From the IMG/VR virus record IMGVR_UViG_3300037069_000769, positions 1 to 64,000 of that record: DNA of 64,000 nt. The stretch is one strand, 5' to 3'. The first letter of the stretch is position 1. Each line of letters starts with the position of its first letter. Below are positions 1 through 64,000 of the stretch, piece by piece. The stretch comes from a virus. Both the position numbers and the translations under genes were made by a program. The notes beneath the pieces were generated by a model, which was given only the letters and a program-made list of their open reading frames with translations, did not search any database and was not told the origin of the DNA.

Positions 1-1
1 G

Positions 2-241
2 TCAGCCAAGACTGGTGTGCGGCCTGCGTTAGTTGCTGCTGAGACCTGCGATCGATTGCTCGGCAAGGAGTGGGCCAAAGCTAACGAGTTGAAGCGAGTG
101 CGAGCGGTGATAGTGCTCAGTCTCCCTGACCCATTTGGACAGTCGCTCGGGATTACAGAGAGTGAGTTCCAAGACATTGTAGCTCAGTTGCGTGCTCAGA
201 TCAGAATTCGAGACGCGGGAAACCCATCAAACCCGAGCTAG
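2..241 (+). CDS. Partial hypothetical protein (left edge)
   Basis: The reading frame is open from the window edge to a TAG at 239-241, so the gene probably starts upstream; a GTG at 17 is an alternative start. I do not recognise the product. The last 40 bases of the gene and the following 20 bases resemble the DNA just after the 9-bp array (about 672-742): both read GAGACGCGGGA and later AGCATCCTGTGTG, and both encode an ending like R-D-A-G. This suggests the array arose beside a duplicated copy of this gene end. Confidence 0.4.
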   Translation, partial: SAKTGVRPALVAAETCDRLLGKEWAKANELKRVRAVIVLSLPDPFGQSLGITESEFQDIVAQLRAQIRIRDAGNPSNPS

Positions 242-377
242 TCTGACTGTCAGTAGCATCCTGTGTGCATGCTATTGAAGTTGTATGGTAAAGCCTGCTG
301 CTTAGCTTTGTATTGCTAAGTATGCGGGCTTTTGTTGTTTAGTGTGAGTACGTATCTGGGGAGTATTAGAGTTTAGG

Positions 378-773
378 TTGGGTGTAAGCTTCGGGCAGAA
401 TAGAAAGTACGTAGAGCATGCCTGCCTGAAAATATGTGCCAACTGTGCGAACTGTGCGAACTGTGCAAACTGTGCAAACTGTGCAAACTGTGCAAACTGT
501 GCAAACTGTGCCAACTGTGCGAACTGTGCGAACTGTGCGAACTGTGCGAACTGTGCAAACTGTGCAAACTGTGCAAACTGTGCAAACTGTGCAAACTGTG
601 CGAACTGTGCAAACTGTGCAAACTGTGCAAACTGTGCCAACTGTGCCAACTGTGCGAACTGTTGCGGGAGAAGATCAGCCTCAGAGACGCGGGATAAACC
701 TCAAACTAGATATAGTCTGAGTGTAAGCAGCATCCTGTGTGATGTTGATTTAGACTTAATTGAGTGTGCATAG
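378..773 (+). CDS. Possible Cys-Ala-Asn repeat protein
   Basis: This frame crosses the 9-bp array and would give a 131-aa protein with 25 consecutive Cys-Ala-Asn triplets (about residues 20-94) and a short C-terminal tail. The only variable base of the array is the third base of the Ala codon, so all variants are silent here and non-silent in the other frames. Against it: the only upstream start is a TTG at 378 without a clear ribosome binding site, and all three + frames are open. No family is recognised. Confidence 0.3.
   Translation: MGVSFGQNRKYVEHACLKICANCANCANCANCANCANCANCANCANCANCANCANCANCANCANCANCANCANCANCANCANCANCANCANCANCCGRRSASETRDKPQTRYSLSVSSILCDVDLDLIECA
435..659 (+). repeat. 25-copy 9-bp tandem array
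   Basis: Exactly 25 units of TGTGCNAAC, where N is C, G or A (4, 8 and 13 copies); the other eight bases never vary. Variants occur in runs (C,G,G,A5; C,G4,A5; G,A3,C,C,G), so larger blocks were duplicated. The A-type unit contains TGCAAAC, which is one half of the dispersed TGCAAACGTTTGCA palindrome. There are no spacers, so it is not a CRISPR. Confidence 0.95.
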
Positions 774-886
774 CGGTAGAGCCTAGTGGGAGTAGTCCTG
801 CTGGGCTCAGTTCGTTGATGCTTCAGAGAGCGTCTGGGCTGTAATAGAGTTATGGGTGTTACCTCTTATTAAGTGCTGCCCCGCAG

Positions 887-937
887 TAGGCACTAGACGT
901 AACTGCTTACGGCATAACGACTTACGTCTAGTGCCTA
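887..937. repeat. 16-bp inverted repeat (hairpin)
   Basis: Arms at 887-902 and 922-937 are perfect reverse complements (TAGGCACTAGACGTAA), separated by 19 nt. No T-run follows, so it is not a typical terminator. Confidence 0.85.
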
Positions 938-998
938 TGCCGCATGCTGCTACCTCGGGTGCAAGAGTAATGTTACAATGCTTGCAAGTGAGTCAGAT

Positions 999-1012
999 TG
1001 CAAACGTTTGCA
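999..1012. repeat. TGCAAACGTTTGCA dispersed palindrome
   Basis: Perfect copy in the gene-poor region, not near a gene start. Confidence 0.95.
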
Positions 1013-1344
1013 CAAGCGGGAAACACCTTGAAATCACCACAAGACTGCTTGCTCAGCAACCCCTGCGAGGGAGTTTCGGGCAACACACCTAAGATAATAC
1101 CTAAGTATATAAGTGCAGGCTAAATACCACAAGCGGGCAAACACTAAGAATATATTCCTGACTAAGTATCTAAGTTACTAAGAGAATAAGAGTATATAGG
1201 TTAAGAGGCTAAATAACACGGTCAGGCGAACGCTCTATTAACCTATATACCATATTCGGGCCAACCGCTCTAATTACACTCGCAGGCCCAAACACCACAA
1301 TATACACATATTACATAATAGATATAACTACTATATACATCCTA

Positions 1345-1506
1345 TATTACTCAATACGTCTATCCCTCACGTTTTACCCATCCGTTAAACTCGGTCGGCT
1401 TTACCCCTCTGCTAAACTCCGCTCACTTTACCCATCCGTTAAACTCCGCGAACTTTACCCCGTTCGCCTATCCCTCACGGTTTACTCATCTGTTCTATCC
1501 CTTAAC
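1345..1506 (+). repeat. Six 27-bp tandem units, iteron-like
   Basis: Units begin at 1345, 1372, 1399, 1426, 1453 and 1480 with an exact 27-bp period. The core is CTTTACCCATCCGTTAAACT in the best copies; units 1 and 4 share the ending TATCCCTCACG. The frame across them is open from 1327 to 1598 but has no start codon. Iterons of a replication origin are one explanation; a degenerate 9-codon repeat is another. Confidence 0.75.
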
Positions 1507-2003
1507 TATGAGAGCAACCCATACAAACCCTTCAAATCCCCCATTCTGCATAGTCGGGCCAACCCACCCAACCATTATAACCCTTATATCTGACCTATCT
1601 TACCATACTTACCTATCTGACACACTTGATATAACCTCTACACCTGCCTGAAAAGCTCCATTTGACCTATTCGACCCAAAAGTTGCACTCTGCCTAACTG
1701 ATGTAACCTGCCTATCCCACCCATCTGGCCCAATTGAGTGCCCATTTCAGCAGTGTGGAGTTGCAAAACTATCAAAGCTTATGCTTTTTATTTTTTCTAG
1801 TAACTTTTTAGCCTAAGTATATCCACTTTTCGCCTCCTAGATCGCCATTTTCTCTTACTTTCGCCTAATTTAGCTCGGGTAGACCGTACTCTTCGGTGGA
1901 ATACCGACTCTTTAGCTTGACACTGTCAAAAAAGTGTAGTCAAATTGATGACAGTCTCTTCTCGGGACTCCCGTTTTCTCACGTTCTCTCCCGTAATATC
2001 ACT

Positions 2004-2017
2004 TGCAAACGTTTGCA
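2004..2017. repeat. TGCAAACGTTTGCA dispersed palindrome
   Basis: Perfect copy, about 290 bp upstream of the promoter at 2305. Confidence 0.95.
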
Positions 2018-2304
2018 CGGGCTAGGTTAGACTAAAAGTCACTTTTTAACTTTTCGTTTATCCTTAAGTCAATTTTTAAGCCTCAAAAACACAGGAATTT
2101 ACTGCATGTAAGCTTACGGGTAAAGTCTACCGGTAGCTCGCATGGAGGGGTCGGGTGAACGCCCTACATATAACCCGCTTTGAAGCATAGTCGGGCTCTC
2201 CCTGATACACCTAAATACACCTAGGTAGGGGACTCGCGGGCCTCCCGCCCAAAACCGCTTATTCTTCATTCTTCTGACTTACGGTTCTCGAAACTTCTAC
2301 CTTA

Positions 2305-2333
2305 TTGACATTGCGATAAACGTATGCTATAAT
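2305..2333 (+). promoter_or_regulatory. Sigma-70 promoter for the small-protein array
   Basis: TTGACA (2305-2310), 17-bp spacer, TATAAT (2328-2333): a full consensus match. Transcription would start near 2340, which is the ATG of the next small frame, so that message may be leaderless. Confidence 0.88.
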
Positions 2334-2339
2334 TACACT

Positions 2340-2405
2340 ATGGGCCCGATTACCCGAAAAACTAGCTTCCAAGATCAGATAGATTTTCTTCGGTTGGAAC
2401 AATGA
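2340..2405 (+). CDS. 21-aa leader or remnant peptide
   Basis: ATG lies at the predicted transcription start and the stop overlaps the next ATG as ATGA. The end, F-Q-D-Q-I-D-F-L-R-L-E, resembles the C-terminal signature of the paralogous family that follows (Q-E-E-F-L-x-x-E), so this may be the tail of a lost copy, retained as a coupled leader. Confidence 0.4.
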   Translation: MGPITRKTSFQDQIDFLRLEQ

Positions 2406-2608
2406 CTGGATTCAAGTTTAAGGTCGGAGATGCTGTTACTATCTCGGGAGGAATTTACATCATCTTAGACATTTATACCGAGATAAACGGGTTCATCAAA
2501 TGGCATGTTATGGGGTGTAGAACTGGAAAGCTTACTACGTGGATGCCCCATATCTACGAGTGTAGGCTGGTAGATCAAGAAGAATTTCTCAACATTGAGA
2601 ACGGGTGA
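2402..2608 (+). CDS. Small paralogous array protein 1
   Basis: 68 aa. It shows the family layout seen through 6756: an N-terminal [FL]-x-V-G-D motif (residues 5-9), a hydrophobic strand (here IIILDI-like, about 19-25), a variable middle, and a C-terminal D-Q-E-E-F-L-x-I-E motif. The pattern of short strands around a G-D turn suggests a small beta-barrel (SH3- or KOW-like), but that is inference. The start overlaps the leader peptide stop as ATGA, which implies translational coupling. Function unknown. Confidence 0.8.
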   Translation: MTGFKFKVGDAVTISGGIYIILDIYTEINGFIKWHVMGCRTGKLTTWMPHIYECRLVDQEEFLNIENG

Positions 2609-2622
2609 TGCGTGGTTGACCG

Positions 2623-2886
2623 ATGAGTTACCTTCCTTACGATTTGAAGTTGCGTGAGCTTTTTGAGGTGGGCGACGTAGTGATCTTGGGTAAAGGGTTA
2701 CTACTGATAGTAGATTGTTTCTACGATCCTCTAACCACTGGGCAATTTTGTGTGGTTGACAGTACGGACGGCAGACGTGGGGATGTATGGCCTCCCGCTC
2801 AATCCGAGTATCGGACTATCGCCCAAGAGATATTCCTTCAAGTTGAGACAGAGTTGGATAGGGTAAGTGCGTTGGGAGTTAGGTAG
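2623..2886 (+). CDS. Small paralogous array protein 2
   Basis: 87 aa with F-E-V-G-D-V-V near residue 14, the strand LLLIVD, and C-terminal A-Q-E-I-F-L-Q-V-E followed by an extra 14-residue tail. Starts 14 nt after protein 1. Member of the same tandem family; function unknown. Confidence 0.8.
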   Translation: MSYLPYDLKLRELFEVGDVVILGKGLLLIVDCFYDPLTTGQFCVVDSTDGRRGDVWPPAQSEYRTIAQEIFLQVETELDRVSALGVR

Positions 2887-3134
2887 TGCAAACGTTTGCA
2901 AAAGACCTTAAAGTCGGCGACGTCGTACACTTCCCATCTCTTGCCAAAGACGGCAGTGTATTGTGGCTCGTTGTTGACATTGCCATCACCCAGTCTCTCG
3001 CGGGAAGACGTGTCTGGACACTGTTTTCCGGAATTCACTCACTGAATGTTACCGCTGTTGATCGTCTCACCGCCATATACGACTTAGTACCTCAAGAAGC
3101 TTTCCTGCTGGCGGAGAATCAGTATGCCGGTTAG
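2886..3134 (+). CDS. Small paralogous array protein 3
   Basis: 82 aa, GTG start overlapping the previous TAG by one base. The dispersed palindrome covers the first codons, so the protein begins M-Q-T-F-A-K before the family motif L-K-V-G-D-V-V. It has LVVDI and the C-terminal P-Q-E-A-F-L-L-A-E. Because the palindrome encodes the N terminus here, it would control this start directly if it binds a protein. Confidence 0.8.
   Translation: MQTFAKDLKVGDVVHFPSLAKDGSVLWLVVDIAITQSLAGRRVWTLFSGIHSLNVTAVDRLTAIYDLVPQEAFLLAENQYAG
2887..2900. repeat. TGCAAACGTTTGCA dispersed palindrome
   Basis: Perfect copy overlapping the GTG start at 2886. Confidence 0.95.
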
Positions 3135-3146
3135 GTGTCTTGATGA

Positions 3147-3245
3147 AGTGACAGTGGAACACCTGCTGACGCAGTTGCTTGGGACTACCCGTACACCGTA
3201 ATCCCACAAGAAGAGTTCATTGGTCAAGAAAATGCTGGATATTAA
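3147..3245 (+). pseudogene. Decayed array member (C-terminal half only)
   Basis: The frame reads ...V-I-P-Q-E-E-F-I-G-Q-E-N-A-G-Y-stop, the family C-terminal signature, but the N-terminal half with the V-G-D motif is missing and stops occur just upstream (3132, 3141, 3144). It lies between intact members at the place where a full gene would be expected, and overlaps the start of the next member. Confidence 0.6.
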
Positions 3246-3477
3246 GGTGGGAGACTGTTTTGCGGTATCCGGGTTAGCGTACGGTTCTGATGGAACTCCC
3301 AAGGTTGAGGTGGTTGTAGTTCTTGAGGTTTACACCGTAGCGGGGCGGATTGTGCGGTTAAAGACTGATCGAGCAGACGGTCAGCGTGTGAACTTCGCTC
3401 CTACTGGCGTTGCTCTTAGATCGATCCCTCAGAAAACGTTTTTGTCAGAGGAACGCTGTGAAGCCCGAAGACATTAA
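3232..3477 (+). CDS. Small paralogous array protein 4
   Basis: 81 aa from the ATG at 3232, chosen over a TTG at 3220 because it places the family motif I-K-V-G-D at residues 4-8. A long V-V-V-V-L-E-V strand and P-Q-K-T-F-L-S-E-E near the C terminus follow. It ends inside the next member. Function unknown. Confidence 0.78.
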   Translation: MLDIKVGDCFAVSGLAYGSDGTPKVEVVVVLEVYTVAGRIVRLKTDRADGQRVNFAPTGVALRSIPQKTFLSEERCEARRH

Positions 3478-3676
3478 AGTCGGGATGACCGTGAGACTGA
3501 CTAGCTCTCGACTGGCTTTAGTGCTTGAAATTTTTACAGGGCATTACGGAGAGATGCGAGCAGAGGTGCGTACTCCGGGAGGACTGCTAGGGAACTGTTC
3601 TCTCACTGATATAGTTGAGCAGCATTCTCAGCAGGAGTACCTTGAGGTAGAAGGCCGTTGGAATAACGATACTTAG
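3458..3676 (+). CDS. Small paralogous array protein 5
   Basis: 72 aa, GTG start overlapping the previous gene by 20 nt. It has I-K-V-G-M-T-V at residues 6-12 (the usual D is M), the strand LALVLEI, and Q-Q-E-Y-L-E-V-E near the end. The start is inferred from alignment with the family. Confidence 0.72.
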   Translation: MKPEDIKVGMTVRLTSSRLALVLEIFTGHYGEMRAEVRTPGGLLGNCSLTDIVEQHSQQEYLEVEGRWNNDT

Positions 3677-3682
3677 GAAATT

Positions 3683-3696
3683 TGCAAACGTTTGCA
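3683..3696. repeat. TGCAAACGTTTGCA dispersed palindrome
   Basis: Perfect copy ending 1 nt before the ATG at 3698. Confidence 0.95.
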
Positions 3697-3697
3697 C

Positions 3698-3931
3698 ATG
3701 ACGTATCGGTCCATGAAATTCGCTGATGACTTCCAGCCGGGAGATGTGTTCTACACTGAGGATGAACTCTGCTTAGTAGTAGATACTCAGATACCTTCAG
3801 GAGACAAGGATTACTTCATCAAGCTGTGGGTGGTAAGCTCGATTGGAAACTGCCTAACTGTTGAGTACGATATAGCTACTTTGGTGGAAGTTCGGAGCCA
3901 AGAGGAATTCCTTAATGCAGAAAACTCCTGA
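3698..3931 (+). CDS. Small paralogous array protein 6
   Basis: 77 aa. F-Q-P-G-D-V-F near residue 13, LCLVVD strand, and S-Q-E-E-F-L-N-A-E at the C terminus, the cleanest copy of the family signature. The palindrome occupies the place where a ribosome binding site would be, so either this start is weak or translation is coupled to the gene before it. Confidence 0.8.
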   Translation: MTYRSMKFADDFQPGDVFYTEDELCLVVDTQIPSGDKDYFIKLWVVSSIGNCLTVEYDIATLVEVRSQEEFLNAENS

Positions 3932-4073
3932 CCAATTTGTGCCCGGAGACGTGTTTGAATTTTCTCCCGGAAGTGTAGACACCCTGTATTGCGTATTAGT
4001 GCTTAATATATCTAGCACTAATGGAACTAAAAAAATCAATAAATTTTGTAATAAATTTATTGATTTTAGATAA
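3915..4073 (+). pseudogene. 5' part of array member split by an insert
   Basis: Begins like the other members (F-V-P-G-D-V-F at residues 8-14 and CVLVLNI), then runs into AT-rich DNA and stops at 4071. The missing C-terminal half, with E-P-E-E-F-L-R-I-E, is found in frame 0.75 kb downstream (4766-4870). The start overlaps the end of protein 6, as is usual in this operon. If the insert is removed from the RNA the gene is intact; otherwise it is broken. Confidence 0.6.
4032..4067. repeat. 15-bp AT-rich inverted repeat
   Basis: Arms 4032-4046 and 4053-4067 are perfect reverse complements with a 6-nt loop, near the left end of the insert. Confidence 0.8.
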
Positions 4074-4084
4074 ATTTAATTACG
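4052..4084 (+). repeat. 33-bp flanking repeat, left copy
   Basis: Nearly identical to 4467-4499; both contain TTTAGATAAATTTA followed by TTACG, and each can fold on itself (TAAATTTAT/ATAAATTTA). The two copies bracket the 105-aa gene. Confidence 0.75.
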
Positions 4085-4130
4085 CAAGCACCCAAGATAA
4101 ACCCGCATCATCAATATAAAGGAAGAAAAC

Positions 4131-4448
4131 ATGAAACTTACAATACGAAAATGCGAACTCACGGGCGCTGGGTGGTATATAATCGAACGAGCCGTGCCGA
4201 GATGGACGGTAGAAAATGGAGAGCGGTTTTCTGATGCTGATGTTGAGGGCAGGGGAGCGGAAATGCTTGCAATTGCTGACGCTATTAAAAATCGAGGGCA
4301 TGTGGCATTTCGAAGATGTGCGGTAAATGTCGTCAATGAACGAGTTTTCTTTTGGAGTCCGAGGAATAGTTCCCACTATGGTGAATGCAATCTCTCGGAA
4401 GCGGACGAATTGGCAGAACTCATTTTGAACACTGTCCCTCCAAGGTAA
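4131..4448 (+). CDS. Hypothetical protein inside the insert
   Basis: 105 aa with a strong ribosome binding site (AAGGAAG) 7 nt before the ATG. I do not recognise it: there is no HNH, GIY-YIG or LAGLIDADG motif that would mark a homing endonuclease. It is charged, with a central helix-like stretch (EMLAIADAIKN) and several Cys and Trp residues, and sits between direct repeats within the element that splits an array gene. Confidence 0.6.
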   Translation: MKLTIRKCELTGAGWYIIERAVPRWTVENGERFSDADVEGRGAEMLAIADAIKNRGHVAFRRCAVNVVNERVFFWSPRNSSHYGECNLSEADELAELILNTVPPR

Positions 4449-4466
4449 CACTCAAACAACTTGTAG

Positions 4467-4499
4467 TAAATTTATCGTATTTAGATAAATTTACTTACG
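4467..4499 (+). repeat. 33-bp flanking repeat, right copy
   Basis: Right-hand partner of 4052-4084, starting 19 nt after the stop of the 105-aa gene; contains the perfect inverted repeat TAAATTTATC/GATAAATTTA. Confidence 0.75.
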
Positions 4500-4732
4500 T
4501 CTGCACAACAGGTGATTGTCCCGCTAATCAATTTCCTAAAATTAGTCATCCCCTTGAGAATGTAACATTCAAACTCAATGGAAAACCAAATGAAAACTGG
4601 ATTGCGACAGGCGATTGCACGGAGGTGTATCAACGTAGGCTACAGGATAGCTATGTATCTGGCTGTTGATTAGTCATCCCTTTGTTACATCAATTCAAAC
4701 CGTTTTCGGTAAGGGATAGAGTCTATAAAGAC

Positions 4733-4783
4733 AGCAAGACCACGCACGGTATCAATTTTATTTAATACCGCGTTGGTCTTTGC
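4733..4783 (+). repeat. Long imperfect hairpin near the insert end
   Basis: CAAGACCA...TGGTCTTTG, CGC...GCG and GGTAT...ATACC form a roughly 16-bp stem with small bulges. It is not followed by a T-run. A peripheral helix of an intron RNA is possible. Confidence 0.5.
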
Positions 4784-4870
4784 CATAATCTATCCATTAC
4801 TATCCTGCGGGAGCCCGAAGAATTTTTACGCATCGAGCTTGAGAATAGTCTTTACTTTGATGTCTACTGA
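4766..4870 (+). pseudogene. 3' part of the split array member
   Basis: In-frame sequence ending with R-E-P-E-E-F-L-R-I-E-L-E, the family C-terminal signature, and a stop whose last base is the A of the next ATG, the same junction style as other members. The preserved junction argues that this half was functional until recently or still is through splicing. Confidence 0.6.
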
Positions 4871-5127
4871 TGATAAAAACTTCAGATGAGATACGGCCCG
4901 GAGACGTGTTCTGGCATCCCCGAGGGGAATTCTATATGGTACTGGAGTATACCCGCGAAGACTTAAGTGGCCCTTGGGCAGATGGCATACCTGACGTGTT
5001 GGGAACTGCTCACGTACAGTACGAGACAGGCGAAATAAACGAGACTCTGTACTTCACTTCTAATAGAGTTTACACGTTTCCCCAGCTTATCTTCCTCGAA
5101 GCAGAATCTGCAAACGTTTGCAAATGA
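4870..5127 (+). CDS. Small paralogous array protein 8
   Basis: 85 aa. I-R-P-G-D-V-F at residues 8-14, the strand MVLEY, a longer and more acidic middle, then F-P-Q-L-I-F-L-E-A-E. The palindrome near the 3' end encodes the last residues (A-N-V-C). The stop overlaps the next ATG. Confidence 0.8.
   Translation: MIKTSDEIRPGDVFWHPRGEFYMVLEYTREDLSGPWADGIPDVLGTAHVQYETGEINETLYFTSNRVYTFPQLIFLEAESANVCK
5109..5122. repeat. TGCAAACGTTTGCA dispersed palindrome
   Basis: Perfect copy at the end of one array gene, ending 1 nt before the ATG of the next at 5124. Confidence 0.95.
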
Positions 5128-5345
5128 GTAGAATTGTCTCCAAATTTTCTGAGTTGTGTCCGGGTGACTGCATTCACCTAATTAAGTTTGACGTTTGGGC
5201 CGTAGTTATATCTCCGCACTTCAAGTTCGATGGACGTATTGATGCCGTGCTGGCTATGAACGGCGGTGGGGGCATCGATACTGTTTGTGAAACGATAACT
5301 TGGGAAGTAGTTCCGCAAGTCGAATTCCTTAGACGAGAAGGATAA
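5124..5345 (+). CDS. Small paralogous array protein 9
   Basis: 73 aa. L-C-P-G-D-C-I near residue 11, WAVVI strand, glycine-rich turn (GGGG), and V-P-Q-V-E-F-L-R-R-E at the C terminus. ATG at 5124 preferred over the upstream TTG because it overlaps the previous stop as ATGA. Confidence 0.8.
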   Translation: MSRIVSKFSELCPGDCIHLIKFDVWAVVISPHFKFDGRIDAVLAMNGGGGIDTVCETITWEVVPQVEFLRREG

Positions 5346-5348
5346 ACG

Positions 5349-5759
5349 ATGAGCTTAGAGTTAATCGAAACCTGTATGAAGGATTATCCACTGCATACTC
5401 CTGACTGCGTGATTAAGTTTAGAGAAACTCATGCCATCTTTATCGGGTGGTTTTCCCGAGGTGACGGGTTCACGCAGCGAAAGGAGTCTGACTTATTGGA
5501 ATTGCAGATTGAGGGGCAAACTTGCTACATTAACTCAATTCAACTACAGCGTGAGAATTGTGGTGTAGGGTTGGGGTATGCCCTTTATATGAAAGCTGAG
5601 GAAATAGCTCGGGCACTCAAATGTACTTCTATGCAGATGACGCCTTCAGGTTGGGTATTAGGTGCTGGGGAGAATGCGGGCGAGACTAGGATGGACTATT
5701 GCATTCGGAAACTCCGATATTGGCAGATTTCGGAGTGGGAGGTATGCAAGAGATTATGA
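5349..5759 (+). CDS. GNAT-like N-acetyltransferase
   Basis: 136 aa. The stretch R-E-N-C-G-V-G-L-G-Y-A-L-Y (about residues 74-86) fits the acetyl-CoA-binding motif A of GNAT enzymes (R/Q-x-x-G-x-G/A), with I-N-S-I-Q-L before it as the usual preceding strand. The C-terminal half is short, so the enzyme is near the minimal GNAT size. It sits inside the small-protein array with close spacing on both sides; the acceptor is unknown and could be an array protein. Confidence 0.6.
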   Translation: MSLELIETCMKDYPLHTPDCVIKFRETHAIFIGWFSRGDGFTQRKESDLLELQIEGQTCYINSIQLQRENCGVGLGYALYMKAEEIARALKCTSMQMTPSGWVLGAGENAGETRMDYCIRKLRYWQISEWEVCKRL

Positions 5760-6028
5760 GTGGGAGCCCCCTAGCAGAACGGCTATGGTTATCTGAGATG
5801 CCTATAGGCCAAGCTTTCCTAAGACACGGTTCGCACGTTAGTATGTGGCTACTGCTTGACTGGCACATAACGTTTGACAGGTATTGGGCAGTGATAGTTC
5901 CTTGGAATGACCCCAAGGGTTGGACGTGCATGTCTAACGAGATGTACGATCTGGTATCGGCTGAAGAGTTGATAGCCTACGAGCGTGCAGCGGATGGGCT
6001 CCACTTAATCGCTGAGATAACGCTATGA
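5756..6028 (+). CDS. Divergent array family protein
   Basis: 90 aa from the ATG overlapping the GNAT stop (ATGA). The ending S-A-E-E-L-I-A-Y-E and the strand YWAVIVPW match the family pattern weakly, and the V-G-D motif is not evident. Probably a diverged member; function unknown. Confidence 0.62.
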   Translation: MSGSPLAERLWLSEMPIGQAFLRHGSHVSMWLLLDWHITFDRYWAVIVPWNDPKGWTCMSNEMYDLVSAEELIAYERAADGLHLIAEITL

Positions 6029-6273
6029 GTGTTCCGTCTACAGACTGGCCTTTGCGGATGCAAAATGCTGTACAGCTACAGATTGGGGATGTGTTATATA
6101 GGGCGTTGAACCTTAACCTGATTTACGAAGTTCAGCACAGTGAGTACCTCATTAAGTTATGGGCATTCTCTCCGGAGCATTCTCATCGCTGTTTTGAGCT
6201 ACCTCACTTAGATCGGGTGGAAGTGCACACGCAAGAAGAGTTTTTACACTGCGAGAAAACATGGGGCTTGTAA
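6025..6273 (+). CDS. Small paralogous array protein 10
   Basis: 82 aa. L-Q-I-G-D-V-L near residue 20, a LIYEV strand, K-L-W-A-F as in protein 6 (K-L-W-V-V), and T-Q-E-E-F-L-H-C-E at the C terminus. ATGA overlap with the preceding gene. Confidence 0.8.
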   Translation: MSVPSTDWPLRMQNAVQLQIGDVLYRALNLNLIYEVQHSEYLIKLWAFSPEHSHRCFELPHLDRVEVHTQEEFLHCEKTWGL

Positions 6274-6494
6274 TTCGGGTCAAGGATATAAAACCGGGTG
6301 ACTGTGTTCGGCTGGGAGATATGCACTATTTTCTTGTAGTAGATGTGCGGAAATTACCTAGGACAACAGAGCTTATCGGAGAGACCGCAGCTACTTGGAT
6401 GTATAACACCCAAACCCCCGAGTACGTGCCTCCCGAAGAATTTCTAAAGTATGGACGCATGATTGAGAAGGTGACTGATGGGACACATTCCTGA
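6261..6494 (+). CDS. Small paralogous array protein 11
   Basis: 77 aa. I-K-P-G-D-C-V at residues 10-16, the strand YFLVVDV, and V-P-P-E-E-F-L-K-Y followed by a 16-residue tail. Overlaps the previous gene by 13 nt and the next by 17 nt. Confidence 0.8.
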   Translation: MGLVIRVKDIKPGDCVRLGDMHYFLVVDVRKLPRTTELIGETAATWMYNTQTPEYVPPEEFLKYGRMIEKVTDGTHS

Positions 6495-6756
6495 AGCCTA
6501 CGAAGAAAATTTCATTCCCGTTACTAAGTTAGTGGCCGGGAATGTGATCCTCTACTTAGGCAAGGTCCACCTTGTTTTGAACGCGGGCAGAGGTGTTAGA
6601 CGTCGTGACTCCGGCAACTATCTCTGCGTGACCTTACAACTTCAATGTGAGGTCAGGTATGAGGTACAGATCGAGTTGGGCAACCGATTTCAAATCCTTC
6701 CTGACGAAGTGTTCATCGAGGCCGAGCGTACCGGGAACTGGGAATACAGGGTATGA
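6478..6756 (+). CDS. Small paralogous array protein 12
   Basis: 92 aa. L-V-A-G-N-V-I takes the place of the V-G-D motif, followed by VHLVLNAG and, near the C terminus, L-P-D-E-V-F-I-E-A-E. It is the last family member; a new promoter follows it. Confidence 0.75.
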   Translation: MGHIPEAYEENFIPVTKLVAGNVILYLGKVHLVLNAGRGVRRRDSGNYLCVTLQLQCEVRYEVQIELGNRFQILPDEVFIEAERTGNWEYRV

Positions 6757-6768
6757 GTAGTCTACCCC

Positions 6769-6797
6769 TTGACGCCGCGAAGTTTCCTTGATATACT
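6769..6797 (+). promoter_or_regulatory. Sigma-70 promoter
   Basis: TTGACG (6769-6774), 17 bp, TATACT (6792-6797). It would transcribe the genes from 6830. Confidence 0.8.
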
Positions 6798-6829
6798 CGA
6801 ATTAACGGAGGAGATTACTTCAAACTGGT

Positions 6830-7237
6830 GTGGGTGATATGGGCAAAGACATTTACTATGACGAGCATGATACGGGTAGGTGGGTTCGATATTCAAACTC
6901 TAAGGCATGGGTAACTGTCGATAAGACAGACTTAGAGTTTGGGTACACCACTTTTCGTTATGCTCCTGTTCCTTTTGAGGCTGGGCATGAGTCATTTCCT
7001 TGGGCGTTACTCGCGAAGACCGAACAGCGTGAGAGCGAGTTCGTATTTGGGAGAGCAAGTTCCGCAGTGCACGCATTGCACATTGCTGTGGACGTTAGAG
7101 GATTTCTCTCTCAGGACTACTCGATCCGGGTAACTCACGGACTGCTTGTGTGCATGATGGTGGAATTACCTCTCAATGATCCACTACAGCGACTTCCGTG
7201 GAAGTATTTGTTCGAGGAAGACGGATTCCCTCTTTGA
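6830..7237 (+). CDS. Hypothetical protein
   Basis: 135 aa, GTG start (ATG at 6839 is the alternative); a purine-rich GGAGGAG at 6808-6814 is slightly far for either. First gene after the promoter at 6769. Rich in aromatic and acidic residues (YYDEHD near the start, LPWKYLFEED near the end) with no motif I recognise. Confidence 0.65.
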   Translation: MGDMGKDIYYDEHDTGRWVRYSNSKAWVTVDKTDLEFGYTTFRYAPVPFEAGHESFPWALLAKTEQRESEFVFGRASSAVHALHIAVDVRGFLSQDYSIRVTHGLLVCMMVELPLNDPLQRLPWKYLFEEDGFPL

Positions 7238-7248
7238 AAACGTTTGCA
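7235..7248. repeat. Variant palindrome TGAAAACGTTTGCA
   Basis: One mismatch in the left arm; lies between 6830-7237 and the HTH gene, ending 9 nt before the ATG at 7258. Confidence 0.75.
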
Positions 7249-7257
7249 GGATTTGAG

Positions 7258-7509
7258 ATGACCATTCCGGACAAATCGTTTGGGGAGATGCTGAAAGCTC
7301 ACCGCATACGGAGTGGGGTGTCTCAGCGAGCTATGGCCAACATCTTGGGCGTAGATAACTCGTTCCTGTGCTTGGTGGAGAAGGGTAAACGTTTTCCTTC
7401 GACTGAGATGATGAAAACGTTTGCACAGAGACTCGGCTGTCGGGCAGTAGTAACATTCTTTCGTGAGACTAACGGTGATCCCGAGATCATCGGTAGTGGT
7501 TTGCTCTAA
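7258..7509 (+). CDS. XRE-family HTH DNA-binding protein
   Basis: 83 aa. FGEMLKAHRIRSGVSQRAMA followed by NILGVDNSFLCLVEKGKRFP is the classical Cro/C1-type helix-turn-helix (about residues 8-52). ATG at 7258 chosen over 7198 because the upstream codons overlap the previous gene. A phage repressor or regulator of this size is typical, and it is a candidate binder of the dispersed palindrome, although nothing in the sequence shows that. A variant palindrome lies inside the gene. Confidence 0.82.
   Translation: MTIPDKSFGEMLKAHRIRSGVSQRAMANILGVDNSFLCLVEKGKRFPSTEMMKTFAQRLGCRAVVTFFRETNGDPEIIGSGLL
7412..7425. repeat. Variant palindrome TGAAAACGTTTGCA
   Basis: One mismatch, same variant as at 7235, within the HTH gene. 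Confidence 0.7.
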
Positions 7510-7519
7510 AGGAGAAACT

Positions 7520-7885
7520 ATGGGTTTAGCTGTAGCTGTTGTGACTGTCGCAGACGAACTTCTGGGAGTTAGTGCCAACGGCGGAACTACTTACGAGTTT
7601 CCCGCCGCTCCCATCACGGAAGGGGATAATCCTGCTGACGTGGCGGCTCGGGCTCTCAAGGAGATGACGGGACTTGATGCCGAGGTCGTCCAGTACTTTT
7701 GTGAGTGGAGGGATGAGCACGCTGAGGAGGTGAACTATCTCTTTAAGATTCCTCTTGTTTCTGGCACGATTTCGCCTCCAATTGGGTTGACGGTATCCAT
7801 ACTTCCCGTGTTTGGTGGGGCCAACTTGCAGAACTTCAACAAGTTTTCCTCCGGTTGGATTCGGGCAGTCCGGGACTACTCTTGA
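7520..7885 (+). CDS. Nudix-like protein
   Basis: 121 aa, ATG at 7520 preceded by AAAGGAGAAA. The central part (about residues 30-58) resembles a Nudix box: a glycine, then A-A-R-A-L-K-E-M-T-G-L where active enzymes have R-E-x-x-E-E-x-G. The first catalytic Glu positions are not preserved, so it may be inactive or a diverged member. It forms a short operon with the HTH gene and ends before a terminator. Confidence 0.55.
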   Translation: MGLAVAVVTVADELLGVSANGGTTYEFPAAPITEGDNPADVAARALKEMTGLDAEVVQYFCEWRDEHAEEVNYLFKIPLVSGTISPPIGLTVSILPVFGGANLQNFNKFSSGWIRAVRDYS

Positions 7886-7888
7886 TAA

Positions 7889-7916
7889 TCTCGTGGCATG
7901 TGCTGCGGGATTTTTT
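7889..7916 (+). terminator. Intrinsic terminator
   Basis: TCTCGTGGCA and TGCTGCGGGA can pair (with wobbles) in a tight hairpin at 7889-7910, followed by TTTTTT. Confidence 0.6.
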
Positions 7917-7924
7917 CGTCTCTA

Positions 7925-7953
7925 TTGCTGGGGCGAAAATTTTGTGGTATAAT
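7925..7953 (+). promoter_or_regulatory. Sigma-70 promoter
   Basis: TTGCTG (7925-7930), 17 bp, TATAAT (7948-7953), 17 nt upstream of the ATG at 7971. Confidence 0.78.
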
Positions 7954-7970
7954 ACGGATCGGATTCAAGT

Positions 7971-8327
7971 ATGACAGACATTTTAGACGGAGCTTCCGTA
8001 TCGGTGGGAAATGAGGCCATCCCGCTGGAGCAGTTTCAGTACGCAAAGTGGTTCATCCGAGAATGCGGATCATTGAGTCAGGCTCGATTGGTGCTGAATT
8101 CTCTGATTCCCGCCTCAACTTCTAATACGGAGTACAATCGACATGCGTCTCCTAGAGACGGAAACGGCGGAGTTCCAAGATCAGGAGATGTTGGAGCAGT
8201 TCCCAAACCGCGAAGAGGTCGAAAACGCAAACAGGAAGCAGTTGGTGCGGTGGCACACCCTTCTGAGGGAGCCTCAGACCCTAACGGAACGCAGCCTGTT
8301 GGAGAGAGTGATCGAGCGGATCAATGA
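7971..8327 (+). CDS. Hypothetical protein with basic tail
   Basis: 118 aa directly behind a promoter. The N-terminal half (residues 1-50) looks like a real folded unit (FQYAKWFIRECGSLSQARLV). The second half is Pro/Gly/Arg-rich, contains PRRGRKRK like an AT-hook, and overlaps the next gene by 185 nt in another frame. Either this is genuine overlapping coding, or the original stop was lost and the tail is read-through of the neighbour. Confidence 0.55.
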   Translation: MTDILDGASVSVGNEAIPLEQFQYAKWFIRECGSLSQARLVLNSLIPASTSNTEYNRHASPRDGNGGVPRSGDVGAVPKPRRGRKRKQEAVGAVAHPSEGASDPNGTQPVGESDRADQ

Positions 8328-8397
8328 GACGGCTCCGGAGGGCATCCCGCATCAGGAGTGTAAACCTGTGCAGGGTACAAGCGAGGAAGCCAACTAG
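8143..8397 (+). CDS. Hypothetical helical protein
   Basis: 84 aa, ATG preceded by CGGAG at 8 nt. Charged and helical (LVRWHTLLREPQTLTERSLL), with no recognised family. Strongly overlaps the C-terminal half of the preceding gene. Confidence 0.65.
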   Translation: MRLLETETAEFQDQEMLEQFPNREEVENANRKQLVRWHTLLREPQTLTERSLLERVIERINETAPEGIPHQECKPVQGTSEEAN

Positions 8398-8402
8398 CAA
8401 TT

Positions 8403-8416
8403 TGCAAACGTTTGCA
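8403..8416. repeat. TGCAAACGTTTGCA dispersed palindrome
   Basis: Perfect copy, intergenic, 9 nt before the ATG at 8426. Confidence 0.95.
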
Positions 8417-8425
8417 GGATAAGTA

Positions 8426-8989
8426 ATGATTACATTTGTTTGGGCGGGTGCTCAGTGGTCAGTCGATGTGGATGGGGCCGTTTTGAAGACGAAGCCTCAG
8501 CCCATTAAATGCGAGGCGGGAGAAGTATCTGACCTCGTGATCGTAGCTCGATGGTTTCCGACAACTCCCCCGAAGGCGATGGGTGTCGAGAGGTACACCG
8601 GGCCGGAAGCTGAAGCTCTCGTTGCCAAAATGGACAAGAAGATCGAGAAGCCGGCAAGCATTGGACCGCCGCTTCTGAAATCGATTACTACTCCTGAGGC
8701 CAAGACGTTTCAAATCGTGTCTCGCCCGATGACTCTGTACGAGATTAGAGAGCGGGTAACTGAAGGGAAGTGGTTGACCGTTTACATGGAGGTGCCTCTG
8801 CACGAGTTCCTTGAGCGAAGCATGCACGGCTTCAACGACTACATTCAATTTGCTCTGACGGCACCTACAGTTATGCAGGCCCTCAGTGACTGGAATTTTA
8901 GAATTGTTGGGCACTTGGACCCCTCATCCGAGTGCAAGGTGGGTGCCGCAATTCTTGAGGTGAAGGTTAATGTTTCAGAATGCCTCTGA
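8426..8989 (+). CDS. Hypothetical protein with WAG/WWPTTPP-type domain
   Basis: 187 aa. The N-terminal 55 residues (TFVWAGAQWSVDVD, then VARWFPTTPP) are paralogous to the protein at 9329 (KFTWAGEEWETEV, VKWWPTTPP). The rest has no counterpart in the window. It overlaps the next gene by 10 nt. Function unknown; the shared module may be a small beta-rich domain. Confidence 0.7.
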   Translation: MITFVWAGAQWSVDVDGAVLKTKPQPIKCEAGEVSDLVIVARWFPTTPPKAMGVERYTGPEAEALVAKMDKKIEKPASIGPPLLKSITTPEAKTFQIVSRPMTLYEIRERVTEGKWLTVYMEVPLHEFLERSMHGFNDYIQFALTAPTVMQALSDWNFRIVGHLDPSSECKVGAAILEVKVNVSECL

Positions 8990-9426
8990 ACGATGTTGAA
9001 ATCAGGTTACCTCAGAGCGTGCTCGGGCGACTGTTTAAGTACGCCAAGCGGGAGCGGGTTCCGGTGGGGGTACTTGTAAGTAGAGCAATCGATTGGTATT
9101 ATCACGTTATCGAGGGCAAACCCCTCTGGAAAGGACACATGAAATCAGAAAGATACGCGGCCCGAAAGGCTGTTTCGTATTTGGTGGAAGCTGAAGCTTC
9201 GGTGTCGGACATGCTTCACGACGAAGTGTTCACCCCTGAAGAAGCTGACACCTACAAGACTTTGCTGATTCAGGCTCAGCAGAAGATTCGTGAGCGAGTT
9301 CCCAATCTCTTCACTGAAAGCCCCGGCAATGGTCAAGTTCACTTGGGCGGGAGAGGAGTGGGAGACGGAGGTGAATCCGGAGGAGTTGAAGCTTCACCGG
9401 CCCCTGATACGTCTGGGAGCGAGTGA
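8980..9426 (+). CDS. Hypothetical protein, overlapping tail
   Basis: 148 aa. Residues 1-115 look like a helical protein (RLPQSVLGRLFKYAKRE resembles the start of a ribbon-helix-helix or small DNA-binding domain). The last ~32 residues are Gly/Pro/Ser-rich and read through the next gene in another frame, which suggests the original stop was lost or moved. Confidence 0.6.
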   Translation: MPLNDVEIRLPQSVLGRLFKYAKRERVPVGVLVSRAIDWYYHVIEGKPLWKGHMKSERYAARKAVSYLVEAEASVSDMLHDEVFTPEEADTYKTLLIQAQQKIRERVPNLFTESPGNGQVHLGGRGVGDGGESGGVEASPAPDTSGSE

Positions 9427-9568
9427 CGTTTGGTTGCAGATTGTTAAGTGGTGGCCTACTACTCCACCAATTCCCAACGAGTTAATTGAGGTTCAGTTTG
9501 ACTTATTCTCTGGACGAGAGTCACCTTACAATGAACCTCATTTGGTAGCCTCCCTAATCGAGGCGTAG
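9329..9568 (+). CDS. Small paralog of the 8426 N-terminal domain
   Basis: 79 aa from ATG 9329. Shares TWAGxxW and WWPTTPP with the N terminus of 8426-8989, so one arose by duplication of the other. It overlaps the preceding gene by 98 nt and no strong ribosome binding site is visible, so it may depend on coupling. Confidence 0.6.
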   Translation: MVKFTWAGEEWETEVNPEELKLHRPLIRLGASDVWLQIVKWWPTTPPIPNELIEVQFDLFSGRESPYNEPHLVASLIEA

Positions 9569-9570
9569 AT

Positions 9571-9584
9571 TGCAAACGTTTGCA
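9571..9584. repeat. TGCAAACGTTTGCA dispersed palindrome
   Basis: Perfect copy, intergenic, 16 nt before the ATG at 9601. Confidence 0.95.
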
Positions 9585-9600
9585 ATAGAAGGGAACTGAG

Positions 9601-10590
9601 ATGTGTTTGTCGAGTACGTTTACGCAAGAGCAGTTGGCCCAACATCTTCCTGACGGGGAGGAGTTCATCGCTTATAAGAGCGTGAACCGTAGTGCGAATA
9701 CGGGAAAAGCCCGGCTAGTGAGTCCCGTGTACTCTTATGAGTGGGCACCGGGAGTGCTCACGTCAGAGGGACACGGTACGGATGCTGGATTCTATCTGTG
9801 CTTGGTGAAACCCGGTATTCAGATTAAGGAAAGTGATCGTGATCGTTCTCGGCGTATTCTGAAGTTTAAGGTTCGTCGCGAGGACATCCTCAAGGGCGGG
9901 CCGGATACGATTTTCGGTCACACCTGCGTGTGTGTTGTGGTTCGCAGAGTCGAACTTCTCAAGGAAGATTTTGAGATCGCTCTGGGGGAGGATGAGCAGG
10001 TCTTTATGACCGAGGCTCTTGCCATTGCTGGGGACACGCCTGACAAGATTCCCAAGTTGGCTGAGGAGCGTAAGGTTGAGACGGATGCCGCAGTTTCCAA
10101 AGTTGAGGAGACTGCGGAGAAGGAGCGTGAGGCTCGCGAGGCTGAAAACGCACGGTCTAAGGAGATTCAGCGTGAGACTGATGCCAAGGCCGAATCCACC
10201 GCTTCCGCAGTTAAGAAAACCGCACGGAAGACTGCGGCAACCCGGAAGGCCGTGAAGACTGCTGTTAAGAAGTCGAAGATGGCCCTCGGGAAATCGGGAG
10301 CAACTGCGGTAAAGAAAGCTGCGGCCTCCAAGAAGAAAGCGGCTGCCAAGGATGCGACTGCGATCAAGAAGAAGGTTAAGGCCGCAACGAAGGGTGCAAA
10401 GAAGGTTACAAAGGCTCCTGCAAAGAAAACTCCGGTCAAGAAGTCGGGAGCCAAGAAGCCGGCTCGGTTTGGGAGGTATGACGATATGTCTACCGAAGAC
10501 TTGCGAACGGCGGCAAAGGTGATGGGTGTCAAGGGCACGGTTAAGATGGATCGTGTTGCCCTGCTGAAGGCCCTGAAGAAGTTGGCGTAA
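9601..10590 (+). CDS. Histone H1-like protein with SAP-like end
   Basis: 329 aa in four parts: a folded N-terminal domain (about 1-135); a Glu/Arg-rich helical linker (about 140-200); a Lys/Ala-rich stretch (about 200-290; KKAAASKKKAAAK, KAPAKKTPVKK) like bacterial histone H1-type proteins; and a C-terminal module (DMSTEDLRTAAKVMGVKG...LLKALKKL, about 295-329) like SAP or Rho-N nucleic-acid-binding motifs. DNA binding or nucleoid remodelling is the likely role; whether it is packaged is unknown. Confidence 0.72.
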   Translation: MCLSSTFTQEQLAQHLPDGEEFIAYKSVNRSANTGKARLVSPVYSYEWAPGVLTSEGHGTDAGFYLCLVKPGIQIKESDRDRSRRILKFKVRREDILKGGPDTIFGHTCVCVVVRRVELLKEDFEIALGEDEQVFMTEALAIAGDTPDKIPKLAEERKVETDAAVSKVEETAEKEREAREAENARSKEIQRETDAKAESTASAVKKTARKTAATRKAVKTAVKKSKMALGKSGATAVKKAAASKKKAAAKDATAIKKKVKAATKGAKKVTKAPAKKTPVKKSGAKKPARFGRYDDMSTEDLRTAAKVMGVKGTVKMDRVALLKALKKLA

Positions 10591-10643
10591 GTTCGGTCTG
10601 CGTTGACCCCCTAACTTTAACTGTTCGGTAGGAGATTCTGAGA

Positions 10644-11594
10644 ATGTCGAGCAATGGTGAGAGTACCTCGGTCGCTAGGACGACTGCGGGCAAGTTGGGA
10701 ACTACGGAGAGGACCCGCATTGAGAAGTTGATCTCGGAAAGGCGGGATTCTCTCATTGACCATGTTAAGGATTTGCGGAACTTTACGGTCGAGGCCAACC
10801 GAGATAAGCCTTTCTCTCGGCAGACCGACGTGAGTAATCTCAAGCTCAAGAAGCAGGCCATCGAGTTCAAGAAGACTCAGATTGCGTCCCGCGAGAAGGA
10901 GAAGTTGGTCGCAGTTCAGGCTGTTCTGAGGGCCAAGGCTGCTCGACGACTTCAGCGGCTTAACAGTCTGCTGAAGCAGGCCGAGCAGACTCTTGCTGAC
11001 GAGTTGTCCACGGCTTCGATCGAAGTAGGCCGGGAGTTTGCAACTGAGCATGAGGAGTTGCGGCGTAGTCTTTCGGACATTGATGCCGAAATCCAAGAAC
11101 TGACTCGGGCTGAGGAGGCTGAGAAGTTCATCCGTCAGGCTGCGATCGATGTGAATTTCAGCAAGTTGGAGGCTGAGATTCGGGATCGGGCTACCGCAGG
11201 TATCGAAGACCTGTGGACAATGAGCGGTAATGGCGATGAGGCCCGTCAGGCATTGCGACGGCTGCCGGACATTAGCACTTTCAAGGATCGAGTAAATCCG
11301 GACCATTTCTTCAGCCTATTCGACAGTACGGCCAAAACGCTCAGCCTCAAAGAAGTTCGATGTTCTCGATGCGAGAACGTCAATGTCATCGTGAAGGCAG
11401 GACAACTGTTCTGTCAGAGCTGCGGGCGATACTTCAGAGCAGATGATGCTCACAAAGTATTGGCCCTCCCCGGATTGTCCGAAATGTTGGACAATCCTCA
11501 GACTGCCTCACCCAAGTTGGAGTCAGGGATCGAACTGGCTCGGGACATTGCAAATCTTACCGTGCAGGCTTCTGATCCTGCTACGGCCTCGTAA
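10644..11594 (+). CDS. Coiled-coil protein with C-terminal zinc ribbon
   Basis: 316 aa. Residues about 55-190 are a long charged helix with repeated Arg/Glu/Ala, likely coiled coil. Near residue 233 the sequence RCSRCENVNVIV...FCQSCGRYF gives two C-x-x-C knuckles of a zinc ribbon. ATG at 10644 preceded by GTAGGAGATTC. It lies behind the H1-like gene. A DNA- or RNA-associated structural role is likely but not shown. Confidence 0.7.
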   Translation: MSSNGESTSVARTTAGKLGTTERTRIEKLISERRDSLIDHVKDLRNFTVEANRDKPFSRQTDVSNLKLKKQAIEFKKTQIASREKEKLVAVQAVLRAKAARRLQRLNSLLKQAEQTLADELSTASIEVGREFATEHEELRRSLSDIDAEIQELTRAEEAEKFIRQAAIDVNFSKLEAEIRDRATAGIEDLWTMSGNGDEARQALRRLPDISTFKDRVNPDHFFSLFDSTAKTLSLKEVRCSRCENVNVIVKAGQLFCQSCGRYFRADDAHKVLALPGLSEMLDNPQTASPKLESGIELARDIANLTVQASDPATAS

Positions 11595-11633
11595 GTGGGT
11601 CAGGACTCCGAGTAGGGTATTATTCCGAATCGC

Positions 11634-11662
11634 TTGACTTTTTGTCGGCCCTTTGGGATACT
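11634..11662 (+). promoter_or_regulatory. Sigma-70 promoter
   Basis: TTGACT (11634-11639), 17 bp, GATACT (11657-11662); transcript would start about 40 nt before the ATG at 11708. Confidence 0.72.
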
Positions 11663-11707
11663 ACGCCTACTCGGTTTCCGTTTATGGATTTCCTACTTGA
11701 GGGCACC

Positions 11708-12067
11708 ATGTCGAAATTTGATGTGCTTATCCAGAGAGTCATTGGAAGACTGGTACGAGTGAACTACGCTCCCGCTACATTTGTGCGGGGCACTATCACT
11801 GCTGCTGAGTATGTGGATAGGCGTCTCAGTAGTACTGGCGACAGGTTTATCTGTCAGTTCAAGATAACCGTCGAGGTGCGGGTCAAGGAGGGCCTAAGTT
11901 ACCGAACTTTTGTGGTGGAAGACCTGCCCCGCTCGAACGCTTCGGTTCGGGAGATTCAGGAGAACATTGCCACTCTGCGGAAGTTTGGGATGGTGAAGGA
12001 AGCGGAGATGCAGGAGAAGGTTCTCGGAGCGTATACCGAGATAAAGGTTGTCGCCTTCGACGACTAA
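11708..12067 (+). CDS. Hypothetical protein
   Basis: 119 aa from ATG 11708; upstream starts at 11642 or 11684 would lie at or before the promoter start point. Beta-rich N-terminal half (KITVEVRVKEGLSYRTFVVE) and helical C-terminal half (VREIQENIATLRKFGMVKEA). No family recognised. Confidence 0.65.
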   Translation: MSKFDVLIQRVIGRLVRVNYAPATFVRGTITAAEYVDRRLSSTGDRFICQFKITVEVRVKEGLSYRTFVVEDLPRSNASVREIQENIATLRKFGMVKEAEMQEKVLGAYTEIKVVAFDD

Positions 12068-12071
12068 ACTT

Positions 12072-12085
12072 TGCAAACGTGTGCA
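12072..12085. repeat. Variant palindrome TGCAAACGTGTGCA
   Basis: One mismatch; it ends immediately before the ATG at 12086. Confidence 0.75.
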
Positions 12086-12316
12086 ATGGGTATAAATCGA
12101 TTAACTGATTCCCAAATTCGGGAAAAACTGGAAGAGATTGATGAAGATGATGATCTAACGGTCACGGCTTATGAGGCAGACTTCCTGAATAACATTATGT
12201 ATAGTTATCAGGGACCCCTGTCCGAGAAGCAGCGTGAGGTCGCACTTCGCATGATCGCCCAGTATCTCGACGAGGAATCCTCTGACGAAGTGGAAAACGA
12301 TGAAGACGATGAGTAG
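12086..12316 (+). CDS. Small acidic protein
   Basis: 76 aa. Very acidic ends (EEIDEDDDLT; C-terminal ENDEDDE), with a helical middle. The start is fixed by the variant palindrome directly upstream. Function unknown; acidic proteins of this size can be DNA mimics, but no evidence supports that here. Confidence 0.65.
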   Translation: MGINRLTDSQIREKLEEIDEDDDLTVTAYEADFLNNIMYSYQGPLSEKQREVALRMIAQYLDEESSDEVENDEDDE

Positions 12317-12698
12317 TACGTTGAAGCTCTCATACCGCCGATTTGTGCGAGCGGTAGAAGATCAAAACTCGTATTTTGAGGAGATGGCTCAGAAAGTTAG
12401 GTCTTGGGCCTCGGGCTGGTTTGGGGAAAAGTTGACTATGGAATCGGGTCTCGGAGAGGACATTCTTCTTCCGATTCACGCGGAGAAGGTTCCTGAGTAC
12501 ATGGATCGAGGGTATTGGGTAACCCGAGATGAGGCTCGAAGACCTTATCTGACCCTGCGACCGACGGAGTTCACGATCACCATGACCAAGGATATTGACC
12601 GTATCCTCTTAGTGGCCGATCTACTGGAAGCCTGCGGGGACAACTTTGCGGTGATCCAGTTTGTTGACAACGTGTTGACGGAGGTTGCGGGCGTATGA
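12300..12698 (+). CDS. Hypothetical protein
   Basis: 132 aa; start at 12300 or 12309, both overlapping the acidic gene. Tryptophan-rich N-terminal helix (VRSWASGWFGE) and a C-terminal ITMTKDIDRILLVADLLEAC. It overlaps the ligase start by 4 nt (ATGA), so it belongs to the same transcript. Confidence 0.65.
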   Translation: MKTMSSTLKLSYRRFVRAVEDQNSYFEEMAQKVRSWASGWFGEKLTMESGLGEDILLPIHAEKVPEYMDRGYWVTRDEARRPYLTLRPTEFTITMTKDIDRILLVADLLEACGDNFAVIQFVDNVLTEVAGV

Positions 12699-13645
12699 AA
12701 AAGCAGCCGATGCTTGCACCGAACGAGTGCATCGATTTCGACGAGTTGACATATCCGGTATTAGCATCTCCCAAGCTTGATGGGGTTCGGGTGATTGCTT
12801 ATCAGGGTGTCGCCTATTCTCGCGAGTGGAAGCCGTTTGGGGCAGCGGTGCAGTATCGGCTGCGATCCATTCTCGACCTTAGTCGTCGCCTCAACTTGGT
12901 GCTGGATGGGGAGCTTTATGCTCACGGGATCAAGTTTAATGAGTTGATGTCCCTTATCAAGCCCTCTGCTCCATCCTTGACTCAGAGAGTGCAGCTTCAT
13001 GTTTTTGATTGCGTACCTGAGTCGGAGTGGGGTAGCTGCTCAACTGCATTTGCTACTAGGTACGAGATGTACCTCGGATTGCAACGCTTTGGGCTGACGG
13101 ACTGGCAAGCGTTGATTCACAGTATGAATCACACTGAGATAGGATTGCGGGATTATTTCAAAGCTATGCTGGTATTGGGCTATGAAGGTCTAATGGTACG
13201 GGCATTGTTGAGTCCGTACAAGCATGGTCGGGCAACTTTGAATGAGGGTTACATCTACAAGTTTAAGGAGTGGGTGACCCTTGATGCTCAGATCATTGGC
13301 TTTGAGCAGGGGACTCGGATGAGGGAGTCTGTCCGCACCGGAGAACGCGAGCGGGATGAGATGGGCTATCTCAAACGAACCTCCAAGCAGGAGACGCGGG
13401 AGAAAGTCGAAGAGATCGGAACAGTTAAGGTCCGCACTGCTGAGGGTATGGTGTGCGGTGTGGGGTTCAAAAAGAACTCCGGTCTTTACGAACTCATTAA
13501 GTGGGCAAACCGTAACGAGTTCATGGGCAAGTGGGTTGAGTTTGAGTTCATGAGTCATGGGGCGAAGGATAAGCCTCGGTTCGGTAGGATTACCCGGTTA
13601 CGACCTGATTTGGATGGTGAGCATGTTTCGTCTGGCCAGTCCTAA
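12695..13645 (+). CDS. ATP-dependent DNA ligase
   Basis: 316 aa. Motif I K-L-D-G-V-R places the AMP-accepting lysine at about residue 27; motif III LDGELYA, motif IIIa LHVFDC, motif IV EGLMVR and motif V YKFKEW follow in order. The nucleotidyltransferase domain is followed by an OB-like C-terminal part (GKWVEFEF, PRFGRITRLRPD), so the protein is a minimal phage-type ligase that seals nicks during replication or repair. It ends inside the next gene. Confidence 0.9.
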   Translation: MKKQPMLAPNECIDFDELTYPVLASPKLDGVRVIAYQGVAYSREWKPFGAAVQYRLRSILDLSRRLNLVLDGELYAHGIKFNELMSLIKPSAPSLTQRVQLHVFDCVPESEWGSCSTAFATRYEMYLGLQRFGLTDWQALIHSMNHTEIGLRDYFKAMLVLGYEGLMVRALLSPYKHGRATLNEGYIYKFKEWVTLDAQIIGFEQGTRMRESVRTGERERDEMGYLKRTSKQETREKVEEIGTVKVRTAEGMVCGVGFKKNSGLYELIKWANRNEFMGKWVEFEFMSHGAKDKPRFGRITRLRPDLDGEHVSSGQS

Positions 13646-14564
13646 CGATGTTGTTGGTAAGGGTGTTCATCGCTCAGGATGGCCGGAGGTTTTGCAAACG
13701 TTTGCAAAGCATACGTCACCTAAGGGTATCCTGCTCGACGATTTTGTTGAACGAAGTTTCACGTATCGGCCTATGGCTCAGCCTTACCGCGAGCCGTGGA
13801 TGGGCATCTTTCATCACCCTGTCGATGTACCTATCTGGCTGCATCAGAAAAATACCTACGATTGGATTTTTTCTCAAAAGCTGTGGCAGGAGAGTCACCC
13901 AAATCTGGTAGCTGGGATTGCATTAAGTGAGCAGGCCGCTAATTATCTGAGTGACAAGCTTGATCGGCCTTTCTACGCCTTGAAGCATCCGACGGCTCTG
14001 AATGTGCCTCAGTTTACACTTAAGACGTTCAAAGATAATCGCTTCAAGAAGTTGGTTCAGGTTGGGTCATTTCTTCGGAACACTGAGTTGATCTCTCAGA
14101 TTCCTTTGAATTTCCTTGTGCGGGCTAAACTCGGTACAGACTTGCCTTGGGTGAAGCGATACGAGCAGCAGGTTAAGCGATACTGGCAAATTGAGCGTAC
14201 TCGTACTGAGACTAGAGCCGGGGCTATCTGTCATATCCCTCGATGCACTAACTCCGAGTATGACGAGGTTCTAAGCTCCAATGTTGTGTGTATGGAGTTT
14301 TTTGCTGCCTCTGCCAGTAATGCGGTAGTGGAGTGTTTGGTCCGTCGAACGCCTCTAATTGTTAATCGGCTGCCGTCAATTGAGGAGTATCTTGGGAAAG
14401 ATTACCCTCTGTACTTCACTGACATGTGGGACATTACTGACTGTCTTGACCTCCGTGCCGTGATGGAGGCCCACGAGTATTTGATGACGTTGGGGACTAC
14501 AAAGTACGAGTTTAGTTACTTTGCCTCCAAAGTTGCCGAGATATGTAAGTATTACACTCCTTAA
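13623..14564 (+). CDS. Glycosyltransferase-like protein
   Basis: 313 aa from ATG 13623 inside the ligase end (23-nt overlap). It has a GT-B-like layout: an N-terminal domain with HHPVDVPIWLH and a C-terminal region with MEFFAASASNAVVECLVRR, then TPLIVNRLPSIEEYLG, similar to the donor-binding E-C/E...P region of family 1/4-type enzymes. The dispersed palindrome at 13693 encodes L-Q-T-F-A-K in frame. It is followed by a second transferase-like gene and a methyltransferase. Confidence 0.6.
   Translation: MFRLASPNDVVGKGVHRSGWPEVLQTFAKHTSPKGILLDDFVERSFTYRPMAQPYREPWMGIFHHPVDVPIWLHQKNTYDWIFSQKLWQESHPNLVAGIALSEQAANYLSDKLDRPFYALKHPTALNVPQFTLKTFKDNRFKKLVQVGSFLRNTELISQIPLNFLVRAKLGTDLPWVKRYEQQVKRYWQIERTRTETRAGAICHIPRCTNSEYDEVLSSNVVCMEFFAASASNAVVECLVRRTPLIVNRLPSIEEYLGKDYPLYFTDMWDITDCLDLRAVMEAHEYLMTLGTTKYEFSYFASKVAEICKYYTP
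13693..13706. repeat. TGCAAACGTTTGCA dispersed palindrome
   Basis: Perfect copy inside the glycosyltransferase-like gene, about 70 nt after its start. Confidence 0.95.
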
Positions 14565-14572
14565 GGGATACC

Positions 14573-15409
14573 ATGACCTACACGATGTTTCGCATTATCG
14601 GTAATGAGATTCCGGGCCGACATGCCGAAGGCCAGAATTTCAGGAATCTTGAGTACATCCTTGAGAATGAGATTTTTCCCGAGAATTGTATGAAGGTTTT
14701 TGTCTTGAATCGAATTTACGATCAAGACTACTATGAGACATTGCGTAACCGGATTGTGGGGAAGTATAGAAACGTTGTGCAGTTTACGATCCCCTTCGAG
14801 GTCTCTGAGTTCAATCGACGCTCAACAGATATTGGGAAGTTGAAGTATCTCACCAACATCAATGGGGCGAGAAACGAATGCCTGACAGCAGCTAGTCCGG
14901 ATGAGGTTGCTCTGGTGCTGGACGGAAACTGCTTTTTCACTCCGGGAGGCTGGCGGGCGTTCGATGAGAATGTTCGGGCTAATTCTCGGGACGAAGCGTA
15001 TGCGATCCGGATGTCTCGGATTATAAGCTTTACGCAGTTAGACCCTCATGCTCTTCCCCGATGTAATGAGGAGTACTATTATCCTAACGGTAGGTCTATC
15101 TTCGGATTGACTGAACCTCAACTTGCCTTTAACTCTTCGACGAAACTGCGGTTTGATGAGGAGTTGCTGTACGGAGATTGCGATAAGGCTGAGATGCTTG
15201 TACGTCTTGGCTTTCCCGGCATCTGGGATCAGTGGTATCGTAAGCCGGTTGAGCCGATAGAGTTCTTTGGGAAAACCAAGTTGTGCGGGTGGTGTTACCG
15301 GTTACCGTCCGGAAATGACCGGGCGGATCAAAACAATATGGAGAGGGCTAAGTCTCGGATGGCGGGCCTCTCGGAACTCCTCAAGAAAGTGCAGGAAGTT
15401 TGTGTTTGA
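14573..15409 (+). CDS. Putative GT-A-type glycosyltransferase
   Basis: 278 aa, 8 nt after the previous gene. Residues about 2-20 (FRIIGNEIPGRH) and the segment N-G-A-R-N-E-C...LVLDGNCFFT (about 98-124) resemble nucleotide-sugar transferases in which a D-x-D-like site (here L-D-G-N) binds the metal and sugar nucleotide. Likely adds a sugar to a glycan made with its neighbours. The assignment rests on motif layout alone. Confidence 0.45.
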   Translation: MTYTMFRIIGNEIPGRHAEGQNFRNLEYILENEIFPENCMKVFVLNRIYDQDYYETLRNRIVGKYRNVVQFTIPFEVSEFNRRSTDIGKLKYLTNINGARNECLTAASPDEVALVLDGNCFFTPGGWRAFDENVRANSRDEAYAIRMSRIISFTQLDPHALPRCNEEYYYPNGRSIFGLTEPQLAFNSSTKLRFDEELLYGDCDKAEMLVRLGFPGIWDQWYRKPVEPIEFFGKTKLCGWCYRLPSGNDRADQNNMERAKSRMAGLSELLKKVQEVCV

Positions 15410-16100
15410 GCAAGGCATCACCTTTGATTTGTCGGATGCTGAGAACTGGTTTCAAAAGCACAATGTTGGGGAACCTCATCACAACTTTCGGTATCTCCGG
15501 TCCTTGCAAGCTCTAAGCGGCATGGGCCTCGGGAAATCCGTGCAGATATTAGAGATTGGGAGCGGAGGGCCCTTCTCTGATTACCTCAAGACGCAAGGTT
15601 TGGCTATAGTTAGTACTGGAGCCTTGGATTTGAGGTACATCGACACTTCAAAGTTGAGTGCTTATCAGGAATACGATCTGATCCTTTGTATGGAGGTAAT
15701 GGAACATCTTAAGGATCGAGAGGACTCTCCTGTGGCTGATTGGGCGGGCTCAGGTCAAAAGAACTTGATGAAGTTCATGTACGAGAGTCTCAAACGGGGC
15801 GGAAGACTCTTTCTGACGACTCCGAACGTGTGCAGTTATCATAACATCATCCGACTGGTTCAGTGTCGGCACCCTTTCATGTACGAGCTGCATGTTCGGG
15901 AGATGTCTCCGAAGGATGTGGAAGTCTTGGTTCATGGTATTGGTTTCCGCATGGTCTCACTTAAGACCGAGGTGGTTTGGAACTACCACAAGACTAGGGA
16001 CACGGACGTAAAGGAGGTCAAGTACTTTTTGGAGAATGTTGGACTGGCTGATCCGCATCTTCGAGGTGATTGTATCTTTGCCATTGCTGCCCGCCCCTAA
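15402..16100 (+). CDS. SAM-dependent methyltransferase
   Basis: 232 aa from GTG 15402, which overlaps the previous stop and follows CAGGAAG. Class I Rossmann methyltransferase motifs: LEIGSGGPFSDYL (motif I), LILCMEVMEHL (motif IV, the catalytic-loop region) and GGRLFLTTPN (post V). The E-V-M-E-H-L and L-x-L-T-T-P-N pattern is typical of small-molecule or sugar methyltransferases near glycosyltransferases. Last gene before a terminator. Confidence 0.8.
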   Translation: MFEQGITFDLSDAENWFQKHNVGEPHHNFRYLRSLQALSGMGLGKSVQILEIGSGGPFSDYLKTQGLAIVSTGALDLRYIDTSKLSAYQEYDLILCMEVMEHLKDREDSPVADWAGSGQKNLMKFMYESLKRGGRLFLTTPNVCSYHNIIRLVQCRHPFMYELHVREMSPKDVEVLVHGIGFRMVSLKTEVVWNYHKTRDTDVKEVKYFLENVGLADPHLRGDCIFAIAARP

Positions 16101-16107
16101 AGGTTAT

Positions 16108-16139
16108 TTACCGTGCAAACGTTTGCACGGTAATTTTTT
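16108..16139. terminator. 26-bp palindrome with T-run: terminator and operator-like site
   Basis: The dispersed palindrome is extended here to 26 perfectly symmetrical bases (16108-16133) and followed by TTTTTT. As RNA it can end transcription after the methyltransferase; as DNA it is an operator-like site 16 bp upstream of a strong promoter. Confidence 0.7.
16114..16127. repeat. TGCAAACGTTTGCA dispersed palindrome
   Basis: Perfect copy at the centre of the 26-bp palindrome. Confidence 0.95.
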
Positions 16140-16149
16140 GTTGATGCCC

Positions 16150-16178
16150 TTGACAAGTTTCTGAGATACTGCTATGAT
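16150..16178 (+). promoter_or_regulatory. Sigma-70 promoter of the lysis-like module
   Basis: TTGACA (16150-16155), 17 bp, TATGAT (16173-16178), 27 nt upstream of the ATG at 16206; the palindrome lies directly upstream. Confidence 0.85.
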
Positions 16179-16205
16179 TAGGGTGTCTCTTACGAAAGGG
16201 GAATC

Positions 16206-16472
16206 ATGCCAATGCCTCAATATGGATCGCCTAAAGGTGAGTTGAGTCCGGGGGAAATTCGTAATTTTGCGTGGAAGGCCGGAGCGGCTGTAGTCGCAGC
16301 TTTGTTCACCTTTACTGCTCAGTACCTTAGCGGGTTGCAGCTTGAGCAACCTTGGACTATTATTGTCCCACTCGTGTGCGGTGGGTTACTGGACATGGCT
16401 CGGCATCTTGGAACGGACACGACGCCTGCCAAACCCAAACAGGAGATTACCGATGAGAGTGTGGGCAAGTAG
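16206..16472 (+). CDS. Holin-like membrane protein
   Basis: 88 aa, ATG preceded by AAAGGGG. Two hydrophobic stretches (about residues 26-45, AGAAVVAALFTFTAQYL; and 50-66, WTIIVPLVCGGLLDM) with a charged C terminus fit a small class II-type holin. The next gene, overlapping by 20 nt, is another small membrane protein, and lipoprotein and peptidase-like genes follow, which supports a lysis role. Inference from size, topology and context. Confidence 0.5.
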   Translation: MPMPQYGSPKGELSPGEIRNFAWKAGAAVVAALFTFTAQYLSGLQLEQPWTIIVPLVCGGLLDMARHLGTDTTPAKPKQEITDESVGK

Positions 16473-16809
16473 AGCCGGACTGGCGGCTGCACTGCTTGGT
16501 GTTGTTGCGTACATCGCCAGCTTTTGTGTGCCTATGGACACCGGCGGTGCATGGTACGCCCAAGTGTTCGGATTGATGCTTGGCGGTGTTGCCGTGTACG
16601 TCGGGTCCAATTTCCGCACGATTAAGCGGAAAGCGGGGTTGACGGTGGTCCCTGAGATTGAGCCGCTCCAGCAGCGAGATTTGGAGTGTTTTAACCATTT
16701 GACTGAGCGAATGGCTATGTCAGGAGACAAGGATGGGATCGAGGCGTGCAAACGTTTGCAAGATTGTCTGTTCAATCTGCACTACGGTCATTTGAAGCCT
16801 GAGGAGTGA
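16453..16809 (+). CDS. Small membrane protein
   Basis: 118 aa. Two transmembrane segments (about residues 6-26 and 35-54), then a soluble C-terminal part. The palindrome at 16747 encodes A-C-K-R-L-Q in frame. It may be a second holin or an inner-membrane partner of the lipoprotein that follows (spanin-like), but no diagnostic motif is visible. Confidence 0.55.
   Translation: MRVWASRAGLAAALLGVVAYIASFCVPMDTGGAWYAQVFGLMLGGVAVYVGSNFRTIKRKAGLTVVPEIEPLQQRDLECFNHLTERMAMSGDKDGIEACKRLQDCLFNLHYGHLKPEE
16747..16760. repeat. TGCAAACGTTTGCA dispersed palindrome
   Basis: Perfect copy inside the membrane protein gene, 51 nt before the ATG at 16812. Confidence 0.95.
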
Positions 16810-16811
16810 TT

Positions 16812-17303
16812 ATGAGATACATCCTTCTGGCATTGGCCGGGGCGATGTTGACTGGGTGCAGTTTGTTCCCTGTTGATATGTCGAAGACTCCGACCAAGCC
16901 CGGAAAAGGTAAGGTCGTTCAGGTCGATGTGCCCGATGAGACTTTCGGACTTGATACGAAGATTCCGAAGGTCATGCACAATCGTAAGAGTGCTTTGCAG
17001 CTTGCGGCTGTGTGCGATCAATACGCTCGGGCAATCGAATACGACGGGGAAAAGGATGAACCCCTGTTGAGAACTACGGACGATGTGGGCAGACGTTTCA
17101 AGGCTATGAATGATTATGCGTGGCATGGTCCCAACACCTTGGCCCCTCCTGACTTCAAGTCTTTAACGTCTAAGTTGATGAAGGATCAGCTCGACTCTGA
17201 CGGAACCAGCCCTGAGTTGACAAAAGAAAAACGTGCCTTAGCGGTCTCAGTGTTTGAGGCCATCGCTTACGGTCTTAAGCAGGTGCAAGACGATGGCGAC
17301 TGA
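16812..17303 (+). CDS. Lipoprotein
   Basis: 163 aa. N-terminal signal with lipobox L-T-G-C (Cys at about 16), so the mature protein would be lipid-anchored at Cys. The rest is soluble, with charged, mostly helical segments. Position behind two small membrane proteins suits an outer-membrane spanin or an exclusion lipoprotein. ATG at 16812 chosen over an upstream codon because it gives the short signal peptide. Confidence 0.65.
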   Translation: MRYILLALAGAMLTGCSLFPVDMSKTPTKPGKGKVVQVDVPDETFGLDTKIPKVMHNRKSALQLAAVCDQYARAIEYDGEKDEPLLRTTDDVGRRFKAMNDYAWHGPNTLAPPDFKSLTSKLMKDQLDSDGTSPELTKEKRALAVSVFEAIAYGLKQVQDDGD

Positions 17304-18246
17304 ATTCTTCGGATGGGAACCTAATCCGCAGGGTGTTGAGGATTATATCAATGATCCTCGTAACAAACATCCTGTGTTTATGGTGTCTGCTCACGCTCTT
17401 ATGCGAGATTATGAGCAGAAGGACACCATGCTTTACGAAAACCTGCTGTGGGCTGACCCCAACTACCAACGCGGTCGTCAGTTGATCGGCGATTGTGTGT
17501 CATGGGGATGCGAGCTTGGTTGCACTACTAACATGGCTAAAGCCTTACGAAAAATCGGTCGTAGGGATTTGTTCATTCCTGCGGCCACTGAGTCTATTTA
17601 TGGGGGTGCTCGTGTTGAGGCTCTCCGTAAGCAGTCCGGAGGTTGGAATGATGGTGCATATGGGGCAGCGGCTGCTACGTGGGTGAGGGAGTGGGGTATC
17701 GTTCAGCGTAAGGATTACAGTGCTCAAACTGGAAATCCTGAGCATGACCTGCGGCAGTACAGCGGGCAGCGGGCGAAGCAGTGGGGTAATTACGGATGCG
17801 GGGGAGCTAAGGATAAAGGCAAACTTGACGAGCTTGCCAAGGAATTCCCTGTAAAGACTACAAGCATTGTACACAGTTTCGACGAAATTGCGGCTGCTAT
17901 TGCTGGTGCTAAGGTTCCTGTAACCATTGCCAGTAACTACGGCACCGATATGCGTCGGGACAAGAACGGATTCTGCCGATGGAACGCCTCATGGGGGCAC
18001 CAAATGGTGCTTATTGCTGTGAGATTCGGAGCAAGGCCGGGAGCATTGTGTGCTCAATCTTGGGGACCGCAAGTAGCATCAGGCCCCAAGTATCCTGAAA
18101 CCATGCCTGACAATATCGCCGGGTTTACTTGGTGGATTCCCGCAGAGGATTGCGATCGAATTGCCAAGCAGGGCGACTCTCACGCCTTGGGAGACGTTGA
18201 GGGCTGGAAAATTGATCCCTTTGAGTGGGATGACGTTTGGGGGTAA
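17293..18246 (+). CDS. Cysteine-peptidase-like protein, possible endolysin
   Basis: 317 aa. G-D-C-V-S-W-G at about residues 64-70 resembles the catalytic-Cys segment of papain-like enzymes; S-W-G-H-Q-M-V-L-I-A-V (about 234-244) gives the His, and A-Q-S-W-G-P (about 257-262) matches the third catalytic region, where papain has N-S-W-G. It overlaps the lipoprotein gene by 11 nt and lies in the holin-like module, so cell-wall or cross-link cleavage is plausible. No signal peptide. Confidence 0.55.
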   Translation: MATEFFGWEPNPQGVEDYINDPRNKHPVFMVSAHALMRDYEQKDTMLYENLLWADPNYQRGRQLIGDCVSWGCELGCTTNMAKALRKIGRRDLFIPAATESIYGGARVEALRKQSGGWNDGAYGAAAATWVREWGIVQRKDYSAQTGNPEHDLRQYSGQRAKQWGNYGCGGAKDKGKLDELAKEFPVKTTSIVHSFDEIAAAIAGAKVPVTIASNYGTDMRRDKNGFCRWNASWGHQMVLIAVRFGARPGALCAQSWGPQVASGPKYPETMPDNIAGFTWWIPAEDCDRIAKQGDSHALGDVEGWKIDPFEWDDVWG

Positions 18247-18250
18247 ACAT

Positions 18251-19165
18251 ATGCGGAACTTTGTGTTCGTGCTGCTGTTGATCGTAGGATGCAACTATCA
18301 GACTACGAGTGCTGGATCACTTGTGGATTCTGCTGATGCAGTGGCCTACGTCGCCGTAGATTTTGCATTTATCGATCTGGATGCGTCACCTATTCCGAAG
18401 AAACCGGTTACTCCTGATTCTGGAGGACGAGGTGCGTACAAATCCCCAGCTAAGGCAGTGCAAACGTTTGCAAATCCTACTGCGGCGGATGACGATTGCC
18501 CAACTTGTCCTCCTGCAAAGAAAAAGCCGGTACGTCGAGCGTACTTTTATAGTGCGACATGGTGCGAACCGTGTATCCCCGTGCAGGTGGCTCTGAAGCG
18601 GATTGCTAAGGAGAAGGGGCTTAAGTTTGGGGAGTACAACGATAGGGCGTCGGATGACGTTGAGCATGTTGATATTGATCGAGATAAGATTAAGAAGAAA
18701 ATTCTCGATGTGCCAACCCTCATTATCTACGACGGATTGGAGGAGGTGTGGAGGGGGTCGGGTAAGTCCGATCTGACCTACGGTGCGATGAAGGCTGCAT
18801 TTGAGTTGCCCTCAGCGGTGAAGGATACGCCACCCAAGGTCTCCATGTTTAACAAGATGCAGGGAATCTACCAATCCCGCTGGTCTTGGCCCGGTAAGCA
18901 GTGGGCGGGAACGTGTACTTTGTCCTTGCAGAATTTGGAGTCCCATCTGCACGGATCAATTCACCACTTGAACACTGAGGGTATGACCTACGGTCAAATG
19001 CTCCAGTATCATGATAGCTGGCATAGTACGTACGGGCCGCGAAGTAGCCGCCCCGAGACGGCTGCGAGGGGAGCGGCTCAATCGTCTACTAGCAGCCGAC
19101 GTATTTTTTCGTTCCGGAGTGGCAACTGCCCCAACGGACGTTGCCCGACTCGAAGGAGAGCGTAA
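18251..19165 (+). CDS. Thioredoxin-like lipoprotein
   Basis: 304 aa. Signal peptide ending L-I-V-G-C (lipobox Cys at about 14), a low-complexity linker that includes the palindrome-encoded V-Q-T-F-A, then a thioredoxin-fold region with S-A-T-W-C-E-P-C (about 100-107), the active-site C-x-x-C, and D-V-P-T-L-I-I with the conserved cis-Pro (about 153-159). The C-terminal third is basic and unassigned. An extracytoplasmic disulfide-handling or redox protein; why a phage carries it is unknown. Confidence 0.75.
   Translation: MRNFVFVLLLIVGCNYQTTSAGSLVDSADAVAYVAVDFAFIDLDASPIPKKPVTPDSGGRGAYKSPAKAVQTFANPTAADDDCPTCPPAKKKPVRRAYFYSATWCEPCIPVQVALKRIAKEKGLKFGEYNDRASDDVEHVDIDRDKIKKKILDVPTLIIYDGLEEVWRGSGKSDLTYGAMKAAFELPSAVKDTPPKVSMFNKMQGIYQSRWSWPGKQWAGTCTLSLQNLESHLHGSIHHLNTEGMTYGQMLQYHDSWHSTYGPRSSRPETAARGAAQSSTSSRRIFSFRSGNCPNGRCPTRRRA
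18469..18482. repeat. TGCAAACGTTTGCA dispersed palindrome
   Basis: Perfect copy inside the thioredoxin-like gene, in its linker region. Confidence 0.95.
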
Positions 19166-19485
19166 TGCCTAGACCTGTTCAAGGCTTCAACCTTGGAAGT
19201 TGGTATGAAATCAAGAATATCCGTCCCAGTCTCGATATGGTTATCGAGTACTTAAAGGGCGGGAAGCAGTTGGCTCCGGGAGTAACGTTTGAGGCTCACA
19301 GTCAGCTTAACATGAGCGTCTCTCTTGACGGGGAAACGATCAATGTTACTTTTGAAGAACCTCACCCGCAAATCAAGACTCCCATCGGGCTGAAGCCTAA
19401 AATTCTCGGAGCCGTGATTACCAAGAACTCGGTGACCCTTAAGGTGACTCAGTTCCCTGACCCGACTCTCAAGGTGGTGTCATAA
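19165..19485 (+). CDS. Hypothetical beta-rich protein
   Basis: 106 aa. Start overlaps the previous stop as TAATG. Alternating hydrophobic pattern (MSVSLDGETINVTF, NSVTLKVTQF) suggests a small beta-sandwich. No family recognised. Confidence 0.7.
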   Translation: MPRPVQGFNLGSWYEIKNIRPSLDMVIEYLKGGKQLAPGVTFEAHSQLNMSVSLDGETINVTFEEPHPQIKTPIGLKPKILGAVITKNSVTLKVTQFPDPTLKVVS

Positions 19486-19886
19486 TGCCCGAAGTTGGGA
19501 TGTATCCCCAGAGTGCTGCGGTAGGGGATGTGCAGGATTGGATCGTAGCTAATGGTAGGTATAAGGGGGCTAAAGCCGAGCATGCTCGCTCGATTTCGTC
19601 GATGGCCCACGAGTACATTGCTCAGAATGCGGGCGGGTACGATCCCAACTCTCGGGCTGATCGCAAAGCGTTTGCTAAAGATTTGAAGACGTACTTAAGG
19701 GCTAACTACCCACCTAAGCAGGGTGGTCCTAAGCCTGTTGGGTTTATCTTCGAGAGCGTCATTCTGATGGCGATAATCTCGTTTGTGGTGCAGAAAATTT
19801 GCGAATGGTTGTGGGAGAGGTACTGGCACAATGTCTCACAGATGAGGCAAGGTTATGGTATGAGCCCCCTGCAAAATTCGCAGTAA
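19485..19886 (+). CDS. Hypothetical C-terminally anchored protein
   Basis: 133 aa, start overlapping the previous stop. A single hydrophobic segment near residues 86-105 (FIFESVILMAIISFVVQKI) probably spans the membrane; the first 80 residues are soluble and polar. End of the operon that began at 16206. Confidence 0.65.
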   Translation: MPEVGMYPQSAAVGDVQDWIVANGRYKGAKAEHARSISSMAHEYIAQNAGGYDPNSRADRKAFAKDLKTYLRANYPPKQGGPKPVGFIFESVILMAIISFVVQKICEWLWERYWHNVSQMRQGYGMSPLQNSQ

Positions 19887-19893
19887 ATCTCTA

Positions 19894-19922
19894 TTGACAT
19901 TCTTTCGACGTTTTGATATAAT
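19894..19922 (+). promoter_or_regulatory. Sigma-70 promoter
   Basis: TTGACA (19894-19899), 17 bp, TATAAT (19917-19922): full consensus, 20 nt before the ATG at 19943. Confidence 0.88.
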
Positions 19923-19942
19923 AAAAAGAAAGGTCGAAAACG

Positions 19943-20167
19943 ATGTCAAACGAGCTTGCAGTTCCCCGATTTTTTGGAGGGCATGAGGCAACGGAGCAGG
20001 ATGTCGATCTTCTCATGTATCTTTTATTCTTGACCTTGAGTGATCCGGGTCGGCATGAGGTTATGAGAGTGGTGGACGATCTCGGAGACCTTGGTAGACC
20101 TCCTGTGGAAAAAATGCGGGCGATCATCGCAGTTGCGAACGATCTCCCATTTGTCGGGGAATTATGA
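19943..20167 (+). CDS. Small hypothetical protein
   Basis: 74 aa, first gene behind a consensus promoter, AAAGG before the ATG. Mostly helical; acidic-hydrophobic N-terminal half (ATEQDVDLLMYLLFLTL). It could be an early regulatory peptide. No homology recognised. Confidence 0.65.
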   Translation: MSNELAVPRFFGGHEATEQDVDLLMYLLFLTLSDPGRHEVMRVVDDLGDLGRPPVEKMRAIIAVANDLPFVGEL

Positions 20168-20188
20168 GTTTAGGCATGGTATTTGCAC

Positions 20189-20194
20189 TATAAT
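20189..20194 (+). promoter_or_regulatory. -10 box next to a palindrome
   Basis: TATAAT without a good -35 at 17 bp (GAGTTT). The palindrome at 20202-20215 begins 8 bp downstream, covering the expected start point, the position of a repressor operator. The exonuclease gene follows. Confidence 0.45.
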
Positions 20195-20201
20195 CGTACG
20201 G

Positions 20202-20215
20202 TGCAAACGTTTGCA
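20202..20215. repeat. TGCAAACGTTTGCA dispersed palindrome
   Basis: Perfect copy just downstream of the TATAAT at 20189. Confidence 0.95.
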
Positions 20216-20319
20216 AAACCTGTAGCTGTAGCTTACTGTGAACAATTCGCTCACTAATTCAGGCGGAGTCTTACCCCAACGTGGGGCAGGGCTCTGCCTT
20301 TCACAGTTTAAGGGCTGCT

Positions 20320-20925
20320 ATGTTTTGTCTTCCAGACAAGGAAATGGTCGTTTTCGATTTGGAGACGACCGATCACCAAGTAGCGGACGCAGCGGGAGTG
20401 GTTCCCGATATTGTTGAGGTTGGGGCTCTGCATATTGACAGACACTTTGAAATTTTGGGGAAGTTCGAGACTCTGGTATGCCCTAGTAACTTGGACTCCT
20501 TTACAGAGTTCTCCGAGGAACTGACCGGAATCCGGCGGAAGGATTTGGAGACTGCCCCCTCGTGGTCTGACGTATGCAGCAAGTTTACCAAATTTACGAG
20601 AGGTATGGGTCTTAAGCTCTGTTCGTGGGGAATAGGCAAAGACATTGCGACACTTGAGTCGGCTTACAAGCGAAGGAGAATTCACTACCCCCACAATTAC
20701 GTCACCATTGATGCTTTGTCTATCATGTATGGCTACTGCATGCAGACTGGCGTCAACGTAGGAGGATGGGGTCTGCGAGCAGCCTGTAGCAGATTTAACG
20801 TCCAGCGTAAGGTTAAGCATAGGGCATTGCCTGACGCATTGGCGGTGGTGCATCTGTTTAAGGCTCTTGCGGACTTGTGTGACGAGGATGATACGCAGAC
20901 GGATTACAAAATCCATTGCGTATAG
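20320..20925 (+). CDS. DnaQ-like 3'-5' exonuclease
   Basis: 201 aa from ATG 20320 (ATG 20344 is possible). DEDD signatures: exo I F-D-L-E-T-T (about residues 12-17), and near the C terminus H-R-A-L-P-D-A-L (exo III, H-x(4)-D, DEDDh type). Proofreading or nick-processing nuclease. It is a stand-alone exonuclease domain of normal length; no polymerase is in the window. Confidence 0.85.
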   Translation: MFCLPDKEMVVFDLETTDHQVADAAGVVPDIVEVGALHIDRHFEILGKFETLVCPSNLDSFTEFSEELTGIRRKDLETAPSWSDVCSKFTKFTRGMGLKLCSWGIGKDIATLESAYKRRRIHYPHNYVTIDALSIMYGYCMQTGVNVGGWGLRAACSRFNVQRKVKHRALPDALAVVHLFKALADLCDEDDTQTDYKIHCV

Positions 20926-20975
20926 AGACGAAGGGCAATAGCACCTGCCCGCTTCCCCTAAGCAAAGGTCACAGG

Positions 20976-21455
20976 ATGTATCGGGACGAAGTACCCAACT
21001 CGGTGCGGAGACTGCCGAAAGAGGAGCGTATACGCTACTACGAGCGGCAAGTTTCTCGTGTTTTGCCCGCTATGACTTTCATTGAGTGGCTGCATACAGG
21101 CTACACTCCGGAAGAGATGCGGGAAAAGCTGGTTGAAATCCGGGCGGAAATGCGAGAGGTCGAAGCTCGGATCGCCGTGCTAACCTCCTCTGACATGCAG
21201 GATTTGAAGAGTGATTTGGAAACTCACGTTTCCGAGATTCGTCAGATCATCAAATGCCGCACGATGATTTTAATCGGCAAGCCTGACTGCTCTGGCACCA
21301 ATTACCCGAATAACGTGCAAGAACTTACGAACTTGCTGAATCGTCGGGTGGCTGAGGCTCGGGCCGTCGAGGATAGGATCACTACTGTGTGTGCGGCGTT
21401 GCGGATCGATCCTAAACCGCACTTGATGCTGCACAAGGTCATGGTTCGGAGATAG
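20976..21455 (+). CDS. Coiled-coil hypothetical protein
   Basis: 159 aa from ATG 20976 with AGG just upstream. Residues about 45-115 are a long charged helix (EMREKLVEIRAEMREVEARI), likely coiled coil, and two more helices follow. No family recognised. Confidence 0.62.
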   Translation: MYRDEVPNSVRRLPKEERIRYYERQVSRVLPAMTFIEWLHTGYTPEEMREKLVEIRAEMREVEARIAVLTSSDMQDLKSDLETHVSEIRQIIKCRTMILIGKPDCSGTNYPNNVQELTNLLNRRVAEARAVEDRITTVCAALRIDPKPHLMLHKVMVRR

Positions 21456-21456
21456 C

Positions 21457-21924
21457 ATGTTTGGATGGCTTTTCCCTAAGCGAAGCGTATCTGTTCAGAT
21501 TGGGTTTGGTGAGGCGTGTGATCGTCTTACTATTTTGCAGTTGAAGATCGATCACGCTACCAGTGACGTTCGGAAACTGCTTACGCGAGAGTTTGCGTTG
21601 ATCCATGCTCAGTTGTACCACGCTGGATTTTTTAGCGTGCCTTACGTGCAAACGTTTGCACTTGAGCTAGCTCAAATCAATCGAGAGCTTTGGTATACTG
21701 AGAATCAGATACGCGAGTTAGGTGGGGACGGAGCCTACGATCCCGAGCATGCAAAACATCTTCTTTGGTGCGAGGCCGCTCGTCGGGTTTACACTAAAAA
21801 CGGCGAGCGTGCCTCGTGTAAGAGGAGCATTGATAACGTTATGCAGTCAAAGGTCATGGAGGTCAAACTTTACGGGAGCAGTAATGACAGAAGTGGACAC
21901 TCGGGTGAGAAATCTCCTAGCTAG
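21457..21924 (+). CDS. DUF6165-like protein
   Basis: 155 aa. F-G-E-A-C-D-R-L-T-I-L-Q-L-K (about 17-30), then L-A-Q-I-N-R-E-L-W (about 70-78) and A-R-R-V-Y-T-K-N-G-E-R-A (about 109-120) match my memory of the DUF6165 pattern (G-E-x-x-D-K-L-T-I-L-E-x-K; N-x-x-L-W; V-Y-x-x-N-D-x-R-A), a family often found beside glycan-synthesis genes. The palindrome at 21647 encodes V-Q-T-F-A. Function of the family is unknown. Confidence 0.6.
   Translation: MFGWLFPKRSVSVQIGFGEACDRLTILQLKIDHATSDVRKLLTREFALIHAQLYHAGFFSVPYVQTFALELAQINRELWYTENQIRELGGDGAYDPEHAKHLLWCEAARRVYTKNGERASCKRSIDNVMQSKVMEVKLYGSSNDRSGHSGEKSPS
21647..21660. repeat. TGCAAACGTTTGCA dispersed palindrome
   Basis: Perfect copy inside the DUF6165-like gene. 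Confidence 0.95.
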
Positions 21925-22225
21925 TAAGCCTGAAGTTGGAGATGTTCTCACCTCAAAGGATGGGGAAAGCGTACCCGTCACTATCGATGTTCGTCCAGAT
22001 TCAGGTAAAGGTGTGACTGAAGTCTGGTTCGTGAATGCCTGTGTTGATCCCGAAGGTACTGGCTGGTATTTATCATCCGTGTCTCGGGGTTTGAAGATTT
22101 TGATTTCTCTCACATCACAAGATGTGCTTCGGGAGAAGTTTGGGCAAAACCTCATCACCGTTGTTTCTCTGAAAGTCGTGCGTAAGACGCCCAAGGGCAC
22201 GGCATTGATTGCGGAGTTAGCATGA
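21884..22225 (+). CDS. Hypothetical protein
   Basis: 113 aa; ATG 21884 overlaps the preceding gene by 41 nt, with GGGAGCA upstream. Beta-rich (VTEVWFVNACVDPEG, NLITVVSLKVVRK). V-G-D-V-L near residue 18 recalls the array family motif, but the rest does not align. Function unknown. Confidence 0.62.
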   Translation: MTEVDTRVRNLLASKPEVGDVLTSKDGESVPVTIDVRPDSGKGVTEVWFVNACVDPEGTGWYLSSVSRGLKILISLTSQDVLREKFGQNLITVVSLKVVRKTPKGTALIAELA

Positions 22226-22647
22226 ACATTCAAATGTACGGCCTGCGGGAGCTTCCCAAGGAAGTTCGTACCAGCTTCACCTTGCCGGGCAATCCGTATT
22301 GTCTGACTAACCGGGATACCCTGAAGTACCTCTCTGACCTTGGTATCTTCTTCTACCGGGATGAGCTTAACGGAACTGCCGTTTTGATTCCCACCCCCGA
22401 AGGTGAGAGCATTCACCAGCGAAATGACTTTTCGGCGTTCAAGTTTGCGTGTATCGTTTCTGAGCCTGATAGGGATTGTAATCATCAGGTGCCGATGTCT
22501 GTAGCTCGGTGGCCTGCGACCTCTGAGGATCGTAGGCAAGCTGTGGCTGAGTATGAGGCTCGTCACGGTGACGACCGTGTGTGGCTGGAGTGGAATAAAC
22601 CTGTCCAAGTTAAGGAGCTGGATACCTCGCGAGTTCAACTCCTGTAG
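22222..22647 (+). CDS. Hypothetical protein
   Basis: 141 aa, ATGA overlap with the preceding gene. Polar, with a tryptophan-containing C-terminal third (RVWLEWNKPVQVKEL). No motif recognised. Confidence 0.65.
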   Translation: MNIQMYGLRELPKEVRTSFTLPGNPYCLTNRDTLKYLSDLGIFFYRDELNGTAVLIPTPEGESIHQRNDFSAFKFACIVSEPDRDCNHQVPMSVARWPATSEDRRQAVAEYEARHGDDRVWLEWNKPVQVKELDTSRVQLL

Positions 22648-22658
22648 GGTGACTTGAG

Positions 22659-23207
22659 TTGAGTCGAGATGGCCTGAGTACGATGAGAGAACCCGATCAA
22701 GAATCTCTTGTGTACCTTAAGGGGTTTGCACCCTTTGAGGTCCATATTACCCAAAACCCTCATGAACCCTCTCACGAGGAACAAAGACTTGGGGGATTTC
22801 GATGCGAGTTGTGCGGTGCCATAGTAACGCTGATTGCCGTATGCAAGACGCAGCGGCTACCGGGTAAAGAGTTTTATTGTTGCTTGGGACTCTGTGCTGA
22901 AAGATTGCTCGGGGCATCACAGTATGTGAAGGTGTGCGGGCAGTCTGTCGATCTTTCAACAACGGATAAGAGCCTTCTCAGCGAGCTATCTCCTGAGGAG
23001 GCTCTTGCGTTAGTAGGCTCTAAGGAAGCCGCCCATGTTGCTCGTTTGGCACAAGGGTTTGAAAACTCTCGAATTTCCTTGACTTCTCCGGGAATCGTAG
23101 GTATACTAACACAATACCGACGATGCGGAATTTTAAGTCGGGGTCAGTTTCTTACGTTGTGGCAATACGTGTCAGCTTGTGGAAAGGAATTGAAGTGTCG
23201 AAGTTAA
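22659..23207 (+). CDS. Cysteine-rich, possibly zinc-binding protein
   Basis: 182 aa from TTG 22659, or 174 from ATG 22683; neither has a good ribosome binding site. C-E-L-C (about 49-52), then C (62) and C-C-x-x-L-C (74-79) could hold one zinc ion. The rest is helical. A promoter for the next gene lies within its 3' end. Confidence 0.6.
   Translation: MSRDGLSTMREPDQESLVYLKGFAPFEVHITQNPHEPSHEEQRLGGFRCELCGAIVTLIAVCKTQRLPGKEFYCCLGLCAERLLGASQYVKVCGQSVDLSTTDKSLLSELSPEEALALVGSKEAAHVARLAQGFENSRISLTSPGIVGILTQYRRCGILSRGQFLTLWQYVSACGKELKCRS
23079..23107 (+). promoter_or_regulatory. Sigma-70 promoter inside the preceding gene
   Basis: TTGACT (23079-23084), 17 bp, TATACT (23102-23107); would serve the gene starting at 23195. 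Confidence 0.7.
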
Positions 23208-23677
23208 AAGATATTCCGTCAAACCCGGAAGACCTGAAAGCTTACTACAAAAAGCTCAAGGATAAGGAGCTTCGGCTGGAGGGCGACCTCGCAATTAACG
23301 ATGATCCCGACTTGGAGGATGCCATTATGGGCATCATCCTTGCACTGCATGATGTGAAGGAGATCGATAGCAAGATTCGGGTAGTGGAGCGGCCCAGTGC
23401 GGATGTTGAGAGTCGGATCGTTGCTCTCAAGGGTCAAGTTGCTCTGTACGAATCCAGACTTGAGGCTGTGAAGGCCACCCTTAAGGAGTTGGAAAGCGGT
23501 GGCGGTAAATTCCATCGGATGAGTGGGGATTACGTCACTGCTCTCAAGAACCTGCGGGATCAGGTGCTGAAATGGAAGGACCGCTTCGAGGCTCAGGGAG
23601 TAAATCTACTTGAGCTGATTCCCACTCTGTCGGAGTTCGCGGCAAAATTCGACAGTTTGCCGGAGGAAACCGCGTAA
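23195..23677 (+). CDS. Coiled-coil hypothetical protein
   Basis: 160 aa from GTG 23195, preceded by GGAAAGGA. Two heptad-rich stretches (about 15-60 and 65-105). A small helical phage protein; no family recognised. Confidence 0.65.
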   Translation: MSKLKDIPSNPEDLKAYYKKLKDKELRLEGDLAINDDPDLEDAIMGIILALHDVKEIDSKIRVVERPSADVESRIVALKGQVALYESRLEAVKATLKELESGGGKFHRMSGDYVTALKNLRDQVLKWKDRFEAQGVNLLELIPTLSEFAAKFDSLPEETA

Positions 23678-23684
23678 AATCCTC

Positions 23685-23713
23685 TTGACTTACTCGCCAA
23701 TTTGAGGTATAAT
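23685..23713 (+). promoter_or_regulatory. Sigma-70 promoter of HTH gene
   Basis: TTGACT (23685-23690), 17 bp, TATAAT (23708-23713). Confidence 0.82.
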
Positions 23714-23759
23714 ACAACCTACAAATCGGCCACCAACCCAACCACGAGGAGACGGGTAA

Positions 23760-24029
23760 ATGGCGGGAGTATTAGAACGTCGTCGGATGCTCAAGGAGAT
23801 TGTTGACGACTTGAAGGACGGATGTGCCGTTTTCGAGTATTCAGTGCCTGAATTGGCAGCCCTTGCTGGAGTCAGTCCCACGACAGTGTATCGCCTCTTT
23901 GAGGGGACCACAAAATACCCACGATTTGAGACGCTGGTGAAGATCGCCGATGTGCTGAACTATGCGATCTATTTCCAGAAGAAGACTGTGCCCCTTTCTC
24001 GGGCAAAGAAGACGGCTAAGATCGGGTAG
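23760..24029 (+). CDS. HTH transcriptional regulator
   Basis: 89 aa. The stretch S-V-P-E-L-A-A-L-A-G-V-S-P-T-T-V-Y-R-L-F-E (about 29-49) is a clear helix-turn-helix of the Cro/C1 or LacI-like type, followed by RFETLVKIADVLNY, the usual end of an XRE domain. It has its own consensus promoter. The A-G-V-S-x-T-T-V-x-R-x-F pattern is the one used by LacI-family recognition helices, so this protein is the better candidate reader of the LacI-type palindrome; unproven. Confidence 0.82.
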   Translation: MAGVLERRRMLKEIVDDLKDGCAVFEYSVPELAALAGVSPTTVYRLFEGTTKYPRFETLVKIADVLNYAIYFQKKTVPLSRAKKTAKIG

Positions 24030-24448
24030 CGTCCGCCGATCCTTTGAACCTGATCCCGAACCTCTGGAGTAGTCATGCCGTTTCCGTAGCTACGAGGAGC
24101 CAAGTGTACTATGGTAAGTATAATAGTTTGAAATCCAAATCACGTCCCTACGGTTTGGTGACAGAAGGTGAAGTGCGAGGCTCATGAGAGTGAGCCGGGA
24201 GTGGTTGTGTGAGATTGTCATCACAATGACCCGAGTGAGTATTTAAGTGCTGTAGGCCAACTATGAGGTTAATCCCAGATATGATCTGTATATTGACCTA
24301 ACCTTGCAGCTACTCAAGTGGCTCGGCGGGATGTCAGGGGTGAACTGACCGCACTTTGACTGAAGTCGTATCCGGAATCCCGGAGAGTAGTGACCAAAGC
24401 ACGAGAGAACGAGAAACTGCTTTGAATTTTACCTTTTGGAGGTGTGTG

Positions 24449-24457
24449 ATGAAGTAG
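24449..24457 (+). other. Two-codon minigene with strong ribosome site
   Basis: TTGGAGGTG (24437-24445) precedes ATG AAG TAG. Minigenes like this occur in lambda (bar) and can trap peptidyl-tRNA; chance is possible inside a structured RNA. Confidence 0.3.
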
Positions 24458-24489
24458 TTCGCTAAAACCGTCGGTGAGGCAGTCTTCGC

Positions 24490-24571
24490 AAAGGTCAGCA
24501 CGCTAGTCTGTTATAAGGAGGTGCCACTATGAGCATTTCGCAGAGTTTGCAAAGCGTGCTGACCTTTTTAC
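24490..24571 (+). terminator. Long-arm terminator-like hairpin
   Basis: Arms 24490-24504 and 24553-24567 are perfect 15-bp reverse complements, followed by TTTA. The 48-nt loop holds AAGGAGGTG and an ATG at 24529 opening a 34-codon frame that runs through the right arm (to 24633), so ribosomes on it could open the hairpin, as in attenuation. Confidence 0.6.
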
Positions 24572-24574
24572 TTT

Positions 24575-24588
24575 TGCAAACGTTTGCA
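24575..24588. repeat. TGCAAACGTTTGCA dispersed palindrome
   Basis: Perfect copy, just after the long-arm hairpin and 13 nt before the ATG at 24602. Confidence 0.95.
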
Positions 24589-24601
24589 CGAAAGGATACT
24601 C

Positions 24602-25093
24602 ATGTCGGAAGTACCCGACACCTCAGCACCTGAATCCGTTGCTCCCTTTGAGTCTGGTCCCGTATCGAGTGACGGGAGCTTGCTGCCCGAGACTGCGGGG
24701 ACGCCGGCAGAGCCCGCCAAACCTTCGGCACCGCGAGTGTCCGAGGTGGGAGTTCGGGAGCATATCGCACGCCTGACCGGCGATTTGCCCGCCAGAATTA
24801 AGCATCTGGAAGAGATGGCTCGAAGTGAGAAGCACGCCATCGATTCCAAGTGCAAGGCTCAGGCTCATTCGGAGAAGGCCGAAGTTGACCGCCGACTTCG
24901 CGAGGATAAGAAGACTCTCCGCAAGGCCATGAATACGGCCCTCAGTCAGTGGAATGCGGTGCTGGTCAAGTTGGAGAAAGACCCGCACCCCCTGTTTGAG
25001 GAGGAAGATTGGGAAACACCTCCCGGAGGAGCGTCCGAGACGCCGGACCTGAGAGACCCGGCAAAAACCGAACCTGAGGTCTCAGCTCCCTGA
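24602..25093 (+). CDS. Helical protein with disordered ends
   Basis: 163 aa, ATG 24602 with AAAGGA upstream. Pro/Ser/Glu-rich N-terminal 45 residues, a charged helix (about 50-125, KAEVDRRLREDKKTLRKAMN), and a Pro/Glu-rich C terminus. A scaffold- or adaptor-like shape, no family recognised. Followed by a good terminator. Confidence 0.65.
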   Translation: MSEVPDTSAPESVAPFESGPVSSDGSLLPETAGTPAEPAKPSAPRVSEVGVREHIARLTGDLPARIKHLEEMARSEKHAIDSKCKAQAHSEKAEVDRRLREDKKTLRKAMNTALSQWNAVLVKLEKDPHPLFEEEDWETPPGGASETPDLRDPAKTEPEVSAP

Positions 25094-25120
25094 TTTGTCA
25101 CATCAAGCATCCTACCCCGT

Positions 25121-25157
25121 GGAGGGCATCGATTCGGTCGGTGCCCTCCTTCTTTTT
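25121..25157 (+). terminator. Intrinsic terminator
   Basis: GGAGGGCA (25121-25128) pairs with TGCCCTCC (25142-25149), followed by TTCTTTTT. Confidence 0.88.
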
Positions 25158-25167
25158 GTAATTCACC

Positions 25168-25196
25168 TTGACACCGAAAGTCGGGTGAGGTATACT
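25168..25196 (+). promoter_or_regulatory. Sigma-70 promoter of csrA-like gene
   Basis: TTGACA (25168-25173), 17 bp, TATACT (25191-25196), right after a terminator. Confidence 0.86.
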
Positions 25197-25235
25197 TAAA
25201 TTCGTTCGGTTACTATTTTTTGAAAGGAGTCTGCA

Positions 25236-25547
25236 ATGTTGGTGCTCTCTCGGAAGAAGGATGAACGGGTTGCTGTTACTCTTGAGTCTATGATTCGCAA
25301 GCTTGCTAAGGAGGTGTACGACAGAAGTAAGCGGGGCGAAAGTCTCGCCGACATTCAGGACGACCTGATCGCTAACGGTGAGCGTCTCAGTATCGTTTGC
25401 GTTGAACTTCGCGGAGATAAGGTCCGCTTGGGCTTCGAGGCCAGTCGGGACTGGACTATTCACCGGGATGAGGTTCAAGCTGCGGTGGATAAGGAGAAGA
25501 CGGATGTCGAGCATAGCTCTGCTAACCTTTGCGAAGAATCACGCTGA
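25236..25547 (+). CDS. csrA: CsrA-like RNA-binding regulator with insertion
   Basis: 103 aa; AAAGGAG before the ATG. It starts MLVLSRKKDERVAV, the first strand of CsrA, and later has V-E-L-R-G-D-K-V-R-L-G-F-E-A...I-H-R-D-E-V, the rest of the CsrA core including the R of the VRxG strand that contacts RNA. Between them lies an extra ~33-residue, probably helical, segment (RKLAKEVYDRSKRGESLADI). CsrA is normally about 60 aa and binds GGA in RNA leaders to control translation. It heads an operon with sugar-related genes. Confidence 0.85.
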   Translation: MLVLSRKKDERVAVTLESMIRKLAKEVYDRSKRGESLADIQDDLIANGERLSIVCVELRGDKVRLGFEASRDWTIHRDEVQAAVDKEKTDVEHSSANLCEESR

Positions 25548-26160
25548 GCATGGGTCAAACTACGTCGATATGGTGAGACCCTGCTTAGACAGCCGTAGAT
25601 CGTATGCTGCAAAGCACGGGTTTACTCTGTATGATGATGTTCTCCCTTACTACGATCCGACGAGACCTGCGTCATGGTCGAAGCTTCGGATGATTGCTGC
25701 GGTTCTGCACAAGCACGAGTGGGTATTTTGGTCTGATGCAGACGTGCTGGTCACTGAATCCGGAGTTCGGATTGAGGACATTTTGTCGTGGTTTGACACT
25801 TCCAAGGACTTCATCATCGCGGAGGATTTGGGCGGAGTTCCTGTAAATTGCGGGAACTTTTTTGTGAGGAATAGTCCGTGGGCTCACGAATTCCTCAAAC
25901 GGTGGTGGGATCAGACCCACATGATAAACTCCGAATGGTGGGAGCAATCGGCCCTGATCGAGTTATTGAAGACTCCTGAAGTTCGGGAACACTTTCAGAT
26001 TACTCAGGATCGAAGAATGTTTAACGCTTACCCCAAGGAGCGATTTAACACACCTTCTGATTTAGCTTGGCAGCCGGGTGACTTCCAGTTGCACATTTCA
26101 GGGGTACGGGGCCAAGAGTTCGTGAACATTCTTAATCTGTATCTTCCGCAGTGTAGGTGA
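25504..26160 (+). CDS. GT34-like (GMA12/MNN10) glycosyltransferase
   Basis: 218 aa from ATG 25504, which overlaps the csrA-like gene by 44 nt. W-S-K-L-R-M-I followed by W-V-F-W-S-D-A-D-V-L-V (D-x-D at about 81-83) and V-N-C-G-N-F-F-V-R-N-S are hallmarks of the galactosyl/mannosyltransferase GMA12/MNN10 family, which adds hexoses from nucleotide sugars. The next gene is a methyltransferase. Confidence 0.78.
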   Translation: MSSIALLTFAKNHAEHGSNYVDMVRPCLDSRRSYAAKHGFTLYDDVLPYYDPTRPASWSKLRMIAAVLHKHEWVFWSDADVLVTESGVRIEDILSWFDTSKDFIIAEDLGGVPVNCGNFFVRNSPWAHEFLKRWWDQTHMINSEWWEQSALIELLKTPEVREHFQITQDRRMFNAYPKERFNTPSDLAWQPGDFQLHISGVRGQEFVNILNLYLPQCR

Positions 26161-26163
26161 GTA

Positions 26164-26784
26164 ATGTACTGGCGGGAATTGCTTAAGTACGCGGAGCATG
26201 ATCTCAAGTGGGCTATGGATGAGCTTCATATTGAGTGGCTCCGAGAAATTCTTGGTTTCGGATTTAAGAGAACGTTGGAGATTGGTAGCTATAACGGCTC
26301 CAGTTTGACAGCGTTTCTTGATGCGAAGAGTTGTGGAGATGTTACGGAGGTCCATGTCTGCGATGTTCATGTACGGCAGCCGTTACTCCACGTCATAGCT
26401 GCGTCTGAGATTGAAGTAATCCTGCATCAGCGAAGAAGTGTGGACCTTCTCACTGAGGATTCAAATTTTGAGTTCGTGCTTGTGGATGGGGATCATTCGA
26501 TTGAGAATGTTCGTAAGGAGATGACTCTCCTACTGGCGTCTGGGGTCGAGAGCATCTTTGTCCACGATACTACGGCTCGGGTAGCTAAGTATCCTCATGT
26601 GGAGGGTAGTGAGATAGCTAAGACTATGCTCATGGGCTCTCCGGCTTACTACTGTCTGGAGGACTCAATTCCTCGACCGGGGATGGCGACAGACAGAGGA
26701 GCACTTTTTGCAACTCAATATGCTGATATTTTTGAGTATGCTCGGAGTGCGTATTACGAGATTTTTTGCAAACGTTTGCACTGA
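26164..26784 (+). CDS. Class I methyltransferase
   Basis: 206 aa, 3 nt after the glycosyltransferase. L-E-I-G-S-Y-N-G-S-S-L (about 39-49) is motif I, and F-V-L-V-D-G-D-H-S-I-E-N-V (about 108-120) matches the methyltransferase_24-type families seen in sugar and antibiotic modification. The palindrome encodes the last residues (F-C-K-R-L-H) up to the stop. Confidence 0.75.
   Translation: MYWRELLKYAEHDLKWAMDELHIEWLREILGFGFKRTLEIGSYNGSSLTAFLDAKSCGDVTEVHVCDVHVRQPLLHVIAASEIEVILHQRRSVDLLTEDSNFEFVLVDGDHSIENVRKEMTLLLASGVESIFVHDTTARVAKYPHVEGSEIAKTMLMGSPAYYCLEDSIPRPGMATDRGALFATQYADIFEYARSAYYEIFCKRLH
26767..26780. repeat. TGCAAACGTTTGCA dispersed palindrome
   Basis: Perfect copy at the 3' end of the methyltransferase gene, 13 nt before the ATG at 26794. 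Confidence 0.95.
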
Positions 26785-26793
26785 AAGGCAGAC

Positions 26794-27384
26794 ATGGGAA
26801 AACAAGTATTGGCGATTCCGACGGAGCTTCTGTTCAGCCGCATCGAACGTCGGGATGCGTTTACCGGATTCGACGAGTACCCCCTGACGTGTAGTCAGCT
26901 CTTTGCTGGTGCTGAGTTCATTGATCGTGAGCAGGCCGAGCATGACCCCAGCTATAAGCAGATTATCCCGTATGGGGTGATTCGGGGACTTCGAGGCATT
27001 CTCTGCTATCAGCGAGGGGACGGTTCTGACGAGTCCCGACTGGTGGCAAAGCATTCGTTCGGATTCGGGGGCCACGTTGAGCCGTCGGACGGCAAGAATC
27101 TGCTAATGTGCATGATTCGGGAGTTGAGTGAGGAGCTGCTGTTCGGAGATATTCCGTTCTGTATCTCACCGGCTGGAATTGTCAATGAGGATTTCACCGA
27201 AGTCGGCACCGTGCATGTTGGGATGGTGTACTCCATCGTGGTACATGAGGCCGTACTGGTGAGCGGGGAAACGGACATTGCCAATCTCCGCTGGGAGGCT
27301 GCGGAGCAGATGGAAGAAAAGAAAGAACTCGGCCTCTGGGAAGGTTGGAGCAAGTTGCTCATGGATGGAGGTTTGCATGTCTGA
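26794..27384 (+). CDS. Nudix hydrolase
   Basis: 196 aa. G-G-H-V-E-P...R-E-L-S-E-E-L-L (about 91-116) is a well-preserved Nudix box (G-x5-E-x7-R-E-x-x-E-E), with residues for metal binding intact, so a nucleoside-diphosphate-linked compound, perhaps a nucleotide sugar, is the likely substrate. A strong AAAGGCAGAC leader follows the palindrome. Confidence 0.78.
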   Translation: MGKQVLAIPTELLFSRIERRDAFTGFDEYPLTCSQLFAGAEFIDREQAEHDPSYKQIIPYGVIRGLRGILCYQRGDGSDESRLVAKHSFGFGGHVEPSDGKNLLMCMIRELSEELLFGDIPFCISPAGIVNEDFTEVGTVHVGMVYSIVVHEAVLVSGETDIANLRWEAAEQMEEKKELGLWEGWSKLLMDGGLHV

Positions 27385-27784
27385 AGAACAACTCAAACCC
27401 GAAAAGTCCCTTGACGTGCTTGCGAAAGCCGCTAAGGAGTTGCACGATGTTCTCGCCAAGACTGTGGGAACTTTGAAGGTTTCCGCTGTCGAGACTCCGG
27501 AAGGGATGATGCCCCACCCCTCGTGGGTGCTGGATCGTCTTATCAAGACCTCGGGTCAAACTGTTGACCTTCTCCATAAGATTCACTACGTCGAGGCCGT
27601 AGTTATGGGGATTCTCTCCAGACTGGACACTGAAATTGCTGATTCGGTGTATGAGCATGCGGCTGTAACTTTGGGTAAGCAGTCGGCCCAGTACCTTGAG
27701 GTTGCGGCAAGACGGGAAGCCGAGGCTCAAAGTAAGCTCATTCTTCCCGTAGGTGCGGAAACTTTAGCTGTTCCTAAGAGGTAG
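27377..27784 (+). CDS. Hypothetical helical protein
   Basis: 135 aa, ATG overlapping the Nudix gene by 8 nt. Alternating helices (LAKAAKELHDVLAKTVGTL) with no recognised motif. Confidence 0.65.
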   Translation: MSEEQLKPEKSLDVLAKAAKELHDVLAKTVGTLKVSAVETPEGMMPHPSWVLDRLIKTSGQTVDLLHKIHYVEAVVMGILSRLDTEIADSVYEHAAVTLGKQSAQYLEVAARREAEAQSKLILPVGAETLAVPKR

Positions 27785-27786
27785 CC

Positions 27787-28329
27787 ATGCGATCACTGCT
27801 GGTTGGAGATTTCACGGAGACTGAGGTTCTCGAAGCTAAGCGTGGAGACTGCGAGGTATTCGCAGCCAACCGAGTAGGGAATCTTGGGTACACAGATGGG
27901 GCCTTCGAGTGTGGGTTAGAGGACTGTACCGATGTGCTGCTGTTGATGCAGAAGCTTAACGACAGTGGGGTGATATTCGACGTAGTGCATTTCAGATGCA
28001 TGAACTCTCGACCCGCTCCCGATACCGCGAATGATCTGGTTGACTTTCTATCGGCAGTGGCTCAGAACTACATAATTCCTCTGACGCTACCAAAGCTTCT
28101 GAGAAGTGCTGGCCGGCTCAGTACCTCTGCTTATTTTGTGTATTGGCAGTATCTGAGTCGAAATGCGTGGGCCTCACGAGTTCAGAGTGACATACTTTGT
28201 GGGTGTGAGTCTGCCAAGCCCCTATGTCCCGGTCTTACTTTTGTGGGCGTAAAGGCTGGTGGCCCTCCTATGCGGGATGTTCACTCTCGACTGATGCGAG
28301 GGAACGTACCTTCGGGAATTATTCTCTAA
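27787..28329 (+). CDS. Hypothetical protein
   Basis: 180 aa, 2 nt after the previous gene. Contains scattered Cys (CEVFAANRV, CGLEDC) and a hydrophobic centre (LTLPKLLRSAG). Not recognised; it ends just before a new promoter. Confidence 0.65.
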   Translation: MRSLLVGDFTETEVLEAKRGDCEVFAANRVGNLGYTDGAFECGLEDCTDVLLLMQKLNDSGVIFDVVHFRCMNSRPAPDTANDLVDFLSAVAQNYIIPLTLPKLLRSAGRLSTSAYFVYWQYLSRNAWASRVQSDILCGCESAKPLCPGLTFVGVKAGGPPMRDVHSRLMRGNVPSGIIL

Positions 28330-28336
28330 TTCCCTC

Positions 28337-28365
28337 TTGACACGCTGTCACTCTTTTGAGATAAT
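28337..28365 (+). promoter_or_regulatory. Sigma-70 promoter
   Basis: TTGACA (28337-28342), 17 bp, GATAAT (28360-28365), 32 nt upstream of the ATG at 28398. Confidence 0.82.
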
Positions 28366-28397
28366 ACGGGGGTAAACTTTAACTGTACGGAAGGAGT

Positions 28398-29459
28398 ATG
28401 AGTACATTGATTAAACAGTTCGAGGTGAAGGCGGACCCCACAGTCTATTACGTTGCAATCTCTGCCATCCAAAAGTGTATCCGGCGAGGCGACGTTGAGA
28501 GGGCTGTGAACTTTGCTCGGCTCGCATGGCAGTGCGATCCCTACAAAGTCTGGTGTCGGTTGTGGGTAATCCTCTTCGAGGATTGTGCCCGAAACGAGCA
28601 GGCCCTCAGAGCGTTTTACGAGCATCGAAAGGGGTACAACAAATTCGAGGATTTGATGCCGCTGGTGGCCCTTCTTGCAAATGGGCCACACGACAGAATG
28701 CCCTGTTCGCTGTCGTGTATGGTCAATGGGAGAGACCCGGTAAAGTTTGCCCATTACGATCTGGTCCTGCGGGACAAATTTCCCGCTCTGGCCAAGTTCA
28801 CTGCTGCCACCCGATCCGACCCAAAGGATGCCCTTTCGTACTATGAGCAATTTGGTTTCGAGTTTGCATTCGAGGGCCACGACTTCTCATGGGTGGTTGA
28901 GTTGTGTCGAAGATCGTTGAAATTTGACCGGGAGAATTTCTCAGCCGCAGTCCCCTTCTTCTTCTCGAAGGGGGTGTATCAAGCTACGGAAGCTCGGATT
29001 GCGGAATGTGCACCTCTTACGATGCTTTGGGACTTCCTCCCGATGGAGTGCTTGGACGGTCACACGAGACCGGGCAAGATCACAATCAGCACCTTCCTTA
29101 AGTATAAGCGAGAGGGTTACCCTTTCCTGACTGATGACAAGGTGCTGTCTGAGTTCGTGTTCTTCAATGAGGGGTGGTTGTATCGGAACTATGACCCGTA
29201 CCCCTTTAACTTCTCCCGCTTGCAGTTGGAGATGACGCCGTATCCGGGTAAGTCCGACTCAAGTGCCTTCGATATGTGGATAGGCCCGTGGGCAGATTTG
29301 ATGCGGAAGGAAGTGATTCCGGAGCTTCACAAAGTTCGGACGTGGGCCATTGAGAAGACTTGCCCGAATGAAATTCGGGAAATGAAGCGTCTATATCAGG
29401 CCGACTTCATAAAGGGTGAAGATGCTCTCAGTTCTGTTTCTTCTCTGGTTCGTAGTTAG
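28398..29459 (+). CDS. Helical-repeat protein, possibly RarA/MgsA C-terminal-like
   Basis: 353 aa, GGAAGGAGT before ATG. The N-terminal part Y-Y-V-A-I-S-A-I-Q-K-C-I-R-R-G-D-V-E (about 17-34), followed by ARLAWQCDPYKVWCRLWVIL, resembles the C-terminal helical domain of RarA/MgsA-type AAA+ proteins, but no ATPase domain is present. The rest is aromatic-rich and unassigned. A replication-associated adaptor is possible; confidence is low. Confidence 0.5.
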   Translation: MSTLIKQFEVKADPTVYYVAISAIQKCIRRGDVERAVNFARLAWQCDPYKVWCRLWVILFEDCARNEQALRAFYEHRKGYNKFEDLMPLVALLANGPHDRMPCSLSCMVNGRDPVKFAHYDLVLRDKFPALAKFTAATRSDPKDALSYYEQFGFEFAFEGHDFSWVVELCRRSLKFDRENFSAAVPFFFSKGVYQATEARIAECAPLTMLWDFLPMECLDGHTRPGKITISTFLKYKREGYPFLTDDKVLSEFVFFNEGWLYRNYDPYPFNFSRLQLEMTPYPGKSDSSAFDMWIGPWADLMRKEVIPELHKVRTWAIEKTCPNEIREMKRLYQADFIKGEDALSSVSSLVRS

Positions 29460-29464
29460 GTCAA

Positions 29465-29674
29465 TCCCGGACCCAAAGACCTACACCCGAGAAGTCTACC
29501 ATTTGACCGAGGTTGTTGCCTCAGCTAACTCCCCTGTGAGGGGTTTCCCGAGCGGCTTTCTGTAGCTCTAGGGTCCGGGATGGGGGTTGGGTGCTAGGCT
29601 TAGGTTAAAACAGTTACCGCCATTTCTGTCTCCCCTAGGCTGGGCTTAAGAGGGTTCGACTCCTTCTTCCCCCA
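29465..29674 (+). ncRNA. Candidate structured RNA with tRNA-like end
   Basis: TCCCGGACCC (29465-29474) pairs with GGGTCCGGGA (29571-29580), closing a 116-nt domain with an internal CCCC/GGGG hairpin. Then 29582-29674 starts GGGGG and ends GAGGG-TTCGACT-CCTTC-TTCCCCC-A, a T-arm and acceptor-like 3' strand of class II tRNA length (93 nt). No valid D-arm or anticodon arm could be drawn, so a tRNA is doubtful. Confidence 0.4.
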
Positions 29675-29678
29675 CTTT

Positions 29679-29692
29679 TGCAAACGTTTGCA
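29679..29692. repeat. TGCAAACGTTTGCA dispersed palindrome
   Basis: Perfect copy, intergenic, 9 nt before the ATG at 29702. Confidence 0.95.
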
Positions 29693-29701
29693 AGGAACAC
29701 T

Positions 29702-30112
29702 ATGAAGTATACAATCTGCGTTGATCTTGATGCAACCTTGGCTCAGTATGACGGTTGGAAAGGTGTAACGGAGATTGGGGACCCCTTTCCGGGTGCTGCT
29801 GAGTTTATGGCCTCTTTGAAGGCCCAGTACAATGTTGTTGTGTACACCACGAGAACTAATCTCGGCATTAACTGTGCTGAGGTTCCTGTGGGCACGGACT
29901 GCAAAGAGTACTTGATTGGGTTGATTGAGGCTTGGTTGACCGAGCATAAGATTCCCTTCGATAGCGTATTTGCAGGTCAGGGGAAACCCTTGTTTACGGC
30001 GTTGGTGGATGACCGGGCTGTATCTTGTCAGCCTGCTGCTAATCCTAACGCTTACGATGAGGTACTGAAAACTCTGAATTGCAAACGTTTGTACGGAGTA
30101 GCAAATGGGTAA
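29702..30112 (+). CDS. HAD-like phosphatase
   Basis: 136 aa, ATG with AAGGAAC upstream. C-V-D-L-D-A-T-L-A (about 5-13) is HAD motif I (D-x-D-x-T), and V-V-V-Y-T-T-R-T (about 46-53) is motif II with the conserved Thr. A later L-V-D-D-R-A is motif IV. Small HAD enzymes in phages dephosphorylate nucleotides, sugars or DNA ends; the substrate is not evident. A variant palindrome lies near the 3' end. Confidence 0.75.
   Translation: MKYTICVDLDATLAQYDGWKGVTEIGDPFPGAAEFMASLKAQYNVVVYTTRTNLGINCAEVPVGTDCKEYLIGLIEAWLTEHKIPFDSVFAGQGKPLFTALVDDRAVSCQPAANPNAYDEVLKTLNCKRLYGVANG
30080..30093. repeat. Variant palindrome TGCAAACGTTTGTA
   Basis: One mismatch, in the HAD gene 11 nt before the ATG at 30105. Confidence 0.75.
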
Positions 30113-30584
30113 AGCCTTTCGTACGTGGTGGCGGAGGCTACGCAAAGAGTGGGAATGGTTGTTCGGCCAGTCTCAGCCCAAACCAATGTCTAAATTCCAC
30201 CACAGAGTTCTTTCGTGGAGTTACTCCGGTATGAGTCTTGTTGCGAAAGTGAAGCTGTCATGGACTCCCTGCTCTGATCCCAAGATCACGGAGCAGAGGA
30301 TTCAGGTGACGGTCGGGGAAGTTGCTGGGGATGTGAAGGCTTTGCCTCCGACTCTTGGCGAGTTGGTGTTGGATGGCGTGCCCGCAAGTTCGCACCTGCA
30401 TGTTCGGGGCACGACTTACAACGGTTCGATGGAGTCGGATGCTCGCGTGTTTGACTTCGATCTGGGTGACTTGTCGAAGCCGTTGGCAATGGACGGGTTC
30501 TCGGTGAACGTCATGGAAGTTACCGACACCGCGATACCTCCGGTGCCGGTTGATCCAAACGCTCCTGCTTCGCCCCCTGCGTAA
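30105..30584 (+). CDS. Hypothetical protein
   Basis: 159 aa, overlapping the HAD gene by 8 nt. Basic, tryptophan-rich N-terminal helix (FRTWWRRLRKEWEWLF), then a beta-rich domain resembling an Ig-like or fibronectin-type fold (VKLSWTPCSDP, HVRGTTYNGSME), ending in a Pro-rich tail. ATG 30186 (M-S-K-F) could be an internal start for the beta domain alone. Confidence 0.6.
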   Translation: MGKAFRTWWRRLRKEWEWLFGQSQPKPMSKFHHRVLSWSYSGMSLVAKVKLSWTPCSDPKITEQRIQVTVGEVAGDVKALPPTLGELVLDGVPASSHLHVRGTTYNGSMESDARVFDFDLGDLSKPLAMDGFSVNVMEVTDTAIPPVPVDPNAPASPPA

Positions 30585-30602
30585 GTTGTCGGGTGAGTCG
30601 AT

Positions 30603-30637
30603 GGTTGCGGAGAGCATGAGTTCTCCGCAACCTTTTT
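30603..30637 (+). terminator. Intrinsic terminator
   Basis: GGTTGCGGAGA (30603-30613) pairs with TCTCCGCAACC (30622-30632), followed by TTTTT. Confidence 0.92.
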
Positions 30638-30671
30638 GTGTTTCCCGAGTATTAAGTAAGGAAAGTTGAGT

Positions 30672-31817
30672 ATGATTAAGGGCATTCAAGTCGGATTCGA
30701 CAAGACTGTGCAGGAAGCGGTCGTGAGAAACGTAGCTCAGGTGATGGCTACGGGGAGATTGATCCACGACACGTTTATTCCCAAATTTGAGGAAATCCTC
30801 ACCTCGATGACTGGGAAGAAAATTGCCCGTCTCTTCTCCTCTGACACAGCAGCACAGGAGTTACTCTTTCATGCCCTTGAGATTCGCGGACTCTGCCACT
30901 CTGAGCAGACAACCGTGATCTTCCAAGCCAACGGGTTTCCGTCTCCCGCATTTGCAGCGGTTCGGGCGGGGTACGCTGTGGGATGGGTTGACGTTGACCC
31001 GGAGACACTGGACATTGATTTGGGCCACCTTGAGCACTTGTGTCAGCAGCTTAAGAGTCAGGGCTCTTGGATTATCCTGAATGTGATGTCCACAGCGGGC
31101 CGGATTCCCGGAAATCTGCCGAAACTTTTATCCCTGTGTGCCCGGTACAATGTGCTGGTGATTGACGATGCGGCCCACAGTTTCGGATCACGCCGAGGGG
31201 AGGTTGGGGCCGGGACGTGGGGAGACTTTACGGTCTTTTCGTTTTACGCAACTAAGCCCATGTGTTGCGGTGAGGGCGGTGCCATCGTCTCTGACGACGT
31301 GGAGACGGTCGAGGCCTGCGAGTATCTGGCTCGGTACGGCAAGAAGAATCAGTTCGGGCCTCCGGTATGTGATTGGATGGGTTGGAGTAGTCGCCCAACT
31401 GAGTTGCTGGCCGCAGCAGCCGTGGGAATCTTCGGGGGATTTGCTGCCGCTACGGATCGTCGTCAGCAAGTGGCACTGAAGTACTTGAGTGATCTGCCCC
31501 CGAAGTACTTCCATCAGTACGACTTTGCTGGAAGCAACTTTTATAAGTTCCCGGTCCTGCCTAAGACGCCTATCGACCGGGAGAGATTTAAGACGGAGAT
31601 GAAGTCTCGGGGTGTGGAGATGTCGGCGGGTGTGTACGATTTCCCAACGTACCGTCAGCCGGCCTTTGGGGACAGTTTCAGATCGACTTACCTACCGGGA
31701 GCCGAGAAGTTTTGCCCTCAGCATCTGTGCCTCCCGATGCACGAGTTCCTTTCAGAGGGCGATGTCACCCACGTAATCAAGGCAGCAGTCGAGTCTTACG
31801 AGGCTCTCAGTGAGTAA
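30672..31817 (+). CDS. DegT/DnrJ/EryC1 sugar aminotransferase
   Basis: 381 aa from ATG 30672 (AAGGAAAG upstream; TTG 30666 is too close to it). PLP-dependent fold type I: I-D-D-A-A-H-S-F-G (about 165-173) and F-Y-A-T-K-P (about 191-196) with the Schiff-base Lys, followed by G-E-G-G-A. This family moves an amino group to a keto sugar on a nucleotide carrier. It fits with the neighbouring glycosyltransferases. Confidence 0.88.
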   Translation: MIKGIQVGFDKTVQEAVVRNVAQVMATGRLIHDTFIPKFEEILTSMTGKKIARLFSSDTAAQELLFHALEIRGLCHSEQTTVIFQANGFPSPAFAAVRAGYAVGWVDVDPETLDIDLGHLEHLCQQLKSQGSWIILNVMSTAGRIPGNLPKLLSLCARYNVLVIDDAAHSFGSRRGEVGAGTWGDFTVFSFYATKPMCCGEGGAIVSDDVETVEACEYLARYGKKNQFGPPVCDWMGWSSRPTELLAAAAVGIFGGFAAATDRRQQVALKYLSDLPPKYFHQYDFAGSNFYKFPVLPKTPIDRERFKTEMKSRGVEMSAGVYDFPTYRQPAFGDSFRSTYLPGAEKFCPQHLCLPMHEFLSEGDVTHVIKAAVESYEALSE

Positions 31818-31860
31818 GGCTGATTGAAGGTATGCACAACAAGCATGCCCATTAGCCGGG

Positions 31861-31890
31861 TACACGTTGGGACTATGGACCCAACGTGTA
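31861..31890 (+). terminator. Hairpin, possible terminator
   Basis: TACACGTTGGG (31861-31871) pairs with CCCAACGTGTA (31880-31890); the T-run after it is poor (TCTTTATG). Confidence 0.55.
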
Positions 31891-31926
31891 TCTTTATGTT
31901 GAAGTTCTTTTAAGCTGGAGAAGCTT

Positions 31927-33204
31927 ATGCGGATAGTGTTCCTGAAGCCCCCGTTCTTTCGCTTGGTCGGGAGCCACAATAACAAGATTCCGGTAGAGTT
32001 GAGTTACTGGCGGGGCGAGGCCACTCAATTGGGTGCAGAGACGTTCCTGTATAATGCTGACTACACGCCTGCGACCCGTTTTTGGTCGTGGCGTACTCTC
32101 TTCCAGCGTACTGACCTCTTCAAGCAGGCTGTGGATGGGGCAGCCGACCCCATGCTTTATGAGACGTTGGAATGTGTCTTGTCTCTCAAACCTGACGTAG
32201 TGGTTATCTCCAGCGATGATGTGTTTATCCCGACTGTGTGTCTGGATAACGCCTTTGTAAACGCTCGCCTAGCTCGGATGTTTCGGGTTCAGGGTGTTCG
32301 AACTGTTGGAGTTGGAAAATTTTTTAGCTCTGATATTCAGTTCGCCGAGAGTTTTGACCTGATCCTTAGGGGTGGGCCAAATACTGTCGGGGCTCGAATG
32401 ATTATGAGTGGGGTTGAGGGGGTACAGGATTGTGGGGCATGGGAACCTACTACCATGCCTAACATTTCTGAGGTGCTACCGGTTCCGGCTGCGATGGATT
32501 CCAGTTACGTGGTAACCCGTCGAGGGTGCAGTTTCCCCTGCTCATTCTGCTACAATACGTTAGTGTCTCCCCGATTTATCCGGAGACCCGTTGAGAATGT
32601 TCGGGATGACATTCTCAGCCGTATGCAGTCAGGACGATCTAAGTTCTATCTGACGGATCAGATATTCACAATTCACAACGATCATTTGAGAAATCTGCAT
32701 AAGTGTTTCTCCGAGAGTCCGGTTAGAGAGTGTACGTTCACCGTTGAAGGTCGATCCGAGTTGATTGCTCGTGATCCCGCAATGGTGGAGATGCTCAGAA
32801 AGCTGAACGTGACTGTCGTCAAGATGGGCGTGGAGAATGTCGGGGCCAAGTTTAACGCAACTAGCGAGAAGGATCAGAAGACCGACGGAATCCGCCATGC
32901 TGCAAAACTCCTTAAGGATGCTGGCATTCATGTGGTGGCTTACCTGCTCCTTGGAGGTGAAACATCCGTTGAGGAATACGAGGAGACTCTCGCATTCTGT
33001 AAAGAGGTCGGATTCGATTCCTACGTGATTAACGTGTGGAGTTATCCGATGGATGAACTTACCACTGCCAAATATCGGTACGATGCTCACTTCAGTACTG
33101 AGAAGTTGAAGCGTTGGGAAATTCCTATGGAGATTGTTGAGAAGTATCTTGATCTCCATGCGTCAAAGGGCGGCAATCCGAATCTCTCCTTCTTTGGGCT
33201 GTGA
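31927..33204 (+). CDS. Radical SAM enzyme with B12-like N-terminal domain
   Basis: 425 aa. R-R-G-C-S-F-P-C-S-F-C-Y (about 198-209) holds the C-x3-C-x2-C cluster that binds a 4Fe-4S center and SAM. The N-terminal ~150 residues start V-F-L-K-P-P-F-F and show V-V-V-I-S-S-D-D, as in cobalamin-binding domains of B12-radical SAM proteins, though D-x-H-x-x-G is not seen. Such enzymes methylate or rearrange inert carbons; the substrate could be a sugar or peptide made by this cluster. Confidence 0.85.
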   Translation: MRIVFLKPPFFRLVGSHNNKIPVELSYWRGEATQLGAETFLYNADYTPATRFWSWRTLFQRTDLFKQAVDGAADPMLYETLECVLSLKPDVVVISSDDVFIPTVCLDNAFVNARLARMFRVQGVRTVGVGKFFSSDIQFAESFDLILRGGPNTVGARMIMSGVEGVQDCGAWEPTTMPNISEVLPVPAAMDSSYVVTRRGCSFPCSFCYNTLVSPRFIRRPVENVRDDILSRMQSGRSKFYLTDQIFTIHNDHLRNLHKCFSESPVRECTFTVEGRSELIARDPAMVEMLRKLNVTVVKMGVENVGAKFNATSEKDQKTDGIRHAAKLLKDAGIHVVAYLLLGGETSVEEYEETLAFCKEVGFDSYVINVWSYPMDELTTAKYRYDAHFSTEKLKRWEIPMEIVEKYLDLHASKGGNPNLSFFGL

Positions 33205-34589
33205 GTATGATCCGACGACTTCTGTGTATCCCTGCTATCTCGACTCGATTTGAGGTGTGGCGGGAAAGTGATTTCATCGTGTATTTTCAACTGGCCAAAG
33301 AGTGGCCGGATGTTTTCGTTTATATTCCGGTGAATAGTGAAGCCGAAATCCCTAAGGAGTATAAGCTTCCTAATGTCGGATACCTTCAGGTGGGACGGTG
33401 GTTTCCGTTCGGTGCTAGTCAGGCTCTGATCTCCGATGAGCTTTATGGCCTGTTTAATCCCATCAATGGGAAGTATCAGGTCGATGCGATCATAACATCG
33501 AAGACTGTTGCTGCCTCTTTAATGAAACGTTTGTACTGGTTGACCGGAACAGTATCGGTGCCGGTGTTGATCCTTGAACCCAAGGCTGCGGGGTTGGGAT
33601 TTACTCACGATGAGGAGACTGAGGTAGACCTTAAACTTCGATCCCTTTCGTACTCGGAGTGTCCGACGTTTTTTGCTACCAAACGAGAGAAAGAGATGGC
33701 CGTCGGGGAAGCTCGACGGCATCTCGTATCGTCTGGGGTAGAGAAGGTGATTCGTAATGGGGTAGTTCGATCTCAAGGCATTCCAGCTCAGTACGTTGCA
33801 AACGTTTGCAAAAAGGTCGAGAAGTTTTCTAACTTCAGCCTTTTGTTTGCCGCTCGATTCAACTCGAACAAGCGATGGCAGGATGTGATGGACGTGTTCG
33901 AGGATTACAAGAAAAGTAATCGCGACGTCGAGCTGCATGCAGTTGGGCCCAAACCCCCGGACCTGCTTTTCAGTAGGTACAAGTCAGTAAAAGTTCACGC
34001 ATCTTTGCCGTACCCTGAGTACGTTGAGATGCTGAACCGATGTCACGTCAGCGTATCGATGAGTGATGAGGAGGGGTTTGCCGCGGGGTGGGCCGAGCAG
34101 ATTTGTACGGGGAACCCTGTGCTCCTCCCTGACAAACCGTGGGCTCACGCTTTGACGTACACTGGCGGAGACTCTTATCCGTTTCTGTATAAGAGTAAGA
34201 CCGAGCTGCTTGCCCTGATTAAGTGGTGTCAGCAGAACTACGGTAAAGCTAGGGTGATGATGTTGCCTTTTTCGGAGTACTTTGTAAAGAATCACGACAT
34301 CGCAGCAGTTGCCAGTGACATCCTGAAGGTGGTTGATCGAGCCTGCGAGGGAACCTACGATGGGTTTCACCATTGGAAGATCAGATTGGCCGCAATTATT
34401 CGGGAGATGCCCTTTCAAACGTTTACTATTTCTGACCTGATTGAAGCTGCTGGGAAGCAGGGGATCATTTTGGGATCAGAGGTGAAAGAGTATAGCTTAG
34501 GTTCCGCACGCAACGTGTATCGTTGGCTGTGTTCCCACTATACGATGATGTACGGACTGGACACTGCCTTTAAGAAGGGTGAAGTATGA
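33201..34589 (+). CDS. GT4-like glycosyltransferase
   Basis: 462 aa, GTG at 33201 overlapping the previous stop (ATG 33207 also possible). GT-B fold: L-L-F-A-A-R-F-N-S-N-K-R-W-Q-D (about 213-227) and S-M-S-D-E-E-G-F-A-A-G-W-A-E-Q-I (about 286-301), then G-N-P-V-L-L-P-D-K, match the donor-binding E-x7-E region and sugar-binding loop of family 4. Contains the palindrome encoding V-A-N-V-C-K. Confidence 0.78.
   Translation: MSMIRRLLCIPAISTRFEVWRESDFIVYFQLAKEWPDVFVYIPVNSEAEIPKEYKLPNVGYLQVGRWFPFGASQALISDELYGLFNPINGKYQVDAIITSKTVAASLMKRLYWLTGTVSVPVLILEPKAAGLGFTHDEETEVDLKLRSLSYSECPTFFATKREKEMAVGEARRHLVSSGVEKVIRNGVVRSQGIPAQYVANVCKKVEKFSNFSLLFAARFNSNKRWQDVMDVFEDYKKSNRDVELHAVGPKPPDLLFSRYKSVKVHASLPYPEYVEMLNRCHVSVSMSDEEGFAAGWAEQICTGNPVLLPDKPWAHALTYTGGDSYPFLYKSKTELLALIKWCQQNYGKARVMMLPFSEYFVKNHDIAAVASDILKVVDRACEGTYDGFHHWKIRLAAIIREMPFQTFTISDLIEAAGKQGIILGSEVKEYSLGSARNVYRWLCSHYTMMYGLDTAFKKGEV
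33797..33810. repeat. TGCAAACGTTTGCA dispersed palindrome
   Basis: Perfect copy inside the GT4-like gene. Confidence 0.95.
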
Positions 34590-35341
34590 GCGGAGTAGAA
34601 CATCGCGAGATCAAGTTAATTGATCCGATCCGGGTGAAGATTAACCAAATTCATCCTAATGAGTGGAACCCTAATCAGCAGTCAGACGAAACGTTTAACA
34701 TGCTGGTAGAGGAAATCCGTGAGGATGGTTTCGACCATCCCGTGAACCTCGTGCCCTGTGAGTGTGGGGAGATTGCGGGACTACACTACAAGTTAATTGG
34801 TGGGGAGCATCGATGGCGATCTGCTCACGTTTTGGGGATGCCCGAAATTCTCGCGGTAGTGCATACGGATTGGGACGAAATTCAGCAAAAATTGAAGACT
34901 GTCCGACGCAACCTGCTGTCTGGCGATCTGAACCCTCAGAAGTTTACGGAGTTGGTTCGATCTCTCGATGGACGTATAGACCGGGCATCCCTCCCGAAGC
35001 TTATGGGCTTTACTGATGATCGGGAGTTTGAGAAGTCTCTCTTGAAGGACTCAAGTAAGGCTCGGGATAAATCCTTCGTTGACAGTCTCATGGACGATGC
35101 TAAGAAGGCTAAAGTTGCGACTGACACGATTACCGACATCGTGGCCAACATTTTTGCTGGTAGTGATGAGACTCTTCCTGCCAACTTTTTGCTGTTCGGA
35201 TATAAAGGTAAGACTCATCTCTGCGTACTGTGTGATGAGCAGACGTGGAAAGCTGTGACTGGGATGATCGATCAGATTAAGTTGGACGGGACAAGAGTCA
35301 CAGAGTTTTTGACCGAGGCCATTGAACGTAAGTTGTCTTGA
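34586..35341 (+). CDS. ParB/Srx-fold protein
   Basis: 251 aa, ATGA overlap with the previous gene. V-K-I-N-Q-I-H-P-N-E-W-N-P-N near residue 16 and L-I-G-G-E-H-R-W-R-S-A (about 71-81) match the ParB N-terminal nucleotide-binding motif (G-E-R-R). Phage proteins of this type often precede terminase and act in genome handling or regulation. The C-terminal half is unassigned. Confidence 0.8.
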   Translation: MSGVEHREIKLIDPIRVKINQIHPNEWNPNQQSDETFNMLVEEIREDGFDHPVNLVPCECGEIAGLHYKLIGGEHRWRSAHVLGMPEILAVVHTDWDEIQQKLKTVRRNLLSGDLNPQKFTELVRSLDGRIDRASLPKLMGFTDDREFEKSLLKDSSKARDKSFVDSLMDDAKKAKVATDTITDIVANIFAGSDETLPANFLLFGYKGKTHLCVLCDEQTWKAVTGMIDQIKLDGTRVTEFLTEAIERKLS

Positions 35342-35351
35342 GGTTTCCAGC

Positions 35352-35990
35352 ATGACTGAAGATGTGATTAAACCACTTCACGAACTGTTGGAGTCGGTAA
35401 GCCGTAGGGACATTGACGAGACACCTGCGGAAAAGAAGTTGCGGGAGCTTAAAAGTCTCCCTGATGACGATAAGTACGCTAAGGTGTTTGAGTTAAAGAT
35501 GCGAGGGGTGCCGGCAAGCTCCATATCCCGCATCTTTGATGTCGATACTAGCACCGTTCATAGATGGCTTCGACAGTACGCTGAGAGTTACCGTACGCGG
35601 ATCGAGCAGGAACCTGCTGCCAACATCATCGCCGAGTCTATGCAATTCCTTAACGCAATTGAGGAGTTGTGTTTATATGAGGTCGATCAAATTACTACTG
35701 AGGAAACCCGCACTGACCCTAAGACGGGTGAGGTACTACGGGTAACTTCGGTTCAAAGTAATGGGGTGAAGGTAAAGTACATCCAATCTGTCCTTAAGGC
35801 TCGTCAGATGATGTTGGACCTACTGGTTCAAACTGGCGTACTGCCGAGGGAGAGTTCTGATATGTACAAACGCATGGAAGCTGAGAAGAAGATCGATGAG
35901 ACTGATTTGAGTAAGGTTGCTGATGCCACCTCTCGTGAGGAATTGGAACGGCGACTTGTTGAAGCTTTAAGTAAGGATATGAAGCTGTAA
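35352..35990 (+). CDS. Terminase small subunit-like HTH protein
   Basis: 212 aa from ATG 35352. G-V-P-A-S-S-I-S-R-I-F-D-V-D-T-S-T-V-H-R (about 51-70) is a helix-turn-helix, followed by a helical region and a coiled C terminus, as in DNA-recognition subunits of terminases. It directly precedes the large subunit with a 1-nt overlap, which supports the role. Confidence 0.72.
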   Translation: MTEDVIKPLHELLESVSRRDIDETPAEKKLRELKSLPDDDKYAKVFELKMRGVPASSISRIFDVDTSTVHRWLRQYAESYRTRIEQEPAANIIAESMQFLNAIEELCLYEVDQITTEETRTDPKTGEVLRVTSVQSNGVKVKYIQSVLKARQMMLDLLVQTGVLPRESSDMYKRMEAEKKIDETDLSKVADATSREELERRLVEALSKDMKL

Positions 35991-38752
35991 TGTTTGAGCA
36001 CCTTCCTGCTACATCAGCCGCTGGGGAAATGCTGTCTGGACTAACAGATCAGCAAGTCAAACGACTCACTAAGTTGTTAGACATTCGACGAGCCCGCATC
36101 ACGTTTGCTACTGAGCATCATGTGAATACTCGCGGGGATCGAATGGACTTTGCTCATTATCCTCATATCAAGGCTCTGTACAATAGTTTGGCCTCGACTA
36201 TCGTATTGCAGGGCTCAGTTCAAAGTTTCAAGGCCCAACCTCTAACCGCCAAGGTTCATACGCCTAGCGGCTGGAAACTGATGGGCGACTTGAGGGTGGG
36301 CGACACCGTAAGCACTCCTGACGGTGCAAACGCTTGCATTACTGCTGTTCAGCCTCAAGGAACTGTGAGAATCTACAAGCTCAAGTTCTCTGACGGTCGA
36401 GTAGTGGAGGCTTGTGGGGATCACCTCTGGAAAGTGCGAGGTTCGCGTAGAATCTTCAAAGCTTGTCGGGGCTTGTGTTACGATGCACCTAAAGCTTCGG
36501 AGGTTGTTGACACTAATACTATTGCTAAGAGAATGTGTTCGGGCGAACGTTTCAGCGTCCCGTTGACTTTGCCGGTGGAGAAGCCTGCAACGAGTGTTAC
36601 GCTTGATCCCTATTTTGTAGGATTGATGCTTGGTGACGGAGAACTCGGCAAGACTAACTTGCGATTCATTACTACCGAATCTGAGTTGGTGACGGCTGTA
36701 AATGCAAGTGTATATCGTTGGGGGCTGAAGCTTCAGCAGTACAAAGATACGGCCAATCATCACTTTATTCGAGGTGAGAATTCGATCTCTAATCTGGGGG
36801 CTCAGTTGCTCCGAGATCAGTTTGAGAAGTTAAGGTTGCTTGGGACCGATAGCTTTTCAAAGTTTATTCCCGCCTCGTATAAGGAAGGGTCTATTGAGCA
36901 GAGACTCGCATTACTGCAAGGTTTGATGGATACTGACGGCGTTACGGGTTCAACTGAGATTCGCATTTCGTCGAAGCAGTTGGCTCTTGACATTCAGGAG
37001 ATTGTGTGGTCATTGGGAGGAGTTGCGTCGATTACTCCGCGTGAGACGTACTACACGAAAGAGGGTGGTAAGGTTGCGGGAGCGACTTCGTTTATCGTAG
37101 CAATCTCCCACCCACACCCCAGCATGCTTTACCGTCTGACGAGTAAGCGGGCTGCTGTGTCCGACGACCACCGTCGAACTGACACAATGGGGCCGACGAT
37201 TGAGGAGATTATCTGTGTAGGTGAAAAGCCTGCTCAATGTATTGTTCTCGATCATCCCGAGCATTTGTATCTGACAGATGGGTACACGGTTACCCATAAT
37301 AGTGAATGGGCAGTAATCGACCATTTTGCGGCAGCCTTTACCGGGCTGTCGGTGTTTTTTGTTGTGCCTAAGTATGAGGCCCGCACAACGTACGTTCAGA
37401 ACCGAATCAACAAGTGCGTGCAGAGTGTTCCCGAGTACAAGCGGATCATTGGGGCAGGTTTCTTTGACTCGGTGCAGATGAAGTCGTTCGGCAAAGGTTC
37501 CGTTAAATACGTCGGGTCGAACGTACTGGCTGACTTCAAAGAATACCCTGCTGATATGATCGTGGTGGAGGAGGTCGATCAGTGCGATAAGGATAATGTT
37601 GCTTACGCCAATGATCGACTGATGGCCTCACCCTATCAGTTTAAGCGTTACTTGGGTAACCCTACGCACAAAGGCAAGGGTATTAACGCTTACTTTCAGG
37701 AGTCAGATCAGCGGGAGTGGTATGTCCCGTGCATGATCTGCGGAGAGTACTCAGAGCTTGATTGGTTTAACGTGGTGGTCGAGGCGATCTTTGACAAGGA
37801 AGGTCATATCGTTGATTATCGACTTCGGGATAAGGAGTGGTCAGTCGGGTGTCGCCGAGATATTCACTTGATGTGCCCAAAATGTAGTGGGCAGTTGGAA
37901 CGTGCAAGTGACCGGGGCGAATGGAGACCTAAGAATCAGGGCCACCCTATTGAGGGTTACCATATCTCACAGCTTTGCAGCCCCATCAACTCTGTCGCAT
38001 CCATGTGGCAGGAGTTCCGAGCGTCGCTGACAGACCCAACGCGACTCCAGAAGTTCTACAACTCATATCTGGGATTGCCCTTTGAGGCTGCGGGCAATAA
38101 GATTACGTCGGAGCTTCTTGCGGCTTGCTCTGACCTCGACTACAAGTTTGTAATTCAGCCTGATTGTGCCTTTATTTCGGGAGACGGTGACGAAGGTCCA
38201 TGCAGCATGGGTGTGGACGTTGGGGGCAACTTGGATGTGCGTATCTCTCGAATTGAGAAGAACAAACGTCGTGCTGTGTATATGGGTAAAGTCAAGCACA
38301 TCGACGAAGTGTACAGTCTAATTGAGAGGTACAACGTCGAGAAGTGTGTTATCGACTCTGGGCCTGAGACGGCTTTGGTTCAGGACTTTCAAGATAACGC
38401 TACCTGCGATGTGTGGGCCTGTCGGTACGGCAGTGAGGGCTCCGATAAACGTCGTCGGTATGATACCTCTGACAAGGTGATTAGCATTGACAGAACTGAG
38501 GCGTTGGATCGCTCGTTCAGTCAAATCAGGCAGAAGAAGAACATTCTGCCCGTGAATTTCACTGAGATTTTGGACGGGCAGTACGTGTCCGAGATGTGTG
38601 ATCCTGTTCGCTCGATGGTCGAGGATGATCGGGGAAATAGTAAGTTCGAGTGGACTAAGTGTAAAGATCACCAGCGACATTGTGACACCTATGACATGCT
38701 GGCGGCTCAGTTGATTATGGAAGCAACGTTAGACGACATTTCCATTGGTTGA
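35990..38752 (+). CDS. terL: Terminase large subunit with intein
   Basis: 920 aa precursor, 564 aa after removal of the intein (residues 82-437). The spliced protein reads G-S-V-Q-S-F-K/S-E-W, a variant Walker A, so the intein sits between the P-loop Lys and Ser. Walker B-like M-I-V-V-E-E-V-D (about 523-530), a C-x-x-C pair of zinc-like motifs (C-M-I-C and C-P-K-C) and a nuclease-like region (M-G-V-D-V-G-G, V-I-D-S-G-P-E, H-C-D-T-Y-D-M) follow. This is the GpA-like (phage lambda) family that cuts and pumps DNA into heads. Confidence 0.92.
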   Translation: MFEHLPATSAAGEMLSGLTDQQVKRLTKLLDIRRARITFATEHHVNTRGDRMDFAHYPHIKALYNSLASTIVLQGSVQSFKAQPLTAKVHTPSGWKLMGDLRVGDTVSTPDGANACITAVQPQGTVRIYKLKFSDGRVVEACGDHLWKVRGSRRIFKACRGLCYDAPKASEVVDTNTIAKRMCSGERFSVPLTLPVEKPATSVTLDPYFVGLMLGDGELGKTNLRFITTESELVTAVNASVYRWGLKLQQYKDTANHHFIRGENSISNLGAQLLRDQFEKLRLLGTDSFSKFIPASYKEGSIEQRLALLQGLMDTDGVTGSTEIRISSKQLALDIQEIVWSLGGVASITPRETYYTKEGGKVAGATSFIVAISHPHPSMLYRLTSKRAAVSDDHRRTDTMGPTIEEIICVGEKPAQCIVLDHPEHLYLTDGYTVTHNSEWAVIDHFAAAFTGLSVFFVVPKYEARTTYVQNRINKCVQSVPEYKRIIGAGFFDSVQMKSFGKGSVKYVGSNVLADFKEYPADMIVVEEVDQCDKDNVAYANDRLMASPYQFKRYLGNPTHKGKGINAYFQESDQREWYVPCMICGEYSELDWFNVVVEAIFDKEGHIVDYRLRDKEWSVGCRRDIHLMCPKCSGQLERASDRGEWRPKNQGHPIEGYHISQLCSPINSVASMWQEFRASLTDPTRLQKFYNSYLGLPFEAAGNKITSELLAACSDLDYKFVIQPDCAFISGDGDEGPCSMGVDVGGNLDVRISRIEKNKRRAVYMGKVKHIDEVYSLIERYNVEKCVIDSGPETALVQDFQDNATCDVWACRYGSEGSDKRRRYDTSDKVISIDRTEALDRSFSQIRQKKNILPVNFTEILDGQYVSEMCDPVRSMVEDDRGNSKFEWTKCKDHQRHCDTYDMLAAQLIMEATLDDISIG
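36233..37300 (+). other. Class 3-type intein with LAGLIDADG endonuclease
   Basis: 356 aa. First residue is Ala instead of Cys/Ser; ends V-T-H-N before Ser+1. The residues that define class 3 inteins are present: Trp two after the block B His (G-D-H-L-W, residue 147), Cys in block F (Q-C-I-V-L, residue 417), and Thr before the terminal His-Asn (435). The block B Thr is Cys here. Two LAGLIDADG helices are seen: F-V-G-L-M-L-G-D-G (about 209-217) and L-L-Q-G-L-M-D-T-D-G (about 308-317). Confidence 0.85.
36325..36338. repeat. Variant palindrome TGCAAACGCTTGCA
   Basis: One mismatch, within the intein coding sequence. Confidence 0.6.
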
Positions 38753-38755
38753 ATT

Positions 38756-38769
38756 TGCAAACGTTTGCA
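38756..38769. repeat. TGCAAACGTTTGCA dispersed palindrome
   Basis: Perfect copy between terminase and portal, 10 nt before the ATG at 38780. Confidence 0.95.
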
Positions 38770-38779
38770 CGAGGATTTC

Positions 38780-40630
38780 ATGGCGAACGAGAATACTGAT
38801 CCCATCGTTCTTGAGGAGGGGCACCCTCTCTCTAAGGCAATTCAAGAGGCTGCTCTTGAGGTTGGGGAAACGGATGAGACCGTCATCGAGGAGATTTTTA
38901 TCACTGATAACGGTGAGGGCGGCGATAAGCTCATGTCTGAGCTGGAGATCATCAAGTCCGTGCTGGCTTCTAGCATGTCGGGATTTGATAGCACTAAGAT
39001 TCACAGGGAGGTGAATAATGCCGCCATGTTCGACATGACGAAGACGGCAGACGTGTCTAAGTCTATTGTTGACGGCTCAACTCAGAGCGATTCCGAACTA
39101 GGTTGGAATGACCTGTCCATGTATCAGGTTGTTGAGCCTCCGTATCCGCCCCAGTTGATGTCAGCATTTTTGGAGGTGGATTCGACCCACTTCCGATGTG
39201 TTCGTACTAAGGTGACGGATGCAGTCGGTAAGGAGTACATGATTGAGCCTGTAACCCTGCCTGACGGCACGCCCTATAAGCCGTTTGAGGGGGAGATTAC
39301 TAAGCAAGTTGAAGCTGAGATCACGGAAGTTAAAAACTTCATTGACGATTGCAATGAGATTATTGGCTTCGACGGTGTGCTCGAACGGGTGGGCATGGAC
39401 TATGAGGCTATCGGTTGGGGAGCGATCGAAGTTATTCGTGGTCGGGATATGAAGGTTAAAAAACTTGCCCATCTTCCGGCATCTCGTATCCGAGTGTTGC
39501 GAGGGTGGGGAGGCTTCGTCGAATCTTTGGTAAATGGCAAGTTTATTTACTATCAGAACTTTGGGGACAAGGTTGTATCCACGACAGAAACTGATCCGTT
39601 TACTGATAGACCTGTAGCATATGATCCTAAACGTGACGGCACCTTGAATGGTAGTAGTGCCAAGTGGAGTTTGATCGATAGGCATTCCGGAAAGCCTACT
39701 GCCGATTTCAGCAATTCGGCTAACGAGGTTATTTGGATTCCTCGACACCACTGCTCGACCATCTATTACGGGTTGACCGACGTGTTGCCGGCTCTCGGTG
39801 ATCTGCTGGCGAATGTGCATATCCGGGATTACTTGCTACAGTTCTTTGAGCATAACACGATTCCACGGTATGCAATCATCATCAAGGGAGCTAAGATTGC
39901 TGACGGGGTGAAGAAGGAGATTCTCAAATTCTTCAGCGATCATATCAAAGGCAAGGCCCATAAGACTCTGATTATTCCCATCCCTGCGGTACGCGGTGAG
40001 GTGGAGATTAAGTTCGAGAAGCTTGCTGCGGATGTGACTGAGGGCTCGTTTCAAGATACCCGAAAGAACAACTCTCAGGGCATCCTTACTGCTCACGGTG
40101 TTAGTCCCGCTATTATCGGCATTAACGATGCGGCAAGTCTTGGCTCAGGTAAGGGTATGTCCCAAGCCGAAATCTACAAGGATCGCATCGTAACGCCGTC
40201 TCAGCGGCGATTTGCTCGACCTCTGAACCGATTATTCCGGATTGGACTCGGAATCAAGATTGTAGCTCTGAAGTTTAGCCCTCTCGACATTCGAGATTTG
40301 GAAGCTGAGATGCAGATTTACACCGGTTATCTTGATAAAGGTTGCATGACTATCAATGGGGTTATTAAGAAAGTCGGCCTTGGTGATCCCATTGAGGGCG
40401 GTGATCGAGCCTTTATTGTGTTGCCGCACATTGGGATACAGTTTGTCGATGAGATGACTACTCAGGTGAGTCAGCAAATGCAAGACTTGCAGGATCAAGT
40501 AGACTCTGCAAAGCAGGAGCTTCAGAACCGGGCACTCCAACAGAAGGCTCAGCAGGCAGCACAGAATGGTCAAAAACCTCAGCAATCCGCCAAGTCTTCT
40601 AAGTCTGCCAACAGTGGAGCTGGAAAATAG
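38780..40630 (+). CDS. Portal protein (PBSX-like family)
   Basis: 616 aa from ATG 38780 (GAGGATTTC upstream). Middle region I-W-I-P-R-H-H-C-S-T-I-Y-Y-G-L-T-D-V-L (about 318-336) and V-S-P-A-I-I-G-I-N-D-A-A-S-L-G-S (about 442-457) match portal proteins of this family; a Gln-rich coiled tail follows. It forms the ring through which DNA enters and leaves the head. Follows terminase. Confidence 0.88.
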   Translation: MANENTDPIVLEEGHPLSKAIQEAALEVGETDETVIEEIFITDNGEGGDKLMSELEIIKSVLASSMSGFDSTKIHREVNNAAMFDMTKTADVSKSIVDGSTQSDSELGWNDLSMYQVVEPPYPPQLMSAFLEVDSTHFRCVRTKVTDAVGKEYMIEPVTLPDGTPYKPFEGEITKQVEAEITEVKNFIDDCNEIIGFDGVLERVGMDYEAIGWGAIEVIRGRDMKVKKLAHLPASRIRVLRGWGGFVESLVNGKFIYYQNFGDKVVSTTETDPFTDRPVAYDPKRDGTLNGSSAKWSLIDRHSGKPTADFSNSANEVIWIPRHHCSTIYYGLTDVLPALGDLLANVHIRDYLLQFFEHNTIPRYAIIIKGAKIADGVKKEILKFFSDHIKGKAHKTLIIPIPAVRGEVEIKFEKLAADVTEGSFQDTRKNNSQGILTAHGVSPAIIGINDAASLGSGKGMSQAEIYKDRIVTPSQRRFARPLNRLFRIGLGIKIVALKFSPLDIRDLEAEMQIYTGYLDKGCMTINGVIKKVGLGDPIEGGDRAFIVLPHIGIQFVDEMTTQVSQQMQDLQDQVDSAKQELQNRALQQKAQQAAQNGQKPQQSAKSSKSANSGAGK

Positions 40631-41708
40631 CCTTAGGCACGCTCAACGCAAGATCATCATCGTAAAGGCCGCTACTTCCGGTATGCGGTTAATGCTGGAA
40701 GATGCGTTTCAGGATCAGCTTCAGAGATTCATTCGGGCATGGCACGTTCGGCTTAGTCGTCACCTTGAAAGTGTTGAGTACTTCAAACGTGCTGTGACCG
40801 ATGCTCGAATCCTTAAAGCTAAGAGTACCTCAATAAGCGATCTTAGGCGTAGAGTTAATACCTCGTTCGCCTCTGATCTTGATCCGCTGCTGGAAGAGTT
40901 TCGACGCATTATTGTTACTGCTCCTATTGAGAAGTACTATGTGCGATGGGCACCTCTGGTGTTTAGCTTAGGGGCTGTGACAACTCTGAACACGTTTGGA
41001 GTACATGCTCGAAGTCCCGCTCTTGAGACTTTTCTTAGGGTGGGTGTTGTCTCCAAGGCGTCGGGGGGCGAAGATTTTACGTTTGAGTTGAGTGATGCTG
41101 CGATTATCCATGCCTTAGAGAGTCGTGGTATTATCGTAGGTGCGGGCTTAACTCACGACATTATCGAGGATGCTCGAAGCTTAATCCGAGACAAGGTGTA
41201 CTTGGGAGGCTCGGATGTTGCTGACATTGCTGAGGAGCTGGCTTCTGCCCACGCTATAGCTGACTGGCGTGCTTTGTCTATCGCTAGAACTGAGACGCAG
41301 GCCGCGTTCAACCTTGCATCGTATCGGATGTTTGAGCGGTCAGGCGTACAGAAACAGTTCTGGGTCACAGTTGGAGATAACCGGGTAAGACCTCAGCACG
41401 TAGCTAATGAGGAAGCCGGAGCAGTTCAGATAGGTGTACCTTTTCCTAGCGGTCAGCTTCATCCGGGAGACGGGCCACTATCTGTTAATTGTAGATGCAG
41501 CCTTCTCCCTGACTTGAGTGATCCGTCGATCTTGTTGAACCCTTGGGATGGGAAGTCTGGACCGTTCTTATCTACGGATGCTGGAGCAACCTTGCCGGCT
41601 GTTCGACGATTTAGTAAGAGATTGTCAATTCCGCATGGTATCGCTCCGGGAGTGTCAGACGCCCGAGTTGACTTGGCAGATGAAGAGTTACTCTTTCCTG
41701 AAGAGTGA
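40614..41708 (+). CDS. MuF-like head morphogenesis protein
   Basis: 364 aa; GTG 40614 overlapping the portal end by 17 nt is the likely start. Near residues 220-300, A-R-T-E-T-Q-A-A-F-N, then V-T-V-G-D-N-R-V-R-P-Q-H and G-P-L-S-V-N-C-R-C, are the MuF (Mu gpF / SPP1 gp7) signatures, a minor head protein assembled with the portal. The rest is helical. Confidence 0.85.
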   Translation: MELENSLRHAQRKIIIVKAATSGMRLMLEDAFQDQLQRFIRAWHVRLSRHLESVEYFKRAVTDARILKAKSTSISDLRRRVNTSFASDLDPLLEEFRRIIVTAPIEKYYVRWAPLVFSLGAVTTLNTFGVHARSPALETFLRVGVVSKASGGEDFTFELSDAAIIHALESRGIIVGAGLTHDIIEDARSLIRDKVYLGGSDVADIAEELASAHAIADWRALSIARTETQAAFNLASYRMFERSGVQKQFWVTVGDNRVRPQHVANEEAGAVQIGVPFPSGQLHPGDGPLSVNCRCSLLPDLSDPSILLNPWDGKSGPFLSTDAGATLPAVRRFSKRLSIPHGIAPGVSDARVDLADEELLFPEE

Positions 41709-41731
41709 TACCTGTTAATAAGATACGAATT

Positions 41732-41778
41732 GTCAGCCCCCTTAAAGATTTTTTAGGCGGGGGTTGACAGTTCCTTTT
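41732..41778 (+). terminator. Intrinsic terminator
   Basis: TGTCAGCCCC (41732-41741) pairs with GGGGTTGACA (41760-41769, one wobble), followed by TTCCTTTTTT. The -35 box of the next promoter lies in the right arm. Confidence 0.8.
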
Positions 41779-41792
41779 TTACAGTGTAGACT
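41764..41792 (+). promoter_or_regulatory. Sigma-70 promoter overlapping the terminator
   Basis: TTGACA (41764-41769), 17 bp, TAGACT (41787-41792), heading the genes from 41858. Confidence 0.72.
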
Positions 41793-41839
41793 GGGTGAAT
41801 TGCGGCAGTGGTGGTTGGTACTTAGTTTCACATTCCTTT

Positions 41840-41853
41840 TGCAAACGTTTGCA
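41840..41853. repeat. TGCAAACGTTTGCA dispersed palindrome
   Basis: Perfect copy downstream of the 41764 promoter, 4 nt before the ATG at 41858. Confidence 0.95.
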
Positions 41854-41857
41854 AACT

Positions 41858-42430
41858 ATGAGTAACCTGCGGGCAGTTCTTAGTCAGCCTTCGTTTACAG
41901 CCTTATCCGATGCTGATGCTTTATCTGCGTTGGAGACACCTGTAATTAAGACTGATAACACTCCTTACACTTGGAGTGGGCTATCAACTCGATTGATTAT
42001 GAACGGCATGTCGTCGAACATGATTATCGGGCTCGATGCGTGGGTCACTTCTATTAATAACTACGGCGGTGCAATGCTCCGTAACTGGCTCAATTCGGGG
42101 GGCATTGATTTCACACTCGATAGTGTTCGGGAGAATCTGAGCACTCTCCGGCCCAACCTTGACGATACTGGTAAGGCTTACATCGACGCTCTATTGACGG
42201 TGGGTCAGTGGGTGATTCCTTACTGGCAGGATCAAGGGATTCTCACCAGTGACTTCGGTAACGGTCTTACTCCCCAACTAAGTGACGTGCAGACCGTTCG
42301 GGCAACCATCGCATCTGATGCACTTAGAGCTAAATGCTCTGATGCCTATAACTCGCTTGTTGTGGCGATGAATGCCGGCACCGTGACGACATGGCAGCAG
42401 GTTCAGGCTTTGATCGCAGGCATTAGGTAA
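41858..42430 (+). CDS. Hypothetical structural protein
   Basis: 190 aa. No classical ribosome binding site (palindrome lies in its place). Helical, polar protein with repeated L-S-x-L-R/L-S-A-L motifs; no family recognised. Position between MuF and the fibre-like genes suggests a virion protein. Confidence 0.6.
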   Translation: MSNLRAVLSQPSFTALSDADALSALETPVIKTDNTPYTWSGLSTRLIMNGMSSNMIIGLDAWVTSINNYGGAMLRNWLNSGGIDFTLDSVRENLSTLRPNLDDTGKAYIDALLTVGQWVIPYWQDQGILTSDFGNGLTPQLSDVQTVRATIASDALRAKCSDAYNSLVVAMNAGTVTTWQQVQALIAGIR

Positions 42431-42506
42431 GACGGCCACAGTTTCATCTAAGTTAGAGGCACGGAGCATGCTCATCTAAAACTGCATATCCCCCGCTGGA
42501 TTCCCA

Positions 42507-42689
42507 GTGAATTCCACAGGTCTCACTCACGAAGAAGTGATGCGTTCGTGTGAGGAGTCGCGAGTCGCGAATGGTGCGAACTTCCAACCATCGTTGATCG
42601 GCGAATGCGTTCGCATCAACGGGAAGACGTTTCAGATTACCGACGTTCCCGACTATCACTCTTTAACCGTACAGCCGGTGACCTTCTGA
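42507..42689 (+). CDS. Small fibre-domain-like protein
   Basis: 60 aa, GTG start (ATG 42540 is an alternative), ending 1 nt before the next ATG. The part I-G-E-C-V-R-I-N-G...F-Q-I-T-D-V...L-T-V resembles the I-G-N-A-V-R-I-T-G...Y-Y-I-T-A-V...I-T-V module in the next gene (about residues 65-95), a strand-rich phage tail module. It may be a fragment of a duplicated fibre gene. Confidence 0.5.
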   Translation: MNSTGLTHEEVMRSCEESRVANGANFQPSLIGECVRINGKTFQITDVPDYHSLTVQPVTF

Positions 42690-42690
42690 A

Positions 42691-44103
42691 ATGGCCATAA
42701 ACGCTACGGCAGTCTGGCGAGTACGAACCGGAGGCAATGATGCTAATGGAGCCGGATACGATGCGGGCATTTCAGGAGCCGGTGTTGACTACAGTCAGCA
42801 GGATTCGCCTGTCCTCACTTTGACGGACATTGCGTGCTCAAATACTACTACAGTTACTAGTGCCACCGGCGGATTTACGTCGGCAATGATCGGCAATGCG
42901 GTTCGGATCACGGGCGGTGGGGCGACCTCGGGATATTACTACATTACCGCTGTCGCGAGTTCGACAAGCATCACGGTGCACACGACACCAGGAGCAGTGA
43001 CCAACGGCACGGGTAAGGTTGGCGGAGGGGCGGCGACACCCGCAAGGTTGCTCAACATTTCCAACGCAGCAGGTGATAAAGTCGTCCCCGGGAACATTGT
43101 GTATATCCGAGGCAGCGGGTCGTTCACACCATCAACGAACGACTATACGACTACGGGATTCACGCAACTGGCTGTCGGAGACCAGACCAGCGGCCAAATT
43201 CAGGTGATTGGTGAGAATGGGATGCCTCGCTTGGGTTCCAATGGGCTCATGTGGTATCAGGCGACGGAAGTGTTATTCAAAAATCTCTATTTAGTCGCGT
43301 CTTCAAATTCAAACGGAAATCTTGGCATTTTGAATTTCAATGCGGGGGGGGCGGTCATTGGGTGCGTGGTGGACATGGCTGGGCAAGGTGGACTCAAGGG
43401 CATCCTTGGAATCTCAAATGGCGTTGTGTCTGGATGCGAAATCAAGGGCGGCGCGTCAGGGGCGTCTTCTGGCGCTGACGGGGTTTCGCCTGGGAGCTAC
43501 GGGGCGACCGTTTTCGGGAACTATATTCACGACGTTGGAGGTGTGGCGCTATCGCTATCTGGATTTATGCACCGTGCGCATCAAAACATTATTTCTGGCT
43601 CTTGGGGCGATTCAGTGTCACTCTCTTTAGCCTCAGCGACGTACGGTTGCGAATTCTTCAATAACACCATCGACGCTGGACATGGGCACGGAATCAATTT
43701 CGCCTCCCAAGCGGCTGTTGCGACCTGGTCGGCCTACAACAACATCATCTCGAACCATGCCGGTGCGAGCAAATTCGGGATGATCGTCACGAGCGGGGTG
43801 ACTGCAACCAGCGACCGGATGAAGAAACTCATCGACTACAACAACTTCTATGGCAACACCTCAAACTACAGTAACATCTCTGCTGGTCCGAATGATCTCG
43901 CTCTCGACCCTCAGTATGTGAATCAGCCGGGTAGGGATTTCCGCCTGAGTGGCTCGAACATGAAGGCCAATGGGTATCCGGGATTGTTCTTGAATGCCGG
44001 GTCGAATCAGGCTTATGTGGACCGTGGGGCATTGCAGTCGCAGGCGAGTGGCGGATCGGGCGGCATCCTCCACCAGCCTAATTTCAACGGAGGCTACGAA
44101 TGA
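42691..44103 (+). CDS. Right-handed beta-helix fibre or adsorption protein
   Basis: 470 aa. An N-terminal region with tail-fibre modules is followed by repeated N-x-I-x-x-G/A-x-x-x-G motifs (G-N-Y-I-H-D-V, F-F-N-N-T-I-D-A, Y-N-N-I-I-S-N), as in pectate-lyase-like beta-helices that bind or cut host polysaccharide. It is flanked by non-helical structural genes. The block contains no dispersed palindrome and reads as more G+C-rich than its neighbours (impression only), so recent gain by transfer is possible. Confidence 0.65.
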   Translation: MAINATAVWRVRTGGNDANGAGYDAGISGAGVDYSQQDSPVLTLTDIACSNTTTVTSATGGFTSAMIGNAVRITGGGATSGYYYITAVASSTSITVHTTPGAVTNGTGKVGGGAATPARLLNISNAAGDKVVPGNIVYIRGSGSFTPSTNDYTTTGFTQLAVGDQTSGQIQVIGENGMPRLGSNGLMWYQATEVLFKNLYLVASSNSNGNLGILNFNAGGAVIGCVVDMAGQGGLKGILGISNGVVSGCEIKGGASGASSGADGVSPGSYGATVFGNYIHDVGGVALSLSGFMHRAHQNIISGSWGDSVSLSLASATYGCEFFNNTIDAGHGHGINFASQAAVATWSAYNNIISNHAGASKFGMIVTSGVTATSDRMKKLIDYNNFYGNTSNYSNISAGPNDLALDPQYVNQPGRDFRLSGSNMKANGYPGLFLNAGSNQAYVDRGALQSQASGGSGGILHQPNFNGGYE

Positions 44104-44747
44104 GCCGTCGCAAAATTGTTGCGGGCACTGCCAGTAATCTTATACCTGTGTTCGTGAGGGATACTAGTAAGACTGACGGTTCTGGATTATCTGTAGCTTA
44201 CAACGCCTCCGGCCTAACTGCTGAGTATCGTCGTAAGGGATCATCGTCTTGGACCTCAATCAGCGTTGTTACGAAAACCCTCGGAGTATTCACAAGTGGG
44301 GGTTGGTGTGCGGACGGCAGCTTAACCGGAGCCCATGAGTTTGCTCCCCCTGACGCTGCTTTTGCTGCTGGGGCAACTTCGGTAGCTCTCAGAGTGTACG
44401 GTGTAACTAATATGTTACCCGTGCTTCTTGAGTTTGAGTTGATGACTTTTAACGATCAGGCTGCTGGAGGTAAAGTACCTGTAGCGGCTAAGGGATTGGC
44501 GATAAGTAACTTCGGCTTCATTATGCGAAGTTCAACGTCTAAGGCCCCGACTCCCGGTTTGACTGTGACGGCTCAGAGAAGTTTGGACGGTGCAGCGTTT
44601 GGGGCCTGTGATAACTCTCCCTCGGGTATCGGTAGCGGGGCATACAGTATCAATCTAAGCACCGCTGACACCAACGCTAACGTAGCGATGTATATGTTTA
44701 CGGCTACTGGAGCTGATCCGACCTTTGTTGAGATGCTTTTTCAATGA
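44100..44747 (+). CDS. Tail- or baseplate-type structural protein
   Basis: 215 aa, ATGA overlap with the previous gene. P-V-F-V-R-D-T-S-K-T-D-G-S-G-L (about 17-31) and G-A-T-S-V-A-L-R-V-Y-G-V-T-N-M (about 96-110) look like the beta-sandwich domain common in phage baseplate or fibre-attachment proteins. The assignment is by pattern only. Confidence 0.5.
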   Translation: MSRRKIVAGTASNLIPVFVRDTSKTDGSGLSVAYNASGLTAEYRRKGSSSWTSISVVTKTLGVFTSGGWCADGSLTGAHEFAPPDAAFAAGATSVALRVYGVTNMLPVLLEFELMTFNDQAAGGKVPVAAKGLAISNFGFIMRSSTSKAPTPGLTVTAQRSLDGAAFGACDNSPSGIGSGAYSINLSTADTNANVAMYMFTATGADPTFVEMLFQ

Positions 44748-45496
44748 TGATCTTTTGCGGTAACGCGATTGTCGAGGAAAGGTACTTTGAAGGGGATTGG
44801 GGCACTGAACTGCGGGGTTTTTCAGACTCCTTAACTTTGCAAACGTTTGCAATTTTTTTGAGTTCTGTTACGCGGCAGGGTTTTGAAGCTATCAATTTAC
44901 CGTCTGTCAGTAGTGCGTCAGGTTCAGTAGGGGTTGGGGTAGTTGGAAGTCTCAGTGCCTCAGCGACTGGCAACCTACAGAGTGGTGATGTGGTGGGAGT
45001 TGTAGCCGACCTTGAGTTAAGTGTCGCAAATTTGTATGCTACCTCAGGGGTTGTGAGTGCTGAGGTATCATTTGCTGCGAACTCGGTGTGCGAACTTCTT
45101 CTGACTGCGGTTAATCAACTTCACGAGGTTATTGAATCTGATGCCGTAGCTAGTGAGATAATGTCGGCTCAAAATGAGCTTGTGGGTAGTCTAACTGAGA
45201 TCGTTCGGGCTGGCTTATTGGGGCAGTTGTCAAATTCAATCGCGGATCAGATGACCTTAGGGATTTCGGCCGAGATTGCGTTTTCTGCCGGCAAGCATTA
45301 CATTGAGAGTTTTGCCCTAGCCGTGTTGTCCCAACTGGAGCTTGCTGGGGTCTCCGGACGAACGTTTAACGTATTGAGGGTGTTGGGCGAAGCTTTTAAG
45401 CAAGCTCTAATGTCCATCGAATCTCTCACGCAAGGTGACATGATTGATGAGACGCTTCGAGATAGCGATCTAACTGACGAAACATTTCTTCCTTGA
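44744..45496 (+). CDS. Hypothetical structural protein
   Basis: 250 aa, ATGA overlap. The dispersed palindrome near the start encodes L-Q-T-F-A. The rest is Ser/Ala/Val-rich helical, with acidic C terminus (DMIDETLRDSDLTDE). No family recognised. Confidence 0.6.
   Translation: MMIFCGNAIVEERYFEGDWGTELRGFSDSLTLQTFAIFLSSVTRQGFEAINLPSVSSASGSVGVGVVGSLSASATGNLQSGDVVGVVADLELSVANLYATSGVVSAEVSFAANSVCELLLTAVNQLHEVIESDAVASEIMSAQNELVGSLTEIVRAGLLGQLSNSIADQMTLGISAEIAFSAGKHYIESFALAVLSQLELAGVSGRTFNVLRVLGEAFKQALMSIESLTQGDMIDETLRDSDLTDETFLP
44838..44851. repeat. TGCAAACGTTTGCA dispersed palindrome
   Basis: Perfect copy inside the 44744 gene. Confidence 0.95.
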
Positions 45497-45507
45497 GGGT
45501 GGCACAT

Positions 45508-46365
45508 ATGAAGTGGCTGTTTCAACTGATCTCCGCTCTGTACCGTGCCTATACCCCCGGCAGCTTGTTCGGTCAGACTACCGTTTTGAACTTCAAGTCT
45601 GAGTGTAGAGATTCAGATGGGAAACTTCGCTGGACGGATGATGTAAACCTCCCAGTGGTGATTGCTGGCAATATCCTTCCGCTATTGGGGCTGTTTGTAG
45701 CGTTGTCGCTGCTAGTGCCATACGGCAGTTGGATCGCCTTGGGGTTAGTGACCACCGCGGGCCTCAATAAGTTGCTTGACGCAACCGTTAAGACTGGTTT
45801 GACTTCGCCCGCATGGTACGTTGGGCTTATTGGGGCTAAAGTTACTGACGGTGCGATGACGGCATCGTCGGCTACTTTGACTTCGGCAAGTAATCCGTTT
45901 GCATCCGGTGATGTTGGCTTGCATATCATTGTTCGTGGTGCGGGAGCGGCTGGAGCCGATCTTTACACTACGATCAGTGCTTATACTAATGCTGGCCAAG
46001 TTACTCTGGCGGCTACGGCTGGGACAACTGTAAGTGGGGCTGGGGTAGCCTTCGATCCCCGTCCTGCTGACACGATGGCCTCGCATTCGTTTGTAAGTGT
46101 TACTCCGTTCAGTAACTCTACTCGACCTGCTTGGACTCCGGGCAGCATCTCTGCGGGGTCTGTGAGTAATTCGGGTTCTCCCGCAGTGTTCACCGTCAAT
46201 GCTTCGTCATACGTGTTCGGGGCGTTTCTTGCTGACGATAGCGGTGTTAGCGGTACTACCGGAACTCTGTACGGAGGATCAATGTTTACTGGAGGTATCG
46301 CTCGGCAGGTGGCCAGTGGTGATACTTTGACTGTAACTGGGACTCTTACAGTGACGGCAGCATGA
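45508..46365 (+). CDS. Phage structural protein with fibre-type domains
   Basis: 285 aa from ATG 45508. An N-terminal hydrophobic segment (ILPLLGLFVALSLLVPYG, about 46-63), then A-S-G-D-V-G-L-H-I-I-V-R-G (about 130-142), a module also seen in the fibre at 42691, and Gly/Ser/Thr-rich strands to the end. Likely part of a tail or head appendage. Confidence 0.55.
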   Translation: MKWLFQLISALYRAYTPGSLFGQTTVLNFKSECRDSDGKLRWTDDVNLPVVIAGNILPLLGLFVALSLLVPYGSWIALGLVTTAGLNKLLDATVKTGLTSPAWYVGLIGAKVTDGAMTASSATLTSASNPFASGDVGLHIIVRGAGAAGADLYTTISAYTNAGQVTLAATAGTTVSGAGVAFDPRPADTMASHSFVSVTPFSNSTRPAWTPGSISAGSVSNSGSPAVFTVNASSYVFGAFLADDSGVSGTTGTLYGGSMFTGGIARQVASGDTLTVTGTLTVTAA

Positions 46366-46721
46366 CCACAACCTTTGAGGTAGATCAGGGAACATCTGCT
46401 AGATACTCTGCTACTCTGGTGGATGAGAATAGTGACCCCATTTCTGGGGCCGATCTCTTTTCATTAGTGTTGACGCTAACTGCTGCTGATGGGAGTTATA
46501 TTAACTCTCGAAATAGTCAGAATGTGTTAAACGCTAATGGAGTGACTGTGGATGATAGTGGGGTATTAGTGTGGGACTTGGCTCCCGCAGATAATCCTAT
46601 TGTAAGCTCTATCGGGCTCGGTGGGGTTGAGGAGCACGACGCTCTATTTGAGTTTACGTGGTCGGGTGGGGCAAAAGCTGCCAAGCATCGAATTTCCCTG
46701 CTGGTAACTAAGTTGAAATAG
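46362..46721 (+). CDS. Hypothetical Ig-like protein
   Basis: 119 aa, ATGA overlap. Strand-rich, with S-A-R-Y-S-A-T-L-V-D-E-N-S-D-P-I, an Ig-like pattern found in phage decoration proteins. The stop is at the boundary with the palindrome preceding the protease. Confidence 0.6.
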   Translation: MTTTFEVDQGTSARYSATLVDENSDPISGADLFSLVLTLTAADGSYINSRNSQNVLNANGVTVDDSGVLVWDLAPADNPIVSSIGLGGVEEHDALFEFTWSGGAKAAKHRISLLVTKLK

Positions 46722-46735
46722 TGCAAACGTTTGCA
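46722..46735. repeat. TGCAAACGTTTGCA dispersed palindrome
   Basis: Perfect copy directly after the 46362 gene and 21 nt before the ATG at 46757. Confidence 0.95.
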
Positions 46736-46756
46736 ATTTCCTCACAGGTGTGTAGC

Positions 46757-48277
46757 ATGGCAAATGCTGACGGTAAAGAGCTTCTGATGCTTAGCTCCCC
46801 TGTGGGCTTTGTGCTGGAGGAGGTGGATGCGACTCAGACACCTTTAGCGATTAAAGGATTTGTGTCTGTGGAGAGTAAGGACCGCAGTGGGGACTTTGTT
46901 CCCGCTGATGGCTTCTCGATTCAGCAGTTTATGTCGGCTCCGACGATGCTGGTGAATCATGCTTACTGGAACGATGAATTCGGTAATAAGGTTGGAGTCG
47001 GAAGACCTCTTTCCTTGACCGTTGCTAAGCTTGCTTCCATTGCTGGAGACGATGCTAACTGGGCCATCCTCGACGCTGTTAGCGGAGAGCAGGTTAATAC
47101 TTTTCCGAAAGCTAAGGTTCCCAATTTGACTGCTGGGGACCGTGGTTTGTTTGTAACCGCCGAGGTGACTAGATGGGATGTCGCTCAGATGGTTGCTCGG
47201 GGAGAGCTGGGAGCCTTCTCATGGAGGGGATTGGCTCAAGTTGATTACGTTGTGGGAAAAAACAGTGAGATCATACGTCGTCTGACCGGCATTGATTTGT
47301 GGGAAGTTAGTCTTGTAAACGTTCCCAACAACCCCAACGCTACATTCACTGTCGGTAAGAGTGTTCAGGGAGTTCGTGTTGCCAAGTCCCGCTTTGAGGG
47401 GGCTGGAGTAGCTTCAGAGTATCTAAAGTGTCATGGCGTTTGCCCATGTGACTTGCGTGAGGATAGCGATTTCTATTACGCATCTTTGAAGCCTGTGTCA
47501 TCCTTTGCGGCCAAATCCTTGGTATTGACTAAGATGGCTGATGGGGTGGAGATGATTGCCGGAGAAACTGCTGCACCTCCTATGAGTACGATTGCGTGGG
47601 ACGAACGTGCTTTAGGTGCTGAACTTGTTGCAAAACTCGCTTTATTTGAAAAGGAAGGGACGATGACTGAAGCTGCCAAAACGGCACCCGCTGCTGAGGG
47701 TACTGTTGTGAATCCTCCTGCTGCGACTGACGTCGCGAACGCTGCGGGCAAGAAGAAGTCTCAAAAGGACTGTGGGCCGAGTCAGACCTACGATCCCGAT
47801 CAGGACGAGTGCGTTGCTTCCAAGACCGCTGAGTCTGCCGAAGCCGCGATGAAGAATTTGGGCGAGATGCTTGCCACTAAGACGGTTGAAGGACTCACTG
47901 CCGCTTTGACCCCGGTCTTCGCTGAGATGACCAAGTCCATGACGACCCTCTCTGAGGGTATGCAGAGTATTGCCACCAAGATGGCTGAGTCTCCGACGGC
48001 TGCACCCGCTGCCGCTCCTGTGACGACTCCGGCTGTCGAAACGGCTAAAAACGAAGTCGTATCGGACCCCGTTACCGTATCGAAGTCCGCCGAAGCCTTG
48101 CAGGCCATTTTGGCTCCGCTGGTCAAAGTGGTCGCGGATGTGCAGAAGGCTGTTGATACCGTGTCAAAGACGACTCCGGCCCCGATTGTTCGGGATGAGC
48201 GTATTGACACGTCGAAGACTGTTGCTGAGTCGCCGAATTCGGTGTTCGACAACATCTTTGCGTTCACCAAGAAGTAA
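46757..48277 (+). CDS. Prohead protease with scaffold-like C terminus
   Basis: 506 aa. The first ~210 residues carry an HK97-type prohead protease pattern: M-L-V-N-H-A-Y (about 63-69, His), A-F-S-W-R-G (about 155-160, Ser) and L-W-E-V-S-L-V-N-V-P-N-N-P (about 185-197). The Ala/Thr-rich, mostly helical remainder would be the scaffold, as in fused protease-scaffold proteins. A C-x-D-P...D-P-D-Q-D-E-C insert occurs near 340. Next gene is the capsid. Confidence 0.82.
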   Translation: MANADGKELLMLSSPVGFVLEEVDATQTPLAIKGFVSVESKDRSGDFVPADGFSIQQFMSAPTMLVNHAYWNDEFGNKVGVGRPLSLTVAKLASIAGDDANWAILDAVSGEQVNTFPKAKVPNLTAGDRGLFVTAEVTRWDVAQMVARGELGAFSWRGLAQVDYVVGKNSEIIRRLTGIDLWEVSLVNVPNNPNATFTVGKSVQGVRVAKSRFEGAGVASEYLKCHGVCPCDLREDSDFYYASLKPVSSFAAKSLVLTKMADGVEMIAGETAAPPMSTIAWDERALGAELVAKLALFEKEGTMTEAAKTAPAAEGTVVNPPAATDVANAAGKKKSQKDCGPSQTYDPDQDECVASKTAESAEAAMKNLGEMLATKTVEGLTAALTPVFAEMTKSMTTLSEGMQSIATKMAESPTAAPAAAPVTTPAVETAKNEVVSDPVTVSKSAEALQAILAPLVKVVADVQKAVDTVSKTTPAPIVRDERIDTSKTVAESPNSVFDNIFAFTKK

Positions 48278-48304
48278 GTTCCAATCTCAACTGCATTGTC
48301 GCTT

Positions 48305-48318
48305 TGCAAACGTTTGCA
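48305..48318. repeat. TGCAAACGTTTGCA dispersed palindrome
   Basis: Perfect copy, intergenic between protease and capsid, 26 nt before the ATG at 48345. Confidence 0.95.
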
Positions 48319-48344
48319 AGGGTCACTTTTTTCTGGGGTGTTGA

Positions 48345-49346
48345 ATGACTGCTGAAATCAAGCTTCCGCTTGGCCAGATGTTTTCGAAGTCGGCAATTGA
48401 CGAGACTTCGTTGCCGAACTCCATTCTGAATCGCCAGCAAGCGAATCGATTCATTGACATGGTCGTCGATGAAGCCATTCTGATGAAGAATGTGCGGGTG
48501 GTTCGTACGGATACGAACAAGGGCGAAATCAACAAGTTGGACCTTGGCACCATTGTGACGCAGGGTGCCAGCACTACGAGTCGGGCAACCACTCGTATTC
48601 CGACTGAGAAGGTCGTGACCTATGATACTGAGAAGTATCGGTCGGCCTTCGATCTGAAGACGGACTTCATGGAGGATAACCTTGAGAAGGGCGGAGCCCG
48701 CGATACTCTGCTCGGGATGTTCTCGAAGCGTATGGCAATCGATACTGAGTTGGCTGCCATCGAAGGTGATAGCACGCTCGCGACCGGCGACTCTCAGTCT
48801 GACGAGAACAACCTGCTCGGCGTGAACGACGGATTCAGCAAGATTTTGCTGGCCAACGTTCCCAGTGCTCAGCAGGTGGATGCAAGTGGAGATGCTCCGA
48901 GCAAGCGGCTCTACTACGAGATGAAGCGTCGGATTCCCTCGCGTTATCGCGTTGCGAAACCCGATTACGTGTGGATCGTTCCGTCGGGGCCTGCTGATAA
49001 GTGGAAGCTGGACTGGTCGGATCGTGAAACCGTGGGTGGCGACTCGGCCTTGTCTTCGGGTCTGGTCCCCGGCCCGTGGGGCATTCCGATGCTCGAAGTC
49101 CCGCTGATGCCCGAAGACCTGAGCTTCGGCACCATCGGCACGGATGGATGCCAGATTTGGCTGACCCCGCTCAAGAACCTGATCTACTTTGTCCAGCGGG
49201 ACATCACGATCGAGTTCGACCGCCGCCCGCGTCAGGACGTGTGGGAAGTGACCATCCACTTCCGAGTGGACTTCGAGATTGAGAATACGGAGTTGGTCAT
49301 CATGGCGAAGAATGTTTCGCTGAGTGGCTCCGACTATACCGGCTAA
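48345..49346 (+). CDS. Major capsid protein (HK97-type)
   Basis: 333 aa, following the protease. Contains the typical long-helix entry (NRFIDMVVDEAILMKNVRVV), the P-domain I-P-M-L-E-V-P-L-M-P and the terminal D-I-T-I-E-F-D-R-R-P-R-Q-D of this fold. The whole gene uses C- and G-ending codons more than its neighbours, as is common for abundantly expressed capsid genes. Builds the icosahedral shell around a scaffold. Confidence 0.88.
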   Translation: MTAEIKLPLGQMFSKSAIDETSLPNSILNRQQANRFIDMVVDEAILMKNVRVVRTDTNKGEINKLDLGTIVTQGASTTSRATTRIPTEKVVTYDTEKYRSAFDLKTDFMEDNLEKGGARDTLLGMFSKRMAIDTELAAIEGDSTLATGDSQSDENNLLGVNDGFSKILLANVPSAQQVDASGDAPSKRLYYEMKRRIPSRYRVAKPDYVWIVPSGPADKWKLDWSDRETVGGDSALSSGLVPGPWGIPMLEVPLMPEDLSFGTIGTDGCQIWLTPLKNLIYFVQRDITIEFDRRPRQDVWEVTIHFRVDFEIENTELVIMAKNVSLSGSDYTG

Positions 49347-49359
49347 TCCCCGATGTTTG

Positions 49360-49402
49360 GGCGGCTACTGTGAGCGAAATCTCCGGTAGCCGCCTCTTCC
49401 TT
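49360..49402 (+). terminator. Terminator-like hairpin after capsid
   Basis: GGCGGCTAC (49360-49368) pairs with GTAGCCGCC (49386-49394), followed by TCTTCCTT. Confidence 0.75.
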
Positions 49403-49413
49403 GTGAGGTGCAC

Positions 49414-50589
49414 ATGGATGGGTTCAAGGTAGTGGATGGGGAAGAACCTCGTGCCTCGATTCCTGACGGGTGGTTCAGTAAGTCAGATGGTCCCCCTCTT
49501 AGAGTTGCGTTGAAGTTTGTTGGCGGAGTTGGTGACATTACGATGGCTATAGGGGGCACAGCTTCAGCCCTCGACGGGCGGTCTTGTTTCGTTGACGCCT
49601 TTGTTCTGCCTCACCAAGTTAAGTATGCTGCGATACTCTCAGGCATTCGTAAGGCATACCCCGTTGCAAGTTGGAATGAGCCTGAAACACGTTTTCAGTA
49701 TGATGTGGTCATTGACTTCGCAGGTGTTCTGAATAACGCCCGAAGCTTGAAGGCCAAAGATTACTACGAATTGATTAGCGAGCGGGTGGGCACGTTAGTC
49801 AAGCCGGGATCGTATTTGGGATTTACGTTTAAGCCTCAACCGGTAGCATGTGTGGCACTTCACCCCGGAGCAAGTAACCCGAACCGACGTTGGCCTTATT
49901 CAAATTGGGATAAGTTAGCATACATGCTGGCATCCCGAGAGCTAGAAGTGTTGTGGCTTGGAACCCGTGACGATTACGGGTTTAACGACGAGAAATGCGG
50001 AATTTGGAAGCTGAGTGATTACTACGAAGATTTGGTAACTCAGACCAAGAAGCTTGCCACGTTCCGATATTTCATTGGAAATGATTCAGGATTTGCACAC
50101 ATCGCCGGCCTGCTAGGCGTACCCGGAGTGGTACTGTTTAGTTCGACCCACCCCGACGATGTGATTGCGAGATACGATTCTTTGAGAGGTGTTCACCGAT
50201 TCGATTTAGTCGGAGAGCCTACTCGAAGTTTGGATAAGAAAGACCGGAGGTCATTGGACGCACTGGAGGCACTTACTCCAGAAGACGTGTTGAATGCCAC
50301 CCCTTTCAAGGATACTCCTGATAAGCAGCAGATAAAAAGGCCGCTGCCTGCTCGAAGACGCAAGATTGTTTTGGTTGGGTCGATCCCACTTGCTGACCGT
50401 TTGTACGAGTTCTTAGCCGATCTATATGATGTGGAACGGAGTAAGAATGTGTCAGAGAACTTAGAGTACGATGGACTCTTGGTTATCTCTGAGGCTGGTT
50501 GTGAATTACGAACGGCAAAAAACGTAAGTAGGGTAAACGTGAGTGACTTTGAAAACGTCACTAGGGCAATCCGTGAACGACTTGCGTAG
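49414..50589 (+). CDS. GT9-like (heptosyltransferase-type) glycosyltransferase
   Basis: 391 aa from ATG 49414 (GTG 49408 possible). V-A-L-H-P-G-A-S-N-P-N-R-R-W-P (about 147-161) and F-I-G-N-D-S-G-F-A-H-I-A (about 223-234) are the donor-site motifs of family 9 enzymes. The C-terminal ~100 residues form a separate, poorly understood part (K-I-V-L-V-G-S-I-P). Location in the capsid region, right after the major capsid gene, suggests the glycan may decorate virion proteins, but this is inference. Confidence 0.75.
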   Translation: MDGFKVVDGEEPRASIPDGWFSKSDGPPLRVALKFVGGVGDITMAIGGTASALDGRSCFVDAFVLPHQVKYAAILSGIRKAYPVASWNEPETRFQYDVVIDFAGVLNNARSLKAKDYYELISERVGTLVKPGSYLGFTFKPQPVACVALHPGASNPNRRWPYSNWDKLAYMLASRELEVLWLGTRDDYGFNDEKCGIWKLSDYYEDLVTQTKKLATFRYFIGNDSGFAHIAGLLGVPGVVLFSSTHPDDVIARYDSLRGVHRFDLVGEPTRSLDKKDRRSLDALEALTPEDVLNATPFKDTPDKQQIKRPLPARRRKIVLVGSIPLADRLYEFLADLYDVERSKNVSENLEYDGLLVISEAGCELRTAKNVSRVNVSDFENVTRAIRERLA

Positions 50590-50640
50590 AAAGCTTCACC
50601 TATGAGCGGAGGCAAGAGCCCCCGGAAAGGAGGTCTTGAG

Positions 50641-51198
50641 ATGGACGAGACCCCCGTAACGGAGAACAGGGTACTTCACAGTAGAATCAACGACATTGAG
50701 GATGATGTTCAAGGGTTCGGGCAACAGCTAGCTAGCGTCAAGTCCGAGGTAGCTCATATCTCACTCGGGCTTGACAAGTTAGCTAAGGGCTTTGAAACTT
50801 TTGCCAGTTCGGTCAGTGTTAGTAACAAACCGAACTGGCAGACGATCGCAGCGTGGGCTGGCCTTGTTATCGGTATCATGGGGTCTTTGGGATACCTATA
50901 CCAACAGCCTTTACAGCAGCGATTGGATAAGATCGACGGAGATATGCCTGCCATACGGCGGGCTACTGCTGAATACCAAGTAAAGTTTGATGGGATCGAG
51001 CGAGAGATCGTACTTCGGGAAGAACTTCAACAGGAACGCCTGAAGAGACTTGACGAAAAGATCGATCTGTACACCAAACTTTCCATTTACGAGCGAGAGC
51101 ATCAACGATCATGGCAGTTACCGCCAACACGACTACCGTCAGCTCCACTGGGCAAGAAGTTTATGTCGGAGATACTGGATGCACCCTCTTCACCGTGA
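50641..51198 (+). CDS. Coiled-coil membrane protein
   Basis: 185 aa from ATG 50641, preceded by GGAAAGGAGG. Coiled coil (about 15-50), a transmembrane helix (about 70-90, IAAWAGLVIGIMGSLGYLY), then another coiled region (about 95-155). It overlaps the next gene by 88 nt with a Pro/Ser-rich tail. Resembles phage structural or XhlA-like helper proteins; the role is not known. Confidence 0.62.
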   Translation: MDETPVTENRVLHSRINDIEDDVQGFGQQLASVKSEVAHISLGLDKLAKGFETFASSVSVSNKPNWQTIAAWAGLVIGIMGSLGYLYQQPLQQRLDKIDGDMPAIRRATAEYQVKFDGIEREIVLREELQQERLKRLDEKIDLYTKLSIYEREHQRSWQLPPTRLPSAPLGKKFMSEILDAPSSP

Positions 51199-51419
51199 CG
51201 GTGCCTTCAACTTCAACGCAGGACGCCCTTGTGAACGTGGCGGGCCTGCACTCCCGATCTACGGACAGCAACAGCACTCCTGTTGACTTCTTCCGCGTGC
51301 GTAAGGGAGCTACCCAAACGTTTCGCATGGAGAAGGGCGGTATTCGCCGAGTGTTTATCAAGGGTGATAGCGGGAATGCTACTGTTGACTGGGGTGTTAC
51401 AGGACGTACCTCTTTCTAG
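51111..51419 (+). CDS. Small head-decoration-like protein
   Basis: 102 aa. Beta-rich throughout (TVTVPSTSTQDALVNV, GATQTFRMEKGGIRRVFI). Overlaps the preceding gene for 88 nt. Size, position before the head-tail connector and strand pattern fit a decoration protein; no specific match. Confidence 0.6.
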   Translation: MAVTANTTTVSSTGQEVYVGDTGCTLFTVTVPSTSTQDALVNVAGLHSRSTDSNSTPVDFFRVRKGATQTFRMEKGGIRRVFIKGDSGNATVDWGVTGRTSF

Positions 51420-51428
51420 GTGGACCGT

Positions 51429-52127
51429 ATGGGAAACTACGCAACCGTAGCAGATGTCCGAAACTTCAAAGTTGCTGGTCAGCCTATCGACCTCTCGGGG
51501 TTGACTGACGTTGATATTGAGGACGACATTGCTTTGGCTGAAGAGGTGGTGGAATTAGTTACGGGGGACATCTTTTACGTTAAGACAGAGACGAATAAGT
51601 TCGACGGATCGGGCCTTTATTCTCTGCACTTTGTCCCTCAGATTCCCTACCAGTTGTTGAGTGTCACCTCGATTGAGGATGTTGATCCCGGCAGTCAGGT
51701 GATGTACACTTACCAACCCACTGACTTCGTGGTGTATCCCTACCATATCGAGTTGACACAGGAATGCGGTGATCCGCGTTACAACTTTGGTAGGTCGGGT
51801 GTTTGGCCCCGAGGTCAGCAAAACATCGTGATTGCGGGAACGTGGGGCAATGCCACCTGCCCTGCGGCAATCAGACGGGCAGTAGTTTTGCTCACTCTTG
51901 AGAGGATCATGCCGGGATCAACTCAAATGATTCCTGACGGGATTGCTCAAGCTCAGTGGCCTGACTATCTCGTGACGTTCAAAGGTCGAGCAGCTCAAGG
52001 AATTACGACAGGGTACGTTGAGGTGGATTTGCTGCTTGAGAAGCACATCAACCATAACGGTATGTTCATCGTGGTGCCCGATCAGAAGCAGACCTATGAC
52101 GGTAACCGGATCAAACTGGTGCACTAA
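51429..52127 (+). CDS. Head-tail connector protein
   Basis: 232 aa (ATG 51429). Begins Y-A-T-V-A-D-V-R, with I-E-D-D-I-A-L-A-E-E-V-V-E-L, and contains Y-T-Y-Q-P-T-D-F-V-V. This arrangement, a helical start with an inserted strand region, resembles head-tail adaptor families (gp6-like). Position after capsid supports this. Motif evidence is moderate. Confidence 0.6.
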   Translation: MGNYATVADVRNFKVAGQPIDLSGLTDVDIEDDIALAEEVVELVTGDIFYVKTETNKFDGSGLYSLHFVPQIPYQLLSVTSIEDVDPGSQVMYTYQPTDFVVYPYHIELTQECGDPRYNFGRSGVWPRGQQNIVIAGTWGNATCPAAIRRAVVLLTLERIMPGSTQMIPDGIAQAQWPDYLVTFKGRAAQGITTGYVEVDLLLEKHINHNGMFIVVPDQKQTYDGNRIKLVH

Positions 52128-52128
52128 C

Positions 52129-52350
52129 ATGAAAAATTGGGGTTTGATACTGTTGGGAATTTTGCTTGGAGCTGCTCCTTTTCTGTTGGTGCTCTTGTAC
52201 GTTTGGTTACTGTTCGCAACTGAAAGTCCTATAGGAGATACTCATGTCGGTTCGTGCGAAGTTTACGTGCTACGAAAAAATCCCCGCGACTGCTCCAGAC
52301 TGCGATGGCGGTCAGGTCAAGTTGAGAGCGGTGATCGACGGCAGTGCTGA
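52129..52350 (+). CDS. Small membrane protein
   Basis: 73 aa. M-K-N-W, then a single transmembrane helix (GLILLGILLGAAPFLLVLLY) and a Cys/Arg-rich tail that overlaps the next gene by 107 nt. It starts 1 nt after the previous stop. Possibly real only through the first ~40 residues. Confidence 0.5.
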   Translation: MKNWGLILLGILLGAAPFLLVLLYVWLLFATESPIGDTHVGSCEVYVLRKNPRDCSRLRWRSGQVESGDRRQC

Positions 52351-52540
52351 GAATGAGGCGTTCTTTCACTACACGCCTTACGGCGAGTTGTCGATGGGAA
52401 CGATCAATCAGGCCGCATTCGATCAGTTTGAGGTAGGGAAGCAGTACTATCTCGACATCTCTTCGGCTGAAGTCCCAACTGTCGCAACTCGTGAGAAGAC
52501 TCCGGATGAAGAGGCTTCTGATCCCAGATACTGCGGTTGA
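52244..52540 (+). CDS. Hypothetical protein
   Basis: 98 aa, ATG after ATAGGAGATACTC. Strand-rich with a charged C terminus (TREKTPDEEASDPRYCG). Probably a structural accessory; the long overlap with the preceding membrane-protein frame means one start or stop may be wrong. Confidence 0.65.
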   Translation: MSVRAKFTCYEKIPATAPDCDGGQVKLRAVIDGSAENEAFFHYTPYGELSMGTINQAAFDQFEVGKQYYLDISSAEVPTVATREKTPDEEASDPRYCG

Positions 52541-52543
52541 TTT

Positions 52544-52557
52544 TGCAAACGTTTGCA
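52544..52557. repeat. TGCAAACGTTTGCA dispersed palindrome
   Basis: Perfect copy, intergenic, 9 nt before the ATG at 52567. Confidence 0.95.
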
Positions 52558-52566
52558 CGGTGATCT

Positions 52567-52947
52567 ATGCCCGCAATTCCCTTGTTTGGTCTGCCTCACA
52601 AGATTGACGTTTACAAACTGGCGGATGCTGACGACGGGGCAGGGGGCGTTATTCCGGGAGGAGCTAGAACTAATCTCTACACTGGGCTTAGGGCTAGAAT
52701 CTCCCGGATGGTGGACAAAGACGAAAACGAACTTTTTGGTCAAGCAACCGGGGAACATTGGCGAGTTGTAGTTGCCCCAAGCAGTATCCCCAAAGGATGC
52801 TTCATCACCCTAAACGCCAATTGTATTCCGGCTCCTCTTGACCAAGGCGAGGTATGTCAGGTGATCTACGCCAAGAAGGAGATCGATCACGTAGGCAACC
52901 ATAACCACACTTCAGTAGTTATGCACCTATGGACTGGTGACAAGTGA
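52567..52947 (+). CDS. Head-tail joining / head-closure protein
   Basis: 126 aa. Pattern I-D-V-Y-K...D-D-G-A-G-G-V-I-P, and G-L-R-A-R-I-S, with V-V-V-A-P and V-I-Y-A-K-K-E, matches phage head-tail joining (H-T join, gp15-like) proteins that plug the portal ring. Overlaps the next gene by 4 nt. Confidence 0.75.
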   Translation: MPAIPLFGLPHKIDVYKLADADDGAGGVIPGGARTNLYTGLRARISRMVDKDENELFGQATGEHWRVVVAPSSIPKGCFITLNANCIPAPLDQGEVCQVIYAKKEIDHVGNHNHTSVVMHLWTGDK

Positions 52948-53441
52948 CCGCAGTACTCTCAGTAACTCTGGATAGTTTAGGTACTATTGACGCTCGCATT
53001 GCTGTGATGATGGCCTCATTTCCCCAAAGATTGGGGCAGGCCATGTTCACTTCAGCGTACGATACGGTAGTGCCTGCGGTTCAAGCTCAGATCAGAGCTA
53101 ACACCTCAGTCTTTCGAGGTGGGTTGCATCAGCGAGTATCTCCCTCAGTTACAGTAAGTAACACTGGTGCAGTTCTCGTAATCGGGTCTTTGGGAGTTCA
53201 GTACGGATTGTTCGTGGAGGAGGGAAGTCTTCCTCGCGTAATGAGTGCGGCGGAAATTAGGCAGATGCCCGCATGGGTAATGGCTAAGGGAATTACGCCT
53301 GATCCCGTAATAGCTGCAAGGATTGCATGGAACATTATCCGAGCAATTCAGTCAAAGGGAAATAAACCTCACCCGTATCTTGTGCCCGCGTGGGTAGCAA
53401 CACGGGATGCGTTCTTTGCTGGCGTCTTAGCGAGGTTCTAG
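52944..53441 (+). CDS. HK97 gp10-like tail component
   Basis: 165 aa, GTG start overlapping the previous stop. Q-A-Q-I-R-A-N-T-S-V...G-L-H-Q-R-V-S, and G-L-F-V-E-E-G, followed by H-P-Y-L-V-P-A-W, is typical for HK97 gp10-family tail-completion proteins. Confidence 0.75.
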   Translation: MTAVLSVTLDSLGTIDARIAVMMASFPQRLGQAMFTSAYDTVVPAVQAQIRANTSVFRGGLHQRVSPSVTVSNTGAVLVIGSLGVQYGLFVEEGSLPRVMSAAEIRQMPAWVMAKGITPDPVIAARIAWNIIRAIQSKGNKPHPYLVPAWVATRDAFFAGVLARF

Positions 53442-53442
53442 T

Positions 53443-53889
53443 ATGCTGGACGCTTTGTACAATGCAATCATTCAAAAACTTCGAGGCGACGGGCAGCTTG
53501 TTAGCTTAACTGAGCATACTGTTTCCCCGCCTGACTTTCGGATAGGTAGAGGGCATCCCACTACGGTAGGCAAAAAGCCTTACCTTGCCGTAGATGCTAT
53601 GGTCTCCACCCCATTGACTCCTGATGTATCGGCAGTTGAGAAAGCACGCATAGTTTTTACTGCGATCTCCTCTGATCCGGTAAAGTGCATGCAAATTGCT
53701 GGACGAGTAAAGGCTCTCCTGAGTAATCAAACGCCTCGTGACTATTGGAACTTCACAAACTCCAGTATTGTAAACAAAGGCACGACCTACAAGGGTTACG
53801 GTAAGATTCTTGAGTATGATGACAACTTGAAATGTTACAGCACCGAAGTTCATGCGGATGCTGTTTGGTCAGACGGCCCCTGTAGTTGA
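53443..53889 (+). CDS. Tail terminator-like protein
   Basis: 148 aa, starting 1 nt after the previous gene. Size, position before the tail tube, and a hydrophobic-strand pattern are consistent with the tail-end-capping protein. There are no diagnostic motifs. Confidence 0.55.
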   Translation: MLDALYNAIIQKLRGDGQLVSLTEHTVSPPDFRIGRGHPTTVGKKPYLAVDAMVSTPLTPDVSAVEKARIVFTAISSDPVKCMQIAGRVKALLSNQTPRDYWNFTNSSIVNKGTTYKGYGKILEYDDNLKCYSTEVHADAVWSDGPCS

Positions 53890-53907
53890 TTCAGTTTGGA
53901 GAGTTAA

Positions 53908-54390
53908 ATGTCTGGAAATGCTAACAACATCTTGGTTGGAGCCGCACAGGTTTCGATCAACGGAAGTGATGTTGGGTACACCAAAGGCGGCAGTCAGGTT
54001 CGCTACGAGCCTGAATTTCTTGACATCATGGCCGATCAGGCTATTGGTGTGGTCAAGAAAAACCGTACTTCTGAACGCATGTACGTGAAGTTTACGGTGC
54101 TGGAGGTGACTCTGGCTCGTATCCGACAGGCGTTTATGATGCCCTCCGCTAACTTGAGCGGCAGCACGTTGACCCTCGGATACAACTCTGCCTGTTGGAC
54201 GGATCAGGTGGCGTTGGTTCTCGTTGGTGTGTCTCCGTCATGCGGAACCCGTACCTTCACCTTCTCCAACTGTACCACCTTCGGCAAGAAGGAGTACAAC
54301 ATGAAGCGTGAGGAAGAGACCATGTTCGAGATGGAGTTTGAAGTCTTGAAGAATTCCAGTGGAGTCTTCGGGACGATCATTGACTCGTAA
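53908..54390 (+). CDS. Major tail tube protein
   Basis: 160 aa. Strand-rich with G-A-A-Q-V-S-I-N-G-S-D-V-G-Y-T-K-G-G (about 11-28), typical for tail tube subunits, and the position is as expected. GAGAGTTAA precedes the ATG. Confidence 0.65.
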   Translation: MSGNANNILVGAAQVSINGSDVGYTKGGSQVRYEPEFLDIMADQAIGVVKKNRTSERMYVKFTVLEVTLARIRQAFMMPSANLSGSTLTLGYNSACWTDQVALVLVGVSPSCGTRTFTFSNCTTFGKKEYNMKREEETMFEMEFEVLKNSSGVFGTIIDS

Positions 54391-54402
54391 AGGGGGTGAT
54401 CC

Positions 54403-54630
54403 TTGAGTCACACGGCAAGTAGTGAGACAGGTTCATACGTTAAGACTGAGGTGGATCATCTCGGCATTTCGACGTATGAGGAATTGCAGGCTTTCCGTGC
54501 TCTGCCCCGACGGCTGGGTAACATGAACACGGCATTGGCTGCGGTTGCTACTGCTCGAAGAAAGCAGTGGCAGAGTCGTAAGCGGATGAGAAGTGATGCT
54601 CTCCGCTTGTTCCGTGAGGGACAGTTGTAG
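54403..54630 (+). CDS. Hypothetical small protein
   Basis: 75 aa, TTG start but a strong AAAGGGGGTG before it. Basic C-terminal helix (TARRKQWQSRKRMRSDALRL). No family recognised. Confidence 0.55.
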   Translation: MSHTASSETGSYVKTEVDHLGISTYEELQAFRALPRRLGNMNTALAAVATARRKQWQSRKRMRSDALRLFREGQL

Positions 54631-54634
54631 GAAG

Positions 54635-54648
54635 TGCAAACGTTTGCA
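54635..54648. repeat. TGCAAACGTTTGCA dispersed palindrome
   Basis: Perfect copy, intergenic, 31 nt before the ATG at 54680. Confidence 0.95.
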
Positions 54649-54679
54649 CTCCAGTTCTTGAGTTTGGGAGTTTCAAAGC

Positions 54680-55051
54680 ATGGGACATGATTTTTCATTC
54701 GCCGGGGGTATGGGTGACTTCACGGTCACCAAGAGTAACCCTTCGGGCAATATCGTGAAGTTCACGATTACCGACTCGGGACATCTGCTGACCACCAGTA
54801 AGATGATTCGCTCGGTGCTGGAAGACGCCATCGACCAGTTCATCGCCATTGAGCGTGCTGATCTGAACACTAACGGCGACTCTTCCGTGAAGGGTTACGA
54901 TCAGTACGATCCCCGCCATGTCGGTGATGGGTACGGTGCGTTCACTTGGAACTTCGCCGGCAAGTATGCTCAGGTTACCCTGACCGCTCTGACTAACATT
55001 GCGGCCACTGGTACGATCACTGTCAGTATTCCTTACGGGGATACGGTCTAA
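54680..55051 (+). CDS. Hypothetical tail protein
   Basis: 123 aa, position between tail tube and tail chaperone. Strand-rich with M-G-D-F-T-V-T-K and C-terminal V-T-L-T-A-L-T-N-I-A-A-T-G. No recognised family; C-ending codons suggest high expression. Confidence 0.6.
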   Translation: MGHDFSFAGGMGDFTVTKSNPSGNIVKFTITDSGHLLTTSKMIRSVLEDAIDQFIAIERADLNTNGDSSVKGYDQYDPRHVGDGYGAFTWNFAGKYAQVTLTALTNIAATGTITVSIPYGDTV

Positions 55052-55067
55052 CGCAAACTGAGTGGTT

Positions 55068-55081
55068 TGCAAACGTTTGCA
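55068..55081. repeat. TGCAAACGTTTGCA dispersed palindrome
   Basis: Perfect copy, intergenic, 13 nt before the ATG at 55095. Confidence 0.95.
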
Positions 55082-55094
55082 CTGGAGTAAGAGT

Positions 55095-55412
55095 ATGAGC
55101 ACCGATACGATTGATCCTCTCACAAATCAGCCGTCAACCACCTTCCGCACCAAAGATACGGCACAAGCGGCCTTTCTTTGGTGTCGGACAGGTGTGAAAT
55201 TGTTAAGCGTCGAAGGTCAAGGGAAGACTGTGTTCTTCTCGTTTCATGTTCCGTTGGATGAGCGGGACATGACTGCCCTCGTCCTATCTTATGCAAATGG
55301 TGAGACTACGGTCGAGCCCAAACTGTTTGTGCAAAAGCAGAATGATCTCCGTGATCTGATCCACGGCATTCTGAAGATGCCCAAACGTGATACGAAAGAG
55401 GTACGAACATGA
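55095..55412 (+). CDS. Hypothetical tail-region protein
   Basis: 105 aa. Contains V-K-L-L-S-V-E-G-Q-G-K-T-V-F-F-S-F (about 34-50), a two-strand unit, and a helical C terminus. Overlaps the tail chaperone start by 4 nt. Confidence 0.6.
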   Translation: MSTDTIDPLTNQPSTTFRTKDTAQAAFLWCRTGVKLLSVEGQGKTVFFSFHVPLDERDMTALVLSYANGETTVEPKLFVQKQNDLRDLIHGILKMPKRDTKEVRT

Positions 55413-55867
55413 GTATTGAATCCGCAATCAAGGCAGACGTTGAAGCTGTTGGCGGTAAGGTTCTCTCCGAAGCTGAGCGTATGTTCAACTTGGGCGAGAC
55501 CATTGTTACCAAGACTTTGGGCAAAATCACCGTCAAAGAATTGTCGCTTGAGAGTCTGCTCGGAATGAGTCAGTCACTCGTGGCGATTTTAGGGGAAGTC
55601 CAAACCCTTGCGGCAAAGCTCGGCCCGAAAGCTGACCCCTTCGCATGGGTGTCCGCCGTTCTCACTGATCCCAAGCTGATGGACGTGTTGAAGTCCCTCG
55701 CCGCCGCAGCGACTGGGATCGATGTGAGTAAGTTCAACAATCTTCCCATTTCTGATTGGGTGAAGATCGGAACTTCGCTTGCCCATGTGACTGACTTTGC
55801 GGAGATTCAGCAGCTTTTTCAAATGATTCTCCCGACTCTTCAGGCTCTGAAGCCGAGTTCGCCGTAA
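55409..55867 (+). CDS. Tail assembly chaperone (G-type)
   Basis: 152 aa. Helical, located directly before the tape measure, as is usual for the G protein. It is the zero-frame product; the -1 frame is open from 55795 to 56184 and overlaps its end. Confidence 0.68.
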   Translation: MSIESAIKADVEAVGGKVLSEAERMFNLGETIVTKTLGKITVKELSLESLLGMSQSLVAILGEVQTLAAKLGPKADPFAWVSAVLTDPKLMDVLKSLAAAATGIDVSKFNNLPISDWVKIGTSLAHVTDFAEIQQLFQMILPTLQALKPSSP

Positions 55868-56184
55868 ACAATGCGGCTCAACTGGTAGACGAGTTAGCTC
55901 GGGAGTATAGTTGGACTGTTGAATATATTATCAGCAAGTCCTACCATCAGTTAAAAGAGTTGCAGAATCAGATAGAGATACGGCGATACTACGACCGTCG
56001 CCTACTCTGCCTGATCCAAAGAGCATCCTCGGGGATGGCACCCGCTTCTGACATTGAAGGGTTTTTGAATACTCTGAAACCTACCATTAGAGGAAAGAGG
56101 ACGCAACCCTCGCTGGTGCCTGATTTCGAGGGCCCAAGTTTCGTCGATACCGACGGAATTTTCAGCTACAACAGCAAGGGGTGA
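55409..56184 (+). CDS. Tail assembly chaperone G-T fusion by -1 frameshift
   Basis: The downstream frame is exactly -1 relative to the chaperone gene and has no start codon of its own (only a TTG at 55960), yet is open from 55795, upstream of the zero-frame stop at 55865, and continues to 56184. This is the arrangement of lambda gpG-gpGT. The best slip candidate is the T-run 55815-55819 (frame 0 CTT TTT CAA); a canonical heptamer such as GGGAAAG is not present. The product would be about 258 aa. Confidence 0.65.
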
Positions 56185-56187
56185 CTC

Positions 56188-59100
56188 GTGGCGTTCACCG
56201 ACACTTTAGGTCAAGCGGTAATCCGTGTTGTCGCTGACATTAGCGGAGCCCTCAGCGGCCTTCGTGCTCTCGGTGCGGCTGTAAACCAATTTGGAAATAC
56301 CGTGGCCAGCGTTGGTCGCGGTATTTCCTCATTTGGTGCGTCTGCCGCCATTCTCTCAGCATCTTTGACAGGGTTGTTCACTCCTACCATTCTGGACGGT
56401 AGTAAGTTCGAGCAAACCATGTCAGCGGTCAAGGCCGTTGTCGATGATCTCGCAAAAGACATTGGCGATGCTAAAGGTAACTTCGATACCCTGACCGATG
56501 CTGCCCGTGCTTTGGGTAACGGTAAGTACGGCCCTGTTGCCGTCGCCGAAGCTATGAAGTCGTTGGGTCAAGCGGGCCTAACGTCTAGTCAAATCTTGGC
56601 AGGTATCAAACCTGTGCTTGATTTGGCGGCTGCCGGCGAGATGCAACTCGGGGCTGCGGCTGACCATGCTGCCGACTCTATGAATGCGTTCGGTCTGAGA
56701 GCTTCAGACTTGAACCGCGTCGTAGATGCTATGGCGGCTGCTGCTTCTGCTTCGACCATTAACATCAGCGACATGGCGGAGACGTTGAAATACGCCTCCC
56801 CGCTTGCTGCTGCCTTGGGTCAAAGTATTGAAAGCGTGTCCACCGGTATCGGTCTGCTAGGTAATGCAGGCTTGAAAGGTTCGATGGCCGGCACCGGTCT
56901 GGCCCACGTCTTCCAGCAGTTAAGTAAGAAGGCTGACGAAGCTGATGAGATGCTTCGACGATACGGGTCGAGCTTTGCTGCTGTTGATCCGCAGGTTAAA
57001 TCGCTCACTGAGATTGTGTTGGAGTTTCAGCGTGTAGGTGTATCTACTGCTGATATGATGGACTTCTTCGGAGCGTTCGCTGGCCGAGCTATGCTCAGCT
57101 TGAAGAACACTACGACTGAGGCCATTGCCAAAATGACTGAAGCTTTGCAGAACAATCTCGGCTCTGCCGCAGATCAGGCTGCAATCCGACTACAGAACGT
57201 CAGGGGAACATGGGCTGAGTTGCGGTCTGCTTTGCAGAATCTGAACATCGAAGTCTTTAATGCTATGAAGCAGCAGATTTCGGAGGTTCTTAAGACTGCT
57301 ACGCAACTCATTATTAAGTTCCAACTTTGGGCAAGTGAAAACTCCAAAATCGTCGCCACTATTGGCACGGTTGCTGGAGGATTGGCCGCGTTCGCTGCGG
57401 CAGTCGCTGCTGTCGGCGTGCCTCTCGGCGTAACCGTTATGGCCTTGGGTAACCTTGCAGCGGCAGCAGGAACTGTCATTGCAGCCCTCGGAAATATCGA
57501 AGTTGCTATCGGGGCGGGACTTGCTGCGGCCTTTACCGGGTTGCTCATTCCCATCCTAATATCGTTGGGCCAGCACTTCGACGAACTCAAGGAGATTGCA
57601 TCTCTGACATGGACTCAGGGAATTGAGCCCTTTATCGCAGGTATGCAGGAAGGATTTCCTACTGCTCTCGCCGGGGTGCAGGAAGCCTTTAGTGGACTTA
57701 ATACCGCCGTTGGGGGTGCTCTCGGTCATTGGAAGGAAGCCCTTCAGAATCTTGACCCCGCAAAAGTTTCTGACTTTGGCAATCTTTTTGTTCAGATTAT
57801 GGGGCAGATCGCTGAAGCTGTAATTAACGCTTCGACGATCATCGTCAAAAACCTGAAGCTGATCTACGAAGGGTTGAAATTGGTTATCCCCGGATTGGGG
57901 GTAGTGTTCGATCTTTCTGAGAAATTGTTAGGTGAGGCCAGCGGAGGAGCGGCTGAGGTCAAGAAATCCTACGATGAACTCGTAGCAATCTTCGATGAGT
58001 TGAAGCTTCGGGCCGACGCCTTCACTGAGAGTAGTGGGGAACAGGTTGAGAATGCTCGAAAGGTAGTCAAAGAGCAGCAGGAACTCGTCTCACTGTTGGA
58101 GCGTCAAAGCCACCTCAAACCTTCAGAATTTGGGAAGCTTGGGGATTTGATGGATCGTAACCCGAACATGCGGGGCGATCTTGAGAACTCTGTAGATGCT
58201 ACGAAGGCTCAACTCACTAAGGCTGAGCAAGAGCTTGCTAAGGCAAAAGCGGCCCAGCGTGATCTTGCTCCCAATTCCGATCTTTATGCTCAGGCCGGAG
58301 AACGTATCCGTGCTTTGACCGAGGTCGTACGTCGATGGCGGGACACTCTTGCAACTGCTGAACGAAACCTTAAAGACTTCGACAAAGCGTTGGAAGATAA
58401 CCCCGGCATGCTCGATAAGGATGCTGACGGGTTCCGAAAGCTTTCTGCCGAGTTGCGGGAATACGAAGCAGCAATTAACAAAGCTAAAGCTGCTCAAGAG
58501 GCGATGGGCAAGGGTGAGAACAAGTTCCAGCGTGCTGTTGACTCCATTGACGAGCCTAAGCAAACGGGAACGGCTGGCGAGCTTCAAAAAGCTGACCAAC
58601 TTAAGGAGAAAAACGAGGAGATTCTCAAGCAGCGTAGGGAGCAACTCTCTGCGATGATTGAAGGTATGGAAGCTGCTGGAGCGATGAACGACCGGTTTGA
58701 CGATCAGATTAAGAAGCTGAAGGAGCAGCGAGAACTTCACAAGGATAACGCTGAAAAGGTTGCAGAACTCGATAAGCGTTTGAAGGTGTTGAACGATGCT
58801 CAGCAGGCAGCCAACGCTAATCGGATCGAGAGTGAACTCAGGGTTAAGGAATTGCGGGAGGATCGTGATAAAGTAGACGAGCTTCTTATCAAGAATCAGG
58901 CCAATACTGAGGATAAGAAGACTAAGATCATGGAGCAGGCTGAGCAGAAGCGTAAAGCTCACTTGCTCGACCTCGAAGCTGATGCTGCCCGCGAGAAGGG
59001 TAATCACACTCTACAGGCTAAGAAGGAAGCTGAGAAGTTTCTTGAGGAGGAAAAGAAAAAGCTTGACGATTTGTATCAGCTTGACGGCGTAAACGACGCT

Positions 59101-60216
59101 AAGATCACGGCTGAACGTCAAGCGGCTGAGGAGGCTGCTGAACGCAAAGCCCAAGCGATGCGTGAGAAGGGTATCAAGGAAGACGCTCAGGCCAAGAAGA
59201 AAAAGGCTAAGGATGTTCTCGGGGATGCTGAGAAAGCTGCTGAGCAATCACTCGCAAAGCAGGTTCATTCGGTCGAGCAGTTGTACGCCTTGTATCAGGC
59301 CATTGCAGCTATTCGACGGGATCAGGAGCATCGGGCTGAGATGGCTGCTCTGAAAGCATTGGAGTTGGAACGTCAAGCCCAGAATAAAGCGGCTAAGGCT
59401 GTTGCACGTCCTACCGACGCAGTTGCTCAAAACCGTGCCCTTCAGGCTCAGAACGCTGCACGAGTAGCTAAAGCTTTTGCCAGTGCTCGGGCTAATCAAG
59501 CCGGAGTTGAAGACCCGTTTGGGGAAGCATCCGATCTCGGGATGAAAGTCCATGAGAATCAGGTACGGAATTCGGCCCGAGCTGCTGTTAATCTTCGCAA
59601 GACGATTGACGGGGCTCTTGATACTATCTTCTCCCGCTTTGAGGAATTGCAGGAGCGGATTTCCAGCGTAGGAGAAACGCTAGCCACCTCATTCGGGTCT
59701 GACAAGTTTCAGCCCCTTATTGACGGCGTGTACGAGTTACGCGACAATATCATTAACGCTTTGGATAGTATTCAGAACGAATTCACGTTCGCTCCTGAGA
59801 AATGGTCGTCAGCCTTTTTGGCAGCGTGGCAGGGAGCGGCCCAGCAAATCGTCGATGCTGTAATCTCCACGATGGAGCAAATTAAGCATGAGATGGACCC
59901 CGAAACTAAGCATAGCCCTTCACTGGTCGATGTTTGGAATATGAACGTTGATACTGTTCGGGGAGGTATCAATCGAATCGGGTCAGTGCTGTCTAAGTTT
60001 GGCCCGCAAATGTCGGGGCTAAGTTTGGGAACTTTGGTTCACCCCAGACCTCATCCGATGATTGCGGGAGTTCCGACTCAAGTTGGGTCATCTTCGACCA
60101 TTAACGACCATCGAAGTATGACCATGCACGTAAACACCTCGTACGGTCTTGCTGACATGAAGCGTCATGTCGGTAATGTCATCGGGGATGCCTTTGCTGC
60201 CAAGGGAACTCGTTAA
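56188..60216 (+). CDS. Tail tape measure protein
   Basis: 1342 aa, GTG start. TP901-like N-terminal region (about 1-360), two hydrophobic segments (about 386-435 and 440-465), and a long coiled-coil region (about 610-1110) rich in Glu, Lys and Ala. The C terminus holds PHPMIAGVPTQVG. With the usual ~0.15 nm per residue, the tail would be about 200 nm long (inference). It is injected with DNA during infection. Confidence 0.93.
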   Translation: MAFTDTLGQAVIRVVADISGALSGLRALGAAVNQFGNTVASVGRGISSFGASAAILSASLTGLFTPTILDGSKFEQTMSAVKAVVDDLAKDIGDAKGNFDTLTDAARALGNGKYGPVAVAEAMKSLGQAGLTSSQILAGIKPVLDLAAAGEMQLGAAADHAADSMNAFGLRASDLNRVVDAMAAAASASTINISDMAETLKYASPLAAALGQSIESVSTGIGLLGNAGLKGSMAGTGLAHVFQQLSKKADEADEMLRRYGSSFAAVDPQVKSLTEIVLEFQRVGVSTADMMDFFGAFAGRAMLSLKNTTTEAIAKMTEALQNNLGSAADQAAIRLQNVRGTWAELRSALQNLNIEVFNAMKQQISEVLKTATQLIIKFQLWASENSKIVATIGTVAGGLAAFAAAVAAVGVPLGVTVMALGNLAAAAGTVIAALGNIEVAIGAGLAAAFTGLLIPILISLGQHFDELKEIASLTWTQGIEPFIAGMQEGFPTALAGVQEAFSGLNTAVGGALGHWKEALQNLDPAKVSDFGNLFVQIMGQIAEAVINASTIIVKNLKLIYEGLKLVIPGLGVVFDLSEKLLGEASGGAAEVKKSYDELVAIFDELKLRADAFTESSGEQVENARKVVKEQQELVSLLERQSHLKPSEFGKLGDLMDRNPNMRGDLENSVDATKAQLTKAEQELAKAKAAQRDLAPNSDLYAQAGERIRALTEVVRRWRDTLATAERNLKDFDKALEDNPGMLDKDADGFRKLSAELREYEAAINKAKAAQEAMGKGENKFQRAVDSIDEPKQTGTAGELQKADQLKEKNEEILKQRREQLSAMIEGMEAAGAMNDRFDDQIKKLKEQRELHKDNAEKVAELDKRLKVLNDAQQAANANRIESELRVKELREDRDKVDELLIKNQANTEDKKTKIMEQAEQKRKAHLLDLEADAAREKGNHTLQAKKEAEKFLEEEKKKLDDLYQLDGVNDAKITAERQAAEEAAERKAQAMREKGIKEDAQAKKKKAKDVLGDAEKAAEQSLAKQVHSVEQLYALYQAIAAIRRDQEHRAEMAALKALELERQAQNKAAKAVARPTDAVAQNRALQAQNAARVAKAFASARANQAGVEDPFGEASDLGMKVHENQVRNSARAAVNLRKTIDGALDTIFSRFEELQERISSVGETLATSFGSDKFQPLIDGVYELRDNIINALDSIQNEFTFAPEKWSSAFLAAWQGAAQQIVDAVISTMEQIKHEMDPETKHSPSLVDVWNMNVDTVRGGINRIGSVLSKFGPQMSGLSLGTLVHPRPHPMIAGVPTQVGSSSTINDHRSMTMHVNTSYGLADMKRHVGNVIGDAFAAKGTR

Positions 60217-60219
60217 ACT

Positions 60220-60233
60220 TGCAAACGTTTGCA
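60220..60233. repeat. TGCAAACGTTTGCA dispersed palindrome
   Basis: Perfect copy, intergenic, just after the tape measure gene and 25 nt before the ATG at 60259. Confidence 0.95.
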
Positions 60234-60258
60234 AAACTTCAGTTAAGAGTGACGACAC

Positions 60259-60648
60259 ATGACTTGGCCTAAGATTGCTACGCTGAATGGCACTAACCTG
60301 CCCGTTCAGTTTTCATACAAGCCGTACATCCCGAAGAAGCGTAACACCACGACAGCAACTGCTAACGGTGTTGTGATTCAGTACGCGAATCCTCAGATTG
60401 TGCATGGTGAGGGAACTCTTCCTTTCACCATTCCGGGATGTACACCACCGGAGTATCAGACTCTCTGGACCCTGTACAATACCTCAACCCCAACAGGCTA
60501 CACGTTTGTTGGGTATTGGGGAGAAACCCTGACCGTGTATTTCTCCACTTTGGATGAACCCACGGTCAGGAGCAGATTCTTTGACGTTTCAGGAATGCTG
60601 CAAGTATTGAGTATCGATGTAGATTACAATCCCGAGTGTGAGGGGTAA
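60259..60648 (+). CDS. Hypothetical distal tail protein
   Basis: 129 aa, first gene after the tape measure. Strand-rich (PVQFSYKPYIPKKRN; YTFVGYWGETLTVYFST), with an arrangement similar to small distal tail or hub-attachment proteins. No specific family assigned. Confidence 0.55.
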   Translation: MTWPKIATLNGTNLPVQFSYKPYIPKKRNTTTATANGVVIQYANPQIVHGEGTLPFTIPGCTPPEYQTLWTLYNTSTPTGYTFVGYWGETLTVYFSTLDEPTVRSRFFDVSGMLQVLSIDVDYNPECEG

Positions 60649-60650
60649 GC

Positions 60651-63167
60651 ATGGGTTCCGAAGTAAGTCAATATCTGTACAGTTACGCCATCCAGCCTTC
60701 GAGAGATTGGAGGTACGACTACGCACTTGATATTCCGTTGTTAATTGCTCCCCGCAATAATACGAATATGTGCGTAGAAAATATCGACTGGCTGCTTGAC
60801 GGCACTCCGTTTGAGGAAGGTGGGAACAGCGGTATTGACTTGGTGTGGACTTCAGTAACGGGAGCGGAGTATTACATCCTTCAGTGGTGTAACAACTCTA
60901 GCTTCCGTGGGCCTACGTTACGAGCCCTGCAAGTTGCTGACTCCGGCAACCTGTACACAACCTACACGCTGAAGTATATCACCGATGTATGGTACGGTGA
61001 GACCATCTATTGGCGGGTGATTGCGTATAACACTCACGGTGGAGTTGGAGCTAAGTCGGATACTTGGCAGGCCACTTACGACTGTCCCGGAGGTAACAAG
61101 TCTAAGCAGCCTCAAAAGCCGAGCAACAACGACAGTCAAATCTGTGACAAGTTCGGAGTTCGGATTACTCTGGACGGTCCTGAGCATATGATGTGCTGCG
61201 ATAAGCAGATGTACACACTGAATGCTCAGTACTCGTGCACCGCTGATGATGGGGCACCGATCACAATTTATGCTGTGAACTATGCGATCGCTCAGGGATC
61301 GGTAGGCGGCGTATCAATCATTCAGCAGAATGACAAGTTAGTAGTCGTCGAGATTGCGGCCACAGCTACTAACAGCTTTACCCTGACTGCCTCTATTACG
61401 TTCCAAGTCACTACTGACGAAGGGACTAAGTTTTTTACGTGCACCGGGCACAAGAAGATTTACACAGACTGTCTGACAGGTAAGGCCAGTGAAAAACCTT
61501 GGCTGAAGCTTGCGTATTACCCTTTGCCCGGCGTGGTGTTCTACACCGATCCATTCTACTCGGGAGATATGGTAGGCACGGACGACACGATGGACCCCGG
61601 TCTAGCAGTTCCGGGTATTCTTGGTCAGGCTCCTTACTGCGTTTCAAATATCCATGACGGGCTTCTTGCCAGTCTTGGGCAGAATGGGGCATACTCTGTT
61701 GACCTGATTGCCGTCGGTCCAGTAATTGAGATCAATCGAACCTACAATTACTTCTATTACGATAATGGAGGGTGCTCCAGCGGCATCCCTATCGGAGAAC
61801 TCACGTATCAGATCAATGAGGCCCGCGTTCATATTCCGGTAGGATGTGGTCTGTGGTACGATGCTGAGTACGGGCTCCGTGCTGACAAACGTATGGCCGG
61901 TCGAGGATTGGGTTGGGGCTCAGACGCTTGGGGAGCTAGTACGGATCATCGGAGAGACTGTCAGTTAGGCATTCACACTTGTGGAGGATTTTTCGGGTTT
62001 AATACCTACCTAGGTGGTCCCGATGGAGCTTGCGATGGGTGTCCTCCGGGAACCTCTCCCCAAGATTTCGGTATCGGCGAAGCATTGTTTCCGATTGCAA
62101 GCGAGTTGATCGATAACGTATTTCTGGGTAACACTCCCGCACTTCCCAACACTGATCCCGTATCTGCTAGCGGCGGTCCTATTGTCATGGGATGGACTGC
62201 GGCCTCAATGGGCTCGCTGGATAGTACTTGGTGTGGGTCCGGATACGTTCTTGCCCTCAATTACGACTGCTCTTTGAAGGTTACTGCTGGTGCGGGTTGG
62301 GCAAATCAAACCGCTCTTGGAGTAGATACCGACCATCTTGCGGGCAGAGGTCTTCTCACTCAGATAGACGAGCTTTGTGATAAACTGCAAGTTGACTTAG
62401 GTTGCGGTTTGGCCCTTGATGGTAATCAGATTGTCATAAACGGCTCAGACCTTGGAGGTGCGGGCATCGCAGCGGGAAGTGGGTGCTCGTTAAGTGTTAT
62501 CACCGGATGTGGTACTTACATCGATCCAGATACGCACGCTGTCACGTTTAATGGCTCTGACGTAGCTGGAAACGGTCTGGTTGTTGGGGGAACGGGGTGC
62601 TCTCTTGATGTGAATCCCGGTTGCGGTATCTACATTTCAGCCGATCAAGTTACCGTCAAACGTGATGACCTTATTGGGAATGGGTTGAAAGCTGGATACG
62701 GTACGTGTTCGATTGACATTAACTACGGTTGTGGTCTCACCTTGTCCTATGGTGCTCTGATCGTCAATAAGTCAACTTTGGCAGGCAAGGGGCTGCAAGC
62801 TGCGGGCTTATCTTCGTCCTGTGCTCTTGACGTGTTTGTGGGATGCCACCTCACTATTGAGACCGATAACAGTATTGGGGTAAGTACTGACGACGGCTTG
62901 TGTGGTGACGGTCTTACAAATGGAACTAGCGGTTCCTGTGAGAACATTAATATCAATCCCGGATGTGGTTTGAAGATCAGTGGAGGCACGGGAACGGGCG
63001 GAGCTGTAATGGTAGATAACTCTGCTCTTGCCGGTGCCCACCTTGTAACCTCAGGAACTTGTGCTCTTGCTGTGAATGTTACTTCCCAAACTGTAGTTAC
63101 GGGAGTAACCTGTAATGGTGATGGGACGATTACAGTAACTACCGCAACGGTAAATGTCGTGGTGTGA
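60651..63167 (+). CDS. Tail fibre with cysteine/glycine repeats
   Basis: 838 aa. The N-terminal part has a fibronectin-type-III-like domain (about 65-145, W-T-S-V-T-G-A-E-Y-Y-I-L-Q-W). From about residue 395 to 815, roughly eight copies of a ~36-residue unit appear: x-x-G-C-G-L...V-x-x-x-D-L-A-G-x-G-L...C-S-L-D-V. Cys residues at fixed positions in the units may pair. This looks like an extended fibre or host-recognition appendage of the tail tip. Confidence 0.7.
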   Translation: MGSEVSQYLYSYAIQPSRDWRYDYALDIPLLIAPRNNTNMCVENIDWLLDGTPFEEGGNSGIDLVWTSVTGAEYYILQWCNNSSFRGPTLRALQVADSGNLYTTYTLKYITDVWYGETIYWRVIAYNTHGGVGAKSDTWQATYDCPGGNKSKQPQKPSNNDSQICDKFGVRITLDGPEHMMCCDKQMYTLNAQYSCTADDGAPITIYAVNYAIAQGSVGGVSIIQQNDKLVVVEIAATATNSFTLTASITFQVTTDEGTKFFTCTGHKKIYTDCLTGKASEKPWLKLAYYPLPGVVFYTDPFYSGDMVGTDDTMDPGLAVPGILGQAPYCVSNIHDGLLASLGQNGAYSVDLIAVGPVIEINRTYNYFYYDNGGCSSGIPIGELTYQINEARVHIPVGCGLWYDAEYGLRADKRMAGRGLGWGSDAWGASTDHRRDCQLGIHTCGGFFGFNTYLGGPDGACDGCPPGTSPQDFGIGEALFPIASELIDNVFLGNTPALPNTDPVSASGGPIVMGWTAASMGSLDSTWCGSGYVLALNYDCSLKVTAGAGWANQTALGVDTDHLAGRGLLTQIDELCDKLQVDLGCGLALDGNQIVINGSDLGGAGIAAGSGCSLSVITGCGTYIDPDTHAVTFNGSDVAGNGLVVGGTGCSLDVNPGCGIYISADQVTVKRDDLIGNGLKAGYGTCSIDINYGCGLTLSYGALIVNKSTLAGKGLQAAGLSSSCALDVFVGCHLTIETDNSIGVSTDDGLCGDGLTNGTSGSCENININPGCGLKISGGTGTGGAVMVDNSALAGAHLVTSGTCALAVNVTSQTVVTGVTCNGDGTITVTTATVNVVV

Positions 63168-63180
63168 CCTAGCGGGATCA

Positions 63181-63234
63181 CCTCAAATGTGCTACAATAC
63201 CCTGAGTCTCATTTGAGGCTTGGGGTTTTTCTTT
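63181..63234 (+). terminator. Terminator-like hairpin
   Basis: CCTCAAATG (63181-63189) pairs with CATTTGAGG (63210-63218); a T-rich tract (TTTTTCTTTT) starts 8 nt after the stem. Confidence 0.65.
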
Positions 63235-63248
63235 TGCAAACGTTTGCA
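63235..63248. repeat. TGCAAACGTTTGCA dispersed palindrome
   Basis: Perfect copy right after the terminator-like hairpin, 12 nt before the ATG at 63261. Confidence 0.95.
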
Positions 63249-63260
63249 CGGAGTTTAGGT

Positions 63261-63683
63261 ATGCCATCAACAACTTTTGCTTGTGCTTGTTGCGGCGGGG
63301 GCGGCGGGGGATGTTCCGCATGTACCGGAGTCGGGTCTACCTTAACGGTAACTATCAGCAATGCCCCAAACCTAGTTTGCGGCACGTGTAGTGTTATTAC
63401 GACACCTCGTACTGTGACTAAGATTGCAGACTGCGAGTGGGAGTCATCTACGTTTAATACTTGCAGTAGGACTTGGAAGCTGGGGGTGATTGTCTTTACC
63501 TCTGCGGGAGTACGCCACGTCCGAGTATCTCTTACTTGCGTATCAGCGGGATGTTCTGATCTGATCTCGTGGACAACTCCGGCTCCTAATGCGTGTCCTC
63601 CTCAATCCGGCATTCCGGTAGATGGTGGCGGTGGGGGCTCGGCCGCTTGCGACTTCAGTGCTAGCACGGCAGCCGTTGCTTAA
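63261..63683 (+). CDS. Cysteine- and glycine-rich virion-type protein
   Basis: 140 aa. Begins F-A-C-A-C-C-G-G-G-G-G-G-C-S-A-C and has about 14 Cys residues, mostly in C-x-C and C-x-x-C pairs, with Gly runs. This may be a disulfide-rich fibre-tip or appendage protein, continuing the fibre operon. No known family. Confidence 0.6.
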   Translation: MPSTTFACACCGGGGGGCSACTGVGSTLTVTISNAPNLVCGTCSVITTPRTVTKIADCEWESSTFNTCSRTWKLGVIVFTSAGVRHVRVSLTCVSAGCSDLISWTTPAPNACPPQSGIPVDGGGGGSAACDFSASTAAVA

Positions 63684-63701
63684 ACTTTCTCATATTTACT
63701 A

Positions 63702-63730
63702 TTGACACCATGTCAATATATCGTTATAAT
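63702..63730 (+). promoter_or_regulatory. Sigma-70 promoter
   Basis: TTGACA (63702-63707), 17 bp, TATAAT (63725-63730): full consensus, directing transcription out of the window. The -35 region contains the palindrome TTGACACCATGTCAA. Confidence 0.88.
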
Positions 63731-63778
63731 AAACTAACGTTTACACCGTTGGGGGAAAGTATATACATTACTCAACAT

Positions 63779-63792
63779 TGCAAACGTTTTCA
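63779..63792. repeat. Variant palindrome TGCAAACGTTTTCA
   Basis: One mismatch, about 50 bp downstream of the -10 box and 23 nt before the ATG at 63816. Confidence 0.75.
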
Positions 63793-63815
63793 CAAATCTA
63801 CTAAGAATACCCGAT

Positions 63816-64000
63816 ATGACACAAGAAAAACACAAAACGGGCGGTGATTCTGGGTTGCCCGAACCTTTGCCAAGGGTGTACGTCATTCTTCTGAATACCA
63901 AAGCAGGCCCGGCTGTTCGGGAAATGCTGCGTCGGGAATGGAACGAGCAAGTAGCGGGCTCTCCTATCTCTGGCATTCCTTTGGTGATACTCGGGCCGGG
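63816..64000 (+). CDS. Partial protein at right edge
   Basis: The frame starting at ATG 63816 remains open to the window end (61 codons). It reads V-Y-V-I-L-L-N-T-K-A-G...V-R-E-M-L-R-R-E-W, a pattern that could begin a glycosyltransferase- or exostosin-like fold, but this is too short to say. First gene behind the promoter at 63702. Confidence 0.55.
   Translation, partial: MTQEKHKTGGDSGLPEPLPRVYVILLNTKAGPAVREMLRREWNEQVAGSPISGIPLVILGP

What the first reader, a model, noticed from the sequence alone, without database searches (positions are those of the whole stretch)
2340..6756. Tandem array of at least twelve small paralogous proteins of unknown function
Genes of 70-95 aa share an N-terminal x-x-G-D-x-[VF] turn, a L-V-[VL]-[DE] strand, and a C-terminal Q-E-E-F-L-x-x-E signature, with highly divergent middles. 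They are arranged head to tail with overlapping starts and stops behind one consensus promoter. Rapid divergence of a constant frame with variable centre suggests inhibitors or adaptors facing many targets, for example anti-defence proteins; that is inference.
Basis: partly seen in the sequence, partly recalled or inferred. Interest (0 to 1): 0.78.

Follow-up and report, generated by a model that had tools for sequence, protein, structure and literature searches.

The report
Phage array of diverging SH3-like proteins
An uncultured large phage carries one early gene cluster with a dozen small, fast-diverging versions of a single barrel-shaped protein that matches no named family, most likely a set of different binders for host proteins, and a related phage has a cluster of its own in the corresponding place.

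Summary
The array is real. Window 2402-6756 holds eleven intact paralogues. A twelfth, divergent one lies at 5744-6025. There are also one interrupted copy and one relict tail. Leave-one-out profiles recover 10 of 11. No Pfam, PHROG, NCBIfam, PADLOC or PDB sequence family matches convincingly. AlphaFold2 gives a confident small SH3/KOW-like barrel with a C-terminal helix (pLDDT 91.9). An alignment of a related phage's proteins alone gives the same fold (pLDDT 85.9). The nearest solved structures are domain I of EF-P and IF5A, but the EF-P defining features are absent. The operon starts at a perfect sigma70-type promoter with a probable leaderless 21-codon leader, and most genes overlap. A relative with 77% capsid identity carries six tandem members plus one more, in the syntenic region. 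The two sets separate on a tree, so the arrays probably expanded separately. No array member finds a counterpart in the other phage at E 1e-3, while 27 other genes keep a median of 43% identity. This fits fast-evolving host-directed binders (inhibitors or adaptors). Anti-defence activity remains untested inference. Separately, the genome carries 44 exact, evenly spaced copies of the palindrome TGCAAACGTTTGCA. Three of them lie at gene junctions inside the array.

The parts
2305..2333 (+). promoter TTGACA-17-TATAAT with TG extension, head of the array operon
   Evidence: 12 of 12 consensus match; genome-wide there are 12 such sites with at least 11 of 12, all on the + strand, all with 17-bp spacers, against about 1 in shuffled sequence
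2340..2405 (+). probable leaderless 21-codon leader ORF (MGPITRKTSFQDQIDFLRLEQ), ending in an ATGA overlap with member 1
   Evidence: ATG starts 7 nt after the -10 box; the promoter at 77341 has the same layout in front of a 297-aa gene. Inference from sequence
2402..2608 (+). member 1 (68 aa)
   Evidence: leave-one-out E 1.5e-7
2623..2886 (+). member 2 (87 aa)
   Evidence: leave-one-out E 4.2e-7
2886..3134 (+). member 3 (82 aa, GTG start; its first codons lie in a palindrome copy)
   Evidence: leave-one-out E 5.8e-8; palindrome 2887-2900
3189..3245 (+). relict C-terminal tail of a lost member (VIPQEEFIGQENAGY)
   Evidence: weak profile match over the C-terminal motif only
3232..3477 (+). member 4 (81 aa)
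   Evidence: leave-one-out E 0.0018
3458..3676 (+). member 5 (72 aa, GTG start, overlaps member 4 by 20 nt)
   Evidence: leave-one-out E 1.1e-5
3698..3931 (+). member 6 (77 aa), the member whose structure was predicted
   Evidence: leave-one-out E 9.1e-9; AlphaFold2 pLDDT 91.9, pTM 0.79
3915..4073 (+). member 7, N-terminal half; family sequence stops near 4030
   Evidence: profile match to the first half only
4031..4802 (+). interrupting segment with an unrelated 105-aa ORF (4131-4448, own Shine-Dalgarno) and two AT-rich hairpins (about 4031-4068 and 4463-4493)
   Evidence: sequence; direct repeats 4046-4091 and 4461-4506; RNA folding z = -5.0; no Rfam intron match
4803..4869 (+). C-terminal tail of a member (LREPEEFLRIELENSLYFDVY)
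   Evidence: read from sequence; profile match below threshold
4870..5127 (+). member 8 (85 aa)
   Evidence: leave-one-out E 1.3e-4
5124..5345 (+). member 9 (73 aa, ATGA overlap with member 8)
   Evidence: leave-one-out E 0.0098
5349..5759 (+). non-member in the operon, weakly acetyltransferase (GNAT)-like, 136 aa
   Evidence: Pfam Acetyltransf_1 E 0.14, below cut-off
5744..6028 (+). divergent twelfth member (94 aa)
   Evidence: 8.5 bits with the two-phage profile, 0 of 2000 shuffles as high; full-length alignment including AEELIAYER for QEEFLxxE
6025..6273 (+). member 10 (82 aa)
   Evidence: leave-one-out E 4.1e-7
6261..6494 (+). member 11 (77 aa)
   Evidence: leave-one-out E 1.9e-5
6478..6756 (+). 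member 12 (92 aa), the most divergent of the eleven
   Evidence: not recovered when left out (E 3.2); included on motif, position and alignment
6769..6797 (+). next promoter (TTGACG-17-TATACT), marking the likely end of the array operon
   Evidence: 10 of 12 consensus match with TG extension
2887..2900 (.). copy of the genome-wide palindrome TGCAAACGTTTGCA at the member 2/3 junction
3683..3696 (.). copy of the palindrome just before member 6
5109..5122 (.). copy of the palindrome at the member 8/9 junction

Best explanation
An early operon, read by host RNA polymerase from a consensus sigma70-type promoter, makes about twelve copies of one single-domain protein: a small SH3/KOW-like barrel closed by a C-terminal helix. 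The barrel core and a few polar positions (G15, D16, D/E29, Q68, E75 of member 6) stay constant, and the loops and strands of the middle diverge without limit. The array grows and shrinks by duplication and loss, and it appears to have expanded separately in two related phages. The most likely use is a repertoire of host-directed binders made soon after infection: each copy's variable face binds and blocks or redirects a different host protein (defence or takeover targets), while the constant face keeps the fold or contacts a shared partner. Shown: the family, the operon, the predicted fold, the lineage-wise separation of the two arrays, and the faster divergence than other genes. Inferred: early timing, binding to host proteins, and the identity of any target.
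For: Common profile. Confident barrel-plus-helix fold predicted from the window's members and, from an alignment without them, for the related phage's member; profile-profile probability 97.8, E 7e-13 between the two sets. Perfect promoter and overlapping genes. A second array of six tandem members plus a seventh in relative G006, in the syntenic region beyond 12 collinear genes. The two phages' members form separate groups on the tree: 1 change, shuffled mean 5.9, 0 of 500 as low. 27 genes keep a median 43% identity between the phages, including short ones (75-80 aa at 44%), yet no array member has a BLASTP hit at E 1e-3. Variation is concentrated in the centre. One interrupted copy and one relict tail show turnover. 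One member domain in G006 is fused to a long C-terminal extension, as expected of a reusable binding module. Precedent: the phage counter-defence protein Nip is predicted to carry SH3-like domains (PMC11984713).
Against: No member matches any defence or anti-defence family and no neighbour is a known anti-defence gene. Separation of the two arrays on the tree has only 68-70% bootstrap support with long branches. Gene conversion within each array could mimic separate expansion. Mostly acidic, with no catalytic residues recognised, which does not tell binders from other roles. Several of the 17 related records show no member, but those are fragments that may not cover the region.
Confidence: 0.42

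Rival explanations
1. KOW/Tudor-like nucleic-acid or ribosome binders: the copies act on translation or RNA, as the EF-P/IF5A domain-I likeness suggests, and paralogues differ in RNA or tRNA preference.
For: All top PDB fold matches for the window member are EF-P or IF5A domain I (TM 0.59-0.70 by query in the top ranks, best E 1.7e-3), and EF-P and IF5A also dominate for the relative's member.
Against: Fold-match E-values stay above 0.001 and sequence profiles find no EF-P. Most members are acidic (pI 4.0-6.1 for ten of eleven in the window). The loop that carries the functional Lys/Arg in EF-P (KPGKGQA, PMC11611912) is the hypervariable part here, with no conserved basic tip. EF-P domains II and III are absent.
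Confidence: 0.22
2. The paralogues are subunits of one hetero-oligomeric assembly (SH3-like barrels often form rings or stacks), with the constant C-terminal helix as the shared interface.
For: Twelve co-expressed, translationally coupled genes; strongly conserved helix positions Q68, F71, E75 in 15-17 of 18 members over both phages.
Against: Subunits of a fixed assembly would be expected to keep orthologues between related phages, but the two arrays share none and differ in number.
Confidence: 0.12
3. Rapid duplication with relaxed selection: a tolerated accordion-like array whose copies drift, with few doing anything.
For: One interrupted copy and one relict tail; high divergence.
Against: Eleven to twelve open frames keep the full fold signature at 22% median identity, which needs lasting purifying selection on each; two phages maintain arrays.
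Confidence: 0.1
4. The C-terminal Q-E-E-F-L motif is conserved mainly as a coding-embedded ribosome-binding site for the next overlapping gene.
For: Before member 7 the codons for Q-E-E (CAAGAGGAA) sit at Shine-Dalgarno distance from the ATG.
Against: At most other junctions the motif is too far from the next start. The protein-level anchors Q68, F71, E75 are more conserved than the E69-E70 codons that would supply the purines, and the motif persists in G006 without EE.
Confidence: 0.03

Closest known systems
Elongation factor P / IF5A, domain I (KOW-like, SH3-like barrel)
   Same: Predicted fold and strand order; EF-P and IF5A entries fill the top of the fold-match list.
   Different: Single domain only, no modification-site loop, added C-terminal helix, no detectable sequence similarity, acidic, in a tandem array.
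Uncharacterised 60-90 aa SH3-like proteins of many tailed phages (Pantoea, Gordonia, Arthrobacter, Mycobacterium, Enterobacter phages in BFVD)
   Same: Size and fold; six BFVD matches at E below 0.001, for example A0A513ZYS8 and A0A6J5NFN5.
   Different: Sequence identity 10-22% in the matches listed; whether those phages hold tandem arrays was not tested; no PHROG family links them.
Phage counter-defence protein Nip of the SPbeta group (inhibits SpbK)
   Same: Phage-encoded, predicted to hold SH3-like domains (PMC11984713).
   Different: 279 aa, two SH3-like domains plus an HU-like dimerisation domain; no array; no sequence comparison was made.
Lineage-specific tandem gene families in viral arms races (for example poxvirus K3L amplification; from general knowledge)
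   Same: Copy-number change and fast divergence in a tandem set.
   Different: Here copies are anciently diverged (22% identity), not recent amplifications.

Membership tests
A single homologous protein family (the array itself) | Each member is found by a profile of the others | tested here: met
   10 of 11 in leave-one-out; 5744-6025 as a divergent twelfth
A single homologous protein family (the array itself) | Same fold predicted from separate members and separate alignments | tested here: met
   Same order of elements (strand, short turn, five strands, C-terminal helix); only two members were folded
EF-P / IF5A | Domain I barrel fold | tested here: met
   Best PDB matches, TM by query up to 0.70, best E 1.7e-3; weaker for the relative's member
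EF-P / IF5A | Modifiable Lys/Arg at the tip of the beta3-beta4 loop | tested here: not met
   The corresponding region is hypervariable in length and sequence with no conserved basic residue; reference loop from PMC11611912
EF-P / IF5A | One or two further OB-fold domains | tested here: not met
   Members end 1-20 residues after the barrel's C-terminal helix
EF-P / IF5A | Detectable sequence homology | tested here: not met
   No Pfam, NCBIfam or PDB sequence match to EF-P or IF5A
Known anti-phage defence components (PADLOC) | Match to a model | tested here: not met
   Only one match at E 0.048 for one of 18 members
Anti-defence proteins | Inhibits a host defence system | not testable with these tools
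   Needs expression experiments
Group I/II intron (for the interruption in member 7) | Conserved catalytic RNA core | tested here: not met
   No Rfam intron match at E up to 10; the flanking coding parts also lack the middle of the domain

The most novel reading that the evidence does not exclude
A phage-encoded binder repertoire: a tandem set of one small barrel domain, kept constant in frame and diversified in its variable face, re-expanded separately in related phages, giving each phage a battery of different host-protein inhibitors in one early operon.
Probability: 0.3. Interest if true: 0.78.

Novelty: new variant of a known kind. Interest (0 to 1): 0.52.

Why it matters
If the copies are separate inhibitors or adaptors built on one scaffold, a single 4.4-kb operon offers twelve ready candidates against host defences or host machinery. 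Comparing related phages would show which faces change as targets change. It would also give a handle on the many uncharacterised SH3-like small proteins of other phages, most of which have no proposed role.

Tried and rejected
Searches for relatives outside this phage group gave none: the diverse alignments had no stretch conserved enough to scan with, member 6 alone found none, a degenerate PQEEFLxxE DNA pattern in viral contigs gave 21 loci of which none fits the profile, and thymidylate-synthase-type and portal baits led to loci without members. Host search through the capsid protein in 84,980 bacterial and archaeal genomes gave nothing, and neither did a G006 neighbour protein whose start looks to me like a planctomycete signature, so the host is unknown. 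An intron in member 7 was considered and rejected. The QEEFL motif as an embedded ribosome-binding site was rejected as a general explanation. Other 'PGD' or 'EEF'-like ORFs in the genome, for example 69522-70013, do not fit the two-phage profile. Weak matches such as NCBIfam NF053833 for one G006 member (E 0.0011, below its cut-off) were set aside.
Full report
What was checked. The window is the first 64,000 bases of a 102,321-base uncultured virus record with tailed-phage genes: a gpA-type terminase, a major capsid protein with distant matches in Vibrio and Streptomyces phages, and RecA.

The array. Eleven ORFs between 2402 and 6756 make one family. Leaving each out in turn, the profile of the other ten finds it among 2,272 stop-to-stop ORFs of the genome at E 9e-9 to 0.0098, except for the last (6478-6753, E 3.2); the best non-members score between E 0.59 and 2.9. 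A twelfth ORF, 5744-6025, repeatedly came up as a top non-member. It aligns over its whole length, including AEELIAYER in place of QEEFLxxE, and none of 2000 shuffles of it scores as high with the two-phage profile (4 of 2000 with the window-only profile). One copy (3915 to 4867) is interrupted by a segment with an unrelated 105-aa ORF and two AT-rich hairpins, and the middle of its domain is missing, so this is not a clean insertion. A relict C-terminal tail sits at 3189-3242. Variation is highest in the middle (2.59 bits) and lower in the first barrel segment (1.92) and the C-terminal helix (1.44). Over both phages G15 is invariant (18 of 18), and D/E16 (16), D/E29 (15), Q68 (15), F71 (17) and E75 (17 of 18) are nearly so.

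Operon. The promoter at 2305-2333 matches the sigma70 consensus in 12 of 12 positions with a 17-bp spacer and a TG extension. The genome has twelve such sites with 11 or 12 matches, all on the + strand and all with 17-bp spacers, against about one in shuffled sequence, so these are very probably real promoters and host-type. An ATG lies 7 nt after the -10 box, opening a 21-codon leader that ends in an ATGA overlap with member 1. The promoter at 77341 has the same layout in front of a 297-aa gene, which suggests leaderless translation in this phage. Most junctions overlap by 1 to 20 nt. The next promoter starts 13 nt after the last stop codon. That the operon is expressed early is an inference from the promoter type.

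Fold. AlphaFold2 on member 6 with the eleven-sequence alignment gives pLDDT 91.9 and pTM 0.79, though two of the five models were poor (about 60): a five-strand barrel with a short first strand and a C-terminal helix. For a member of the related phage, with an alignment that contains no sequence of the window, the same order of elements comes out at pLDDT 85.9. Six viral models match at E below 0.001, all unnamed small phage proteins or parts of larger ones. No sequence library gives a family.

Relatives. Seventeen records share a capsid protein 71-78% identical. Profile searches of 16 of them find the family in one, G006 (104,668 bases): six tandem members at about 100.4-103 kb and one at 13.3 kb. 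Twelve genes before the array are collinear between the two phages (G000 85.5-98.0 kb and G006 about 84.7-98.3 kb). The G000 array then follows across the ends of its record if the genome is circular or permuted, which I infer and did not test. The other records are shorter and may not reach the region. On a tree of 18 members the two phages separate with one change (shuffled mean 5.9, 0 of 500 as low), but with only about 70% support and long branches. Between the phages 27 genes keep a median identity of 43%, among them short proteins of 75-80 aa at 44%, while no array member has a BLASTP hit at E 1e-3. Profile comparison still links the two sets (probability 97.8, E 7e-13). Arrays in the same place, with members that diverge faster than the rest of the genome and that group by phage, are what repeated duplication under changing selection would leave; gene conversion within each phage is the alternative.

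Function. The pattern fits a set of host-directed binders best: small, single-domain, mostly acidic, co-expressed from a host-type promoter, constant in frame and free in the middle, fast in turnover. The EF-P likeness raises a translation or RNA role. Against it stand the acidic charge, the missing OB domains and the fact that the loop which carries the functional residue in EF-P (PMC11611912) is the least conserved part here. A mixed oligomer is possible but would be expected to keep orthologues. Nothing here tests anti-defence activity, and I keep it as one possibility within the binder reading.

Verdict. The family is unnamed, the fold is known, and tandem small early genes in phages are a known kind of thing; separate expansion in two relatives and the strength of the divergence are the unusual part.

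Another feature of this genome may deserve its own look. The 14-bp palindrome TGCAAACGTTTGCA occurs 44 times exactly in 102 kb, with 9 further copies at one mismatch and none at two. Spacing is far more even than chance (CV 0.49 against 0.97, 0 of 5000 random sets as low), and 26 of 44 copies lie near gene starts against about 7 expected. One related record has 4 copies in 11.4 kb and the other 15 searched have none. Three copies lie at junctions inside the array. From general knowledge the core looks like a LacI/PurR-family operator; no such regulator was identified here.

Noticed in passing
44 sites over the 102-kb record, for example window 999, 2004, 2887, 3683, 5109, 8403, 9571; also L017 at 3972, 6343, 9658, 10790: Exact palindrome TGCAAACGTTTGCA, 44 copies (33 in the window with up to one mismatch against 0.01 expected), evenly spaced about every 2.35 kb (CV 0.49), enriched near gene starts; a spectrum of 44, 9 and 0 copies at 0, 1 and 2 mismatches points to strong selection. 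Dispersed operator or segregation-type site, binder unknown.
   Followed up: partly
window 435-662: 25 tandem copies of the 9-mer TGTGCAAAC, which contains TGCAAAC, the half-site of the palindrome; it lies upstream of a 1.6-kb repeat-rich stretch without clear genes in front of the array, resembling iterons.
   Followed up: partly
window 35990-38752: The large terminase gene is split by an intein-like insert (VHTPSG... to ...YTVTHNS) with a weak LAGLIDADG match.
   Followed up: no
G000 2340 and 77376: Start codons 7 nt after perfect or near-perfect -10 boxes suggest leaderless transcripts in this phage.
   Followed up: partly
window 4031-4802: Segment interrupting one array member: 105-aa ORF with its own Shine-Dalgarno, flanked by two perfect AT-rich hairpins inside an 83% identical 46-nt direct repeat; strongly structured RNA (z -5.0), no Rfam match. 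One viral contig (L084) encodes a protein similar over the first 39 residues.
   Followed up: partly
L036 16438-16749: In the relative's array a non-member gene starts MRFTTMKFSIRDIFWFTLCTSMVI, which resembles from memory a start common in Planctomycetes proteins; a search of bacterial and archaeal genomes found no relative.
   Followed up: partly
L003 2982-3500 (record 66982-67500): A protein that looks like a macro domain (ADP-ribose binding) by its GxxxxxxxDIIAHGCN pattern; not tested against a library.
   Followed up: no
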